Origin: a bacterium
GTDB taxonomy: Bacteria > Myxococcota_A > Bradymonadia > UBA7976 > UBA1532
Assembly: GCA_030426085.1 (NCBI GenBank)
Contig: JAUHYW010000081.1
Coordinates: 1 to 45,438, forward strand
DNA: 45,438 bases
Reading direction: 5' to 3'
Part shown: one piece after another, positions 1-45,438 of the stretch
Layout of the letters: each line of letters starts with the position of its first letter
How positions within the stretch are numbered: the stretch's first letter is position 1
The notes under the pieces: generated by a model
The model's input: only the letters and a program-made list of their open reading frames with translations
Told to the model about the DNA's origin: nothing
Databases searched by the model: none
Made by a program: the position numbers and the translations under genes

Positions 1-131
1 GGGCCCCGGACCTCGCCGGGGGGGCAGACGTCACACCCGAGGCCGCCCGTCAGCAGCGCCGGCAGCAGGCAGGTGACGGCCAGGGCGCCGGGCCCGGCCC
101 GCCGGCCGGGTCGGGTGCGTCGGATCTGCAT
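1..131 (-). CDS. Lipoprotein, N-terminus only (runs off left edge)
   Basis: Reading the minus strand from the ATG at 131 gives about 43 codons that run off the window edge. A basic N-region (MQIRRTRPGRR) is followed by a hydrophobic stretch and a lipobox-like LTGGLGC, then DVCPPGEV. This is the layout of a lipoprotein signal peptide with Cys about residue 33 as the lipidated residue. A GGGAGG Shine-Dalgarno lies just upstream of the start. The Cys-containing mature start resembles the other Cys-rich lipoproteins in this window. Only the leader is visible, so the function is unknown. Confidence 0.65.
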   Translation of the reverse strand, partial: MQIRRTRPGRRAGPGALAVTCLLPALLTGGLGCDVCPPGEVRG

Positions 132-421
132 GGCATCGCCTCCCGTGGGTCCCGCTCGCCGCGGTACGGAGAATGGTGCCATCCCGAGGCTCGATGCAAT
201 CTCCGAGTATGGGTGTCGGTGGGCGGTGTGCGGGGTGCCGTATGACTGACAGACACCCCGCCGGGGCGGGGGTGAGCGCGGGCGGGGCGGCCGATCAGCC
301 GCGGGGGATGAGGCGCAGCGTCGGGGGCTTCCTCCTCGGCCAGCGCCTCGTCGTCCAGTTCATCGTCGATGATCGTCGACCGCCGCGCCGTCCTCGCCGG
401 CCTCGACCGCCCCGCCCCACC

Positions 422-1204
422 ATGGGCACCTGGCGCTGCGACACCTCCAAGCCCGGGGGGCAGCCGGTGTGCAGCGAGGTGCGCAACGCGCCCGACGGCG
501 CCGCCTGCGGCGGGCAGTGCAGCACCTGCCGGGCGGGGCGCTGCGTGGCGCCGACCCCGCCGCCCCAGCCCACCGCGACCGTCACGCTGAGCGGCCACCG
601 GCTCGTCGAGCGCAGCCGCACGCTCGAGACCTGCGCCGCGCCCATCGCCAGCGTGGACCTCGACGAGGTGCGGATCTCGCGCCCCAAGTGCAAGCCGGGG
701 CACTCGCCGCCCAACCGGCGCTGCCGACGGGGCAGTCGATACGCCTCGGTCCCCCAGCACATCACCGTGCCGCTCGGCGGCGAGAACCGCGCGTTCACCG
801 GCCCGTGCTACGCCCACACGCGCGGGCCCGGCTCGGGCTGGAACAAGGGCCACAAGCTCTACATCACCAACGGCCCGTCGCGGAGCACCGAGCGGACCTG
901 CGTCTACTGGGCCGGCTCGCACTCGCACACCGTCAAGATGTGCAGCAAGGCGACGGAGCGCTACACCAATGAGGTCGGCGCCGATCGCCAGCTCGCCCGC
1001 GGCAAGAAGCACGGCGAGGCGATCACCTACAAGCTGCCCTCCGCGCCGGCCGGCGACCTGACGCTGCGGGTGCAGTGGAGCGACGGCCAGATGGGCGAAG
1101 AGGTCGAATGGGGTGGCTCCGGTCAGGTGCTGCGGCGCACCGGCTCGAAGGACAACGCGATGACCTACACCCTCCACCGCCCGCCCCCGCCCCTCTGCCC
1201 CTGA
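422..1204 (+). CDS. Cys-rich secreted-type protein, probably 5'-truncated
   Basis: The 260-residue frame has strongly GC3-biased codons from the ATG at 422 to the TGA at 1202. It begins abruptly inside a Cys-rich segment (CDTS, VCSEV, ACGG, CSTC, RCVAP) of the kind seen after signal peptides in Myxococcota surface proteins. A Pro-rich linker follows, then a C-terminal domain of about 200 residues with scattered Cys and Trp (GSGWNKGHKLYITNGP, CVYWAGSHSHTVKMC), plausibly a beta-sandwich. No signal peptide or Shine-Dalgarno precedes it. Upstream, the frame runs through Arg/Pro codons that look like another gene's antisense. The antisense of 300-380 reads an acidic stretch (IIDDELDDEALAEEE). I infer that the true N-terminus has been lost, or that a rearrangement joint lies near 420. 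I do not recognise the C-terminal domain. Confidence 0.5.
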   Translation: MGTWRCDTSKPGGQPVCSEVRNAPDGAACGGQCSTCRAGRCVAPTPPPQPTATVTLSGHRLVERSRTLETCAAPIASVDLDEVRISRPKCKPGHSPPNRRCRRGSRYASVPQHITVPLGGENRAFTGPCYAHTRGPGSGWNKGHKLYITNGPSRSTERTCVYWAGSHSHTVKMCSKATERYTNEVGADRQLARGKKHGEAITYKLPSAPAGDLTLRVQWSDGQMGEEVEWGGSGQVLRRTGSKDNAMTYTLHRPPPPLCP

Positions 1205-1330
1205 CGGCGCATCGGCGCCGGGCCGGGGGCCGGGCTGGCGCCTCGCCCTGCAACCGCGCCTCGATCCGCGCCTCGACGCCTCCGGGGGGTTGATCGATCG
1301 ACCCGGCCGAGGTCCGAGACCCCCTCCCGA

Positions 1331-1965
1331 TTCGAACGATCGACCGCCGGACGCCTGCCGAAGCCTGTCGCCGGCCGCTCCTTCGAATCGGGCGGCCTCC
1401 GCAGCCTCGCCGCCGCTCGATCGTTCGAATCATGAACGGGTCCCGGGCCCGACATCGACTCGATCGTTCGAATTTCGCAGGGTCCCGGACCCTCCCTCGA
1501 TTCGTTCATTCGAATTTCGACGGGGTCTCGCGGCCTCTCCCGATCCGGTCATTCGAATTTCGAAGGGTCCCGGACCCGGGCTCGATTCGCTCGTTCGAAT
1601 TCTGGCGGGGTGTCGGACCCTCCTCGATTCGTTCATTCGAATTTCGGCGGGGTGTCGGACCCTCCTCGATTCGTTCATTCGAATTTCGGCGGGGTGTCGG
1701 ACCCTCCTCGATTCGTTGGTTCGAATTCGGGCGGGGTCTGGGACCCGACCTCGATTCGTTCATTCGAATTTCGACGGGGTCTCGGACCCTCTTCGATTCG
1801 TTCATTCGAATTTCGATGGGGTCTCGCATCATTCTGGCGGTCGTTCGGTCGGATCGCGCCGGGGTCGAGGACCTCATGGCGGTCGTACGATCGAATCGCG
1901 TCGGGGTCTCGCACCCTTTCGACGGTCGTCGGTCCCGCTCGCGCCGGGGTCGAGGACCTCCCGGT
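1331..1965. repeat. Degenerate 42/43-bp tandem array (about 14 units)
   Basis: The landmark TTCGAAT occurs at 1382, 1424, 1467, 1509, 1552, 1594, 1636, 1678, 1720, 1763 and 1805, so steps are 42 or 43 nt. CGGGGT repeats at 1521, 1606, 1648, 1690, 1732, 1775, 1860, 1902 and 1945 in the same register. The core unit holds the palindrome ATTCGAAT, a CGGGGT block and a GTCGGACCC block. Units are near-identical in the middle (1594-1720) and decay outward. The last part shows a two-unit period (CGGGGTCGAGGACCTC at 1860 and 1945). Because steps alternate between 42 and 43, no reading frame is kept, so this is not a protein repeat. There are no unique spacers, so it is not CRISPR. The flanks 1205-1330 and 1966-2165 hold no gene I can support. 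Confidence 0.85.
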
Positions 1966-2165
1966 CGGTCCGGGACCCCGCGACAGATGGATCGCCGCCG
2001 GCTGGCCGCCTCGCTCACGCGGGGGTAGGCCCTTGACCGTCTCATCGTGGGCCGCCGCCCGCGCGGCTGCCCCCGGGCCCTTTGCTCCGGGGTCTTCGAG
2101 CCCTCGGCGCGGGTCACCTGACACATGACGGCGTCGACCTCAATGGCGCCAGGTGCGGCGCTCCG

Positions 2166-2996
2166 TCAGCGCAGCGCGCGGGCGAGCAGGTCGTCGATCG
2201 CCTGCCAGTAGCGGGCGCCGTGGGGCAGGTCGTTGTGGCCGGCGGTGAACTCGACCAGGGCGGCGTCGGGGGCGAGGCGGGCCAGGGTCCGGCCGTGCTC
2301 GAAGGGGATGATCTCGTCCCGGGTGCCGTGGATGACGAGCGCCGGGCCCTCGAATGCGCGCACGGCGGCCTCGTTGTCGAACGGGTCGGCGACGAAGACC
2401 CCGGGCAGCATGAACCGGCGGGCGATGACCTTCACGCTGCGGAAGGTGGACTCCAGGATCAGGCCCCGCAGGGGGCGCCGGCGGGCGAGGCCGCACATGA
2501 CGCCGCCCCCGAGGGAGCGGCCGTGGGCCAGGGTCTGATCGGGGTCGACCTCGGGGCGGGCGGTGACGGCGTCGTAGAAGTCGACGACGTCGGCGACGAG
2601 CGCCTGCTCGGAGGGTGATCCGCCGGAGCGGCCGTAGCCCCGGTATTCGAGCAGCGCCACCGAGATGCCCCGCTGCCGGTAGGGCTCGAGGGCCGGGGCG
2701 GCGTAGTCGATCAGCTCGCCGTTGCCGTGGGCGAAGAAGACGACCGGTCCGGGGGACGCCGGGCTGCGTCCGCGGCCCGGCAGCAGCCAGCCTTCGCTGT
2801 GGCCGCCATCGTGGGGCACGTCGACCCGCACGAGGCCGGCGGGGCGGGGCCAGTCGGCGGGCGGCGGGGGGATGTGGCCGATGGGGAAGAGGATGCTGCG
2901 TTGCAGGGCGGTGAGCACGAGGAGTCCTCCGGCGAGGGCGAGCAGGGCGATGAGGGTGATCCGGGCGAGGCGCCGGGCGGGGGCGGCGCGGGTCAC
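2166..2996 (-). CDS. Membrane-anchored alpha/beta hydrolase
   Basis: The 276-residue protein starts at GTG 2996. This start overlaps the stop of the upstream reductase fragment (GTGA), so translation may be coupled. An N-terminal hydrophobic helix (about residues 10-30) is likely an inner-membrane anchor. The hydrolase fold is clear: oxyanion motif HGNG at 90-93, nucleophile elbow GRSLG with Ser161, acid Asp227 in GTRDEIIP, and His254 in AGHNDLP. This resembles the BEM46/YqkD-type serine hydrolases (alpha/beta hydrolase domain-containing protein 13-like) found in membranes. Substrate is unknown. Its natural upstream partner was probably the now broken aldo/keto reductase. Confidence 0.88.
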   Translation of the reverse strand: MTRAAPARRLARITLIALLALAGGLLVLTALQRSILFPIGHIPPPPADWPRPAGLVRVDVPHDGGHSEGWLLPGRGRSPASPGPVVFFAHGNGELIDYAAPALEPYRQRGISVALLEYRGYGRSGGSPSEQALVADVVDFYDAVTARPEVDPDQTLAHGRSLGGGVMCGLARRRPLRGLILESTFRSVKVIARRFMLPGVFVADPFDNEAAVRAFEGPALVIHGTRDEIIPFEHGRTLARLAPDAALVEFTAGHNDLPHGARYWQAIDDLLARALR

Positions 2997-3211
2997 GGGT
3001 CGCGGCCGCCGGCGAGGTGGCCGCTGGCGAGGGCTTGCTCGATCAGGACCGGCGCCCCGGCTGCGGCGGCGTCGAGCACCGGGCGGCAGGCGGTGTCGGC
3101 GGGGCTGTGGGCGATCATGGCCATGTCCGATCCGGCGACGGCCCGCAGGCCGGCGACGACGGTCTCGCTCGACATGCCATACCACCGGATCCGGCCGGCG
3201 TCGACGAGCGC
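2993..3211 (-). pseudogene. Internal fragment of an aldo/keto reductase
   Basis: The minus frame reads ALVDAGRIRWYGMSSETV, then SDMAMIAHSPADT, then GAPVLIEQALASGHL. This matches the middle of NADP-dependent aldo/keto reductases: the 'GKIRxxGVSxE' strand, the 'N/SPADT' region and the 'KKALASGHL' segment. The N-terminal barrel half with catalytic Asp/Tyr/Lys is absent, because the frame becomes the antisense of the GmhB fragment beyond about 3211. The C-terminal barrel strands are missing too, with the stop at 2993. It is therefore truncated at both ends and cannot be active. If translated from the ATG at 3175, it gives only 60 residues and couples to the hydrolase start. Confidence 0.65.
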
Positions 3212-3588
3212 GGGGGCTGATGTCCGACGCCGACCTCGACGCGGTGCACGCCCGCATGATCGCCGAGGCCGCCGAGCGGGGCGCGCGCTTCGCGGCGGTG
3301 CGCGCCTGCCGGCACGCGCCGACCGATGGCTGCCGCTGCCGCAAGCCGCGGCCGGGGCTGCTGGTCTCGCTCTGCGCCCACCTCAAGGTGCCGCCGGCGG
3401 ACGCGGTGTTCGTGGGCGACGCGCTGTCCGACCTGCGCGCGGCCCGGGGCGCCGGCATGCCCGGGGCGCTGGTCCTGACCGGCAAGGGGCGGGCGAGCGC
3501 CGCCGAGGTCCGCCGCGCGGGGCTGGCGACGGCGGGCGTCTTCGACGATCTGCGCGCCTTCGCCGTGGCCGAGGTCGGCGGCGGGTAG
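3205..3588 (+). pseudogene. C-terminal half of D,D-heptose 1,7-bisphosphate phosphatase (GmhB-like)
   Basis: From about 3205 the plus frame reads ARGLMSDADLDAVHARM, a Cys/His cluster (CRHAPTDGCRC), KPRPGLL and VGDALSDLRAARGAG. These are the C-terminal hallmarks of HAD-family GmhB phosphatases: the zinc loop, the lysine motif and the acidic motif. The first 55-60 residues, including the nucleophilic Asp of the DxDGT motif, are missing. Upstream sequence belongs to the antisense of the reductase fragment. Homology begins at an abrupt joint near 3205-3211, so this is a remnant with a lost catalytic nucleophile. An ATG exists at 3220, and translation from it would make a 122-residue dead domain. 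Confidence 0.7.
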
Positions 3589-3641
3589 GGGCGACCGCGG
3601 GGGTGCTTTTCCTGCCGCCGGGCATGTGCCATCGTGCGGTC

Positions 3642-5660
3642 ATGGAGTCCGGGGGGTTCATCGGCGCGTATCGGCTCGAGCAGCCGATCGGCGAGGGCGG
3701 CATGGGCGCGGTCTGGAAGGCCCGTCACCCGACGCTCGATCGCCCGGTCGCGCTCAAGCTCATCCGCAGCGAGGTCAAGGCGAGCCCCCAGGCGCGGGAG
3801 GCGTTCCTGCGCGAGGTGCGGGTGCTCAGCCGGCTGCACGGGCCCCAGATCCTGCACGTCACCGACTTCGGCTTCACCGAGGACGGCGATCCGTACATGG
3901 TCACCGAGTTCCTCGAGGGTGAGGATCTGCTGGCCCGGGTGCGCCGGGCGGGGCCCCTGGGGCCGGCCGAGGCGATCGAGATCGGGGTCGAGGTGCTCGA
4001 GGCGCTGGCCGAGGCCCACGCCGTGGGGCTGGTGCACCGCGATCTCAAGCCGGGCAACGTGTTCTTGCAGAAGCTGGCCGGCGGGGCCCGCACCGCGGTG
4101 AAGGTGCTCGACTTCGGGGTGGCCAAGCTGCTCGAGGGCGACGACGAGGACACCCTGTGGCCCGGGGCCCGGCTCAAGGGCTCGCCCCGCTACATGGCGC
4201 CGGAGCAGATCACCGGGGGGGCCATCACCCCGGCGACCGACATCTACGCCTTCGGCGCGATGATGTACCGGGTGCTGACCGGCAAGCCGCTGTTCGGCGG
4301 CGATCGGGACGCGGTGCTGCGGGCCCACGTCCGGGCGGCGCCGCCTCCGATGAACGGGCGGGCCCCGGGGCTGGCGGTGCCCGAGGAGCTGGAGGACATC
4401 GTCTTCGGCTGCCTGGAGAAGTCGCCGGGCGATCGGCCGGGCAGCGCCGACGCGCTCCAGATCCGGATGAAGCGCCTGGGTCAGCGGCTGCGGGCCGCGG
4501 TGGAGGACGAGGCGGGGCCGGCGGGGCTGTCCCTGGACTGGTCGGGGGGCGAGCTGTCGGGGGTGGACGACGGGGCGGCGGCCGGGCGGGGGCCGCTGTC
4601 GAGCGGGTCGATGCCCGGGCTGCCGCCGGGCGGCGAGGGCGGGGCCCGGGGCGAGCCGGGGTTGGACGCGTGGTTCCAGAGCACGGGCGAGCTGCCGGTG
4701 CCGCCGTCCGATCCGCCGGCGGCGGCGGCGGCCCCCGAGCCGACGCCCGCGCCGGTGAGCGCGGGCGCCGATGGCTGGGGGGTCGGGCCGGAGTCGGGGG
4801 GTGATCTCTCGGAGACGGGGCCGGCTCTGGAGCTGGATCATCGCCCGCGGCCGGCGGTCGCGGGCTCGATGGCCGGGGTGAGCGTGCCCGAGGGCGGCCT
4901 CGATCTGGAGCAGGGCGGCGACGCCGGGCTGGAGCTGGCGTTCGAGCCGGCCTCGCGGGGCTGGGGGCCGCCAGCGTCGCCTCCGGCGCCCGAGGCGGCC
5001 GCGGAGGCCCCGCCGCCCGATCCACCCCCGCCCGCTCCGCCGGCGGCCGAGGCGGCGCCCGCTCCGCCGGCGGCCGAGGCGGCGCCCGATCCGGCGGGCG
5101 GCATCCCCGATCGGCCCGGGGCCTATCGCCCGGCCCCGTCGGTGGTGGTGGCCCGGGTCGAGGGGCGCCCGTGGCACGCGCAGCACCGGCTCCCGCTCAT
5201 CGCGGGGGCGGCGGTGGTCGGCCTGCTGCTGTTGGTCTGGATCGGGCGCGGCGCGCTGGTCGGCGGCCTGGGGGTCGAGCCGGCGGCGGCGGTCGACGCG
5301 GCGCTGGACGCGGCGGTCGACGCCGAGCCCCGGCGCCTCGATCTGGGCGAGGTGCCGCTGCCGCTCGACCGGGGGCTGGCCATCCTGGAGGCCCCGTCGG
5401 TCGCCCGGGGTCCGGCGGCCCACAACGGCGCCCCGACGCCCGAGCAGCGCCCGACGGTGTTGATCCGGCCCGACCCGCCGCCGGCCACCTTCACCCGGCT
5501 CGACACCGGGGAGGTGGTCTGCGAGGCGGCGGCGACCTGCCGGGTGCCGATCGACGTCGACATCCGGGTCACCCGCCCGGGCTATCGCGCGCTGACCCTG
5601 GCCGGGGACGATCTCTACGACCGCCGCGGCTCCTCGTGGCGGGTCATCCTGCGCCGCTGA
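3642..5660 (+). CDS. Membrane-anchored Ser/Thr protein kinase (PknB/Hanks type)
   Basis: The 672-residue protein has a complete N-terminal eukaryote-like kinase domain (about 8-280). Visible motifs are the Gly loop GEGGMG at 18-22, VAIK-type Lys39, HRDLKPGN at 132-139, DFG at 157-159 and APE at 186-188. A Pro/Ala/Gly-rich linker of some 230 residues follows. One membrane helix (about 516-537, IAGAAVVGLLLLVWIG) comes next, then an extracytoplasmic tail that ends in a PEGA-like segment (CRVPIDVDIRVTRPGYRALTL). This is the usual Myxococcota layout for a signalling kinase that senses the envelope. No Shine-Dalgarno is evident. A CATCGT hexamer 6 nt before the ATG may be the -10 of a leaderless promoter. 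The substrate is unknown; the histidine-kinase-like gene downstream could share its pathway. Confidence 0.93.
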   Translation: MESGGFIGAYRLEQPIGEGGMGAVWKARHPTLDRPVALKLIRSEVKASPQAREAFLREVRVLSRLHGPQILHVTDFGFTEDGDPYMVTEFLEGEDLLARVRRAGPLGPAEAIEIGVEVLEALAEAHAVGLVHRDLKPGNVFLQKLAGGARTAVKVLDFGVAKLLEGDDEDTLWPGARLKGSPRYMAPEQITGGAITPATDIYAFGAMMYRVLTGKPLFGGDRDAVLRAHVRAAPPPMNGRAPGLAVPEELEDIVFGCLEKSPGDRPGSADALQIRMKRLGQRLRAAVEDEAGPAGLSLDWSGGELSGVDDGAAAGRGPLSSGSMPGLPPGGEGGARGEPGLDAWFQSTGELPVPPSDPPAAAAAPEPTPAPVSAGADGWGVGPESGGDLSETGPALELDHRPRPAVAGSMAGVSVPEGGLDLEQGGDAGLELAFEPASRGWGPPASPPAPEAAAEAPPPDPPPPAPPAAEAAPAPPAAEAAPDPAGGIPDRPGAYRPAPSVVVARVEGRPWHAQHRLPLIAGAAVVGLLLLVWIGRGALVGGLGVEPAAAVDAALDAAVDAEPRRLDLGEVPLPLDRGLAILEAPSVARGPAAHNGAPTPEQRPTVLIRPDPPPATFTRLDTGEVVCEAAATCRVPIDVDIRVTRPGYRALTLAGDDLYDRRGSSWRVILRR

Positions 5661-5684
5661 GGGCCGGGGCGCCCGGCCGAACGC

Positions 5685-5724
5685 CGCCGCTTCGACCGGG
5701 CGGGTGACGCCGATCGAAGCGGCG
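5685..5724. terminator. 11-bp perfect hairpin after the kinase gene
   Basis: CGCCGCTTCGA at 5685-5695 pairs perfectly with TCGAAGCGGCG at 5714-5724 across an 18-nt loop. It lies 25 nt beyond the kinase stop codon and before the next gene's promoter. There is no T-run, so it may be an attenuating or Rho-assisted 3' end structure rather than a classical intrinsic terminator. Confidence 0.4.
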
Positions 5725-5748
5725 CCCGATGGCGGTGGCCTCTGCGCC

Positions 5749-5776
5749 TTTTGCTGCTTCGATATCCTGCTATGCT
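5749..5776 (+). promoter_or_regulatory. Possible leaderless promoter of the histidine-kinase-like gene
   Basis: A TATGCT hexamer at 5771-5776 sits 7 nt before the ATG at 5784. A weak -35-like TTTTGC at 5749-5754 is 16 nt upstream of it. No Shine-Dalgarno is seen before the ATG. The predicted transcription start would fall on or next to the start codon. Confidence 0.35.
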
Positions 5777-5783
5777 CGTCGGC

Positions 5784-7304
5784 ATGTCGACCCCCCTGCC
5801 GCAGCGGGCCGAGCTGGTCCGCCAGGCCGACGCCGTGGCGACGGTCATCGCCGTCGCCTCGGGCAGCTACGGGGTGCTGTTGAGCGTGCTCTACGAGCCG
5901 TTCGGCAGCGCCGACCTCTTCACCTTCGAGGCGGCCCGGTGGTCGGCGTGGCTCAACATCGCCGCGGCGGTGGACGGCATCGCCTTCATGTTCGGGCATC
6001 GGTTGGCGTCCCGGGCGGCGCTGCGCCGGGGGGGCGACCCCCAGCGGGCGTTCGAGCGGGTGGGCTTCGCGGCGCTGGTCGCGGCGATGCTCATCTCGGT
6101 GGGGCACTGCTACATCGGCGGCAGCCAGAGCACGATCCTGCCGGTGACCGGGGTGCTGCTGGCGGCGCTGGCGACCTGGTTCCTGCCCTGGCGGGCGGTG
6201 GTCGCGCTGGCGGCGGTGTGGGTGGCGGGCTACGCGACGGTGGTCGGGCTCGAGGCGGGCGGGGCGCTGCCCTACGCCCCCATCTTCCGCCAGGGCGAGG
6301 TGATGGCGCCGCTCTTCCTCGACTGGCGCTCGCTGCTGGGCATGAGCGTGCTGACCTTGATGCTGTTCGGCTCGATGATGGGGCTCCTGTATCGGTTCCA
6401 CGGGCCGCTGCACGCCTCCCGGACGGCGGTGGAGCAGGCGGTCGAGGCCCGCACCGAGGCGCTGCGGGCGGCCCACGACAGCCTCGATCGCCACCTGGAT
6501 CACCTGCGGACCCGGCCCGCCGAGCAGCGGGTTCGGGCGGCGGAGGACGACGCCCGCCGGGCCGACATCGAGCACCGGCTGCGCCGTCGGGCGGCCTCGG
6601 TGCGCACCGCCGAGGCCGCCGCCCGCCTCGACCGGCACCTGGCCGACGCCCATGCGCGGGCCCGGCGGCTGGCCGAGGTCCTGGAGTCCGGCGCCGAGGG
6701 GCCCCGCCTCGCCCGGCGGCCGCTGGTCGATCTGCGGGCGGCGCTGGACGGCATCTCGGGGGCCCTGGTCGACGTGCGCACCGCCCCCGGTCGGGTCACC
6801 GCGCCCCCGACGGGGGCCAGCCCGACGTCGTTGGACGAGATGGCCCGGGCGGTGGCCGCGCTGCTGCGCCGGCAGGCGGCCGACGACGGGGTGCGGGTGC
6901 AGCTCGAGCTGGGGCGCACCCCGCCGCTGGACGTCGACCGGGCGGCGCTGGAGCAGGCGCTGTTCGCGGTGATGCACAACGCGCTGCGGGCGGTGGCCGG
7001 GCAGCGCAGCCGGCGGGTGATCGTGCGCACCCGGGTCGAGGCCCGGGCGGTGCTGCTCGAGGTGCACGACACCGGCCCCGGGCTGCCGGCGGAGGACGTC
7101 TTCGAGGCGGGGGTCGGTCGGTGGCGGGGTCAGGGCATGGGGCTGACGCTGGCCCGGGAGACGGTCGAGGGCCACGGGGGCAGCCTCACCGGCGGGCCGT
7201 CGCCCCACGGGGGGGCGCTCGTGCGGCTGTCGCTCGCCCGCCCGGCGGTCGGGCTCGACGAGGCCGGCCGGCTCAGCGATGCAGGCGGGCCAGCTCGCGG
7301 GTGA
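5784..7304 (+). CDS. Membrane histidine-kinase-like protein without a clear H-box
   Basis: The 506-residue protein has an N-terminal membrane region with about six hydrophobic helices (roughly 20-210), resembling integral sensor modules. A coiled coil of Arg/Glu/Ala heptads follows (about 210-310). The C-terminal HATPase fold has N-box HNALRAV near Asn399, G1 box DTGPGLP from Asp429 and G2 box GQGMGLTLARE. I cannot find the usual phospho-acceptor motif (HExxNPL or similar). The coil has isolated His residues, but none in an H-box context. It may be an atypical or ATP-binding-only kinase. Its last 32 bp overlap the convergent HEAT-like gene. The start at 5784 is chosen over upstream in-frame ATGs (5751, 5772) because those overlap the -10-like hexamer. 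Confidence 0.8.
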   Translation: MSTPLPQRAELVRQADAVATVIAVASGSYGVLLSVLYEPFGSADLFTFEAARWSAWLNIAAAVDGIAFMFGHRLASRAALRRGGDPQRAFERVGFAALVAAMLISVGHCYIGGSQSTILPVTGVLLAALATWFLPWRAVVALAAVWVAGYATVVGLEAGGALPYAPIFRQGEVMAPLFLDWRSLLGMSVLTLMLFGSMMGLLYRFHGPLHASRTAVEQAVEARTEALRAAHDSLDRHLDHLRTRPAEQRVRAAEDDARRADIEHRLRRRAASVRTAEAAARLDRHLADAHARARRLAEVLESGAEGPRLARRPLVDLRAALDGISGALVDVRTAPGRVTAPPTGASPTSLDEMARAVAALLRRQAADDGVRVQLELGRTPPLDVDRAALEQALFAVMHNALRAVAGQRSRRVIVRTRVEARAVLLEVHDTGPGLPAEDVFEAGVGRWRGQGMGLTLARETVEGHGGSLTGGPSPHGGALVRLSLARPAVGLDEAGRLSDAGGPARG

Positions 7305-7782
7305 TGGCCTCGTCGACCCGGGGCGGCGCGTCGTCGAGCCGCTCGGTCAGGAAGCGCACCACCTCGGCCCGGTCGTCGGCGCCCCAGATGCGGGACAGGC
7401 TCACCACGGCCTGGATGCGGATCTGGGGGTCGGCGTCGGCGGTCGCCATCAGCTCGACGAGCCGCCGAGCGGAGTCGGTGCCGAGCACGCCCAGCGCGGC
7501 CACCGCCCGGACCCGGGTGTAGCGCTTCGCGGCGGGGTCGGCGGCCAGGGCGGTCGCGTGGGCCTCGGTCACCCCGACCCGGGCCAGGGCGTCGGGGGTC
7601 AGCGGGATGTCGATGGCGTCGATCAGCAGGCGCACGGTCGGCGGCACCGCGGCCTCGGCCACCTCGGGCGCCTTCGGGGCGTGCCCGTCGGGCCCGACCA
7701 CCTGGGCCGCGGTGGAGCCGACGAAGAGGACGAGCGCGACCAGCCCGGCGGCGGTCACGAGGGCAGAGCGTGCAGACTTCAT
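7273..7782 (-). CDS. Secreted HEAT-repeat-like protein
   Basis: The 169-residue protein begins with a signal peptide (MKSARSALVTAAGLVALVLFVGSTAA). The mature part holds two to three helical repeats with the HEAT/PBS-lyase signature (RVRAVAALGVLGTDSARRLVELMA, then IRIQAVVSLSRIWG). Such repeats act as protein-binding scaffolds. Its ATG overlaps the stop of the upstream metzincin gene (ATGA), so the two are almost certainly co-translated and probably work together outside the cytoplasm. The 3' end overlaps the convergent kinase gene by 32 bp. Confidence 0.8.
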   Translation of the reverse strand: MKSARSALVTAAGLVALVLFVGSTAAQVVGPDGHAPKAPEVAEAAVPPTVRLLIDAIDIPLTPDALARVGVTEAHATALAADPAAKRYTRVRAVAALGVLGTDSARRLVELMATADADPQIRIQAVVSLSRIWGADDRAEVVRFLTERLDDAPPRVDEAITRELARLHR

Positions 7783-9086
7783 TCGGCCGCCTCCTCAGCC
7801 GGCGGGTTCACCGCGGCGTTCATGTGCATCACGAAGCCCTGCCCCGCCGTCAGGTGGGCCGGAGCCGAGGTCACCGTGGGGAACATCAGGTTGTCGCCGC
7901 CGGCGTTGCCCTCGGGGGTGTCGAGGATCTGGTCGGTGATGCCGCCGAAGAACTCCTGAGTGTGGTACAGGCCGAGGAAGTGACCGCCCTCGTGGCCCAT
8001 GATGTGCCCGATGGACAGCGGGTTGGGGTCGAGCGCGGTGGCCACCGCGACCCCGCTGCGCACCGTGCCCGGCTGCAGCATCGGCCCGGGGGTGCCCCCG
8101 GCGATGCCCCCGATGGCGCCGCCGAACTGGGGCTCGCCGATGCGGTCGACGAAGAAGAACGACAGCCCGGTCTCGAAGGCGCTGAGGGCGAACATCTCGT
8201 GCAGGGTGCTGTCGAGCGCGGCCGGCCCGGGGCCCTGGGGGCCGCTGTCCACCGCGCGGAACCGCTCGGGGATGTCGGTGTAGGTCACCTCGCCCAGCTC
8301 GATGCCGATCTCGCCGTAGAACTCGGCCAGCCGGTTCAGCGCCGCCTGGAAGTCGGGGTCGTCGGGCGCGTTGGCCGCCGTCCAGCCCCGCGATCCGGTG
8401 AAGTGCATATGCACGTCGAGCACGCCCCGCTCGGGGCGGGGCCCGCGCTTGACGTAGACCAGGATGTCGACGGCGGTCGTCGTCGGGCCGAACTGCCCCA
8501 GGCCGGCGATCTGGAACCGCCACTCGCCGGGGCTCACCTCGACCTCGGGGTTGTTGGGCGCGAGCAGCGTCGCCAGCCCGGTGGCGGCGGTCGCCGAGCG
8601 GTTGGGGCTCTTGAACGCCCCGGGGAACGGCGAGAGCTGGCGGTCGAAGGCGGTGATCTGGACCCCGGGCGGGTTCTCGGCGACGAGGAGCTGCCCCTCG
8701 GGGCCTTCGAGGTGCACCACCGAGTAGAACACCGTCGGGTCGCCGATGCCGACGATCGTCAGGCTCTGTACGTCGTCGGGCAGGTCGAGGGTGAGCATCT
8801 CGGTGTAGCCCGCGGCGACCTCGACGTCGTCGAACTCGATCAGGTCGAGGCCGCCCGCCGTCGCCGGGGGCGGGGCCATGTCGGGGTCTTCGCCCGGCTC
8901 GGCGTCCCACGCGGGGGGGCCCATGTCGTCCGAACCGGGGTCGGCGTCGAACTCGGGGTCGAGGGTGAGCACGTCACCCGCTCCGCCGTCGCCGAAGACC
9001 ACCGGGTCGGGGTCGGAGCCCCCGTCGGCGGGCACACAGGCGGGCAGGGCAAAGGCGAGCGAGACGGCCAGGGCGGCGCGGCGCAT
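7779..9086 (-). CDS. Metzincin-type zinc metalloprotease lipoprotein
   Basis: The 435-residue protein has a lipoprotein leader (MRRAALAVSLAFALPAC, lipid Cys17) and an acidic linker rich in Asp/Pro. A beta-rich domain follows (about 80-220, PPC-like), then the protease domain. The zinc motif HExxHxxGxxH is complete: His365, Glu366, His369 and His375 in HEGGHFLGLYH. A Met-turn candidate NLMFP places Met401 25 residues later, as metzincins require. It is therefore probably an active, surface-anchored endopeptidase. A GGAGG Shine-Dalgarno precedes the ATG at 9086, which was preferred over the longer in-frame start at 9224 because it yields the signal peptide. It is translationally coupled to the HEAT-like protein. 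Confidence 0.88.
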   Translation of the reverse strand: MRRAALAVSLAFALPACVPADGGSDPDPVVFGDGGAGDVLTLDPEFDADPGSDDMGPPAWDAEPGEDPDMAPPPATAGGLDLIEFDDVEVAAGYTEMLTLDLPDDVQSLTIVGIGDPTVFYSVVHLEGPEGQLLVAENPPGVQITAFDRQLSPFPGAFKSPNRSATAATGLATLLAPNNPEVEVSPGEWRFQIAGLGQFGPTTTAVDILVYVKRGPRPERGVLDVHMHFTGSRGWTAANAPDDPDFQAALNRLAEFYGEIGIELGEVTYTDIPERFRAVDSGPQGPGPAALDSTLHEMFALSAFETGLSFFFVDRIGEPQFGGAIGGIAGGTPGPMLQPGTVRSGVAVATALDPNPLSIGHIMGHEGGHFLGLYHTQEFFGGITDQILDTPEGNAGGDNLMFPTVTSAPAHLTAGQGFVMHMNAAVNPPAEEAAE

Positions 9087-9289
9087 GACACCTCCATCGT
9101 CGGTCGGGGGGCGGCACCATAGCGAAGCGCGTCCGGCGCACCGCAGTGCAAAGACTTGCACCGCGGCCTTCGGTATCGCGCCGGCCGGGCGGGCGCTTTG
9201 TCCGACCGACCCTCTTGCGCCCACCGGCCCGGATCCGCTCTCTTTGGCCCGCGGCGCCCCCGGGGAGTCGGGCGCCGGGGGAGGACAGC

Positions 9290-12034
9290 ATGTCGCGGTA
9301 TATCGCCGCTTTCGTGATTCTGATCGCCGGGCCGCTCCTGACCGCGTGCAGCGAGGACGCGCCGGCCGATCCGCAGGAGGAGACGCCCGACGGGGGCATG
9401 CCGATGGAGGGCTGCGAGTCGGACTTCGCCTGCGGCGCGGGCCAGATCTGCAACATGGGCCAGTGCCGGGCCGGGCAGTGCAACCTCGAGCGCACCTGCC
9501 CGATGGGCCAGACCTGCGATCCGGCCGACTTCACGTGCAGCGACGAGAGCGAGCCGGGCTGCACCGCCGACGCCGAGTGCGCCGTCGGCTTCTGTATCGA
9601 CGAGACCTGCCAGGACGTGCAGTGCGCCCGGGACGAGGACTGCGACCCCAACGAGCAGTGCTCCGAGCAGAACCGCTGCCTGCCGATGATCGCCGCCTGC
9701 GTCGACGGGGACGAGGACGGCTACGGCATCGGCATGGACTGCCTGGGCATCGACTGCGACGACGGCGACCCGAACATCAACCCCGGCGTCGAGGAGAACG
9801 GCCAGACCCGCTGCGACGACGGGGTCGACGACGACTGCTCGGGGGCCGACGCCCGCTGCGGCGAGCGCGATCAGGACATGGACGGGGTCACCGACCGCGG
9901 CGGGGACTGCGACGACGGCGACCCCGAGGTCAACCCGAACACCGACGAGGTCCCGTACAACGGCAAGGACGACGACTGCGACCCCGAGACGAGCGACGAC
10001 GACGTCGACGGCGACGGGTCCATCGCCGAGGAGGCCGGGGGCGACGACTGCGACGACCGCGCGCCCCAGATCTACCCCGGCGCCCGGGAGATCGCGGGCG
10101 ACGGCATCGACCAGGACTGCGACGGCATGGACCGCGAGCCGAGCATCGGCGACGCCGACGGGGATGGCTTCTCGGAGCTGGACGGGGACTGCAACGACGA
10201 GGATCCGGCGGTCAACCCCGATGCGCTCGAGGTGCCCTACAACGGCAAGGACGACGACTGCAACCGGGCCACGCCGGACAACGATCTGGACAACGACACC
10301 TTCCCCTCGCCCATCGACTGCGACGACGAGCGGCCCCGGGTGAACCCCGCCGAGGTCGAGGTCTACTACAACGGCCTGGACGACGACTGCGACCCGAGCA
10401 CGGCCGACGACGACGCCGACGGGGACGGCTTCGCCGCCGCCGAGGTGGGCGGGCCCGACTGCAACGACCGGGCGGCGGCGGTCAACCCCGACGGGCTCGA
10501 GGAGAACTACAACGGCCTGGACGACGACTGCGACCCGACGACCCCCGACGACGACCTGGACGACGACGGCTTCGGGCGGGACGAGGACTGCGACGACAGC
10601 GACCCCGCCCGCAACCCGGGGGTGGTGGAGAACGCGACGACCCTGTGCGACGACGGCGTCGACCACGACTGCCGGGGCGGCGACGTGCAGTGTGACGCCG
10701 ACGCGGTCGACGGGGACGGCGACGGGGTGCCCGACGATCAGGACTGCGCGCCGGAGGACCCGACCGTGCCCGGCCCCCGGGAGATCGTGGGCAACGGCGT
10801 CGACGACGACTGCGACCCCGCGACCCCCGATGAGCTGGCGGCGTGCGACGACGACGTCTTCGACGTCCAGGCGCCCAACGACGCGGTCGGCGACGCGCTC
10901 GGCGTCGAGGACGGCAACACCACCGGGGTGCAGTACGGCGACCTGCGCATCTGCCCGGGGGACGACGACTGGTACGTGATCGCGATCGGGCAGGACGACG
11001 GGCTCGAGGTCGACATCCGCTTCTCGCACGCCGAGGGCGACCTCGACCTGCGGCTGGTGCGGGTCGAGGCCGACGGCAGCACGACCCCCATCGACAGCAG
11101 CGTCTCGACGACCGATCGCGAGACGGTCTACCTGCGGCGGGCCCCCGAGGCGGGCACCTACGCGGTGCGGGTCTACGGCTACGAGGGCGCCGAGGGCGGC
11201 TACACGATGACGGTCAACGTGTTCGAGGGCTGCACCGACGACCCCGAGGGCCTCGACGCCGAGCACGGCGACGACCGGGGGTCGGCCACCCGGCTGCCGC
11301 CGGTCGACGAGACCCGCCAGATCTGCGACTACGACGACGACTTCTACCGCTTCGACGTGGACGCGGCGACCGAGGTGCGCATCGAGGTGCTCTTCCCCCA
11401 CGCCGAAGGCGACATCGACGTCGAGCTGTACGACCCGGCCGGCGACCGCATCGCCGACGCGATCAGCTCCACCGACAACGAGCTGATCGAGATCGAGCTC
11501 ACCCCGGGCACCTACACCCTGCGGGTCTACGGCTATCTGGGCGCCCGCAACCGCTACAACGTCTTCGTGGCCAGCAACGAGACCGACAGCGTGCGGGTGG
11601 AGTACGAGATGGACGAGGGCATCCCCGACGCCGCCGACGGCCAGCGCGGGGTGCTGGAGGTGAACCTGCCGATCGAGGCCCCGCCGGGCGCGATCATCCG
11701 GGAGTTGGTGGTGCGTGATCTGATCGTGCGCCACGCATTCCTGCCCGATCTGGTGGTGAGCTATCTGTGGGACGACGACCCGGTGGTGGTGGTGTGGAAC
11801 CGGGCGGGGGACGAGAACGGCCGCGACGGCCGGCTCGATGACGACGTGCTGAACAACTTCTTCCTGCCCGGCAGCGACGACGACATCGACTTCGACGACC
11901 GCCGCCACCGCGAGTTCGCCGGCCGCCCGGCCAACGGCACGTTCACCCTGCGCATCGAGGACACGGTGAGCGGGGGCGTGGGGCAGTTCGAGCGCATCGA
12001 CCTCGAGGTGGAGTACCTCGTGCCGCTGCGCTGA
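9290..12034 (+). CDS. Large MopE-like calcium/metal-binding surface lipoprotein with PPC and P-domains
   Basis: The 914-residue lipoprotein has the leader MSRYIAAFVILIAGPLLTAC with Cys20 lipidated. A Cys-rich segment (about 45-140, DxxCxxGQxC pattern) comes first. Seven to eight MopE-type repeats follow (about 150-530), each of the form DCDDxDPxxNPxxxE-xxNGxDDDCD. These are predicted metal- or calcium-binding loops of the PF11617 type. Two bacterial pre-peptidase C-terminal (PPC)-like domains come next (about 545-760, both with a TYxxRVYGYxGA strand). The end resembles a proprotein-convertase P-domain (GTFTLRIEDTVSGGVGQFE). No catalytic domain is visible, so it is likely a structural or adhesive surface protein. 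The start at 9290 is supported by GGGGGAGG upstream and by the signal peptide. Confidence 0.88.
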   Translation: MSRYIAAFVILIAGPLLTACSEDAPADPQEETPDGGMPMEGCESDFACGAGQICNMGQCRAGQCNLERTCPMGQTCDPADFTCSDESEPGCTADAECAVGFCIDETCQDVQCARDEDCDPNEQCSEQNRCLPMIAACVDGDEDGYGIGMDCLGIDCDDGDPNINPGVEENGQTRCDDGVDDDCSGADARCGERDQDMDGVTDRGGDCDDGDPEVNPNTDEVPYNGKDDDCDPETSDDDVDGDGSIAEEAGGDDCDDRAPQIYPGAREIAGDGIDQDCDGMDREPSIGDADGDGFSELDGDCNDEDPAVNPDALEVPYNGKDDDCNRATPDNDLDNDTFPSPIDCDDERPRVNPAEVEVYYNGLDDDCDPSTADDDADGDGFAAAEVGGPDCNDRAAAVNPDGLEENYNGLDDDCDPTTPDDDLDDDGFGRDEDCDDSDPARNPGVVENATTLCDDGVDHDCRGGDVQCDADAVDGDGDGVPDDQDCAPEDPTVPGPREIVGNGVDDDCDPATPDELAACDDDVFDVQAPNDAVGDALGVEDGNTTGVQYGDLRICPGDDDWYVIAIGQDDGLEVDIRFSHAEGDLDLRLVRVEADGSTTPIDSSVSTTDRETVYLRRAPEAGTYAVRVYGYEGAEGGYTMTVNVFEGCTDDPEGLDAEHGDDRGSATRLPPVDETRQICDYDDDFYRFDVDAATEVRIEVLFPHAEGDIDVELYDPAGDRIADAISSTDNELIEIELTPGTYTLRVYGYLGARNRYNVFVASNETDSVRVEYEMDEGIPDAADGQRGVLEVNLPIEAPPGAIIRELVVRDLIVRHAFLPDLVVSYLWDDDPVVVVWNRAGDENGRDGRLDDDVLNNFFLPGSDDDIDFDDRRHREFAGRPANGTFTLRIEDTVSGGVGQFERIDLEVEYLVPLR

Positions 12035-12040
12035 GGCGCA

Positions 12041-12964
12041 TCACTCGGCCGCGCCCAGCTCACCGAGGTCGGGCCGCAGCGCGCCCTCCAGGTGCAGCGG
12101 CGCCTCGTCGGTGCTGTTGTTGCCCGCGCCCTGCACCACCGCCGACTGCCACACCCCGAAGCCCGCCTCGGCGTTGGCGGCGGTCGCGTTGCCTTCCAGG
12201 GTGGCGGTGGTCGACTGCGAGACGTTGATGCCCCGCTTGCCGTTGCCCGAGCTCTGGTTGCCCACCGCCGTCGCCAGCGTCGTGCGGTGCAGGCCGATGC
12301 CGTTGTGGCCGTTCCACCGGGTCACGCAGTCTTCGATCCGGGTCGCCGCCGTCGCCCCGACGTAGATGCCCCGGTTGGCGCCCTCGTTGACCTCGACCGC
12401 CCGCAGCGTGGTGCGGAAGCCCTGCCACAGCACCACCCCCCACCCGCCGGCCCGCAGCACCAGCGAGTCGGACAGCTCGCTGTCGACCGCCCGGTGCAGC
12501 ACGATGCCGTGGCCCGACATCGTGTCGGCGGTGATGCCCCGAAATGCGCTGTCCCGGAAGTCGTTCGCCCACAGCGCCTGGCGGCTGGTGGTGACGTAGG
12601 CCCGGTCGATGACGTGGCCCTCGCCCCGGTCGATGCGCACGCCGATGTCGGTGCGCGAGGCGCCGACCTGGTTCAGCGTCAGCCGGTCGACGTCCCGGGC
12701 GGCGATGCCGTTCTCGGTGAACCGGTCGACGGTGCAGCGCACGAGGGTGACGTCGTGGCCCCGCACGTCGATGCCGATGGCCTCGGTGTCGTCCCCCTGG
12801 ACCATGTGGCCGTCGCAGTCGAGGGTGACCCCGTCGGCGGCGATCACGATCGAGCCCTGGTGGTGCCCGGCCAGCGTGGTGTCGGCCTCGATGACGAGCG
12901 GCGCGGCCTGGGCGGCGGTGACGGTGAGGGCGGCGGCGGCGAGGGTGTTGATGAAGTGGCGCAT
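12041..12964 (-). CDS. Secreted right-handed beta-helix protein (NosD/pectate-lyase-like fold)
   Basis: The 307-residue protein has a signal peptide MRHFINTLAAAALTVTAAQAA. The repeated strand-turn units (GIDVRGHDVTLVRCTVDRF, GVRIDRG, GIVLHRAVDSELSDS, GIYVGA, GIGLHRTT, GINVSQSTTATLEGNATAAN) match parallel beta-helix (PbH1) repeats. These occur in NosD and periplasmic polysaccharide-modifying proteins. No catalytic triad of a known lyase family could be assigned. GGAGAG lies just before the ATG at 12964, which is preferred over the in-frame start at 13024. It is convergent with the MopE-like gene, with stops 6 nt apart and no obvious terminator. Confidence 0.85.
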   Translation of the reverse strand: MRHFINTLAAAALTVTAAQAAPLVIEADTTLAGHHQGSIVIAADGVTLDCDGHMVQGDDTEAIGIDVRGHDVTLVRCTVDRFTENGIAARDVDRLTLNQVGASRTDIGVRIDRGEGHVIDRAYVTTSRQALWANDFRDSAFRGITADTMSGHGIVLHRAVDSELSDSLVLRAGGWGVVLWQGFRTTLRAVEVNEGANRGIYVGATAATRIEDCVTRWNGHNGIGLHRTTLATAVGNQSSGNGKRGINVSQSTTATLEGNATAANAEAGFGVWQSAVVQGAGNNSTDEAPLHLEGALRPDLGELGAAE

Positions 12965-13127
12965 GGTGTCTCTCCGAGTGTGATGGGGCCGTTCGGCCCG
13001 TTGTGTGTGGTGCATCGTCTGCACACTCAGGAGGTTAGCGGCGGGGCGGCTGGAGGCCGATGACCGTTCGGGCCAGCGGGTTGGCAGTTCGGGACAGGCG
13101 CCGGCGGGGCCGGGTCGAGCCGGGCCC

Positions 13128-14123
13128 TCAGCCCTCGTCGGCGTCGGCCCGCCAGGCGGCGGGGGCCTCGCCGGTCCAGCGGCGGAAGGCTCGGTGGAAG
13201 GCGCTCGTCTCGCTGTAGCCGAGCATGAACGCCACCTCGTAGATCGCCAGCGAGCCCTCGGCCAGCCAGTAGCGGGCGAGCTGGGCCCGCACGTCGTCGA
13301 GCGCTTGCTGGAAGGTGGTCCCCTCGGCTTTGAGCCGGCGGGCGAGGGTCCGGGCGCTGACGCCGAGGCTGCGGGCGACGGCGTCCTTGTCGGCGACGCC
13401 CCGGGGCAGCAGGTCGCGCAGGGTGCTCTCGACGGCCAGGGCGGTCTCGCCGATCCCGTCGCCCTCCGGCGTGCGGGCTTCGAGCAGCGCCACCAGCCCC
13501 GGCTGCAAGTCGACCCGGGCGCCGAGCACCGGCAGGTCGAGCGCGTCGCCGAGGTCGAGCAGGGTCTCGTCGGCTTCGAACCGGGGGGCGACGCCGAAGA
13601 GCGCGGCGTGCTCGGCCGGGTCGCCCAGCGGCGCGTGGGTGAAGTGCACCGCCCGCGGGACCCACGCCTGCCCGGTGAGGTGGCGGCCGAGCACGACCCA
13701 CAGCCCGATCATGTGCTCGATGGGATGCCCCAGGGCCGCGAGCGCCGGGTGGGCCCCCACATGCAGCCGGCCGCCGACGAGCCGCCAGCGGGCGGCGTCG
13801 GTGACGAGGCCCTGGTGGCGGATGAAGAGCCCGAGCGCGTCGCGCAGGCGCGGGCAGTGGGCGATGGCGTAGCCCAGGACGCCGAGCGTGCCCGGCCCGG
13901 AGTGCTTCAGCGCGACGAGGCCCAGGTTGATGCCCGGCCGCGCGGCGAGCACCGCCCGGCCGACGGCGAGCTGGGCGGTCAGGGGCAGCGAGGCGTCGGG
14001 GTCGATCAGCTCGGCCTCGGTCAGCCCGGCGGCGTCGAGCAGGGCGCGCCGGGGCACCCCCGCGGCGACGCCGGCGCCGAGCAGCATGCGAAACAGGCCG
14101 GCGGCCAGTGTGGGTTCGGTCAT
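13128..14123 (-). CDS. AraC-family transcriptional regulator (OruR/ArgR-type)
   Basis: The 331-residue regulator has an N-terminal Arabinose_bd-type sensor domain (PF12625-like, about 20-200). The C-terminal double helix-turn-helix (about 235-325) includes VARSLGVSARTLARRLKAEG and the diagnostic IYEVAFMLGYSETSAFHRAFRRWTG segment of AraC proteins. It is divergent from the TerB-COQ4-like gene, so that gene is its most likely target. A 7-7-7 inverted repeat lies 16 nt upstream of its ATG. Shine-Dalgarno GGAGGCG precedes the ATG. The ligand is unknown; relatives respond to amino acids or fatty acids. Confidence 0.9.
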   Translation of the reverse strand: MTEPTLAAGLFRMLLGAGVAAGVPRRALLDAAGLTEAELIDPDASLPLTAQLAVGRAVLAARPGINLGLVALKHSGPGTLGVLGYAIAHCPRLRDALGLFIRHQGLVTDAARWRLVGGRLHVGAHPALAALGHPIEHMIGLWVVLGRHLTGQAWVPRAVHFTHAPLGDPAEHAALFGVAPRFEADETLLDLGDALDLPVLGARVDLQPGLVALLEARTPEGDGIGETALAVESTLRDLLPRGVADKDAVARSLGVSARTLARRLKAEGTTFQQALDDVRAQLARYWLAEGSLAIYEVAFMLGYSETSAFHRAFRRWTGEAPAAWRADADEG

Positions 14124-14138
14124 CTCGCCTCCGTCGTC

Positions 14139-14159
14139 CGAGGTGTGCTTTCCACCTCG
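14139..14159. promoter_or_regulatory. Inverted repeat, candidate operator between divergent genes
   Basis: CGAGGTG (14139-14145) and CACCTCG (14153-14159) form a perfect 7-bp inverted repeat with a 7-nt spacer. It lies in the 128-bp region between the AraC-type regulator and the TerB-COQ4 gene, just upstream of the regulator's ribosome binding site. Autoregulation by the AraC protein is the simplest guess, though AraC proteins more often bind direct repeats. Confidence 0.35.
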
Positions 14160-14251
14160 TGGCCCGATCGGTCAAGGGGGTGTCCCGAGATGCCATGGAG
14201 CCATCGGTCGCCGAGCGTTAGAGTCGGGGCGTCATCCGGAGGAGGAACATC

Positions 14252-15202
14252 ATGGACATCACCCGCCCCGACGCCCACGAAGCCCCGCTCTGCCTGCGGG
14301 CCATGAAGACCGTGCTCGGCGCCGACGGCGTCATCGGGCCCGCCGAGGCCCGCCTCGTCGCCGCCGCCCAGCGCATCATCCTGGGCACCGACCTCGACTT
14401 CGACGCGCTCGAGCCCATCGCGCCGAAGGCGCTGGCCGAGGGGCTCACCCGCCCCGCGCTGCGGACCCAGCTCATCGGGGCGATGGTCGTGCTCAGCTTC
14501 GCCAGCGGGGAGGCGGGCCCCGAGCAGCTCGAAGCCATCGAGGCGTTCGCCGCCGCGCTCGACGTGCAGCTCGACGAGGTCGGGACCCTGCGGCGCTACG
14601 TGAAGCGCAACCTGGCGCTGCTGCGGTTCGACGTGCTGCGGCGGATGTACATCGGCCAGGGCGTGGCCCGCATCTGGGAGGAGGACGGCGTGCGGGGCAT
14701 CGTGCGCACCATCGGCGGGGCGGCCGGGCTGCGCACTGATCCGGCGCTGGCGGCGAAGTACCGGGCGCTGGGCGAGATGCCCGAGGGCACGCTGGGCCGC
14801 GCGCTCTTCGACCACTACCGGACGAACGGCTTCCCCCTGCCCGGCGAGAAGTACGCCGGGCCCGAGATGATGATCCTGCACGACGTGGCGCATGTGCTGG
14901 GCGACTACGGGACCGACCACGCGGGCGAGTTCCAGGTGGCGGCGTTCACCGCCGGGTTCCGCCGGGCGCAGTCGTGGAGCATCCTGATCTTCGTGCTGTG
15001 CCAGTTCGACCTCGGGGTGCGGGTCGCCCCGCTGGCCGGCGTCGACGCGCAGATCGGGCTGCTCGAGCCCGAGCCGTTCTTCGAGGCGCTGATGCGGGGC
15101 AACGGGATGAAGCTGGACATCTTCGACGGGTGGGACTTCTGGGCGGCCGCCGACCGCCCGCTCGATGCGCTGCGCGCCGAGTACGGGATCGCGCCGGCCT
15201 GA
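14252..15202 (+). CDS. TerB-like / COQ4-like fusion protein
   Basis: The 316-residue protein has two parts. Residues about 10-125 are helical and resemble the TerB/tellurite-resistance fold (AMKTVLGADGVIGPAEARLV, then a second repeat around FASGEAGPEQLEAIEAFA). Residues about 165-290 resemble COQ4, including MPEGTLGRALFDHY and the zinc-type motif HDxxH-x11-E. This motif is exact: His210, Asp211, His214 and Glu226. In ubiquinone synthesis COQ4 acts in C1 decarboxylation/hydroxylation of the quinone head group. Whether this protein makes quinones is not shown, and no other ubi gene is nearby. A strong GGAGGAGG precedes the ATG. It is divergent from the AraC gene, which may control it. Confidence 0.75.
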   Translation: MDITRPDAHEAPLCLRAMKTVLGADGVIGPAEARLVAAAQRIILGTDLDFDALEPIAPKALAEGLTRPALRTQLIGAMVVLSFASGEAGPEQLEAIEAFAAALDVQLDEVGTLRRYVKRNLALLRFDVLRRMYIGQGVARIWEEDGVRGIVRTIGGAAGLRTDPALAAKYRALGEMPEGTLGRALFDHYRTNGFPLPGEKYAGPEMMILHDVAHVLGDYGTDHAGEFQVAAFTAGFRRAQSWSILIFVLCQFDLGVRVAPLAGVDAQIGLLEPEPFFEALMRGNGMKLDIFDGWDFWAAADRPLDALRAEYGIAPA

Positions 15203-15212
15203 AGCGGAGCGC

Positions 15213-17723
15213 TCAGCGCGCCCGGCGCCGCAGCAGGCCGAGCACGAGCAGCGCGAGCCACGGGGTGGGGCTCGACGAGCGCCCCGGCACGGCGCATCCG
15301 GTGGTGCCGCCGTCGGCCGGGACGTCGGGCTCGGCGCCGATGCCGGCGTCGACCACCGTGGCGTCGGGCGGCAGATCCATGTCGACCGGGTCTTCGACCT
15401 CCGGCGGCTCGTCGAGCACCGTCTCGTCCTCGGTCATCGGCCGGGCCGACTGCCAGTCGGCGATGCACTGGGCGGTGCCGGCGTCGACCACGCACCGCTG
15501 GCGCTCGGGGCAGCGCACCCCGAGGCACGGGTCGGGCGCGCAGGCCCCGTCGACGCAGGTCTCGCCCTCGGGGCAGGCGTCGGGGTCGCACCCGTCGGCC
15601 ACGCACAGCCGGTCGATGCACAGCTCGCCGGCCACGCAGGGCGGGGTGCAGCCGGTCGGCTGGCACAGGCCGTCGACGCAGGCCTCGCCCGCCGCGCAGC
15701 TCAGCGCGGCGCAGCTGAATACGCACTGCCCCTCGCGGCAGAAGTTGCCCTCACCGCAGTCGACCCCGGCGCAGGGGTCGGGCACGCACGCCTCGCCGAT
15801 GCACATCTCGCCGGCCGGGCAGCCGGTGTGGGCGCAGACGTCGGGGCCGCAGGCGCCGTCGGCGCAGACCTCGTCGGCGGGGCACTCGACGTCGGCGCAG
15901 GCGTCGAAGCAGACCCCGCCCCGGCAGATCTCGCCGGCGGGGCACTCGACGCCGGCGCACAGGGGCACGCAGGCGTCGCGCAGGCACTGCATGTCGTCGG
16001 GGCAGCGGCGGTCGCGGTCGCAGGGCCAGGCGCACAGGCCCTCGACGCAGCGGGTGCCGTCGGGGCAGGCGGCGTCTTCGTCGACCACCCCGTCGCAGTC
16101 GGCGTCGACGCCATTGCACAGGTCGGGCGGCAGCGCGCCGCAGCCCCCGCAGGCGTTGCGGACGGTCTCGTCGATCTCGCCGTCGCAGTCCTCGTCGGTG
16201 CCGTCGCAGGTCTCGGCGATCGCGCCCACCGTCGCCCGGCAGATCACGTCGCCCCGGGCCGAGCAGACCCGGACCCCCTCGGCGCAGGCCCCCGGCAGGC
16301 CGGTGGGGCACGGCGTCGCCTCGATCACCGGGGCGCCGTCGAGCCGCTGGTCGGTCAGCCCGTCGCAGTCGTTGTCGATCGCGTCGCACACCTCGGGGTT
16401 GCCGTCGGGCACACACAGGTAGCGGTCGCAGGCGTCGCCGATGCCGTCCCCGTCGCTGTCGTCCTGGCTGCGGTTGATCACCTTGGGGCAGTTGTCGCAG
16501 GCGTCCCCCACCCCGTCCCCGTCCTCGTCGGCCTGATCGGGGTTGGGCACGTCGGGGCAGTTGTCCTCGATGCCGCACAGCCCGTCCTCGTCCAGGTCGA
16601 CGCAGATGCCGCCCAGCGAGCGCTCGAGCGTCAGCAGCGCCAGGGCGTGGCTCGACACCTGCGACCACCCGCCGGGGCCGATGCCGTCGTCCCACGCGCC
16701 GGCCGGGGTCTGCCACTGCAAGAGGGTGTAGGCGAAGTCGAAGTAGGCGCTCGTCGGCTCCTCGGGGAAGCCCAGCGCGGCCGGCTCACGCTCGCCGAAG
16801 TCGTCGTGGTACAGCGCGCCGCCGAGGCCGTCGTCCTCGGAGACCGCCAGGGCCTTCTCGGCGGCCCAGAAGTAGTAGTAGGCCCCGATGTCGCCGAAGC
16901 CGCCGATGGCGGTGTCGGTCTGCCAGTTCAGGGCGGCCCAGGCCAGCGCGCTCTGCACCCGGGGGTCGCCGGCGGGCACGCCCGACAGCCGGTGGCACCA
17001 CACCCCCGACGCGGTCATCGTCGAGGCCGAATCCGGCCAGCCGCCGCCCGGCGAGTAGGCCAGCCCGCCGTCGGGGTTCTGGTCCTGCATCAGGTAGTTG
17101 ACCACGTTGGGCAGCGGCGCGGCGGCGCCCTCGACCCACGCCTCGGACGCGGCGAGCGCGGCCACCGCGAAGGTCGTCGTCGTCAGCGGCCCGGTGCCCG
17201 GGTTGCGGGGGGCGCCGTAGCTCCAGCTCCCGTTCTGCTCCTGGTTGCGCTGGAGGGCGACGACGCCGTTGGCGAGGGCCTGGCGGGTGGTGACCGCGGC
17301 CCCGATCTCGTCGGGCCCGAGCCCGGCCTGCCACGCGCTCAGGGCCATCAGCGCGCCGCCGGTCTCGTAGCTCGACGCGTTCTGGTTGGGGTTGGTCAGC
17401 CCGGGGGTGGTCGAGATGATGGTGTCCATCAGGCGGATGGTCATCGCCTGGTCGAGCGGCTCGAGGCCCTCGAAGCCCAGCCGGCGGCCCTCCCAGCCGA
17501 TGCCGTCGGTCTGCTCGAGCACCGCGAGCAGCGCCAGCGGGCTCTCCCGATCCTGCCGTACGTTGCCCCGACCGGCCTCCTGCTGGCGGATCCAGTCGAT
17601 GCCCCGGTCGATGGCCTCGTCCACCGCGCAGGCGAAGGGCGTGCCCCCGCATTGAGCGGCGGCGTCGAGGGGGATGAAGGCGATGAAGGACGACAGCGCG
17701 GCAGCGGCCAGCCAACGATACAT
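15213..17723 (-). CDS. MYXO-CTERM surface protein: alpha-toroid plus TSP3, MopE-like and Cys-rich repeats
   Basis: The 836-residue protein has a signal peptide (MYRWLAAAALSSFIAFIPLDAAAQ). An alpha/alpha-toroid-like domain follows (about 25-380), with prenyltransferase/squalene-cyclase-like repeats (SPLALLAVLEQ, NGSWSYG, GGLAYSPGG). Two thrombospondin type-3 loops (DEDGDGVGDACDNCP, DSDGDGIGDACD) come next. Three short MopE-like loops (CDAIDNDCDG, CDGTDEDCDG, CNGVDADCDG) and about nine Cys-rich units (CPxGExCxxGxC) lead to an acidic Asp/Pro linker. The final 29 residues form a MYXO-CTERM signal: Cys, hydrophobic helix, RRRAR. Such tails are cut and sorted to the cell surface by myxosortase. The loops should bind calcium. 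Its partner or substrate is unknown. A GGGGAG site supports the start at 17723. Confidence 0.88.
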   Translation of the reverse strand: MYRWLAAAALSSFIAFIPLDAAAQCGGTPFACAVDEAIDRGIDWIRQQEAGRGNVRQDRESPLALLAVLEQTDGIGWEGRRLGFEGLEPLDQAMTIRLMDTIISTTPGLTNPNQNASSYETGGALMALSAWQAGLGPDEIGAAVTTRQALANGVVALQRNQEQNGSWSYGAPRNPGTGPLTTTTFAVAALAASEAWVEGAAAPLPNVVNYLMQDQNPDGGLAYSPGGGWPDSASTMTASGVWCHRLSGVPAGDPRVQSALAWAALNWQTDTAIGGFGDIGAYYYFWAAEKALAVSEDDGLGGALYHDDFGEREPAALGFPEEPTSAYFDFAYTLLQWQTPAGAWDDGIGPGGWSQVSSHALALLTLERSLGGICVDLDEDGLCGIEDNCPDVPNPDQADEDGDGVGDACDNCPKVINRSQDDSDGDGIGDACDRYLCVPDGNPEVCDAIDNDCDGLTDQRLDGAPVIEATPCPTGLPGACAEGVRVCSARGDVICRATVGAIAETCDGTDEDCDGEIDETVRNACGGCGALPPDLCNGVDADCDGVVDEDAACPDGTRCVEGLCAWPCDRDRRCPDDMQCLRDACVPLCAGVECPAGEICRGGVCFDACADVECPADEVCADGACGPDVCAHTGCPAGEMCIGEACVPDPCAGVDCGEGNFCREGQCVFSCAALSCAAGEACVDGLCQPTGCTPPCVAGELCIDRLCVADGCDPDACPEGETCVDGACAPDPCLGVRCPERQRCVVDAGTAQCIADWQSARPMTEDETVLDEPPEVEDPVDMDLPPDATVVDAGIGAEPDVPADGGTTGCAVPGRSSSPTPWLALLVLGLLRRRAR

Positions 17724-17826
17724 GGGTAGTCTCCCCAGTCCGGTCGAGCTTGTGGCGAAGGCGAATGAGTGCACCATGTAGATTGCCCCACGTCTACGCG
17801 CGGCGGATCTTACACGGGCGTTTCAC

Positions 17827-17890
17827 CTCCCCCATGTGTCGGGGGAGTCACTTCGGGTCGCGGGTGCCACAAATCCCCGGGGTCGGGGAT
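17827..17890 (-). terminator. Two GC-rich hairpins after the prlC/DUF7226 operon
   Basis: Reading the minus strand past the stop at 17904, ATCCCCG-ACCC-CGGGGAT (17890-17873) is a 7-bp stem with a 4-nt loop followed by TTTG, the shape of a short intrinsic terminator. A second 7-bp stem, CTCCCCC/GGGGGAG with a 7-nt loop, lies at 17827-17847. Confidence 0.5.
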
Positions 17891-17903
17891 CGGGAGGGGC
17901 GGG

Positions 17904-18452
17904 TCAGAACAGGTCGAGCTGGGTCGCCTTGCTCGTCGAGCCGGCCGGCTTCTGGTCGCCGTGGCGCTCGGGCGGAGGCTGGCTGGCGGGGTGCCGCGGG
18001 GCGCGCTCGAGCGACTCGCCGAGCACGTGCCGCCGCCAGGCGAGCAGGCCCGAGGCCCGGCGGCGGGCGGTCTCGGCGCCCAGGCGGCTGTTGCGGAACA
18101 GGCGCTCGGTCAGCGCGTCGATGTCCGGCGCCTTGCGGGCGAGCAGGTCGGGCGCGACGACCTGCACCACCGGGCACTGCTCGATGATGCGGGCGTAGAG
18201 CTGACGCTCGGCGGCGGTGCCCTTGGTGGTCTCCATCAGCCGCTCGCCCATGTCGGTCAGCCGCGGCTCGTCGCCCTCCATGTGCACCAGCCCCAGCACC
18301 CGGGCGGCGTGCAGCCGGTACTGCACATGCCGCCGGCTGTACTGGGTCCAGTCCTCGATCGCCGCCAGCGTCTTGCAGCCGCGCCACACGGCGTGGGCCA
18401 CGTAGCGCACCGTGTCGAGGTCGTTGGCCTGGGGGATGTCGAGCGTCTGCAT
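17904..18452 (-). CDS. Winged-helix-like DUF7226-type protein, coupled to prlC
   Basis: The 182-residue protein starts at an ATG that overlaps the stop of the oligopeptidase gene (ATGA), so the two are co-translated. The sequence LDTVRYVAHAVWRGCKTLAAIEDWTQYSRRHVQYRLHAAR followed by VLGLV resembles the helix-turn-helix plus C-terminal helical region often called DUF7226. That region is otherwise seen in restriction-modification and helicase-linked proteins. Residues about 145-182 form a charged, disordered tail (PPPERHGDQKP) ending in DLF. The family name is from memory and uncertain. A DNA- or protein-binding adaptor is plausible, but no function can be stated. Confidence 0.75.
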   Translation of the reverse strand: MQTLDIPQANDLDTVRYVAHAVWRGCKTLAAIEDWTQYSRRHVQYRLHAARVLGLVHMEGDEPRLTDMGERLMETTKGTAAERQLYARIIEQCPVVQVVAPDLLARKAPDIDALTERLFRNSRLGAETARRRASGLLAWRRHVLGESLERAPRHPASQPPPERHGDQKPAGSTSKATQLDLF

Positions 18453-20527
18453 CAGCGGCCTCCGGCGACGGGGGCCGGCGGCGCGATGCCGGCCCGGGCG
18501 AAGAGCGGTTCGATGTCGGGGCCCCGGCCCATGAACGCGGCGTACGACTCGGCCGGGTCGCGGCTGTTGCCCCGGGCCAGGATCTCGCGGCGGAAGGCCA
18601 GCCCCACCTCGCGGTCGAAGAGCTTGTCCCCGGCGAACCGGGTGAAGGCGTCGGCGTCGAGCACCTCGGCCCACTTGTAGCTGTAGTAGCCCGCCGCGTA
18701 GCCCACCGGGTTGGCGAACAGGTGGGGGAAGGCGGCGATCATCGCGTAGTCGTCGGGCAGCGCGGTGGGGGTGAAGCGGGCGAGCACCGTCCGGGCGTAG
18801 GCCATCACGTCCCCGTCCCGGGCCGGGTCGTAATCCCGATGCAGCGCCAGATCGACCGTCGCGAAGCCGAGCTGGCGCAGCATCTGGTACGCCTTGCGGA
18901 AGGTCCGGGCGGCCTCCATCTTCTCCAGCAGCGTATCGGGCAGCGGCGCGCCGGTCTCGTAGTGCCGGGCGAAGAGGTTCAGCGCCGGGCGCTGGCGGCA
19001 CCAGTTCTCCATGATCTGGCTGGGCAGCTCGACGAAGTCCCACGCCACCGACGTGCCGGCCAGCGGGCGCAGCTCGACGGTGGTCAGCAGGCTGTGCAGC
19101 AGGTGGCCGAACTCGTGGAAGACGGTCTCGACCTCGCGGGGCTCGAGCAGCGCCGGGCGGTCGGGGCCGGGCGGGGTCAGGTTGGCCGCGATGACCCCGA
19201 CGTGCGGCTCGCCCTTCGCCGGATCACCGAAGCGCAGCGGCCGCATCCAGGCCCCGCCCCGCTTGCCGTCCCGGGGGTGCAGGTCGACGTAGAACACGCC
19301 CAGCCGGCGGTCGCCCTCCTCGACGGCGTAGACCCGCACCGCCTCGTGCCACACCGGGTGGTCGTCCAGGCGGGTGAAGCGCACCCCGTAGAGCTTGCCG
19401 ACGATGGCGTACAGCCCCTCGATGACCCGGTCGGCCTCGAACCACGGGCGCAGGGCCTCGTCGTCGAGGTCGAAGCGGGCCTTGCGCAGCTTCTCGGCGT
19501 AATAGGCCAGCGACCACGGCTCGATGGGCGGCGCATCGGGGCCCTCGAGCTCGCGGCGGAAGGCCAGCAGCGCGGCGTGATCGGCCGCCGCCGCCTCGAC
19601 CGAGCGGCCCTCCAGCGTGCGGATGAACTCGGCCGCCGCCGCCCCGGACTTCGCCATGCGCCGCTCGGTGAGCAGATCGGCGATGTCGGGGTAGCCCAGC
19701 AGCCCGGCCCGGGCCCGGCGCAGCTCGAGGATGCGGGCGACCCGCGGCCGGTTGTCGTGGGGCGCCGCGGTGGCCCGGGTGGTGTAGGCCCGCCAGAAGC
19801 GCTCGCGCACGGCGGCGTCGTCGAGGTGGGTCATGATCGAGGTGTAGCTCGGCCCGTCGAGGCCGAAGCGCCAGCCCGCCACGCCCCGGCGCTCGGCGGC
19901 CGCCCGGGCCGCGGCGCGGGCGCTCTCGGGCAGCCCGGCGAGCTGCGCCTCGTCTTCGGCGACCCACTCGAAGGCGTCGGTCGCGTCAACCACCGCCTGG
20001 GCGTAGGCGTTGGTCAGCTCGGCCAGCTCGACGTCGATCTTCTCCAGCCGGGCTTTGGCCTCGGGCTCGAGGTCGGCGCCCTGCCGCCGGAACCCGGCCA
20101 GCGTCTCGTCGAGCAGCCGGGCCCGCACCGGATCGAGGCCCTGCGCTTCGTCGGACGCGGCGTAGGCCGACAGCGCCGCCCACAGCTTCGGATCGTGGGG
20201 GATGGCCGCGAAGAACCCGCTGACCTTCGGGTGCACCGCGTTGTACGCCGCCCGCAGATCGGGATCGCCGAGCAGCCCCTGGAGGTGGTTGACCAGCCCG
20301 TAGGCCTCCTCCAGCGGCTCGGTCGCCCGGTCGTAGGCCAGCAGCGTATTCGCGAACGTGCGCGGCCCGGGTTGCTCGGCGACGGCCTCGAGCGCCGCCC
20401 GCGAGCGGTCGAGCAGGTGGGCGATGGCCGGCTCGACGTGGTCGGGGCGGATGCGATCGAAGGGCAGCCGCGCGTGGCGGGTGACCAGGGGGTTGCCTTC
20501 GAGGGACGGATCGGTGTGGCTCTTCAT
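18452..20527 (-). CDS. prlC: Oligopeptidase A, M3-family zinc metallopeptidase
   Basis: The 691-residue protein is full length for the M3A family. The zinc motif HEFGH has His471, Glu472 and His475, and the third ligand region DFVELPSQIMENW follows about 25-30 residues later. The C-terminal substrate loop (FANPVGYAAGYYSYKWAEVLDADAF) is also typical of oligopeptidase A. There is no signal peptide. The enzyme degrades short cytosolic peptides, including cleaved signal peptides. Its TATCCT hexamer lies 8 nt before the ATG without a Shine-Dalgarno. The region upstream of that hexamer contains the left 23-bp direct repeat of the adjacent cassette, so the insertion abuts its promoter. It is followed by an overlapping DUF7226-type gene. 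Confidence 0.94.
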   Translation of the reverse strand: MKSHTDPSLEGNPLVTRHARLPFDRIRPDHVEPAIAHLLDRSRAALEAVAEQPGPRTFANTLLAYDRATEPLEEAYGLVNHLQGLLGDPDLRAAYNAVHPKVSGFFAAIPHDPKLWAALSAYAASDEAQGLDPVRARLLDETLAGFRRQGADLEPEAKARLEKIDVELAELTNAYAQAVVDATDAFEWVAEDEAQLAGLPESARAAARAAAERRGVAGWRFGLDGPSYTSIMTHLDDAAVRERFWRAYTTRATAAPHDNRPRVARILELRRARAGLLGYPDIADLLTERRMAKSGAAAAEFIRTLEGRSVEAAAADHAALLAFRRELEGPDAPPIEPWSLAYYAEKLRKARFDLDDEALRPWFEADRVIEGLYAIVGKLYGVRFTRLDDHPVWHEAVRVYAVEEGDRRLGVFYVDLHPRDGKRGGAWMRPLRFGDPAKGEPHVGVIAANLTPPGPDRPALLEPREVETVFHEFGHLLHSLLTTVELRPLAGTSVAWDFVELPSQIMENWCRQRPALNLFARHYETGAPLPDTLLEKMEAARTFRKAYQMLRQLGFATVDLALHRDYDPARDGDVMAYARTVLARFTPTALPDDYAMIAAFPHLFANPVGYAAGYYSYKWAEVLDADAFTRFAGDKLFDREVGLAFRREILARGNSRDPAESYAAFMGRGPDIEPLFARAGIAPPAPVAGGR

Positions 20528-20535
20528 CGCCGGGG

Positions 20536-20541
20536 AGGATA
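20536..20541 (-). promoter_or_regulatory. Candidate -10 of prlC, 8 nt from the start codon
   Basis: TATCCT on the minus strand lies 8 nt before the prlC ATG. A GTGATC at 20564-20559, 17 nt further upstream, could be a weak -35. It overlaps the left direct repeat. No Shine-Dalgarno lies between the hexamer and the ATG, consistent with a leaderless transcript. Confidence 0.35.
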
Positions 20542-20552
20542 GCCGGAGTCGG

Positions 20553-20575
20553 CGCCGAGATCACCCGCCACGGCG
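20553..20575 (+). repeat. Left 23-bp direct repeat flanking the GNAT/TPR cassette
   Basis: Twenty-three bases beginning CGCCGAGATC and ending CCACGGCG match 22 of 23 positions in the same orientation at 22963-22985; the single difference is A versus G at position 11. The two copies bracket the AT-richer cassette exactly and could be a target duplication or att-like sites. Confidence 0.7.
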
Positions 20576-20656
20576 ATCGTGCCCCGAAGCCCCAGTGACC
20601 CGCTCACCCACGCCCAGCGCGTCGAACCGGCGCCCCCGCCCTGCCGGCAGAGCCGG

Positions 20657-20675
20657 CCTGTATGGCCCGTACAGG
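20657..20675. terminator. Short inverted repeat downstream of the TPR-like gene
   Basis: CCTGTA and TACAGG (6 bp) flank a 7-nt loop 8 nt past the minus-strand stop at 20684. A neighbouring GCCGGC-AGA-GCCGGC direct/palindromic pair adds structure. This may be a transcript end or a recombination-site remnant. Confidence 0.3.
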
Positions 20676-20683
20676 TGCAGTCG

Positions 20684-22299
<1,616 letters not shown>

Positions 22300-22300
<1 letters not shown>

Positions 22301-22884
22301 CACAGTCGTCGCTCGTCGGCCCAGGCTTTGAGGGCGCGGAGTCGGTCGAGGTTGAAATATACGGGCATCGTGCCCTCCGGGGCGAGCCAGTCGAATGGCT
22401 TCTCTCCTATCTGGCCGCCCAGATCGCGGTAGAAGCCTATGGTCGAGGGCACGTCGAGCGCGCCCAGGAGCATGCCTTCCCTCTCCGAGTGCAAGGCGAA
22501 CTCGGCGACGAGGCCCAGCGCGAGCGTGCCCACACCTGCGTTGCAGCGATGTGGTGCGACCTCGATGAAGTCGAGCCGCAGGCATGGAGGCGGCCCCTTG
22601 AGCCGATATCGTCTTTTCAGTGCGACGGCGAAGGTCGCCTCGCCGGTCTCTGCCTCGAGCCCGACGAGCCCGACTCGGGCGCGGGTGAAGATACGCTTCC
22701 AACTCCACCGCCGGTGCGGCGCGTCCTCCGGTCGGGCATCGGGCCACGTCTGGTCGATCTGATCAGCGAGCCCGTAGGCGTTCGACTCGAGGCGGAGCGT
22801 CGGGCCGGACTTCAGCCGCCAACGGGAGGTACACCAACCCGAGGGCAGGCTGAGCGGTCCCGTGTGCCTCTTTCGCAAGTGCAC
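22300..22884 (-). CDS. GNAT-fold N-acetyltransferase-like protein of the inserted cassette
   Basis: The 194-residue protein starts at GTG 22884, with GAGAGG about 10 nt upstream. The segment LRLDFIEVAPHRCNAGVGTLALGLVAEFALHSEREGMLLGALDVPSTIGFYRDLG fits GNAT motif A (beta4-loop-alpha3) and motif B. The R/QxxGxG/A CoA-binding loop appears here as RCNAGVGTLA, a weak match. Acceptor substrate is unknown. The N-terminal start is uncertain: an ATG at 22894 in another frame encodes only about 43 residues before stopping. It is first in a two-gene unit with the TPR-like gene, driven by a good promoter at 22918-22946. Lower GC (one 60-nt line counted by hand is 60%) suggests recent acquisition. Confidence 0.75.
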
Positions 22885-22917
22885 CGATGGTCATCCTCTC
22901 GCCGTCCCGTCCCGCGA

Positions 22918-22946
22918 CGGATAGCACTTCCCTTCGGGCGGGACAA
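22918..22946 (-). promoter_or_regulatory. Sigma70-like promoter of the GNAT/TPR cassette
   Basis: On the minus strand TTGTCC (22946-22941) and TATCCG (22923-22918) are separated by exactly 17 nt, placing transcription start near 22911, about 27 nt before the GTG start. It lies just inside the right direct repeat, so the cassette brings its own promoter. Confidence 0.5.
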
Positions 22947-22962
22947 GCTGCCGCCCGTGACC

Positions 22963-22985
22963 CGCCGAGATCGCCCGCCACGGCG
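22963..22985 (+). repeat. Right 23-bp direct repeat flanking the GNAT/TPR cassette
   Basis: This copy matches the one at 20553-20575 in 22 of 23 positions and in the same orientation. It sits upstream of the plus-strand dioxygenase gene. The sequence beyond each end of the two copies is unrelated, so the similarity stops sharply. Confidence 0.7.
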
Positions 22986-23062
22986 GCGCCTTGCATCGAA
23001 CCGGGCCCGTCCCTATGGTGCGCGCGGCCGCACGCGGCGGCCCGGATGTCAGGAGGTGCGCC

Positions 23063-24001
23063 ATGGCAGCCCACGCCGGGGTCCCGGTCATCGACGTGCG
23101 GCGGTACGACGCCGCCACCATCCGCGCCGTCGGCGACGCGCTCGGCGAGCACGGGTTCGTCTCCATCGTCGGCCACGGGGTCGACCCGGCGCTGCTCGCC
23201 CGGGGCTTCGAGACCGCCGCCGACCTCTTCGCGCTGCCGCCCCCGGTGCTCGCGGCCTACGAGCGCCCCGACATCGGCCGCCAGCGGGGCTACGTGCCCT
23301 TCCGCCGGGAGAGCGCCGTCGGCGGGCTGGCCCCCGACCTCAAGGCGTTCTGGCACGTCGGCCGCGACCTGCCCCCCGAACACCCGCTGGTGCGGCGGGG
23401 CCTGATGCCCCCCAACCCGTGGCCCGCCGAGCGGCCGCTGTTCGCCCCGGTCATGCGCGCCGTCTACCGCGAGCTGGAGCGGGTGGCCCTGGCGATGCTC
23501 GACGCGCTCGCGGTCTACCTCGGCGCCGACCCCCGGGCGCTGCGGGACATGGTGCGGGACGGCAACAGCGTGCTGCGCATCATCGACTACCCCGAGGTGC
23601 GCGACGCCGAGCCGGGCGCGGTGCGGGCCGCGGCCCACGAAGACATCAACCTGCTGACCGTCCTGCCCGCCGCCACCCGCCCCGGGCTCGAGCTGCTGAC
23701 CCGCGACGGCCGCTGGCTGCCCATCGAGTCGGCCCCCGGCGCGCTCATCTGCGACACCGGGGACATGATGCAGCTCCTCAGCGGCGGTCGGCTGCCGGCG
23801 GTCACCCACCGGGTGGTCAACCCGGTGGACGCCGACGGCGGGCGGCGCTCGATGCCGTTCTTCCTGCACCCCCGCCCCGACGCCCGGCTGGGGCTGCCCG
23901 GCCCCGACGGCCGGACCGACGGCGTGCTGGCCCACGACTTCCTGCTCGAGCGCCTCGCCGCCAACTACCGGACGCCGACCGACCCCGCGAGGCCCCGGTG
24001 A
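23063..24001 (+). CDS. 2-oxoglutarate/Fe(II) dioxygenase, isopenicillin N synthase family
   Basis: The 312-residue protein carries the DIOX_N domain (VPVIDVRRYDAATIRAVGDALGEHGFVSIVGHGV) and the 2OG-FeII oxygenase core. Iron ligands are His192 and Asp194 (HED) and His249 (THR); RRS at 261-263 is the 2-oxoglutarate-binding RxS; PFFLHP closes the core. Members oxidise small molecules, but the substrate cannot be inferred here. AGGAGG lies 7 nt before the ATG. Its stop overlaps the GTG start of RNase HIII (GTGA), so the two are co-translated, although no shared pathway is evident. Confidence 0.9.
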   Translation: MAAHAGVPVIDVRRYDAATIRAVGDALGEHGFVSIVGHGVDPALLARGFETAADLFALPPPVLAAYERPDIGRQRGYVPFRRESAVGGLAPDLKAFWHVGRDLPPEHPLVRRGLMPPNPWPAERPLFAPVMRAVYRELERVALAMLDALAVYLGADPRALRDMVRDGNSVLRIIDYPEVRDAEPGAVRAAAHEDINLLTVLPAATRPGLELLTRDGRWLPIESAPGALICDTGDMMQLLSGGRLPAVTHRVVNPVDADGGRRSMPFFLHPRPDARLGLPGPDGRTDGVLAHDFLLERLAANYRTPTDPARPR

Positions 24002-24897
24002 GCAGCCACACCATCAAGCTCGACCCCATCGAGGCCCCCGCCGCCCGCCGCTTCTTCGAAGAGCACGGCTTCGAGTTCCGCGACGCGCCGCACGCCTTCT
24101 GGCAGGCCCGGGGCCCCGGCTGCAACGCCACGTTCTATCTGTCGGGCAAGCTGCTGCTGCAAGGCAAGGAGGCCGACGTCTACCGCGGCCTCATGGGCGA
24201 CGAGACCCCCGAGGCCCGGCCCTACTACCGCGCGCTCTCCAAGCACCCCAAGCCCCCGCCGGTCGCCTGGATCGGGACCGACGAGACCGGCAAGGGCGAC
24301 TACTTCGGCCCGCTGGTGGTCGCCGGGGTCGTCTGCGAGCCGGCCCACCTCGAGATCCTGGCCACGCTGGGCGTCGACGACAGCAAGGCGGTGTCCGACG
24401 GCAAGGTGCCCGAGCTGGAGAAGGCCATCGTCGGCCTCTGCCGCCACGAGGTCATGTTCATCAGCCCGCCGACCTACAACCGGCTGCACGGCAAGATGGG
24501 CAACGTGAACAAGGTCATGTGCTGGGCCCACGCCAAGGTCATCGAGAACCTGCTGGCCGCCGAGACCGACCCTCGCCCCGACTGGATCCTGATCGACCGC
24601 TTCGCCCCCGACCACCAGATGAAGCGCGCGCTGGGCCCGCTCGCCCGCGAGGTCCGGTTCGCCCAGCGCCCCAAGGCCGAGGAGGATCCGGCCGTCGCCG
24701 CCGCCTCGATCATCGCCCGGGCGGCCTACCTGCGGGGGCTGGCCTCGCTCGGCCGCAAGTACGGGATGAAGCTGCCCGGCGGCGCCGGCAACCCGGTGCT
24801 CACCGCCGGCCGGCGATTCCTCGACACCCACGGCCGCGACGCGCTGGGCGAGGTGGGCAAGCTGCACTTCTCGACGACGCAGCAGATCGGCGGCTGA
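23998..24897 (+). CDS. rnhC: Ribonuclease HIII
   Basis: The 299-residue protein starts at GTG 23998 and overlaps the dioxygenase stop. Residues about 1-85 resemble the TBP-like N-terminal substrate-binding domain of RNase HIII (CNATFYLSGKLLLQGKEAD). The catalytic domain begins GTDETGKGDYFGPLVVAGV, with Asp95 and Glu96, followed by DDSK at 127-130, ILIDRF and EEDPAVAAASIIARA. The GKGDYFGP form and the N-terminal domain point to type III rather than type II. It cleaves RNA in RNA/DNA hybrids, including R-loops and primer remnants. Type III is best known from Firmicutes and a few other phyla. Confidence 0.9.
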   Translation: MSSHTIKLDPIEAPAARRFFEEHGFEFRDAPHAFWQARGPGCNATFYLSGKLLLQGKEADVYRGLMGDETPEARPYYRALSKHPKPPPVAWIGTDETGKGDYFGPLVVAGVVCEPAHLEILATLGVDDSKAVSDGKVPELEKAIVGLCRHEVMFISPPTYNRLHGKMGNVNKVMCWAHAKVIENLLAAETDPRPDWILIDRFAPDHQMKRALGPLAREVRFAQRPKAEEDPAVAAASIIARAAYLRGLASLGRKYGMKLPGGAGNPVLTAGRRFLDTHGRDALGEVGKLHFSTTQQIGG

Positions 24898-24950
24898 CGA
24901 TCCCGCCCGCCCGGTGACGCCGCCCTCTGGCCCCCCGCCGCCGGGCGCTG

Positions 24951-24956
24951 TATCGT
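24951..24956 (+). promoter_or_regulatory. Candidate -10 of coaE, 7 nt from the start codon
   Basis: TATCGT ends 7 nt before the ATG at 24964 and no Shine-Dalgarno is present. No good -35 is seen at 16-18 nt upstream. The geometry matches the other leaderless candidates in this window. Confidence 0.3.
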
Positions 24957-24963
24957 CGGCCCC

Positions 24964-25575
24964 ATGAGCACCCCGACCCTCATCGGCCTCACCGGCGGCA
25001 TCGCCTGCGGCAAGTCCTTCGTCTCCCGCCTGCTCACCGAGCGGGGGGCCATCGTCGTCGACGCCGACCAGGTCGCCCGGGACGTCGTCGCGCCCGGCAG
25101 CCCGGGGCTGGCCGAGGTCGTCGAGGCGTTCGGCGAAGCGATCCTGACCGATGACGGCGCGCTCGACCGGGCGACGCTCGGGCAGCGGGTCTTCGGCGAC
25201 GACGAGGCCCGCAAGCGGCTCGAAGGCATCCTGCACCCGGCCATCGCCCGGGAGAGCATGCGCCAGCTCGCCGACGCCGCCGCGCAGAAGCCGCCGCTGG
25301 TGGTCTACGACGCCGCGCTGCTCATCGAGGCCGGGCGATCCGACCTCTTCCGGCCGCTGGTGGTCGTCAGCGCGCCCCGCGAGACCCAGAAGCAGCGGCT
25401 GATGGCGCGCGACGGCCTCGACGCCGCGGCGGCCGAGGCCCGGCTGGCGGCGCAGATGCCGGTCGCCGAGAAGGCGAAGCGGGCGGACCACGTCATCGAC
25501 AACGGCGGCAGCCGGGCACAGACCGCCGCCCAGGTCGACGCGCTGTGGGCCGCGCTGACCGGAGCCGCAGGGTGA
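24964..25575 (+). CDS. coaE: Dephospho-CoA kinase
   Basis: The 203-residue protein is the normal length for CoaE. The P-loop GGIACGKS is at residues 11-18. DADQVARDVVAPGSPGL and the lid/base region LHPAIARESM follow, then VVYDAALLIEAGRSDLF and VVVSAPRETQKQRLMARDGL, all in family order. The enzyme phosphorylates the ribose 3'-OH of dephospho-CoA, the last step of coenzyme A synthesis in the cytosol. Its stop overlaps the GTG start of the SDR gene (GTGA), implying co-translation. Confidence 0.95.
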   Translation: MSTPTLIGLTGGIACGKSFVSRLLTERGAIVVDADQVARDVVAPGSPGLAEVVEAFGEAILTDDGALDRATLGQRVFGDDEARKRLEGILHPAIARESMRQLADAAAQKPPLVVYDAALLIEAGRSDLFRPLVVVSAPRETQKQRLMARDGLDAAAAEARLAAQMPVAEKAKRADHVIDNGGSRAQTAAQVDALWAALTGAAG

Positions 25576-26657
25576 GCGACACCAAGGCCCCCGGCGAGGT
25601 CGCCCTGATCACCGGCTTCCCCCGGCTGCTGGCCCGGGGGCTCGCCTTGCGGGGGCTCAACCTCGACCCGAGCAACCGGGTGTGGCTGCTGGTCGAGCCC
25701 GACGACCTGCCGCTGGCCGAGACCTTCCTCGACGAGCTCGAGCCCGCCGCCCGCGCGCGGATCGAGCTGCTGCCCGGGGGCCCCGAGCGGGTCGACCTGG
25801 GCCTCTCCGGGGCGCAGATCAGGGCCCTGCTGAGCGACGTCACCCGGGTCTTCCACGCCGGCCACGCCCCCGCCGACCGGGCCCGCCCGGCGGAGAACCC
25901 CCGCCGGCTCGAGGCCATCCTGCAGCTCGCCGCCGAGATGAAGCGCCTGCGCCGGGTGGCGGTGTTCTCGACCGCCTTCGTCAGCGGCGACCGCAGCGGG
26001 GTGGTGCTCGAAGAAGACCTGGAGGTCGGCCAGCGGCTGCGCACGCCCTTCGAGCGCAGCATGTACGCCGTCGAGCGCCTCGCCCGCTCGTGGATGCCCC
26101 GGCTGCCGGTGACCGTGCTGCGCCCGTCGGCCATGATCGGCCACTCGCGCACCGGCGAGGTGGGCGACGTCGACGAGGGGCCGACCTACCTGATGTCGCT
26201 GATGGTGCGGCTGCCGGCCGAGATGCCGATGCTGCTGCCGGGCACCGGCGGGGTGCCGTTCAACATCGTGCCGGTGGACTACGTGGTGCACGCGGCCTGG
26301 GCCCTGGCGACGCACCCGGCGGCCACCGGGCGCACCTTCCACCTGACCGACCCCAACCCGGTCAGCGCCCGCAAGGCGTTCGACCTGCTCGCCGCCCGTA
26401 TCAACCGCCCGGCGCCCTTCGCCGGCCCGCTGGCCACCGGGCTGCTCGGCCGGGCGCTGCGCTACACCGGCCTGCGCCGGCTGGCCCCCCACCGGGTCGC
26501 GCTCTTCGAAGACCTCACCACCCACGTCACCTATAGCTGCTCCAACGCCCTCGAGCTGCTCGCCGAGGCCGACGTGGTCTGCCCGCCGTTCGAGAGCTAC
26601 GCCGATACGCTGGTCGCCTGGCTGGCGGCGTTCGAGCGGGGGCGCCCCAAGGGCTGA
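25572..26657 (+). CDS. Extended SDR-family protein with altered catalytic motif
   Basis: The 361-residue protein starts at GTG 25572 within the coaE stop. The Rossmann entry reads ALITGFPRLLARGLALRGL, lacking the second and third Gly of TGxxGxxG. A TGFPxxLAR form of this kind is known from a myxobacterial SDR subfamily. The region VAVFSTAFVSGDRSG and VTVLRPSAMIGHSRTGEVGD fits NAD_binding_4/male-sterility-type SDRs. The expected catalytic YxxxK lies where PFERSM is read, so both Tyr and Lys are replaced (Phe, Met). It may bind a nucleotide or acyl-type ligand without classical SDR chemistry, or use other residues. A 6-7 bp GC palindrome overlaps the stop (26656-26671). Confidence 0.85.
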   Translation: MSDTKAPGEVALITGFPRLLARGLALRGLNLDPSNRVWLLVEPDDLPLAETFLDELEPAARARIELLPGGPERVDLGLSGAQIRALLSDVTRVFHAGHAPADRARPAENPRRLEAILQLAAEMKRLRRVAVFSTAFVSGDRSGVVLEEDLEVGQRLRTPFERSMYAVERLARSWMPRLPVTVLRPSAMIGHSRTGEVGDVDEGPTYLMSLMVRLPAEMPMLLPGTGGVPFNIVPVDYVVHAAWALATHPAATGRTFHLTDPNPVSARKAFDLLAARINRPAPFAGPLATGLLGRALRYTGLRRLAPHRVALFEDLTTHVTYSCSNALELLAEADVVCPPFESYADTLVAWLAAFERGRPKG

Positions 26658-26834
26658 GCGCGGGCGCGCTCGGGGCCCTTCGAATCGAAGCGACCGCACC
26701 TGTCGGCCGGGCCGACCGGCGCTGAGGAACACGCCGCGATTTGTCAGGATGGCCCCCGCCGACGGCTCGAAAACCACGGGGCACGGGGCCCCGGGGGCGC
26801 AGCCGGCTCGGCGGGATGTCAGGAGGCCATCGCA

Positions 26835-27077
26835 ATGTGCCGACTCTGCGTCGTGCTCCTCGCCCTGGGGCTCACCGCCTGCGACGTGCCCGAGATGGGC
26901 GGGCCGGGGGACGCAGACGGGGGCGATTGGGGCCCGATGACGGACGGGGGGTTCCCGCTGGGGGACGAGACCCTGCGCATCGACCAGATGCAGATGCGGG
27001 CCACGGTCAACAGCTATCACGACTTCGTCTTCGGTGGCGCCTCGAACGGCACCGAGGCCACCGGCGCGCGGGCGTAG
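26835..27077 (+). CDS. Short lipoprotein, possibly 3'-truncated
   Basis: The 80-residue protein begins MCRLCVVLLALGLTAC, a clear lipobox, followed by acidic DVPEMGGPGDADGGD. AGGAGG lies 10 nt before the ATG. The C-terminal part (DETLRIDQMQMRATVNSYHDFVFGGASNGT) looks like the start of a folded domain but stops soon after. From about 27050 the better codon bias switches to the minus strand. I infer that the rest of the gene was lost at a joint near 27050-27075. Function is unknown. The 177 bp before it (26658-26834) contain no gene I can support. Confidence 0.6.
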   Translation: MCRLCVVLLALGLTACDVPEMGGPGDADGGDWGPMTDGGFPLGDETLRIDQMQMRATVNSYHDFVFGGASNGTEATGARA

Positions 27078-27220
27078 CCCCGCACCACCGGGCCCAGCTC
27101 GGGGTCGTCGGCCTCCTCGCCGACGTGCACGCAGTCGACGTCGACCCCGCCGCCGTCCACGCGCGGCAGACCCACGAGCGTGCGGCGCGCAGGCGAGCGC
27201 CCGTCATCACCGGGCACAGC
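27017..27220 (-). pseudogene. Minus-strand coding remnant of unknown family
   Basis: On the minus strand TLVGLPRVDGGGVDVDCVHVGEEADDPELGPVVRGYARAPVASVPFEAPP uses the GC3-rich codons typical of real genes here. Meanwhile, the plus strand over the same stretch reads as antisense (TCG, CCG, ACG codons). No start signal or N-terminal domain is visible above about 27220. It overlaps the 3' end of the short lipoprotein gene. It is probably the 3' remnant of a gene lost by rearrangement. I do not recognise it. Bases 27221-27395 hold no gene, only the hairpin described below. Confidence 0.4.
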
Positions 27221-27344
27221 CGCGCGCGGTGCAGGCGACCGCCGGCGGTGGTCGCGAGGGCCCGGCGCCGTGGGCCGGTTCGGGCGGTGGTCGGGAGGGC
27301 CTCGCGCCGGTTCGCGGGGCGCGGTGGCCGGTCACGGTGGGGGG

Positions 27345-27384
27345 GCCCCCTCCGCCGAGGGGGGGAGGAGCCGGCGGAGGGGGC
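27345..27384. terminator. 13-bp perfect GC hairpin
   Basis: GCCCCCTCCGCCG (27345-27357) pairs perfectly with CGGCGGAGGGGGC (27372-27384) across a purine-rich 14-nt loop. It lies 12 nt beyond the minus-strand stop at 27396 and would also act on plus-strand transcripts. There is no T-tract, but the stability makes a bidirectional transcript end likely. Confidence 0.55.
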
Positions 27385-27395
27385 TGGGGGCGCGG

Positions 27396-29087
27396 TCAGG
27401 GGTTCTCGAACCGGTCGGGCGCCTCGACGCAGGTGCCGTTGACGCACTCGAAGCCGGCGCCGCAGTCGATGTTGCGCAGGCAGTCGGGCATCACCTCGAC
27501 CGGGGGCTGGCAGTAGCGCTCGAAGCAGACGTCCTCGCCGGCGCAGTCGTCGTCGCCGAAGCACGGGTTGCGGCACTGGCCGTCGACGCAGTGCAGGCCG
27601 TCGTCGCACTCCCGGTTTCGCAGGCACTCGACCTCGGGGCACAGGTTGGCGGCGCACAGGCCGCCCATGCACGCCTCGTGGGCCCCGCAGTCGGCGTCGC
27701 CGGCGCAGCGGGCGTTGCACACCGCGTCGATGCACACCCCGTCGGGGCAGTCGTTGTTGTTCTGGCACTCCACGTCCCGCTCGACGTCGGGGTCGCAGCG
27801 GCCGGCGGCGGCGTCGCAGCCGGTGCCCACCGGGCAGTCGGCGTGGGCGCTGCACCCCGAGAGGCACTGCCCGTCGACGCAGACCCCGTCGTCGCCGCAC
27901 TGGCTGTCGAACTGGCAGAGGAAGTTGCACCCCGGGGCCGGCTCGGGCACGCAGCGGCCGCTGAGGCAGACGAGGCCCGAGGCGCACTGGTCGCTCTCCA
28001 TGCACGAGCGGTCTTCGGGCACCCGGCAGAAGCCGTCTTCGCAGACGTCACCCGCCGGGCAGTCGCAGACGACCTCGCACGGCTGGGGTTCGGGCGGCGG
28101 CGGCACGCAGGTGTTGGTGTCGAGGTTGCAGATCTGGCCGGTGGGGCACTGGCACGAGGCGTCGCACGAGGCGCTGCCGTCGGGCTCGCACTGGCCGTTC
28201 GCGGTGCAGCGGTGCGCCTCGGGGCAGTGGGCGTCGATGCGGCACTCGGCGTCGGGGTCGTCGGCGCAGGCCCCGTCGACGCAGATGCGGCCGACCCCGC
28301 ACTCGGCGTCGGCCTCGCACTCGGGGGCCGGCGGCTCGGGCTCGCCCTGGCAGCGACCGTCGACGCAGATCTGGCCCTGGCCGCAGTCGCCGTTGCGCTG
28401 GCACTCGGGGCGCCAGGGCGCCGGGCGGCCGTCTTCGCAGACGTAGCCCGGGGGCAGCTCGTCGACGTCTTCACAGGCCGGCCAGCAGCGGCCGTCGATG
28501 CAGTAGCCGTCGATGCCGCAGTCGGGGTCGAGCCGGCACTCCATGCGGCAGGTGCCGGCGATGCAGACGTCGCCCCGGGGGCACTCGGCGTCGTTCTGGC
28601 ACCGGTCGGCCTCAAAGCAACGGCCCGATTCGCAGACGCAGCCGGGCATGCACTCGTTGTCGGTGTTGCAGTCCATGCCCTCGCCGTCGGCCCATACGCA
28701 GCGGCCGAGCGCGTTGCACTCCTGGCCCTCGGCGCAGTCGCGGGACGAGTTGCACTCGTCGGGCTGGGGCGCGGCGCAGAAGCCGTCGGCGCACAGCCCG
28801 CCGTTGGGGCAGTCGAGGTCGATGAAGCAGGGGATGCCGGGGGACGGCTCGCCGCCCGGCTGGTGGCAGATCTGGTCGCCGCCGCAGATGGCGCCGACCG
28901 GACAGTCCCGGTCGTTGAGACAGCGCAGCGGGGTGCACTCGCCGTACTCGTCGCAGGCGTAGCACGCGTCGTCGTCGCAGTATTCGTATGCGCCGAACTG
29001 ACAGTCGAAGCAGTCGTTGTAGTTGCAGCCGCCGAGCAGCGCCACGAAGGCGGTGCCGAGCGCGAAGGGCAGGAGCGCGGTGCGCAT
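27396..29087 (-). CDS. Large Cys-rich repeat lipoprotein
   Basis: The 563-residue protein has a lipoprotein leader (MRTALLPFALGTAFVALLGGC). Essentially the whole mature chain is built of some 20 Cys-rich units of about 22-28 residues, of the type CxxDxDCxxGxxCxxGxCxxx (for example NDRDCPVGAICGGDQIC and DADCGAHEACMGGLCA). These resemble the Dickkopf/EGF-like Cys modules common in Myxococcota surface proteins. Pro-rich breaks (PEPPAPEC, PPPPEPQPC) separate blocks. No catalytic domain is present. It probably forms an extended, disulfide-stapled stalk on the cell surface. GAGGAG upstream supports the ATG at 29087. It belongs with the MYXO-CTERM and MopE-like proteins as part of this organism's Cys-rich exterior. 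Confidence 0.87.
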   Translation of the reverse strand: MRTALLPFALGTAFVALLGGCNYNDCFDCQFGAYEYCDDDACYACDEYGECTPLRCLNDRDCPVGAICGGDQICHQPGGEPSPGIPCFIDLDCPNGGLCADGFCAAPQPDECNSSRDCAEGQECNALGRCVWADGEGMDCNTDNECMPGCVCESGRCFEADRCQNDAECPRGDVCIAGTCRMECRLDPDCGIDGYCIDGRCWPACEDVDELPPGYVCEDGRPAPWRPECQRNGDCGQGQICVDGRCQGEPEPPAPECEADAECGVGRICVDGACADDPDAECRIDAHCPEAHRCTANGQCEPDGSASCDASCQCPTGQICNLDTNTCVPPPPEPQPCEVVCDCPAGDVCEDGFCRVPEDRSCMESDQCASGLVCLSGRCVPEPAPGCNFLCQFDSQCGDDGVCVDGQCLSGCSAHADCPVGTGCDAAAGRCDPDVERDVECQNNNDCPDGVCIDAVCNARCAGDADCGAHEACMGGLCAANLCPEVECLRNRECDDGLHCVDGQCRNPCFGDDDCAGEDVCFERYCQPPVEVMPDCLRNIDCGAGFECVNGTCVEAPDRFENP

Positions 29088-29305
29088 GATGTACTCCTCG
29101 ATGTGGCGAGGGCTCGCGGTTGGAGAGCGGACTCGCCGATTGTAGGCAGCAAGAGGCATGCCCTTCAAAACCGATGACGGGATCAGGTGTCACCGGGCCC
29201 GCGGAGACCGGGGCCCGAGCGGGGCGTGAACCGGGCGGCACACCGGGCGTGGCCCGACGTCACACCCCCCGGTGGAGCAGACGTCGTCCGATCGGCGGGG
29301 CGCGC

Positions 29306-29334
29306 TTGACCGATCGGGGGCGCCGCGCCACAGT
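29306..29334 (+). promoter_or_regulatory. Leaderless promoter of the 29342 lipoprotein gene
   Basis: TTGACC (29306-29311) and CACAGT (29329-29334) are separated by exactly 17 nt, and the -10 ends 7 nt before the ATG at 29342. This places the transcription start on or next to the start codon. There is no room for a Shine-Dalgarno. Confidence 0.5.
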
Positions 29335-29341
29335 CGGGGCC

Positions 29342-30007
29342 ATGATCGTGCGCTCCGCCGTCGCCCTGCTCGCCTGCGCGCTCTCCGGCTGCCTGCTCGC
29401 CGAGGAGGACTGCGGCGCCGGCTTCGCGTTCGAGGACGGCCGCTGCGTGCCCCTGCGGGCGCCGCCCCCGTTCTACCCCGACGGCGAGCCGGCGCCCGAT
29501 CCCGACGACGGGCTGCCGACGGCGGACGCGACCCCGCCCCCGCCGCCCGACCGGTGGGCCGACCACCGCATCGCCCTGATCGTGGATCTGACGGTGAGCG
29601 GCGCGGCCCGCCAGACGCCGGCCACTCCGGGCGCCGACATCGACGCGGTGCAGGCGATCGAGGTCACCCCCGGGGGCGATGTGCGCATCGGTCGGGGGGC
29701 CGAGGTGCTCGGGGCGCTGTTCGACGATCCGTTCGAGGGCAACCTGAACCTGGACGCCACCGCGGTGCTGGGGCTGCCCGACGGGCGGGTGGCCTCGCTG
29801 GGCGCAGAGGGGGGCTTCGTCTACGTCGGGCTGGATCTCACCCGGCCGCTGCGGGCGGGCGACGTGATCGTCGTCGCCGAGCTGACCGACCCCCGGGGCG
29901 AGGCCGACCTGTACGCGCTGTTCATGTGCCGCACGCCGGACAGCATCGAGAATTGCGAGTCGATGGGCGAGGGCGGGCCGGGCATCACCCGCTTCACGTT
30001 GGAGTAG
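29342..30007 (+). CDS. Putative lipoprotein of unknown function
   Basis: The 221-residue protein starts MIVRSAVALLACALSGC, a clear lipobox with Cys17. A short Cys pair region (EEDCGAGFAFEDGRC) and an acidic Pro-rich linker (PDGEPAPDPDDG, PPPPPDRW) follow. A compact beta-rich domain (about 75-221) contains RIALIVDLTVSGAARQTP and LRAGDVIVVAELTDPRGEADLYALFMC. Its two late Cys residues may form a disulfide. I do not recognise the domain. The ATG was chosen because the lipobox and the -10 element fit it. The yaeQ gene begins 4 nt after its stop, so the two may share a transcript. Confidence 0.75.
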   Translation: MIVRSAVALLACALSGCLLAEEDCGAGFAFEDGRCVPLRAPPPFYPDGEPAPDPDDGLPTADATPPPPPDRWADHRIALIVDLTVSGAARQTPATPGADIDAVQAIEVTPGGDVRIGRGAEVLGALFDDPFEGNLNLDATAVLGLPDGRVASLGAEGGFVYVGLDLTRPLRAGDVIVVAELTDPRGEADLYALFMCRTPDSIENCESMGEGGPGITRFTLE

Positions 30008-30011
30008 CGCG

Positions 30012-30554
30012 ATGGCCCGCCCCCACACCGTGCGCACGTTCCGTATCGAGCTGGCCGACGTCGACCGCGGGGTCTACGACGCCCTCGAGCTGCGGGTGGC
30101 CCAGCACCCGTCGGAGACCGATCGCTTCCTGATCGCCCGGGTGCTGGTGCGCTGCCTGGAGCACGCCGAGGGGGTCGACTTCGGGCCCGGCCTGTCGGAC
30201 GGCGACGCCCCGGCGCTGTGGCGGCGCGACCTGCGGGGCGATCTGAAGGGCTGGATCGAGGTGGGGCACCCCGGCCCGGAGCGGCTGCACAAGGCGAGCA
30301 AGGCGGCCGATCGGGTGGCGGTGTACGGCTGGCGATCACCCGAGCGGCTGGTCGAGGCGATCCGGGACGGCCGGGTGCACCGGGCCGAGGCCATCGAGGT
30401 GCGGGCGCTCGACGTGGCGCTGCTCGACGGGCTCGCCGGGGCCCTGGGGCGGACCCATACCTGGTCGATCTCGGTGTCGGGCGGGGTGCTCTACGTCGAC
30501 GTGGGCGGCGCGGTGCATGAGGGCGCGCTGCGCCGGCTGCCGATCGGGGATTGA
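30012..30554 (+). CDS. yaeQ: YaeQ-family protein
   Basis: The 180-residue protein is the normal length for YaeQ (PF07152). Typical features are the N-terminal FRIELADVDRGVYDALELRVAQHPSET, ARVLVRCLEHAEGVDFGPGLSDGDAPALW and WIEVGHPGPERLHKASKAADRVAVY. The fold is related to PD-(D/E)xK nucleases. The family's E-D-ExK-like acidic residues are partly visible here, but activity is unproven. In enterobacteria YaeQ was linked to suppression of RfaH-dependent defects. It starts 4 nt after the preceding lipoprotein stop and is convergent with the thioesterase gene. Confidence 0.92.
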   Translation: MARPHTVRTFRIELADVDRGVYDALELRVAQHPSETDRFLIARVLVRCLEHAEGVDFGPGLSDGDAPALWRRDLRGDLKGWIEVGHPGPERLHKASKAADRVAVYGWRSPERLVEAIRDGRVHRAEAIEVRALDVALLDGLAGALGRTHTWSISVSGGVLYVDVGGAVHEGALRRLPIGD

Positions 30555-30569
30555 CGCCGGCCGGGCCGC

Positions 30570-31024
30570 TCAGTTCTCGTCGAGCAGGTCGCCCTCGAAC
30601 TTCCGGATCGCCTCGCGGAAGGGGTCGGGCAGCGGCACCGGCTGGAAGTCTTCGTCGAGCCACACCAGCGTGATCCGCCCGGTGGCGACCGGGCGCCGGG
30701 TGCGCTTGTCGCTGACGAAGAAGTGGAAGGTGTAGCTGCTGCGCCCGAGGTGGGCCACCCGGACCCGCACGATGAGGGTGTCGTTGTAGCGGGCCGGGCT
30801 GTGGAAGTCGACCTGATGGGCCACGACCGCGCCGGGGGCGAGGTCGCGCACCGGGCCGTCGAGGCGGTGCAGCCCGAGGTGGGCCAGGTAGTCCATGCGG
30901 CCGACGTCGAAGTAGGCCGCGAAGCTGCCGAAGAAGACGATGCCGACGGCATCGGTCTCCGAGAGCCGGACCCGGATCTCCGTGCTGAAGCCGTAGGCGT
31001 TGAGGTCCTGGGTGACGGGTGCGG

Positions 31025-31028
<4 letters not shown>
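30570..31028 (-). CDS. Acyl-CoA thioesterase, YbgC/FadM-like hotdog fold
   Basis: The 152-residue single hotdog domain contains VRLSETDAVGIVFFGSFAAYFDVGRMDYL. This is the 4-hydroxybenzoyl-CoA thioesterase pattern, where the Asp of SETDAVG is catalytic. HSPARYNDTLIVRVRVAHLGRSSYTFHF and the C-terminal strand ATGRITLVWLDEDFQPVPLP complete the fold. It hydrolyses acyl-CoA thioesters in the cytosol; chain preference is unknown. Its ATG overlaps the stop of the upstream protease gene (ATGA). The thiolase and acyltransferase genes just beyond that also handle acyl chains. Confidence 0.88.
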
Positions 31029-32557
<1,529 letters not shown>

Positions 32558-32583
32558 CGGGACCTCCTGCGGCCGTACGTTAG

Positions 32584-32625
32584 GTTCTTGACGTCGGCGA
32601 TTCGCGGCGGGCGTATGGCAAGAAC
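32584..32625. promoter_or_regulatory. Inverted repeat upstream of the protease gene
   Basis: GTTCTTG (32584-32590) and CAAGAAC (32619-32625) are perfect inverted copies with 28 nt between them, in the 110-bp gap between the thiolase stop and the protease start. It may be an operator. No promoter could be assigned with confidence. Confidence 0.25.
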
Positions 32626-32667
32626 GATGCCAGATCAGTCCCGCACGGCGTGGCCGGCGCTCGCCCC

Positions 32668-33915
32668 CTACGCGCGCTCGAGCAGGGTCACCCCGCAGAG
32701 GGCCTCGTCGAACGAGACCAGCCCCCCGGCGTTCTGCACCAGCCCCAGGCCCGGCGCCGTACGCGCCTGCCGCTCGCCGGCCTCGCCCCGGAGCTGCAGC
32801 ACCACCTCGTCGAGCATGCCCAGCCCGGTCGCCGCCAGCGGGTGCCCCTTGCTGATCAGGCCCCCGGAGAGGTTCATCGGCCGGGCCCCGGCGATCCCGT
32901 TGATGCCGTCGTCGGCCGCGTAGCCCCCGCCCTCGCCCTCGGCGCAGAAGCCCAGCGCCTCGACGTGCAGGATCTGACAGCCGGCGGTCGCGTCGTGCAC
33001 CTCGGCGATCTGCACGTCGGCCGGCGCGGCGCCCGCCTCGGCGTAGGCCCGGGCCCCCGTGCGCTGCACCACCGACGGCCCCTCGAGCCCCCGCCAGCGG
33101 CCGCCGCCCAGCGCGCAGGCCCGGATCCGGATCGCCCGGGCCCGGGCCTCGGCCGGCAGCTTCGCCAGCCCGGCCTCGTCGACGATCAGCGCCGCCGCCG
33201 CGCCGTCGCTCAGCGGGCAGCACATCGCCCGGGTGAACGGGGCCACGATCGGCTTGTCGGCCAGCGCCTGCTCGACCGTCACCTCGAAGCGATACTGCGC
33301 CTTGGGGTTGAGCGCCCCGTGGCGGTGGTTGCGGGCGGCCACCGCCGCGATCTGCTCGACGGTGGTGCCGAAGCGGGCCATGTGATCCCGGGCCTGGAGG
33401 GCGTGCACATCGAGGAAGACCACCCGCGCGGGGTGCGGCTTCCAGCCCAGCTCGGCCCCCTGCTCGGCGAAGAGCGCCCGCCACTCCTCGGGGTGCCGCT
33501 GGTCGATGCCCCCGGCGAACAGCGCGAACGACTTCGCCGGATCGTCGGGCACCCAGGTCTTCTCGACCCCCACCGCCAGCGCCATCCCGGCCCCGGCCCG
33601 CACCGCCTGCACCGCCGCGTGCAGCGCCACCGAGCCGGTCGCGCAGCCGCCCTCGACGTTCACGATCGGGGCGTCGGGGTTCAGCCGGCCGGCGCGCTGA
33701 AGCGGCGACAGGCAGCCCTGGCCCCGGATGTTCGCCTGACCCCATGTGCCCAGGGCGCAGTTGCCGAAGGCCACCTGCTGCACCCCGAGGCCATCGGGCA
33801 GGCCGGCGTCGGTCAGGGCGCCCTCGACCACCTCGGCGGTCAGGTCGCGGAAGTCGCGCTCGGGCCACTTGCAAAACGCCGTGGCGGCGCTGCCGACGAT
33901 ATAGGTCGCGGTCAT
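32668..33915 (-). CDS. Thiolase / SCP2-type acetyl-CoA acetyltransferase
   Basis: The 415-residue protein has the thiolase fold throughout. The active-site Cys is Cys91 in VEGGCATGSVALHAA. The C-terminal signatures IAEVHDATAGCQILHVEALGFC, NLSGGLISKGHPLAATGLGMLDEVVLQLRGEAG and QNAGGLVSFDEA include the catalytic GHP His. The HDATAG form and the overall length place it with SCP2/nonspecific-lipid-transfer thiolases rather than FadA/PhaA. Such enzymes act in acyl-CoA or sterol side-chain metabolism. It lies 25 nt downstream of the acyltransferase gene on the same strand and probably shares its transcript. Confidence 0.9.
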   Translation of the reverse strand: MTATYIVGSAATAFCKWPERDFRDLTAEVVEGALTDAGLPDGLGVQQVAFGNCALGTWGQANIRGQGCLSPLQRAGRLNPDAPIVNVEGGCATGSVALHAAVQAVRAGAGMALAVGVEKTWVPDDPAKSFALFAGGIDQRHPEEWRALFAEQGAELGWKPHPARVVFLDVHALQARDHMARFGTTVEQIAAVAARNHRHGALNPKAQYRFEVTVEQALADKPIVAPFTRAMCCPLSDGAAAALIVDEAGLAKLPAEARARAIRIRACALGGGRWRGLEGPSVVQRTGARAYAEAGAAPADVQIAEVHDATAGCQILHVEALGFCAEGEGGGYAADDGINGIAGARPMNLSGGLISKGHPLAATGLGMLDEVVLQLRGEAGERQARTAPGLGLVQNAGGLVSFDEALCGVTLLERA

Positions 33916-33940
33916 CGATCCTCGCTCGTCCGGTCCTCGG

Positions 33941-34669
33941 TCATCGGGTGTCTTCGAGCGCCCGGGGCGCCATCTCGGGCGGCGGCCCCTCGGCCAGCAG
34001 GTCGCACAGCGCCCGGCGCACCGCCGCGCTCAGCTTCTCGGGGTCGCTGCCGGGCATGATCATCGGCCCCACCCGCATGCCCACCGCCCCCGGCCGCGGC
34101 GTCCGCGAGCCGCTCGGCAGCACCTCGCCGGTGCCGAACACCGCCACCGGCAGGATGGGCCGCCGGCTCTCGACCGAGAGCAGGAACGCGCCGGCCTTGA
34201 ACGGCCCCAGCGTGCCCTGGGGGGTGCGGGTGCCCTCGGGGAAGAAGCCCACGCTGTAGCCCTGGTCGAGCAGCGTGCGGCTGGCCGAGATCACCTCGGC
34301 CTTGCGCCGGGCGATCAAGTGCCCCGCCGTGCGCATGTAGCGGCCGAGGATGGGGACCTCGAACAGCGAGGGCTTGGCCACCATGCGGATGGTCAGCGGC
34401 AGGCTGTACATCATCACCGGCACGTCGAGGTGGCTCTGGTGGTTGGCGCACAGGATGTACGGCGCCTCGGGCAGATCGGGCAGAGCCGGCGGCCGGCGGT
34501 AGTCGGCCCGCGCCGCCCGGAAGATCGCCGGCACGATGCGGCGGATGAGCCACGGGTCGGCGGCCACCGGATCCTTGCGCCAGCGGCAGATCAGGGTGCC
34601 CACCGCCATGCGCCACATGGCGCCGAAGGCCAGCCGGGCCCAGCGCAGGTTCTGCAACAGCGACGGCAT
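33941..34669 (-). CDS. 1-acyl-sn-glycerol-3-phosphate acyltransferase (PlsC family)
   Basis: The 242-residue protein has the PlsC catalytic box NHQSHLD (His77 to Asp82) and the substrate motif FFPEGTR, followed by FKAGAFLLSVESRRPILPVAVFGTGE. An N-terminal amphipathic/hydrophobic region (ARLAFGAMWRMAVGTLI) should bind the inner membrane. It transfers an acyl chain to lysophosphatidate or a related lipid. It is first of a probable two-gene unit with the thiolase. The ATG at 34669 is the first in a GC3-consistent frame; further upstream the frame is antisense to the defence genes. Confidence 0.93.
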   Translation of the reverse strand: MPSLLQNLRWARLAFGAMWRMAVGTLICRWRKDPVAADPWLIRRIVPAIFRAARADYRRPPALPDLPEAPYILCANHQSHLDVPVMMYSLPLTIRMVAKPSLFEVPILGRYMRTAGHLIARRKAEVISASRTLLDQGYSVGFFPEGTRTPQGTLGPFKAGAFLLSVESRRPILPVAVFGTGEVLPSGSRTPRPGAVGMRVGPMIMPGSDPEKLSAAVRRALCDLLAEGPPPEMAPRALEDTR

Positions 34670-34716
34670 GGGCGGATGATGGACGGTCGGCTCCGCCGAG
34701 CGCAACCGCGGCGCGT

Positions 34717-35607
34717 TCAGCGGCCGACGGCCCCTTGCAAGATGTCCCGCAGCGCCAGCAGATCGGCTGGGCAGCCGTCCCGGTGGCGGGTCAGCAGCTC
34801 GGCCGCCACCGCCCGCTCGGCGCGGCGCCCGGTGAGTGGCCGACCGGGCGCGGCGAGGTCGTCGACCTTGAACCAGCGGTTGATCATCTCCCGGAAGAGC
34901 GCCTTGCCGCCCATGAGATCGCGCCACCGCCCGACACCCCAGCTCAGCGGATCGGCGCCGCCCGACAGCCCGGCGCACTGTGCGTCGAACGCGGCGGCGA
35001 CGGCGTCCGGGGCCAGCGCCTCGCCTGCGGCGTCGGCCAGCGCCGCCAAGGCCGGCGAGGCCAGCAGGTGGTCGAGCACCTCCGCTCGGGAGGCGGCGCG
35101 CAGCACGCCGCGCTTCAGCTTCGGCGCCGGGCAGCGCTTGACCCGGTTGCGGGCGCCGATCAGCACCCGGTTGGCCGCCTCGACCCACAGCCGGCGCTGC
35201 GCTCCGGCGACCAGGTCGGCCGTGATCGCGTCCGGCGTGGCGCTGCACCACCGGCTCTGCGTCACCCAGGCCGGCTCGAGGAAGTAGTTCTCCAGCTCCT
35301 TGCGGCGCCAGATGAGCAGGTTGTGGGTCTGCGGGTCGGGGAACGCCGCCCAGGTCGCCTCGACCGCCGCGTCGTCGTGGTCGTCGCGGTCGATGACGAA
35401 CCAGTACTCGGGGTGCGCCGGGTGCAGCGCCTGGGCCGCCGAGCGCACCGAGAAGCTGGGGCCGAGCGGCTCGACCCGGACCAGCGGGCTCAGCAGCGCG
35501 TCGAGCACCCGCACGTCGAGGCCATCGGGGTTGCCCTCGACGAAGAGCACATGCCGCGCCCGCTGACGGACCTCGGGCGCGCCGACGCCGCGGCGGACGC
35601 TGACCAT
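34717..35607 (-). CDS. DUF4435/TOPRIM protein, AriB-like (PARIS effector candidate)
   Basis: The 296-residue protein has a TOPRIM-like start: VLFVEGNPDGLDVRVLDALL with Glu24, then WFVIDRDDHDD with Asp73 and Asp75 as the metal-binding DxD. RRKELENYFLEPAW (Glu104 region) matches the conserved ELENYxLEP segment of DUF4435. In PARIS systems AriB is a DUF4435 TOPRIM nuclease released from AriA when phage anti-restriction proteins are sensed; it then cuts tRNA. Here it starts 3 nt after the stop of the AAA ATPase gene, in the PARIS gene order. The C-terminal helical part (about 160-296) is divergent. It could instead belong to another AAA/OLD-like nuclease pair. Confidence 0.8.
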   Translation of the reverse strand: MVSVRRGVGAPEVRQRARHVLFVEGNPDGLDVRVLDALLSPLVRVEPLGPSFSVRSAAQALHPAHPEYWFVIDRDDHDDAAVEATWAAFPDPQTHNLLIWRRKELENYFLEPAWVTQSRWCSATPDAITADLVAGAQRRLWVEAANRVLIGARNRVKRCPAPKLKRGVLRAASRAEVLDHLLASPALAALADAAGEALAPDAVAAAFDAQCAGLSGGADPLSWGVGRWRDLMGGKALFREMINRWFKVDDLAAPGRPLTGRRAERAVAAELLTRHRDGCPADLLALRDILQGAVGR

Positions 35608-35610
35608 CGG

Positions 35611-36651
35611 CTACTCGGGCTCCAGCATCAGCCGCCGCTCGGCGGGCACCGAGGCGAAGATCTCTTCGGCGTGGGTGGCCATGATGTACTGATTGCGGGG
35701 CGCGACCTCGCCCAGGTGGTGCACGAAGAGCCGCTGCCACTCGGCGTTGAGGTGCAGCTCGGGCTCGTCGATCAGAACGATGCTCGGGCGATCGCGGGTG
35801 GTGTGCCAGATGAGGAAGAGGGTCGAGATGAGCTCCTTCTGGCCCGAGCTGAGGCCGTCGAAGCTGTAGGACGGGCCGCCGCCGACGGGGGCGACGCGCA
35901 GGTCGAGCGCCCCGTCCGGCGCGGGCCTGAGCTTGTCGACCGTGCCACCGGCGAATGTCAGCATGAGGTCGTTGAGCGTACCGATCGCCGACTCGTCTGC
36001 CTCGCCGACATCCTCGAAGAGGCCTCCCCGGGCCATCAGGGCACGCACCAGGACTCGCTTGAAGACGCCGAACGCATCCGATTGAAAAGGTGATGGGGGC
36101 CGCAGGAGCACATCGAGCTTCGGATGGTTCTCTCGCACCTTTCGGTATGAGTGGAGGAAGAGCACCGGCGAGAGCACGAGTGGCTCCGTGCTCCACCCGA
36201 GGAGCGAGCCGAAGTAGTCCGGCGGAAAGTCGGCGTCGCGGAAGCGCGGGTCCCATACCGGATGCAGTACTTGCACCATTCGATGGTGGAGGGTGAGCCT
36301 AATCTCAGGGGGGCCGCGGAGCGAGCCATCGAGAGTTGCCTCGACGGCGAATGTGTCGGCCCCTGCTCGAACCAGCGCCTCCAGGGGTCGAGCACCCTCC
36401 AGGTTCGTGGAAGCACTTTGAACGCGGTCTCGATGCAACGCACCCGTCACCACCAGCGCGCAGCACTCCAGCACCGAGGTCTTGCCGACCCCGTTGCGGC
36501 TGCCGATCACGAAGACGTCCAGCTCCTCGGGCGTGCTCGGCGGGGGGAAGTCGAGCGCCAGATGCTCGATCGCTTTGTAGTCCTGGATCTCGATCCGGGC
36601 CAGCCGCAGCCGATCGGCGGGCGACCCGCCCGGGGCCTCGCGGGTGGCCAT
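35611..36651 (-). CDS. AAA ATPase, AriA-like (PARIS sensor candidate)
   Basis: The 346-residue ATPase has Walker A GSRNGVGKTS (50-59), an ABC-type signature LSSGQKE (267-273), Walker B SIVLIDEPE (Asp295, Glu296) and a switch His at ATHAEE (His327). The spacing is that of AAA_15/AAA_21 ATPases with an SMC-like head. It has no nuclease domain of its own and is followed 3 nt later by the DUF4435 gene, as in PARIS (AriA then AriB). GAGGAG precedes the ATG at 36651. The middle of the gene (about 35950-36450) is clearly lower in GC than the ends (one line counted by hand is 58%), suggesting mosaic origin or fast evolution of the sensor part. Confidence 0.85.
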   Translation of the reverse strand: MATREAPGGSPADRLRLARIEIQDYKAIEHLALDFPPPSTPEELDVFVIGSRNGVGKTSVLECCALVVTGALHRDRVQSASTNLEGARPLEALVRAGADTFAVEATLDGSLRGPPEIRLTLHHRMVQVLHPVWDPRFRDADFPPDYFGSLLGWSTEPLVLSPVLFLHSYRKVRENHPKLDVLLRPPSPFQSDAFGVFKRVLVRALMARGGLFEDVGEADESAIGTLNDLMLTFAGGTVDKLRPAPDGALDLRVAPVGGGPSYSFDGLSSGQKELISTLFLIWHTTRDRPSIVLIDEPELHLNAEWQRLFVHHLGEVAPRNQYIMATHAEEIFASVPAERRLMLEPE

Positions 36652-36765
36652 CGGCGGCTCCTCACTGCGCCGCGGGGCCCGCGGCGATCGATTCGCCGCA
36701 GCATGCCGCGCCCCGCGCACCGGCGCAACGCCCGGCTGCCGACGGGCTGTTGCCGCGCGCGCGGC

Positions 36766-36794
36766 TTGATCTCGTCTCGTCCGTCGGGTAGGTA
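36766..36794 (+). promoter_or_regulatory. Candidate promoter of the oligopeptide transporter operon
   Basis: TTGATC (36766-36771) and TAGGTA (36789-36794, continuing AT) have a 17-nt spacer, about 60 nt upstream of the TTG start at 36855. It is the best sigma70-like match in the 203-bp gap between the defence pair and the operon. Confidence 0.45.
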
Positions 36795-36854
36795 ATCCCG
36801 TCCGGCGTGCGGGTCCGCGCGACCCGGTACTCCACGAACCTCGGGAGGTCCTGC

Positions 36855-38543
36855 TTGAGCCGTCGCGCCGCGCCCGCCCTCGACGCCGCCGCGATCGGCC
36901 TGATGGCGCTGGCGATCCTCGCGACGGGCTGCCGCAGCGACCGCTCCCCGCCCATCGAGCGCCGCTCGCCCCCGCCGAAGGCCGGGCAGACGGCGGCGGC
37001 GACCGACACCGCCCGCGACGGGGCGCAGACCACCTTCGAGACCGGGAAGGACCGCTTCGTCTTCGCCATCGGCGGCGAGCCGGAGACCCTCGACCCGGGG
37101 CGGGCCCGGGGGGTCAACGAGAACAAGATCATCAGCAACCTGTTCGAGGGGCTCGTCGAGGTGCCCCTCGGCGCCGGGCCGCCGGTGCCCGGGGTCGCCG
37201 AGCGCTGGCAACGCTCGGAGGACGGCCGCGAGTACACCTTCCACCTGCGCAAAGACGCGAAGTGGAGCAACGGCGACCCGGTCACCGCCGAGGACTTCCG
37301 CTATAGCTGGATGCGGGTGCTCGACAAGAGCCTCGCGGCGCCCTACGCCGACATGCTGTACGTCATCGAGGGCGCCCGGGACCACTACGAGGGGCGGAAC
37401 CCCGACCCGGAGTCGGTCGCGATCACCGTGGTCGACCCCCACACGCTGAAGGTGCGGCTGGCCTACGTGGCGCCGTTCTTCCTCGAGCTGTGCGCCTTCT
37501 ACACCTACCGCCCGGTGCACCGGGCCACCGTCGAGGCGCTGCCCGACCGCTGGACCCGGCCGGAGCACATCGTCGTCAACGGGCCCTACACGCTCGTCGA
37601 GTGGAGCCTCAACCAGCGGCTGCGGGCGACGCAGAACCCGCACTACTGGGGGCGGGACGCGCTGCACATCCGCGAGTTCGAGGCGCTGCCCATCCAGGAG
37701 AACACCACGATGCTCACCGTCTACGAGGGCGGCGGGCTGGACTGGAACGGCTCGCTCGATCTGCCCGCGATCAAGATCAGCACCCTCGAGCGGCGGCCCG
37801 ACTACCACGTGAACCCGTACCTCGGGGTGTACTTCTACCGGTACAACGTCACCCGCGAGGCGCTGGCCGACAACCGGGTGCGGCAGGCGCTGGCGATGGC
37901 CGTCGACCGCGAGGCGATCACCACGGTGATCAAGATGGGCATCACCCCCAGCGCCACGATGGTGCCGAAGATGGGGGCCTACGTCTCGGCCGGGACCGAC
38001 GTGCGCTTCGACCCCAAGCGGGCCCGCGCGCTGCTCGCCGAGGCGGGCTACCCCGGCGGCGAGGGCTTCCCCCGGATGCAGGTGCTCTACAACACGCAGG
38101 AGAACCACAAGCGCATCGCCGAGATGATCCAGCAGATGTGGGCCCGGCACCTCAACGTGCAGGCCGACCTCGAGAACCAGGAGTGGAAGGTCTACCTCAA
38201 GTCGCAGCGCGACCTGGACTACGACATCAGCCGCTCGGGCTGGATCGGGGACTACCTGGACCCGATGACCTTCCTCGGTATGTGGAGCACGGGCAACGGC
38301 AACAACAACACCGGCTGGTCGGACAAAGAGTACGACGGCCTGCTCGAGCGCGCCCGCCACGAGGGCGACGAGCAGCGGCGGCTCGATCTGTTGCGTCAGG
38401 CGGAGGGCATCCTGCTGCAGCGGGGGCCGGTGCTGCCGATCTACCACTACGCGCGGGCCTATCTGCTCAACCCGGCGGTCGAAGGCTTCGAGCCCCACCC
38501 GCTCGACCTGCACCCGATCAAGTACATCCGAAAGACCCGATGA
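36855..38543 (+). CDS. Oligopeptide-binding lipoprotein, OppA-like (first copy)
   Basis: The 562-residue protein is an SBP_bac_5 family periplasmic binding protein. Starting at TTG 36855 gives GGGAGG 7 nt upstream and a leader ending LAILATGC. The ATG at 36807 would add 16 residues before this and lacks a ribosome site. FAIGGEPETLDPGRARG, DGREYTFHLRKDAKWSNGDPVTAEDFRYSW and the C-terminal YDISRSGWIGDYLDPMTFLGMW are OppA hallmarks. It captures peptides outside the inner membrane for the OppBCDF permease encoded downstream. It is clearly a paralogue of the next gene, sharing SWxRVLD, PYLGVYFYxYNV and WIGDYxDPMTFL. Confidence 0.92.
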   Translation: MSRRAAPALDAAAIGLMALAILATGCRSDRSPPIERRSPPPKAGQTAAATDTARDGAQTTFETGKDRFVFAIGGEPETLDPGRARGVNENKIISNLFEGLVEVPLGAGPPVPGVAERWQRSEDGREYTFHLRKDAKWSNGDPVTAEDFRYSWMRVLDKSLAAPYADMLYVIEGARDHYEGRNPDPESVAITVVDPHTLKVRLAYVAPFFLELCAFYTYRPVHRATVEALPDRWTRPEHIVVNGPYTLVEWSLNQRLRATQNPHYWGRDALHIREFEALPIQENTTMLTVYEGGGLDWNGSLDLPAIKISTLERRPDYHVNPYLGVYFYRYNVTREALADNRVRQALAMAVDREAITTVIKMGITPSATMVPKMGAYVSAGTDVRFDPKRARALLAEAGYPGGEGFPRMQVLYNTQENHKRIAEMIQQMWARHLNVQADLENQEWKVYLKSQRDLDYDISRSGWIGDYLDPMTFLGMWSTGNGNNNTGWSDKEYDGLLERARHEGDEQRRLDLLRQAEGILLQRGPVLPIYHYARAYLLNPAVEGFEPHPLDLHPIKYIRKTR

Positions 38544-38584
38544 GCCCCAGCCCGAACCGACGGACCCCCTGCGCCGGAGGACCC

Positions 38585-40270
38585 ATGAGCCACATGCCCC
38601 GCGCCGCGCGCCTGCTGGCGCTGTCTGCGCTCGCCGCCGCGGCGGTCGCGTGCAGCAGCAAGAACAGCACCGACGAGACCCCCGCCGGTGAGAAGGGCGC
38701 CGCCGCGACCGCCGACGGCGTCACCGCCGCCGACCGCAAGGAGCGCGACCCCCGGGTCTTCCTGCGCAGCCTCGGCGAGCCGGAGTACCTCGACCCGGGC
38801 CTGATCAGCGAGTCGGAGGGCGGCATCGTCGCCCACGACACCTTCGAGGGGCTGTATCAGTACGGCCCGACCCACCGGGAGTGGGTGCCCGGGGTGGCCA
38901 AGAGCCACGAGGTCTCGCCCGACGGCCGCACCTGGACGTTCAAGCTGCGCGCCGACTCCAAGTGGTCCGACGGCACCCCGGTGACCGCCAAGGACTTCGA
39001 GTGGAGCTGGAAGCGAGTGCTCGACCCCAAGACCGCCTCGCGCTACGCGGGCATCCTGTGGGTCATCGAGGGGGCCAAGGACTACAACCAGAACCCGGAT
39101 GACGCCAAGGCCGCGGCGCTGCGCGACGCGGTCGGGGTCACCGCGCTCGACGACCACACCCTCCAGGTCGAGCTGGTCGCGCCGACGCCGTACTTCCTGC
39201 AGCTCACCGCGTTCTACACCTACGCCCCGGCGCCGCGGCACGTCATCGAGAAGCACGGCGACAAGTGGGCCCGCCCGGAGAACATCGTCAGCAACGGCCC
39301 GTGGAAGGTCGTCGAGTGGACCTCGCAGCAGCAGATCGTGGCCACCGCGAACCCCCACTACTGGGACAAGGCCAGCCTGCCGTTCGACAAGATCGTCTAC
39401 CGCATCACCCAGGAGAGCGGCCCGGCCCACAACATGTACCTGGGCAACGAGCTGGACTACCTCGACAGCAAGATCCCGCCGTCGATGCTGACCAAGTACA
39501 CCCGCGAGCGCTTCCCCGACATGAAGACCACCCCTTATCTCGGGGTGTATTTCTACATGTACAACGTCAAGAAGCCGCCGTTCGACGACGTGCGGGTGCG
39601 CAAGGCGCTCAACCTCGCCATCGACAAGAGCAAGATCGGCAAGTTCGTGGTCAAGGGCGGGCAGGCGCCGGCGGCCAACATCGTGCACCCGGGGCTGAAG
39701 GAGATGGGCTACGCCGTGCCCCAGGGGCCCGAGTTCGACCCCGAGAAGGCCAAGGCGCTGCTCGCCGAGGCGGGCTACGCCGACCCGAAGACCTTCCCCC
39801 GGTTCCAGATCAGCTACAACACGCTCGAGGGGCACAAGCTCGTCGCCGAGTACATCCAGCAGCAGTGGAAGAAGAACCTCGGCATCGAGTGCGACCTCGA
39901 CAACATGGAGTGGAAGGTGCTGCTCAAGAAGCAGCACGACCGCGACTTCGCGGTGAGCCGCTCGGCCTGGATCGGGGACTACATCGACCCGATGACCTTC
40001 CTCGACCTGTGGGAGGGCGACAATCCCAACAACCGCACCAACTGGGCCAACCCGAAGTACGACGGGCTCATCGCCGCCGCCCGCTCCGAGGCCGACCCCG
40101 ACAAGCGGCTCGACCTCTTGCGGCAGGCCGAAGAGGTCTTCCTCGAGGAGGTCCCGGCGTTCGGCATCTACTTCTACGTCAAGCAGGATCTGGTCAAGCC
40201 GTGGGTCGAGGGCTATCAGCCGCACCTCCAGGGCATCCACGCCAGCCGCTACTTCAAAGTGAAGCTGTGA
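38585..40270 (+). CDS. Oligopeptide-binding lipoprotein, OppA-like (second copy)
   Basis: The 561-residue SBP_bac_5 protein has the leader MSHMPRAARLLALSALAAAAVAC and GGAGG before the ATG. It shares the full fold with the preceding gene (RSLGEPEYLDPGLISE, WTFKLRADSKWSDGTPVTAKDFEWSWKRVLDPKTASRYAGI, AVSRSAWIGDYIDPMTFLDLW). It differs in ligand-pocket loops, so the two may bind different peptide sets for one permease. It has more Lys codons (AAG) than its paralogue, the pattern of E. coli-type OppA. The two genes are 41 nt apart in one operon. Confidence 0.93.
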   Translation: MSHMPRAARLLALSALAAAAVACSSKNSTDETPAGEKGAAATADGVTAADRKERDPRVFLRSLGEPEYLDPGLISESEGGIVAHDTFEGLYQYGPTHREWVPGVAKSHEVSPDGRTWTFKLRADSKWSDGTPVTAKDFEWSWKRVLDPKTASRYAGILWVIEGAKDYNQNPDDAKAAALRDAVGVTALDDHTLQVELVAPTPYFLQLTAFYTYAPAPRHVIEKHGDKWARPENIVSNGPWKVVEWTSQQQIVATANPHYWDKASLPFDKIVYRITQESGPAHNMYLGNELDYLDSKIPPSMLTKYTRERFPDMKTTPYLGVYFYMYNVKKPPFDDVRVRKALNLAIDKSKIGKFVVKGGQAPAANIVHPGLKEMGYAVPQGPEFDPEKAKALLAEAGYADPKTFPRFQISYNTLEGHKLVAEYIQQQWKKNLGIECDLDNMEWKVLLKKQHDRDFAVSRSAWIGDYIDPMTFLDLWEGDNPNNRTNWANPKYDGLIAAARSEADPDKRLDLLRQAEEVFLEEVPAFGIYFYVKQDLVKPWVEGYQPHLQGIHASRYFKVKL

Positions 40271-40321
40271 CGCTCTGACCGCGGCCCCGGCCGCACCCCG
40301 ACCCCCGACTCCGGAGGAGCC

Positions 40322-41266
40322 GTGGTCCGCTTCATCATCCGGCGCCTGATCAGCTCGGTGCTGGTGCTGTTCGTGATCATCACCGCGTCGTTCTTCGTCA
40401 TGAAGGTGGCCCCCGGCGGGCCGTTCGACGCCGATCGCAAGCTGCCCGACGAGGTCAAGAAGAACATCGAGGCCAAGTACCACCTCGACAAGCCCCTGTG
40501 GCAGCAGTACGGGCTCCAGATGAAGAGCATCGTGCTGCACGGCGACTTCGGCCCGTCGATGAAGTACCCCGATCGCACGGTCAACGAGATCCTGGCCGAC
40601 GGGCTGCCGGTGAGCATGCTGCTCGGGGTGCAGGCCCTGATCATCGCCCTGATCATCGGGCTGCCGGCGGGGCTGATATCGGGGCTCAAACAGAACACGC
40701 TGACCGACTACACGGTGATGACCGGGGCGATGGCCGGGGTCTCGGTCCCCAACTTCGTGCTGGGGCCGCTGCTCATCTGGATCTTCGCGATCCAGTTCCA
40801 GTGGTTCGACGCGGCCAACTGGCACGGGCTGTCGAAGGGGCTGGGGCCGCACATCGCCACCAGCTTCCTGCCCAGCCTGACCCTGGGCATGTACTTCGCG
40901 GCCTACATCGCCCGGCTGACCCGGGGCGGCATGCTCGAGATCATCCGCCAGGACTACATCGGCACCGCCCGGGCCAAGGGGCTCGCCGAGAAGGTGGTGG
41001 TGATGCGCCACGCGCTCAAGGGCGCGATCATCCCGGTGGTCAGCTACCTGGGGCCGGCCTTCGCCGCGATGCTGACCGGCTCGGTGGTCATCGAGAAGAT
41101 CTTCAACATCCCCGGCCTCGGCACCCACTTCGTCAACTCGGCGTTCAACCGGGACTACCCGCTGGTGCTGGGCACGATCGTGCTCTACTCGGCGCTGCTG
41201 GTCCTGCTCAACCTGGTGGTGGACGTGCTCTACACCGTGCTCGACCCGCGGGTGTCGTATGACTGA
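40322..41266 (+). CDS. oppB: Oligopeptide ABC transporter permease OppB
   Basis: The 314-residue permease starts at GTG 40322 with GGAGGAG upstream. Six membrane helices are evident, starting MVRFIIRRLISSVLVLFVIITASFFVMKVAPGGPF. The EAA loop region is TRGGMLEIIRQDYIGTARAKGLAEKVVVMRHALKGAIIPVVSYLGP, the contact site for the ATPases. It forms the inner-membrane channel with OppC. The last 8 nt overlap the start of oppC (ATGACTGA). Confidence 0.95.
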   Translation: MVRFIIRRLISSVLVLFVIITASFFVMKVAPGGPFDADRKLPDEVKKNIEAKYHLDKPLWQQYGLQMKSIVLHGDFGPSMKYPDRTVNEILADGLPVSMLLGVQALIIALIIGLPAGLISGLKQNTLTDYTVMTGAMAGVSVPNFVLGPLLIWIFAIQFQWFDAANWHGLSKGLGPHIATSFLPSLTLGMYFAAYIARLTRGGMLEIIRQDYIGTARAKGLAEKVVVMRHALKGAIIPVVSYLGPAFAAMLTGSVVIEKIFNIPGLGTHFVNSAFNRDYPLVLGTIVLYSALLVLLNLVVDVLYTVLDPRVSYD

Positions 41267-42605
41267 GCCCCTGCACGACGGCGGCCCGCCGCGGGGCGAG
41301 TCGCTCGAGACGACCAGCAAGCGCCAGCTCGAGAAGGGCACCAGCCTGTGGGCCGACGCCTGGAAGCGGCTGCTCAAGAACCGGGCGGCGCTGGCCGGGG
41401 CGCTCATCGTGGCCTTCATGGCCCTGTGCGCGGTGCTGTTCCCGATCATCGAGAGCGAGTTCACCCGCTTCCGCTTCGACGAGCAGCACCTCTCGGCCCA
41501 GCCCAAGCCGGTCGGGGCCCGCAGCGTGCCCGAGACCCACTTCCGCGTCGACGCCGAGATGAAGGCGAAGTTCGGCTACATCGACGCCGACGGCAGCGGC
41601 GCCATCAGCCGGCAGGAGCTGGCGGCGGCGATGCGCATGGGGGAGTTCAACACCCTCGACTTCGACGAGAGCGGCGCCCTGGGCGCGGCCGAGCTGGCCG
41701 AGGCCCCGATCAACCTCATCAAGGACGACGCGGCGTATACGCTCCAGGTGCTCGACGGGGACGGCGACGGCGAGCTCTCGCCCGAGGAGGCGTTCGACGG
41801 CGAGCTGACCGACGTGATGCCCGAGAGCGAGGCCCGGTTCTTCATCGGCAAGTTCGACGCCGACGACGACCGCGAGCTGTCCGAGGCCGAGTTCCCCGGG
41901 CTGCCGCTGCCCGAGGTGCACTGGTTCGGCACCGACGAGCTGGGCCGGGACATGCTGACCCGGGTGGTGATGGGGGCCCGGGTCTCGCTGCTCGTCGGCT
42001 TCATCGCGACGATGGTCAGCTTCCTCATCGGGGTGATCTGGGGGGCGACCGCCGGGTTCTACGGGGGCAAGGTCGACAACCTCATGATGCGGTTCGTCGA
42101 TGTCATGTACGGCATGCCGTTCATGTTCCTGGTCATCCTGCTGATGGTGATCTTCCAGGACATGCCGGCCGATCGAAAACTCTTCCTGCTGTTCATGGCG
42201 CTGGGCGCGGTGCAATGGCTGACGATGGCCCGCATCGTGCGCGGGCAGGTCATCTCGCTCAAGGGGCGGGAGTTCGTCGAGGCGGCCCGGGCCATCGGGG
42301 TCGCCAAGCGGCGCATCATCTTCCGCCACCTCATCCCCAACGCGCTGGGCCCGATCATCGTCTACCTGACCCTGACGGTGCCCGCGGTCATGCTGCAGGA
42401 GGCCTTCTTGAGCTTCCTCGGCCTCGGGGTGCAGGCGCCCTACGCCTCGTGGGGCTCGCTGGCCGCCGAGGGGGCCAAGGCGTTCCGGGAGTACCCCTGG
42501 CTGATCATCTTCCCCGGCTCGGCGCTGGCGGTGACCCTGCTCTCGCTCAACTTCTTCGGTGACGGGCTGCGCGACGCGCTCGATCCCCAAGTGCGCAAGG
42601 ACTGA
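41259..42605 (+). CDS. oppC: OppC permease with a four-EF-hand insertion
   Basis: The 448-residue protein is some 140 residues longer than typical OppC. After the first membrane helix (about 43-63), and before the usual [25 protein letters not shown] entry at 223-247, there is an inserted domain with four 12-residue EF-hand loops: 109-120 ([12 protein letters not shown]), 134-145 ([12 protein letters not shown]), 166-177 ([12 protein letters not shown]) and 200-211 ([12 protein letters not shown]). Positions 1, 3, 5, 9 and 12 fit calcium coordination in nearly all; position 6 is Gly except Arg205 in the fourth. Standard topology puts the insert in the periplasm. The EAA loop ([28 protein letters not shown]) is intact, so transport should work. 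Calcium control of peptide import is an inference. Confidence 0.92.
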
Positions 42606-42607
42606 TC

Positions 42608-43606
42608 ATGCCCAGGAGCGACGACATCCTGCTGTCGGTGCGCGATCTCCGGGTGGAGTTCCGCACCGAGGGCCAGACCATCCGGGCGGTGGACGGGGTC
42701 GACTTCGACCTGCGCCGGGGCCAGACCCTGGGCATCGTCGGCGAGTCGGGCTCGGGCAAGAGCGTCACCTGCAAGTCGCTGATGCAGCTCATCCCGATGC
42801 CGCCGGGGCGCATCGCGGGGGGCACGGTCGACTTCGAGGGGCGCGACCTCTTGCGGCTCTCGCGGCGGGAGATGCGGGCCCTGCGGGGCAACGACATCTC
42901 GATGATCTTCCAGGACCCGATGACCAGCCTCAACCCGTTCCTCAAGGTGAGCCGGCAGCTCACCGAGGTGCTCGAGCTGCACCAGGGCATGAGCCGCAAG
43001 GAGGCCCGGACCGAGGCCATCGGCATGCTGGAGAAGGTGGGCATCCCCGATCCGGTCAAGCGCTTCGACCAGTACCCCCACCAGTTCTCGGGCGGCATGC
43101 GCCAGCGGGTCATGATCGCCATGGCGCTGTTGTGCCGGCCCAAGCTGCTCATCGCCGACGAGCCGACGACGGCGCTCGACGTGACGATCCAGGCCCAGAT
43201 CCTGGAGCTCATCAAGACCCTCAAGGACGAGGTGGGCACCAGCGTCATCCTCATCACCCACGACCTGGGGGTGGTGGCGGGCATGGCCGACGAGCTCTTG
43301 GTGATGTACGCCGGCAAGATCGCCGAGCGGGCCCCGGCCGGGCCGCTGTTCAAGCAGCCGGCCCACCCCTACACCGACGGGCTCTTGAAGTCGGTGCCCC
43401 GGGTCGACGAGAGCCAGCACACCCGCTTGCAGAGCATCCGCGGGCTGCCGCCGGTCGTCAGCGAGCTGCCCCCCGGCTGCCCGTTTGCGCCCCGCTGCGA
43501 CTACGCCACCGCGGCGTGCGGCCAGACCTACCCCGCGGCCCGGGACTTCGGCGACGGGCAGCAGGCCCACTGCCATCACCCGCTGCGGGAGGAGGTCGCC
43601 CGATGA
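42608..43606 (+). CDS. oppD: Oligopeptide ABC transporter ATPase OppD
   Basis: The 332-residue ATPase has Walker A GESGSGKS (45-52), a Q-loop at [12 protein letters not shown], signature [15 protein letters not shown], Walker [13 protein letters not shown] and switch His at ITHDLG. The C-terminal oligo_HPY segment with conserved Cys ([15 protein letters not shown], ending HCHHP) is typical of OppD/DppD. It powers import with OppF on the cytosolic face of OppBC. It begins 2 nt after oppC and overlaps the start of oppF (ATGA). Confidence 0.96.
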
Positions 43607-44682
43607 CGGCCGCGCTGAACAAGTCCGGCGGGGCGGCGGGCGACGTGCTGCTCGAGGTGCGCGGGCTGCGCATGCACTTCCCGATCTACAAGGGCGCGCT
43701 CATCCGCCGCGAGGTGGCCCGGGTCAAGGCGGTCGACGGGCTCGACTTCGAGATCTACGCCGGCGAGACGCTGGGGCTGGTGGGCGAGTCGGGCTGCGGC
43801 AAGTCGACCACCGGGCGGGCGATCGTGCAGCTCTACCGGCCGACGGCGGGCGAGGTGGTCTTCGACGGCACCGATCTGACCGCCGTCGCGGCGGCGCGCG
43901 GCGAGCGGGGGCTCTTCCCCTATCGGCGCCACATCCAGATGATCTTCCAGGACCCCTACGCCTGCCTCAACCCGCGCATGACGGTGGGCGACATCATCGC
44001 CGAGCCGCTGTTGACCCACCGGCTGGTCGACGGGCGGGACGCGGCGCTGGAGCGGGTGCAGGCGCTGATGGTCAAGTGCGGGCTCAACCCGCAGTACGTG
44101 CGGCGCTACCCCCACGAGTTCAGCGGCGGGCAGCGGCAGCGCATCGGCATCGCCCGGGCGCTGGCGACCAACCCCCGGTTCATCGTCTGCGACGAGCCGA
44201 TCTCGGCGCTGGACGTCTCGATCCAGGCCCAGATCATGAACCTGCTGCAAGACCTGCAGAAAGAGCTGGGGCTGACCTACCTGTTCATCGCCCACGACCT
44301 GGCGGCGGTGCGTCACATCAGCGACCGCATCGCGGTGATGTACCTGGGCCGGATCGTCGAGATCGCCGACTACGATCAGGTCTACGCCGACCCCCGCCAC
44401 CCCTACACCCGGGCGCTCATCTCGGCGGTGCCCATCCCCGACCCCGAGGTCGAGGCCACCCGGGAGCGGGTGGTGCTCGAGGGGGACGTGCCCAGCCCCA
44501 TCGACCCGCCTTCGGGCTGCCGCTTCCACACCCGCTGCCCGGCGCGCAAGGCCAACCCGCAGATCGCCGAGCGCTGCGTGCGGGAGGAGCCCACGCTGCG
44601 GGTCGTCGACGAGCGGGGCCACCGGGTCGCCTGCCACCTGTACGACATCGAGGAGCCGCGGCGCCCGGCCGAGGTGGCCTGA
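43603..44682 (+). CDS. oppF: Oligopeptide ABC transporter ATPase OppF
   Basis: The 359-residue ATPase has Walker [10 protein letters not shown]-loop [12 protein letters not shown], signature [15 protein letters not shown], Walker [13 protein letters not shown] and switch His at IAHDLA. The C-terminal Cys region ([12 protein letters not shown]) matches Opp[18 protein letters not shown]-type entry and the inserted basic loop before it are usual for OppF. It forms the heterodimer with OppD. It is the last gene of the operon; no hairpin terminator was found in the following 100 bp. Confidence 0.96.
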
Positions 44683-44795
44683 AGGGCCGCGCTCAGCGAG
44701 GGTGGGCCCGCAGATCGGCGCCCGCCCCCGACCCGGGTCACGCCATCGGCTCTGCCAGCCCCGGCGACCCGATCGCCGGCCTCGGGACAGGCGCG

Positions 44796-45393
44796 GAGTC
44801 CGGTCCGACCGGCTCGATTCTGCCCGATCATGCCTGCGAGTGAGGTCCGACCCCATGGAGAGGTGCGGGATCACCCCTTCGAGTGAGGTCCGACCCGTCT
44901 GCGGGCAGCGCCACACGATCCAGACGGGTCACACCGGCCTCTACCCGTGCCGCACGCGCCGATCCCGGTGGCACCGGATGTCGCGCCGACCGACCGCCGC
45001 TGATCCCGGTCCGACCCGGACTCCGGCCCGACCGGAGGGCGTCGATCCCGGTCCGACCGGGATCCCGGACAGTCCCGCGGGCCGCTCATCCGCCCCGGGG
45101 CGATGGGCGCCGCCCGAATCGACGCCCGGGCCCGCGCCGACCCGATCCGGCGCGCCGCGCGGCGCCCCGGCGCCCGGTCGGGCCTGGGATCGGCCCGCCG
45201 GTGACGCCGGGCGGGCCGACTGCACCGGGGATCGGCGCCCGCCCGGCGCCCGGCGGTCGCCTGCGACCGGATTCTGCGCCGAGGGCGCTCCCAGAGGACG
45301 CCTGCGACCTCATTGGCCCGAGCAAACGGCGCCCGGCGGGCCGGTCGCACCTCATTTTCTGGAGCAAACGGCGCCAGAGGGGGTCTTCGGACC
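44796..45393. repeat. Second 41-43-bp periodic array, inverted relative to the first
   Basis: GGTCCGACC-type cores occur at 44802, 44844, 44887, 45008 and 45050. Decayed forms recur in register at 44927, 44967, 45134, 45176, 45260, 45301 and 45343, giving steps of 40-43 nt or exact doubles (84). GAGCAAACGGCGCC at 45320 and 45362 (42 nt apart) and CCTCATT at 45308 and 45350 (42 nt) show the same period. On the minus strand the unit reads GGGTCGGACCTC..TCGA, which resembles GGGGTGTCGGACCCTCCTCGA of the left array. No gene is supported in 44683-45438. The segments 44683-44795 and 45394-45438 hold nothing else I can name. Confidence 0.7.
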
Positions 45394-45438
45394 GGGATCT
45401 GCGCGTGTGCCACTGCGCCGAGGGCCGCTTTGATGACC

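Follow-up and report, generated by a model that had tools for sequence, protein, structure and literature searches.

A tandem array of 42/43-bp units on the plus strand of the window (positions 1282 to 1960) is best read, from comparisons of sequence and gene order, as the orphaned array of a module with two parts. This module would consist of a gene of the protein family DUF6261 (Pfam PF19775) and a neighbouring array of 41-44 bp units, the two halves being likely cognate, and we put the probability of this reading at about 0.5. The window, meaning the whole stretch of DNA that was analysed, is a complete contig of 45,438 bp (C12) from a genome of 10.1 Mb in 178 contigs (G000), the sampled G+C content of which was about 74%. 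The association of such arrays with DUF6261 genes is strong, and from it we infer a mechanism in which the DUF6261 protein recognises the array. The original prediction, which had described the array from the letters of the window, was partly supported overall.

The original prediction placed about 14 units at positions 1331 to 1965. The presence of a tandem array was confirmed by Tandem Repeats Finder (TRF), which called positions 1416 to 1970 with periods of 42, 85, and 127 and a score of up to 502, and by unit-profile chaining and the unit model, but its extent was found to be 1282 to 1960, with 16 units and a chain score of 632, where shuffled sequence reached no more than about 17. The unit consensus is approximately TCGATTCGTTCATTCGAATTTCGACGGGGTCTCGGACCCTCC; an exact ATTCGAAT was present in 6 units. 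The spacing between units was 42 bp nine times and 43 bp six times, with a mean of 42.4 bp, in agreement with the predicted alternation. The fit to the unit model was best at the centre of the array (about 42-44 bits) and poorest at its edges (16-18 bits), as had been described, and two adjacent units, at 1621 and 1663 (positions 1621 to 1704, plus strand, from the unit list obtained by chaining), are identical and represent a recent duplication. This pair and the homogenised centre fit the proposed growth of the array by internal duplication. A unit on the opposite strand lies at the left edge of the array (1310 to 1350, minus strand, 31.3 bits to the unit model), and an inverted unit was likewise found at the left edge of a related array on contig C109 of the same genome.

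The array is not protein-coding, because the reading frame is lost across the units and the G+C phase contrast was 0.06, compared to a genome median of 0.43; a protein repeat is thus ruled out, as had been argued. The repeats at positions 31227 to 31411 of the window, which are in-frame and of low complexity with TRF periods of 12, 18, and 42, have a strong coding signal and are therefore unrelated to the array. A CRISPR array was also rejected, since this would need identical repeats and unique spacers, and the repeats here are contiguous and degenerate with no spacers. The palindromic TTCGAA core that had been noted is exact in 12 of the 16 units, but it is not essential, as arrays of the same period have entirely different sequences. 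The suggestion that these palindromes all lie on the same face of the DNA held approximately in the window, where the phase resultant of the cores was 0.88 (helical repeats of 10.5-10.6 bp assumed), but it is no general rule, because the mean periods of sister arrays range from 42.0 to about 43.5 bp.

The window retains a remnant of a DUF6261 gene, the presumed lost gene of the module, in the form of its frameshifted 3′ end (about 296 to 417, minus strand); translated pieces of it match in two frames the DUF6261 protein encoded on contig C64, and positions 319 to 417 are 93% identical to the intact gene there. At positions 118 to 295 there is a duplicated block that consists of the start of a truncated lipoprotein gene (on the minus strand) and its upstream region, with copies on C57 (845-993), C64 (22166-22328), and C109 (20207-20359) of the same genome. 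The copies are 82-98% identical (87-98% between the window block and the others), several of them are near contig ends, and their sharp junctions suggest recombination. A cysteine-rich gene with a coding signal and no Pfam family is located between the remnant and the array (421 to 1204, plus strand); it probably does not belong to the module and may be an insertion. The order on C64 is the shared block, the DUF6261 gene (minus strand), and an array, and the order in the window is the shared block, the DUF6261 remnant (minus strand), the cysteine-rich plus-strand gene, and the array. Therefore, the window array is on the side expected for the upstream array of the lost gene, but further off. 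The C64 array was only weakly similar to the C12 and C109 arrays (z 0.8 to 3.7), and likewise to the C12/C109/C170 family as a whole, so that the membership of the window array in the module rests on its flanks, period, and orientation. In terms of the features that define the module, the window contains the 41-44 bp non-coding tandem array, and the DUF6261 gene within about 1.5 kb in a known geometry is present only in its decayed, frameshifted form.

The original prediction had counted a unit found nowhere else as evidence against it. A search of the genome with the unit model located the unit sequence in three arrays, on C12, C109, and C170, so the unit is not unique to the window; there was no fourth array in the genome and nothing convincing in 57 relatives, and a single scan for exact matches in the collection of named genomes did not find the unit pattern. 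The C109 array has 16 units and is 78% identical to the window array over most of its length, and the C170 array has diverged further and has an 85-bp super-period. The neighbouring genes are convergent at the window array and divergent at C109 and C170.

The period is more widely distributed than the sequence. A self-similarity search of non-coding DNA, in which no period was assumed and about 1.24 Mb of the genome was sampled, found lags on a ladder of 42/43, 85-87, 127-129, and 170-172 bp in 10 of 13 non-coding repeat loci; coding repeats in the same sample often had lags that were multiples of three. Arrays with lags of 43, 85, and 86 were found in a congener (G001) and arrays with lags of 42 and 85 in another genome of the same family (G006), and almost no ladder arrays were present in outgroup samples. 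The density of about 9 arrays per Mb is rough only, some contigs having been sampled for holding hits. The unit consensus sequences of different arrays were mostly unrelated in pairwise comparison, and descent of all arrays from one sequence ancestor was therefore rejected. The arrays occupy intergenic gaps in every orientation, and non-coding DNA outside the arrays had no residual 42-bp signal. Next to DUF6261 genes, no units of 31-32 or 52-53 bp were observed, which argues for a size ruler rather than helical phasing alone. At one locus of the congener (L168:16107-16895, on G001:C4), a Transposase_31 (YhgA-like, PF04754) gene adjoins a near-perfect 85-bp array. A link between the array and a neighbouring hydrolase was rejected because the closest relative of the hydrolase elsewhere has no array; its best named relative is in an unclassified MAG and the next in a Polyangiaceae MAG, from which the host would probably be Myxococcota-like.

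The gene beside the C64 array was assigned to DUF6261 with 38.1 bits, compared to a cut-off of 27. In a search of relatives, a gene adjoining another array was found to have seven paralogues in G000 and G001, and this distant paralogue family was linked to DUF6261 when profiles were compared (E 2.8e-8). DUF6261 was present in 15 of 38 close genomes, and a phylum-wide sample of 284 genomes had it in 24; no convincing relative was found in the PDB or among phage families, and no homologues were found on plasmids or in viruses. A Streptococcus drug-resistance study reportedly mentions DUF6261, with a title and abstract that do not concern the function of the family. One 4.2-Mb genome of the same family (G002) contains 52 DUF6261 genes, an unusual expansion. 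The ends of contigs C64 and C65, both with a DUF6261 gene, are 98% identical over 666 bp and are either recent duplicates or an assembly artefact.

The association was evaluated with a fixed criterion, namely an array with a period of 41-44 bp (or a multiple) within 1.5 kb of a DUF6261 gene. It was found that 36 of 58 DUF6261 loci had a ladder array, compared to 5 of the 179 stretches that served as controls (Fisher p about 5e-22), which were mostly random stretches rather than matched gene neighbourhoods and included none from G002; with TRF alone, the values were 30 of 58 and 3 of 179. The other DUF6261 loci (22/58) had no detectable array. Background arrays are frequent in G000, G001, and G006 (20 of 300 random stretches), and most of the arrays sampled in these genomes have no recognisable DUF6261 neighbour. 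All seven distant paralogues looked array-linked before the fixed criterion was applied, and 6 of the 7 loci in the genus had arrays when it was used. The G+C content of DUF6261 loci in related genomes spans 42-73%, and the link to arrays holds across families. Families f1 and f4 have the array upstream, with 47-160 bp (median 110 bp) between its end and the reading frame, and families f5 and f6 have it downstream, just past the gene; this difference in position between families counts against the module reading. At two of the downstream loci (L256 and L258), the array is beyond a terminator-like hairpin.

Orthologous modules (L236/L237) have kept homologous arrays with a changed copy number. 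A comparison of 21 upstream modules showed that array similarity is highest where the proteins are closest, and only when the arrays are in the same orientation; several close protein pairs, such as L264/L271, have unrelated arrays, and beyond the closest pairs there was no overall correlation between protein and array (Mantel p 0.6). Therefore, the array sequence diverges faster than the DUF6261 protein, and the period and place of the array persist.

A mechanism that would account for these features is one in which each array has its own sequence, with unit length and place common to all, and the array is most likely the cognate nucleic-acid partner of the DUF6261 protein encoded next to it. 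The 42-nt ruler would be set by a single protein assembly, or a single processed unit, for each repeat, and the sequence would be free to turn over while the units match each other and their protein. More tentatively, and with the odds somewhat against it, DUF6261 and its 42-nt arrays may form an undescribed and highly paralogous system, in which recognition by each protein would be confined to its own, rapidly evolving array, either as DNA or in the form of processed RNA. The binding platform for a protein that had been suggested for the window array is possible, with DUF6261 as the candidate partner family; a partition-site or nucleoid role, also suggested, found no specific support.

The alternative that survives best, although we consider it unlikely, is that the array is an RNA gene made of tandem stem-loops of about 42 nt that would be cut into units and bound by DUF6261, in the manner of type III antitoxin RNAs or TIGR stem-loop arrays. 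It is in keeping with this that, on average over 40 array types, units form better local folds than shuffles do (mean z for the sense strand -0.85, p 1.5e-6; for the antisense strand -0.48; sense versus antisense paired p 0.05), that some units (L287, L269, L271, and L236) have strong stem-loops, and that ToxIN antitoxins also keep unit length and vary in sequence and copy number (PMC5086642). However, the window units had no consensus fold and a covariation equal to that of shuffles, so neither the structured RNA of the original prediction nor a conserved hairpin per unit was upheld, and alifold tests of individual arrays were inconsistent. Substitutions in stems had no bias toward wobble or compensatory pairs, and the window array had no Rfam match at the gathering score. 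Terminators between array and gene were not clearly enriched (6 of 19 on the sense strand, compared to 4 antisense and 2.7 in shuffles), and a promoter scan showed none in this interval. Extra inverted repeats per array were mild only.

As to a role as DNA, the helical phasing would suit a DNA platform. Histone-like phasing was rejected, because the histone-fold protein (PF00808) was absent from 13 genomes in a search in which archaeal controls were positive. We lean slightly toward the array acting as DNA rather than RNA, because the stems are without compensatory change and some arrays are beyond a terminator-like hairpin.

It is rather improbable that the arrays are neutral satellites, produced by slippage or unequal exchange with some mutational machinery that favours 42-43 bp steps, and that their association with DUF6261 is due to hitchhiking or to insertion sites in common. 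The turnover of sequences, the homogenised centres, the changes in copy number, the filling of intergenic gaps of all orientations, and the many arrays lacking DUF6261 are in keeping with such satellites, but it would be unexpected for neutral repeats to be linked to a single protein family in four families that differ widely in G+C content, and to keep a conserved distance to the gene. A very improbable reading is that the TTCGAA palindromes, which are roughly in phase and conserved in the C109 and C170 arrays, are the target of a sequence-specific dimeric DNA-binding protein with no relation to DUF6261, since same-period arrays exist without the palindrome, only three arrays in the 10-Mb genome have the TTCGAA unit, and the gene contexts of these three differ.

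The module of DUF6261 gene and array, which is the reading that we prefer, was compared with known systems. REP sequences are palindromic repeats beside a cognate multi-copy gene, the RAYT (tnpA_REP) transposase. DUF6261 differs in having no Y1-transposase match (nor was a shared transposase family found in a Pfam scan of 20 members at E <= 0.01), and its units are in tandem at 42-43 bp rather than dispersed. The tandem repeats of Borgs are described as rapidly evolving and independently arising repeat regions (PMC9879509), whereas the present arrays have a unit length fixed near 42 bp, are on bacterial contigs, and are tied to one protein family.

In type III toxin-antitoxin systems (ToxIN, CptIN, and TenpIN), a tandem repeat array likewise precedes a small protein gene, and repeat length is conserved as sequence and number diverge (PMC5086642). 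In contrast, no ToxN, CptN, or TenpN family (Pfam, NCBIfam) was found among the proteins scanned, DUF6261 arrays are downstream in two families, and their number of units is often higher (16 in the window). TIGR-Tas loci have a single-protein gene with a short-unit array upstream and/or downstream, the array sequence being constant within a locus and variable between loci, and one branch has palindromic stem-loop units (PMC12045711). The DUF6261 modules resemble them in the pairing of a gene with a neighbouring short-unit array and in a unit that is kept while its sequence varies between loci, but the 20 DUF6261 members in the Pfam scan had no Nop domain. Furthermore, 36-nt tigRNAs come from two 8-12 nt repeats and two 9-nt spacers, whereas the DUF6261-linked units are contiguous, 41-44 bp long, and have scattered substitutions with no spacer blocks.

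Because their defining proteins are absent, we file the putative DUF6261-array module under neither TIGR-Tas nor type III toxin-antitoxin systems, and no description of it was found in the open-licence literature. It provides a first functional lead for DUF6261, an uncharacterised family with many copies per genome, and it illustrates that arrays of unrelated sequence can form a single class that would escape searches based on sequence alone. Pairs of a gene and an array have repeatedly turned out to be important, as in CRISPR, TIGR-Tas, and ToxIN.

What the first reader, a model, noticed from the sequence alone, without database searches (positions are those of the whole stretch)
41259..42605. 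OppC permease carrying four EF-hand calcium loops in its periplasmic loop
The sequence shows four consensus EF-hand loops (residues 109-211) between the first transmembrane helix and the permease core of an otherwise intact OppC. EF-hands are well known as calcium sensors, but not as a built-in part of bacterial peptide permeases. In standard OppC topology this loop faces the periplasm, near the docked OppA. I infer that calcium binding may gate substrate delivery. Together with nearby TSP3/MopE-type acidic loops, this suggests an envelope tuned to calcium.
Basis: partly seen in the sequence, partly recalled or inferred. Interest (0 to 1): 0.8.

Follow-up and report, generated by a model that had tools for sequence, protein, structure and literature searches.

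The report
Peptide importer with calcium-binding loop domain
A membrane subunit of a bacterial peptide importer carries a built-in calmodulin-like domain with four predicted calcium-binding sites on its outward-facing side, and relatives in several families of the same phylum keep this domain, so it is real and probably useful rather than an assembly error.

Summary
The ORF at 41259-42605 (+) is an intact OppC-type permease. Its TM1-TM2 loop holds a 146-residue segment with four canonical EF-hand loops (residues 109-211) where E. coli OppC has about 13 residues. It is not a chimera: an EF-type insert at this place was found in 63 of 377 genomes of the phylum (35 of the 57 nearest, own genome included). 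None was detected in samples of four other phyla (0 of 199, 299, 144, 149; limited sensitivity). Ca-ligand columns are far more conserved than other insert columns; of 29 aligned class members 28 keep at least two ligand-complete loops and one keeps none. AlphaFold gives a confident fold. EF2-EF3 match a calmodulin lobe; EF1-EF4 pairing is inferred, as in lanmodulin. I infer a Ca-folded module beside the docked OppA, probably filled at ordinary periplasmic calcium and so mainly structural. A calcium or metal gate is possible but untested. The "calcium-tuned envelope" argument from nearby MopE motifs fails: at least 147 such matches lie in the genome. No paper listed in seven searches appeared to describe it. 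New variant of a known kind.

The parts
36807..38543 (+). OppA-type substrate-binding protein 1 (SBP_bac_5), probably a lipoprotein
   Evidence: Pfam SBP_bac_5 310.8 bits; best solved relatives OppA/MppA, E 2.1e-98; lipobox-like LATGC seen by eye
38585..40270 (+). OppA-type substrate-binding protein 2 (tandem paralogue), probably a lipoprotein
   Evidence: Best solved relatives OppA, E 3.2e-99; NCBIfam OppA 366 bits, under the equivalog cut-off 947; lipobox-like AAVAC seen by eye
40322..41266 (+). OppB-type permease of ordinary length
   Evidence: Pfam BPD_transp_1; NCBIfam OppB 370.8 bits, cut-off 388
41259..42605 (+). OppC-type permease with EF-hand insert (448 aa)
   Evidence: Pfam; E. coli OppC 8z21_B Z 28.9 over 278 residues
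41469..41906 (+). Segment standing in place of OppC residues 65-77: residues 71-216, the EF-hand module
   Evidence: Borders from the alignment to E. coli OppC; AlphaFold pLDDT 84 for residues 71-80 and 92-97 from residue 81
41583..41618 (+). EF loop 1 (residues 109-120)
   Evidence: Sequence; ligand-complete in 24 of 29 aligned class members
41658..41693 (+). EF loop 2 (residues 134-145)
   Evidence: Sequence; ligand-complete in 28 of 29
41754..41789 (+). EF loop 3 (residues 166-177)
   Evidence: Sequence; ligand-complete in 18 of 29
41856..41891 (+). EF loop 4 (residues 200-211)
   Evidence: Sequence; ligand-complete in 23 of 29
42608..43606 (+). OppD-type ATPase
   Evidence: Pfam ABC_tran and oligo_HPY; NCBIfam OppD 424.3 bits, under cut-off 575
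43603..44682 (+). OppF-type ATPase
   Evidence: NCBIfam OppF 439.5 bits, under cut-off 540

Best explanation
This is a subtype of the oligopeptide importer permease OppC, seen in the genomes searched only in the phylum of the window. A four-EF-hand module sits between TM1 and TM2, just before the conserved GTDxxGRD stretch that leads into TM2. Shown: the module is real, kept in place across families, folds confidently in prediction, and its Ca-ligand columns are conserved beyond the rest of the insert. Inferred: it faces the periplasm (OppC topology), binds Ca2+, and is folded by Ca2+ with EF2-EF3 as one lobe and EF1-EF4 as a second pair that closes the two ends of the insert above the membrane. 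Inferred mechanism: the Ca-loaded module forms a rigid platform or cap on the OppC side of the docked OppA. It would complement the scoop on the OppB side, help OppA dock and help hold released peptide in the cavity. At ordinary periplasmic Ca2+ it would be permanently loaded, so calcium is mainly structural.
For: Permease fold: E. coli OppC Z 28.9, 278 aligned, rmsd 2.0, 48% identity. Insert: its profile matches 422 solved chains at E 0.001 or better; the 60 listed are calmodulins or calmodulin-containing fusions and sensors, E 2.7e-19 to 1.2e-13. The EF2-EF3 region superposes on a calmodulin-type lobe, Z 8.2-9.0 with 53-82 residues aligned in the 50 rows shown, for example 5mwc_D rmsd 1.4 over 56. 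Selection: ligand columns have entropy 0.93 against 2.11 for other insert columns; 0 of 20,000 column permutations as low. All 29 aligned class members match OppC_N and EF-hand_6, _1 and _7 at E 0.001. In longer inserts outside the class the last EF loop was located in 18 of 19 and was ligand-complete in 18 of 18. Gene order OppA-B-C-D-F in 16 of 29 class loci, with 8 more cut by contig ends. Position: DppA caps DppB and DppC, and a DppB periplasmic scoop motif next to TM1 enters DppA (PMC12136057, passages). Precedent for an EF-like site at the binding-protein/permease interface: AlgQ2 (PMC5717064, passages).
Against: No binding or transport data. No model of the complex with OppA could be made here, so contact with OppA is inferred. 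L025 keeps the insert with 0 of 4 ligand-complete loops and 4 of 29 keep only two, so calcium is not strictly needed in each lineage. The insert evolves faster than the core (dN/dS 0.35, 0.73, 0.73 against 0.16, 0.14, 0.18). No insert was found in 22 of the 57 nearest genomes (several of these are incomplete). In 5 of 29 class loci no OppD/OppF gene follows OppC, although 1.3-7.0 kb were searched, so the five-gene operon is not general. VIA Z values of 8-9 are only moderate by that tool's own note.
Confidence: 0.5

Rival explanations
1. Calcium gate: binding of Ca2+ switches the module between states and thereby turns OppA docking or peptide release on and off as outside calcium changes.
For: Four canonical loops in the window protein, and 13 of 29 class members with all four complete; lanmodulin, a partial structural analogue, undergoes a metal-driven disorder-to-order transition (PMC10232371, passages); [quoted passage not shown]
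Against: Periplasmic Ca2+ is held to match or exceed outside levels and a bacterial periplasmic EF-hand protein binds at 13.7 uM (PMC9132961, passages), so sites of that strength would be nearly always full; L025 has no complete loop.
Confidence: 0.22
2. The module is a docking or tethering domain for something other than OppA (peptidoglycan, outer-membrane or matrix component, another protein), with calcium as a structural ion.
For: The site accepts unrelated domains elsewhere: OppC proteins L191, L193 and L200 from the phylum of a Planctomycetota locus carry a different insert of similar size there, so the loop can host accessory domains of varied purpose.
Against: No other partner is known; but looked only for opp genes, so none was really sought.
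Confidence: 0.15
3. The insert is a neutral, tolerated expansion that keeps an EF-hand fold for stability but does nothing for transport.
For: Insert dN/dS is higher than that of the core; partial loss of ligands in several lineages; not found in 22 of 57 near genomes.
Against: Kept at one site with conserved ligand columns across families; the EF1-EF2 gap is 13 in 29 of 29.
Confidence: 0.1
4. The module answers to another metal, for example lanthanides, as lanmodulin does.
For: Lanmodulin 8fns is Foldseek's second hit for the insert (E 3.4e-4, probability 1.00, TM-score by query 0.33, against 0.17-0.18 for most calmodulins listed); EF1-EF2 gap of 13, as in lanmodulin.
Against: Proline at loop position 2 in 1 of 112 loops and Asp at position 9 in 20 of 112; EF2-EF3 and EF3-EF4 gaps exceed 13 in each row; the TM-score is low.
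Confidence: 0.03

Closest known systems
E. coli OppC / DppC and M. tuberculosis OppC / DppC (type I ABC importer permeases; 8z21, 8z1v, 8j5q, 8wd9)
   Same: Same fold over the whole permease part (Z 23.7-28.9 in 13 rows); OppC_N plus BPD_transp_1 domains; the E. coli Opp models are the best NCBIfam matches for all six genes
   Different: E. coli OppC has about 13 residues where this protein has 146, and no EF-hands
Calmodulin-type EF-hand proteins (Pfam EF-hand_7/_6/_1)
   Same: Canonical 12-residue loops; EF2-EF3 superpose on a calmodulin-type lobe
   Different: Built into a membrane permease; EF1-EF2 gap is only 13; EF1 and EF4 seem to pair with each other (inferred)
Lanmodulin (periplasmic four-EF-hand protein; 8fns)
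   Same: Four EF-hands, a 12-13-residue gap between EF1 and EF2, and probably the same pairing (2-3 and 1-4; lanmodulin pairing from PMC10232371, passages)
   Different: Lanmodulins are free-standing, were searched for as proteins under 200 residues, have 12-13-residue gaps between adjacent hands and Pro at position 2 in at least one hand; the gap and Pro features are not met here
Cluster G substrate-binding proteins with an EF-hand-like calcium site (AlgQ1/AlgQ2, Smon0123, FusA)
   Same: Calcium site in an ABC importer; in AlgQ2 the motif touches the transporter (PMC5717064, passages)
   Different: There it is an EF-like site in the binding protein of sugar importers, here a four-hand domain in the permease of a peptide importer
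DppB scoop motif of DppABCDF
   Same: An accessory periplasmic element next to TM1 of a peptide importer permease, at the binding-protein side (PMC12136057, passages)
   Different: About 30 residues in the B subunit, two short helices, no metal mentioned in the passages seen; here in the C subunit

Membership tests
OppC/DppC permease family (Pfam OppC_N + BPD_transp_1) | Both Pfam domains above curated cut-offs | tested here: met
   42.7 bits (cut-off 23.9) and 115.5 bits (cut-off 26.4); 29 of 29 aligned relatives match both at E 0.001
OppC/DppC permease family (Pfam OppC_N + BPD_transp_1) | Fold of solved OppC/DppC | tested here: met
   8z21_B Z 28.9, 278 aligned of 278, (predicted model)
OppC/DppC permease family (Pfam OppC_N + BPD_transp_1) | Gene set A-B-C-D-F | tested here: met
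   Window ORFs. Among 29 class loci: all five in 16, 8 cut by contig ends, 5 with no D/F gene found downstream
NCBIfam equivalog OppC (PRK15406, NF011935) | Score above the equivalog cut-off | tested here: not met
   300.6 bits against 433; so not filed as the E. coli OppC equivalog
EF-hand calcium-binding domain | Pfam EF-hand models above cut-off | tested here: met
   EF-hand_7 45.1 (30), EF-hand_6 41.3 (25), EF-hand_1 38.9 (25.4), EF-hand_5 38.4 (25.9)
EF-hand calcium-binding domain | Ligands at loop positions 1, 3, 5, 12 | tested here: met
   4 of 4 loops in the window protein; 93 of 116 loops in the 29 aligned class members
EF-hand calcium-binding domain | Binds Ca2+ | not testable with these tools
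   Needs purified protein
Lanmodulin | 12-13 residues between adjacent EF-hands | tested here: not met
   EF1-EF2 gap 13 in 29 of 29, but EF2-EF3 18-40 and EF3-EF4 20 or 22
Lanmodulin | Proline at loop position 2 in at least one hand | tested here: not met
   None in the window protein; 1 of 112 loops in the set
Lanmodulin | EF2-EF3 and EF1-EF4 pairing | tested here: inconclusive
   EF2-EF3 lobe; EF1-EF4 inferred from strands 115-116 and 207-208; coordinates were not inspected
Cluster G substrate-binding protein | EF-like calcium site within a substrate-binding protein | tested here: not met
   The site is in the permease ORF

The most novel reading that the evidence does not exclude
A metal-folded gate within a type I ABC importer: without calcium the TM1-TM2 module is disordered, and with calcium it folds, lanmodulin-like, with EF1 and EF4 clasping the two ends of the insert above the membrane. 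Folding would switch OppA docking and peptide import on, so many lineages of one phylum would tie peptide uptake to outside calcium by a domain built into the permease.
Probability: 0.15. Interest if true: 0.85.

Novelty: new variant of a known kind. Interest (0 to 1): 0.6.

Why it matters
In the cases I came across, EF-type calcium sites of ABC importers sit in the binding protein (cluster G). A conserved four-hand module inside the permease, near where the binding protein should dock, would be a new place for metal control or metal-dependent assembly of an importer. It is testable with a ready control set: the same importer without the insert in E. coli, and natural relatives with four, three, two or no complete loops. 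If it is only structural it still shows that the OppC TM1-TM2 loop is a site where different phyla have added different periplasmic domains.

Tried and rejected
Assembly chimera: rejected; separate assemblies of other species carry the insert. Chance: rejected. Calcium-tuned envelope from neighbouring MopE motifs: rejected as evidence; at least 147 matches in the genome and 2 matches to EF-hand_7. Membership of lanmodulin: rejected. XopAW-type calcium-binding effector family: it matched the EF part at 46.6 bits, far under its cut-off of 120, which I take as ordinary EF-hand likeness.

One origin of the insert: on the core tree the 33 class-level rows are one clade (97/96), but two rows without insert (L076, L080) stand beside the outgroup insert rows at weak support. 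In a second tree all 31 insert-bearing rows need 3 changes, and one clade for them is neither shown nor rejected (p-AU 0.283). That tree used 68 of the 116 rows: I left out 10 long or unsure rows, four of them insert-bearing (L141, L145, L146, L147), and thinned 38 near copies. itself had dropped L143, L144 (short) and L153 (no motif). The shared border motifs are my reason for preferring a common origin.

Lipobox count in relatives' OppA genes (13 of 28): not used, because my script cut many N-termini short. Plasmids: tblastn with the insert, no match. The VIA list for the insert did not show lanmodulin among 50 rows; this excludes nothing. A model of OppC with OppA was not possible with the single-chain predictor.

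Literature: seven searches joining EF-hand with permease, OppC, ABC importer, transporter or prokaryote terms. No listed title or abstract start described an EF-hand OppC; most listed papers were seen only in the listing. Passages were read in PMC7438024 (the only paper with both EF-hand and OppC; unrelated), PMC10574481, PMC9132961, PMC13171946, PMC5717064, PMC5287374 and PMC12710961. An eighth search was too broad to tell. The library holds only open-licence papers.

Full report
Check of the observation. The ORF 41259-42605 (+) is a 448-residue OppC-type permease. Pfam finds OppC_N at 29-64, EF-hand models at 100-127 and 157-212, and BPD_transp_1 at 258-447, over their cut-offs. Shuffling the 146-residue segment 20,000 times gave one loop of my canonical pattern 106 times and never more. 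Against E. coli OppC the alignment runs 13-70 to 8-64 and 217-445 to 78-301, so about 13 residues stand where this protein has 146. The segment is acidic (23% Asp+Glu against 7% in the permease core).

Surroundings. Upstream lie two OppA-type binding proteins in tandem (36807-38543 and 38585-40270), both with a lipobox-like stretch seen by eye, then OppB (40322-41266). Downstream lie OppD (42608-43606) and OppF (43603-44682). For each of the six genes the best NCBIfam model is the matching E. coli Opp model, and each scores under that model's curated cut-off. The nearest solved binding proteins are OppA and MppA. The likely cargo is therefore oligopeptides; this is inference from family.

Gene order in relatives. 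Among 29 class loci of the genome-contig scan, 16 have OppA, OppB, OppC, OppD and OppF in that order and 8 are cut by contig ends. In 5 (L056, L062, L063, L064, L065) no OppD or OppF gene was found after OppC, with 1.3 to 7.0 kb of DNA there. So in one lineage the ATPase genes are not next to the permeases.

Spread. With the protein as query, 35 of 57 near genomes (own included) have the EF-type insert; in 22 no match reached it, and several of those genomes are incomplete. With a profile of insert plus flanks (A3), 65 of 377 genomes of the phylum match at E 1e-20. I looked at the protein of each of the 65: 63 have an EF-type insert and two (G188, G372) have none. The 63 are the same 35 plus 28 in other families. 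Three of the 35 (G036, G039, G050) are cut by a contig end, and G039's remaining part has no ligand-complete loop. The 28 carry one to three ligand-complete loops in what I could read. Of 19 of these examined in one script, the loop just before the final [FY]xGxP motif was located in 18 and was ligand-complete in 18. A record titled Bacteroidetes (L044) falls within the window's family in the tree and is probably misnamed.

Other phyla. The same profile found no full insert in 199 genomes of the phylum of a Planctomycetota locus (matches in 26 genomes), 144 of the phylum of a Bdellovibrionales locus (18) and 149 of the phylum of an Acidobacteria locus (5), all at E 1e-20, and in 299 of the phylum of a Teredinibacter locus, Pseudomonadota (4, at E 1e-22); each listed match began at model position 176 or later, near the GTDxxGRD end. 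Only the best candidates per genome are scored in such searches (for example 12 of up to 151), and a much diverged insert could fall under the threshold, so rare cases could be missed. Three proteins from the Planctomycetota search, read in full, have a different insert without EF loops at the same place (L191, L193, L200).

Conservation. In the 29-row alignment (A1; 29 of the 35 near genomes that have the insert) the ligand positions 1, 3, 5 and 12 have mean entropy 0.93 bits, other insert columns 2.11, the core 0.60; 0 of 20,000 permutations were as low. This permutation ignores relatedness of rows. Complete loops per protein: four in 13, three in 11, two in 4, none in 1 (L025). Per loop: 24, 28, 18 and 23 of 29. 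Against three near relatives the insert has dN/dS (NG86) 0.35, 0.73, 0.73 and the core 0.16, 0.14, 0.18: looser constraint on the insert, still under 1. The gap between loops 1 and 2 is 13 residues in 29 of 29.

Origin. On the tree of the core alone the class-level rows form one clade (97/96). Adding the outgroup insert rows, one clade for all is not rejected and not shown (p-AU 0.283; rows left out are told under Tried and rejected). The two groups share border motifs: a DEQH-like motif and a PPG-like motif after TM1, and an EF loop followed by EFPGxP shortly before the LGTDxxGRD stretch. I take a single old gain with later growth and losses as more likely than two gains; this is inference.

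Structure. AlphaFold with 48 rows gives mean pLDDT 89.4; within the insert 84 for residues 71-80 and 92-97 from residue 81. The permease part matches E. coli OppC (Z 28.9, rmsd 2.0, 278 aligned) and then DppC and mycobacterial OppC/DppC. The insert alone gives mean pLDDT 89.4. Its profile finds 422 solved chains at E 0.001; the 60 listed are calmodulins or calmodulin-containing fusions and sensors (E 2.7e-19 to 1.2e-13). VIA-align matches span mainly residues 118-185 of the protein, that is EF2 and EF3 as one calmodulin-like lobe, Z 8.2-9.0; the tool warns that such values are moderate for helical folds. DSSP strands at 115-116 and 207-208, and at 141 and 173, fit pairing of EF1 with EF4 and EF2 with EF3; I did not have coordinates to check contacts. 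The same pairing is reported for lanmodulin (PMC10232371, passages), which is Foldseek's second hit (probability 1.00, TM 0.33 by query length). The lanmodulin signs of lanthanide use are missing: proline at position 2 in 1 of 112 loops, Asp at position 9 in 20 of 112.

Mechanism. In DppBCDF the TM1-TM2 region of DppB and DppC is periplasmic, the binding protein caps DppB and DppC, and a DppB scoop next to TM1 enters it (PMC12136057, passages). The basic residues before TM1 fit an inside N-terminus. A folded module of about 146 residues at this place in OppC should therefore lie beside OppA. Periplasmic calcium is held to match or exceed outside calcium, and the periplasmic EF-hand protein EfhP binds at 13.7 uM (PMC9132961, passages). 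Sites of that strength would be filled nearly always, which favours a structural ion over a sensor. Members that have lost ligands but keep the insert point the same way. In cluster G binding proteins an EF-like calcium site exists and in AlgQ2 it touches the transporter (PMC5717064, passages), so a metal site at this interface has a precedent, on the other partner.

Verdict. Real, conserved, apparently not described in the papers that seven searches listed, and a new variant of a known kind. Calcium binding, contact with OppA and any gating remain to be shown.

Noticed in passing
L191, L193, L200 (phylum of a Planctomycetota locus): OppC-type permeases with a different insert of about 170 residues, without EF loops, at the same TM1-TM2 place.
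   Followed up: partly
L056, L062, L063, L064, L065: In one lineage (codes g14 and g17 of family f3) OppA, OppB and EF-type OppC are together (OppA cut off in L064) but no OppD/OppF gene was found after OppC within 1.3-7.0 kb; the ATPases may lie elsewhere.
   Followed up: partly
9146-12031 (+): ORF of 962 aa with seven MopE-type metal-binding stretches (PF11617) and a PPC domain; at least 147 such matches occur in this genome.
   Followed up: partly
15213-17777 (-): ORF with a weak MopE-type match (two stretches) and a weak prenyltransferase-toroid match, both under their cut-offs.
   Followed up: no
36807-40270 (+): Two OppA-type genes in tandem; among the 29 loci two OppA ORFs before OppB were seen in L039, L041 and L042, all of the window's family.
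   Followed up: no
L146 and L219 (genome G212): One genome carries two permeases with the EF-type insert.
   Followed up: no
L018-L020, L022, L024, L025, L031-L034, L036-L038, L058, L059: In one family (code f6 and its named records) the insert is longer between EF2 and EF3 and holds two conserved cysteines, perhaps a disulphide near a partly degenerate EF3.
   Followed up: no
L044: Contig titled Bacteroidetes (GSL.Bin8) whose OppC falls within the window's family in the tree; probably a misnamed genome.
   Followed up: no
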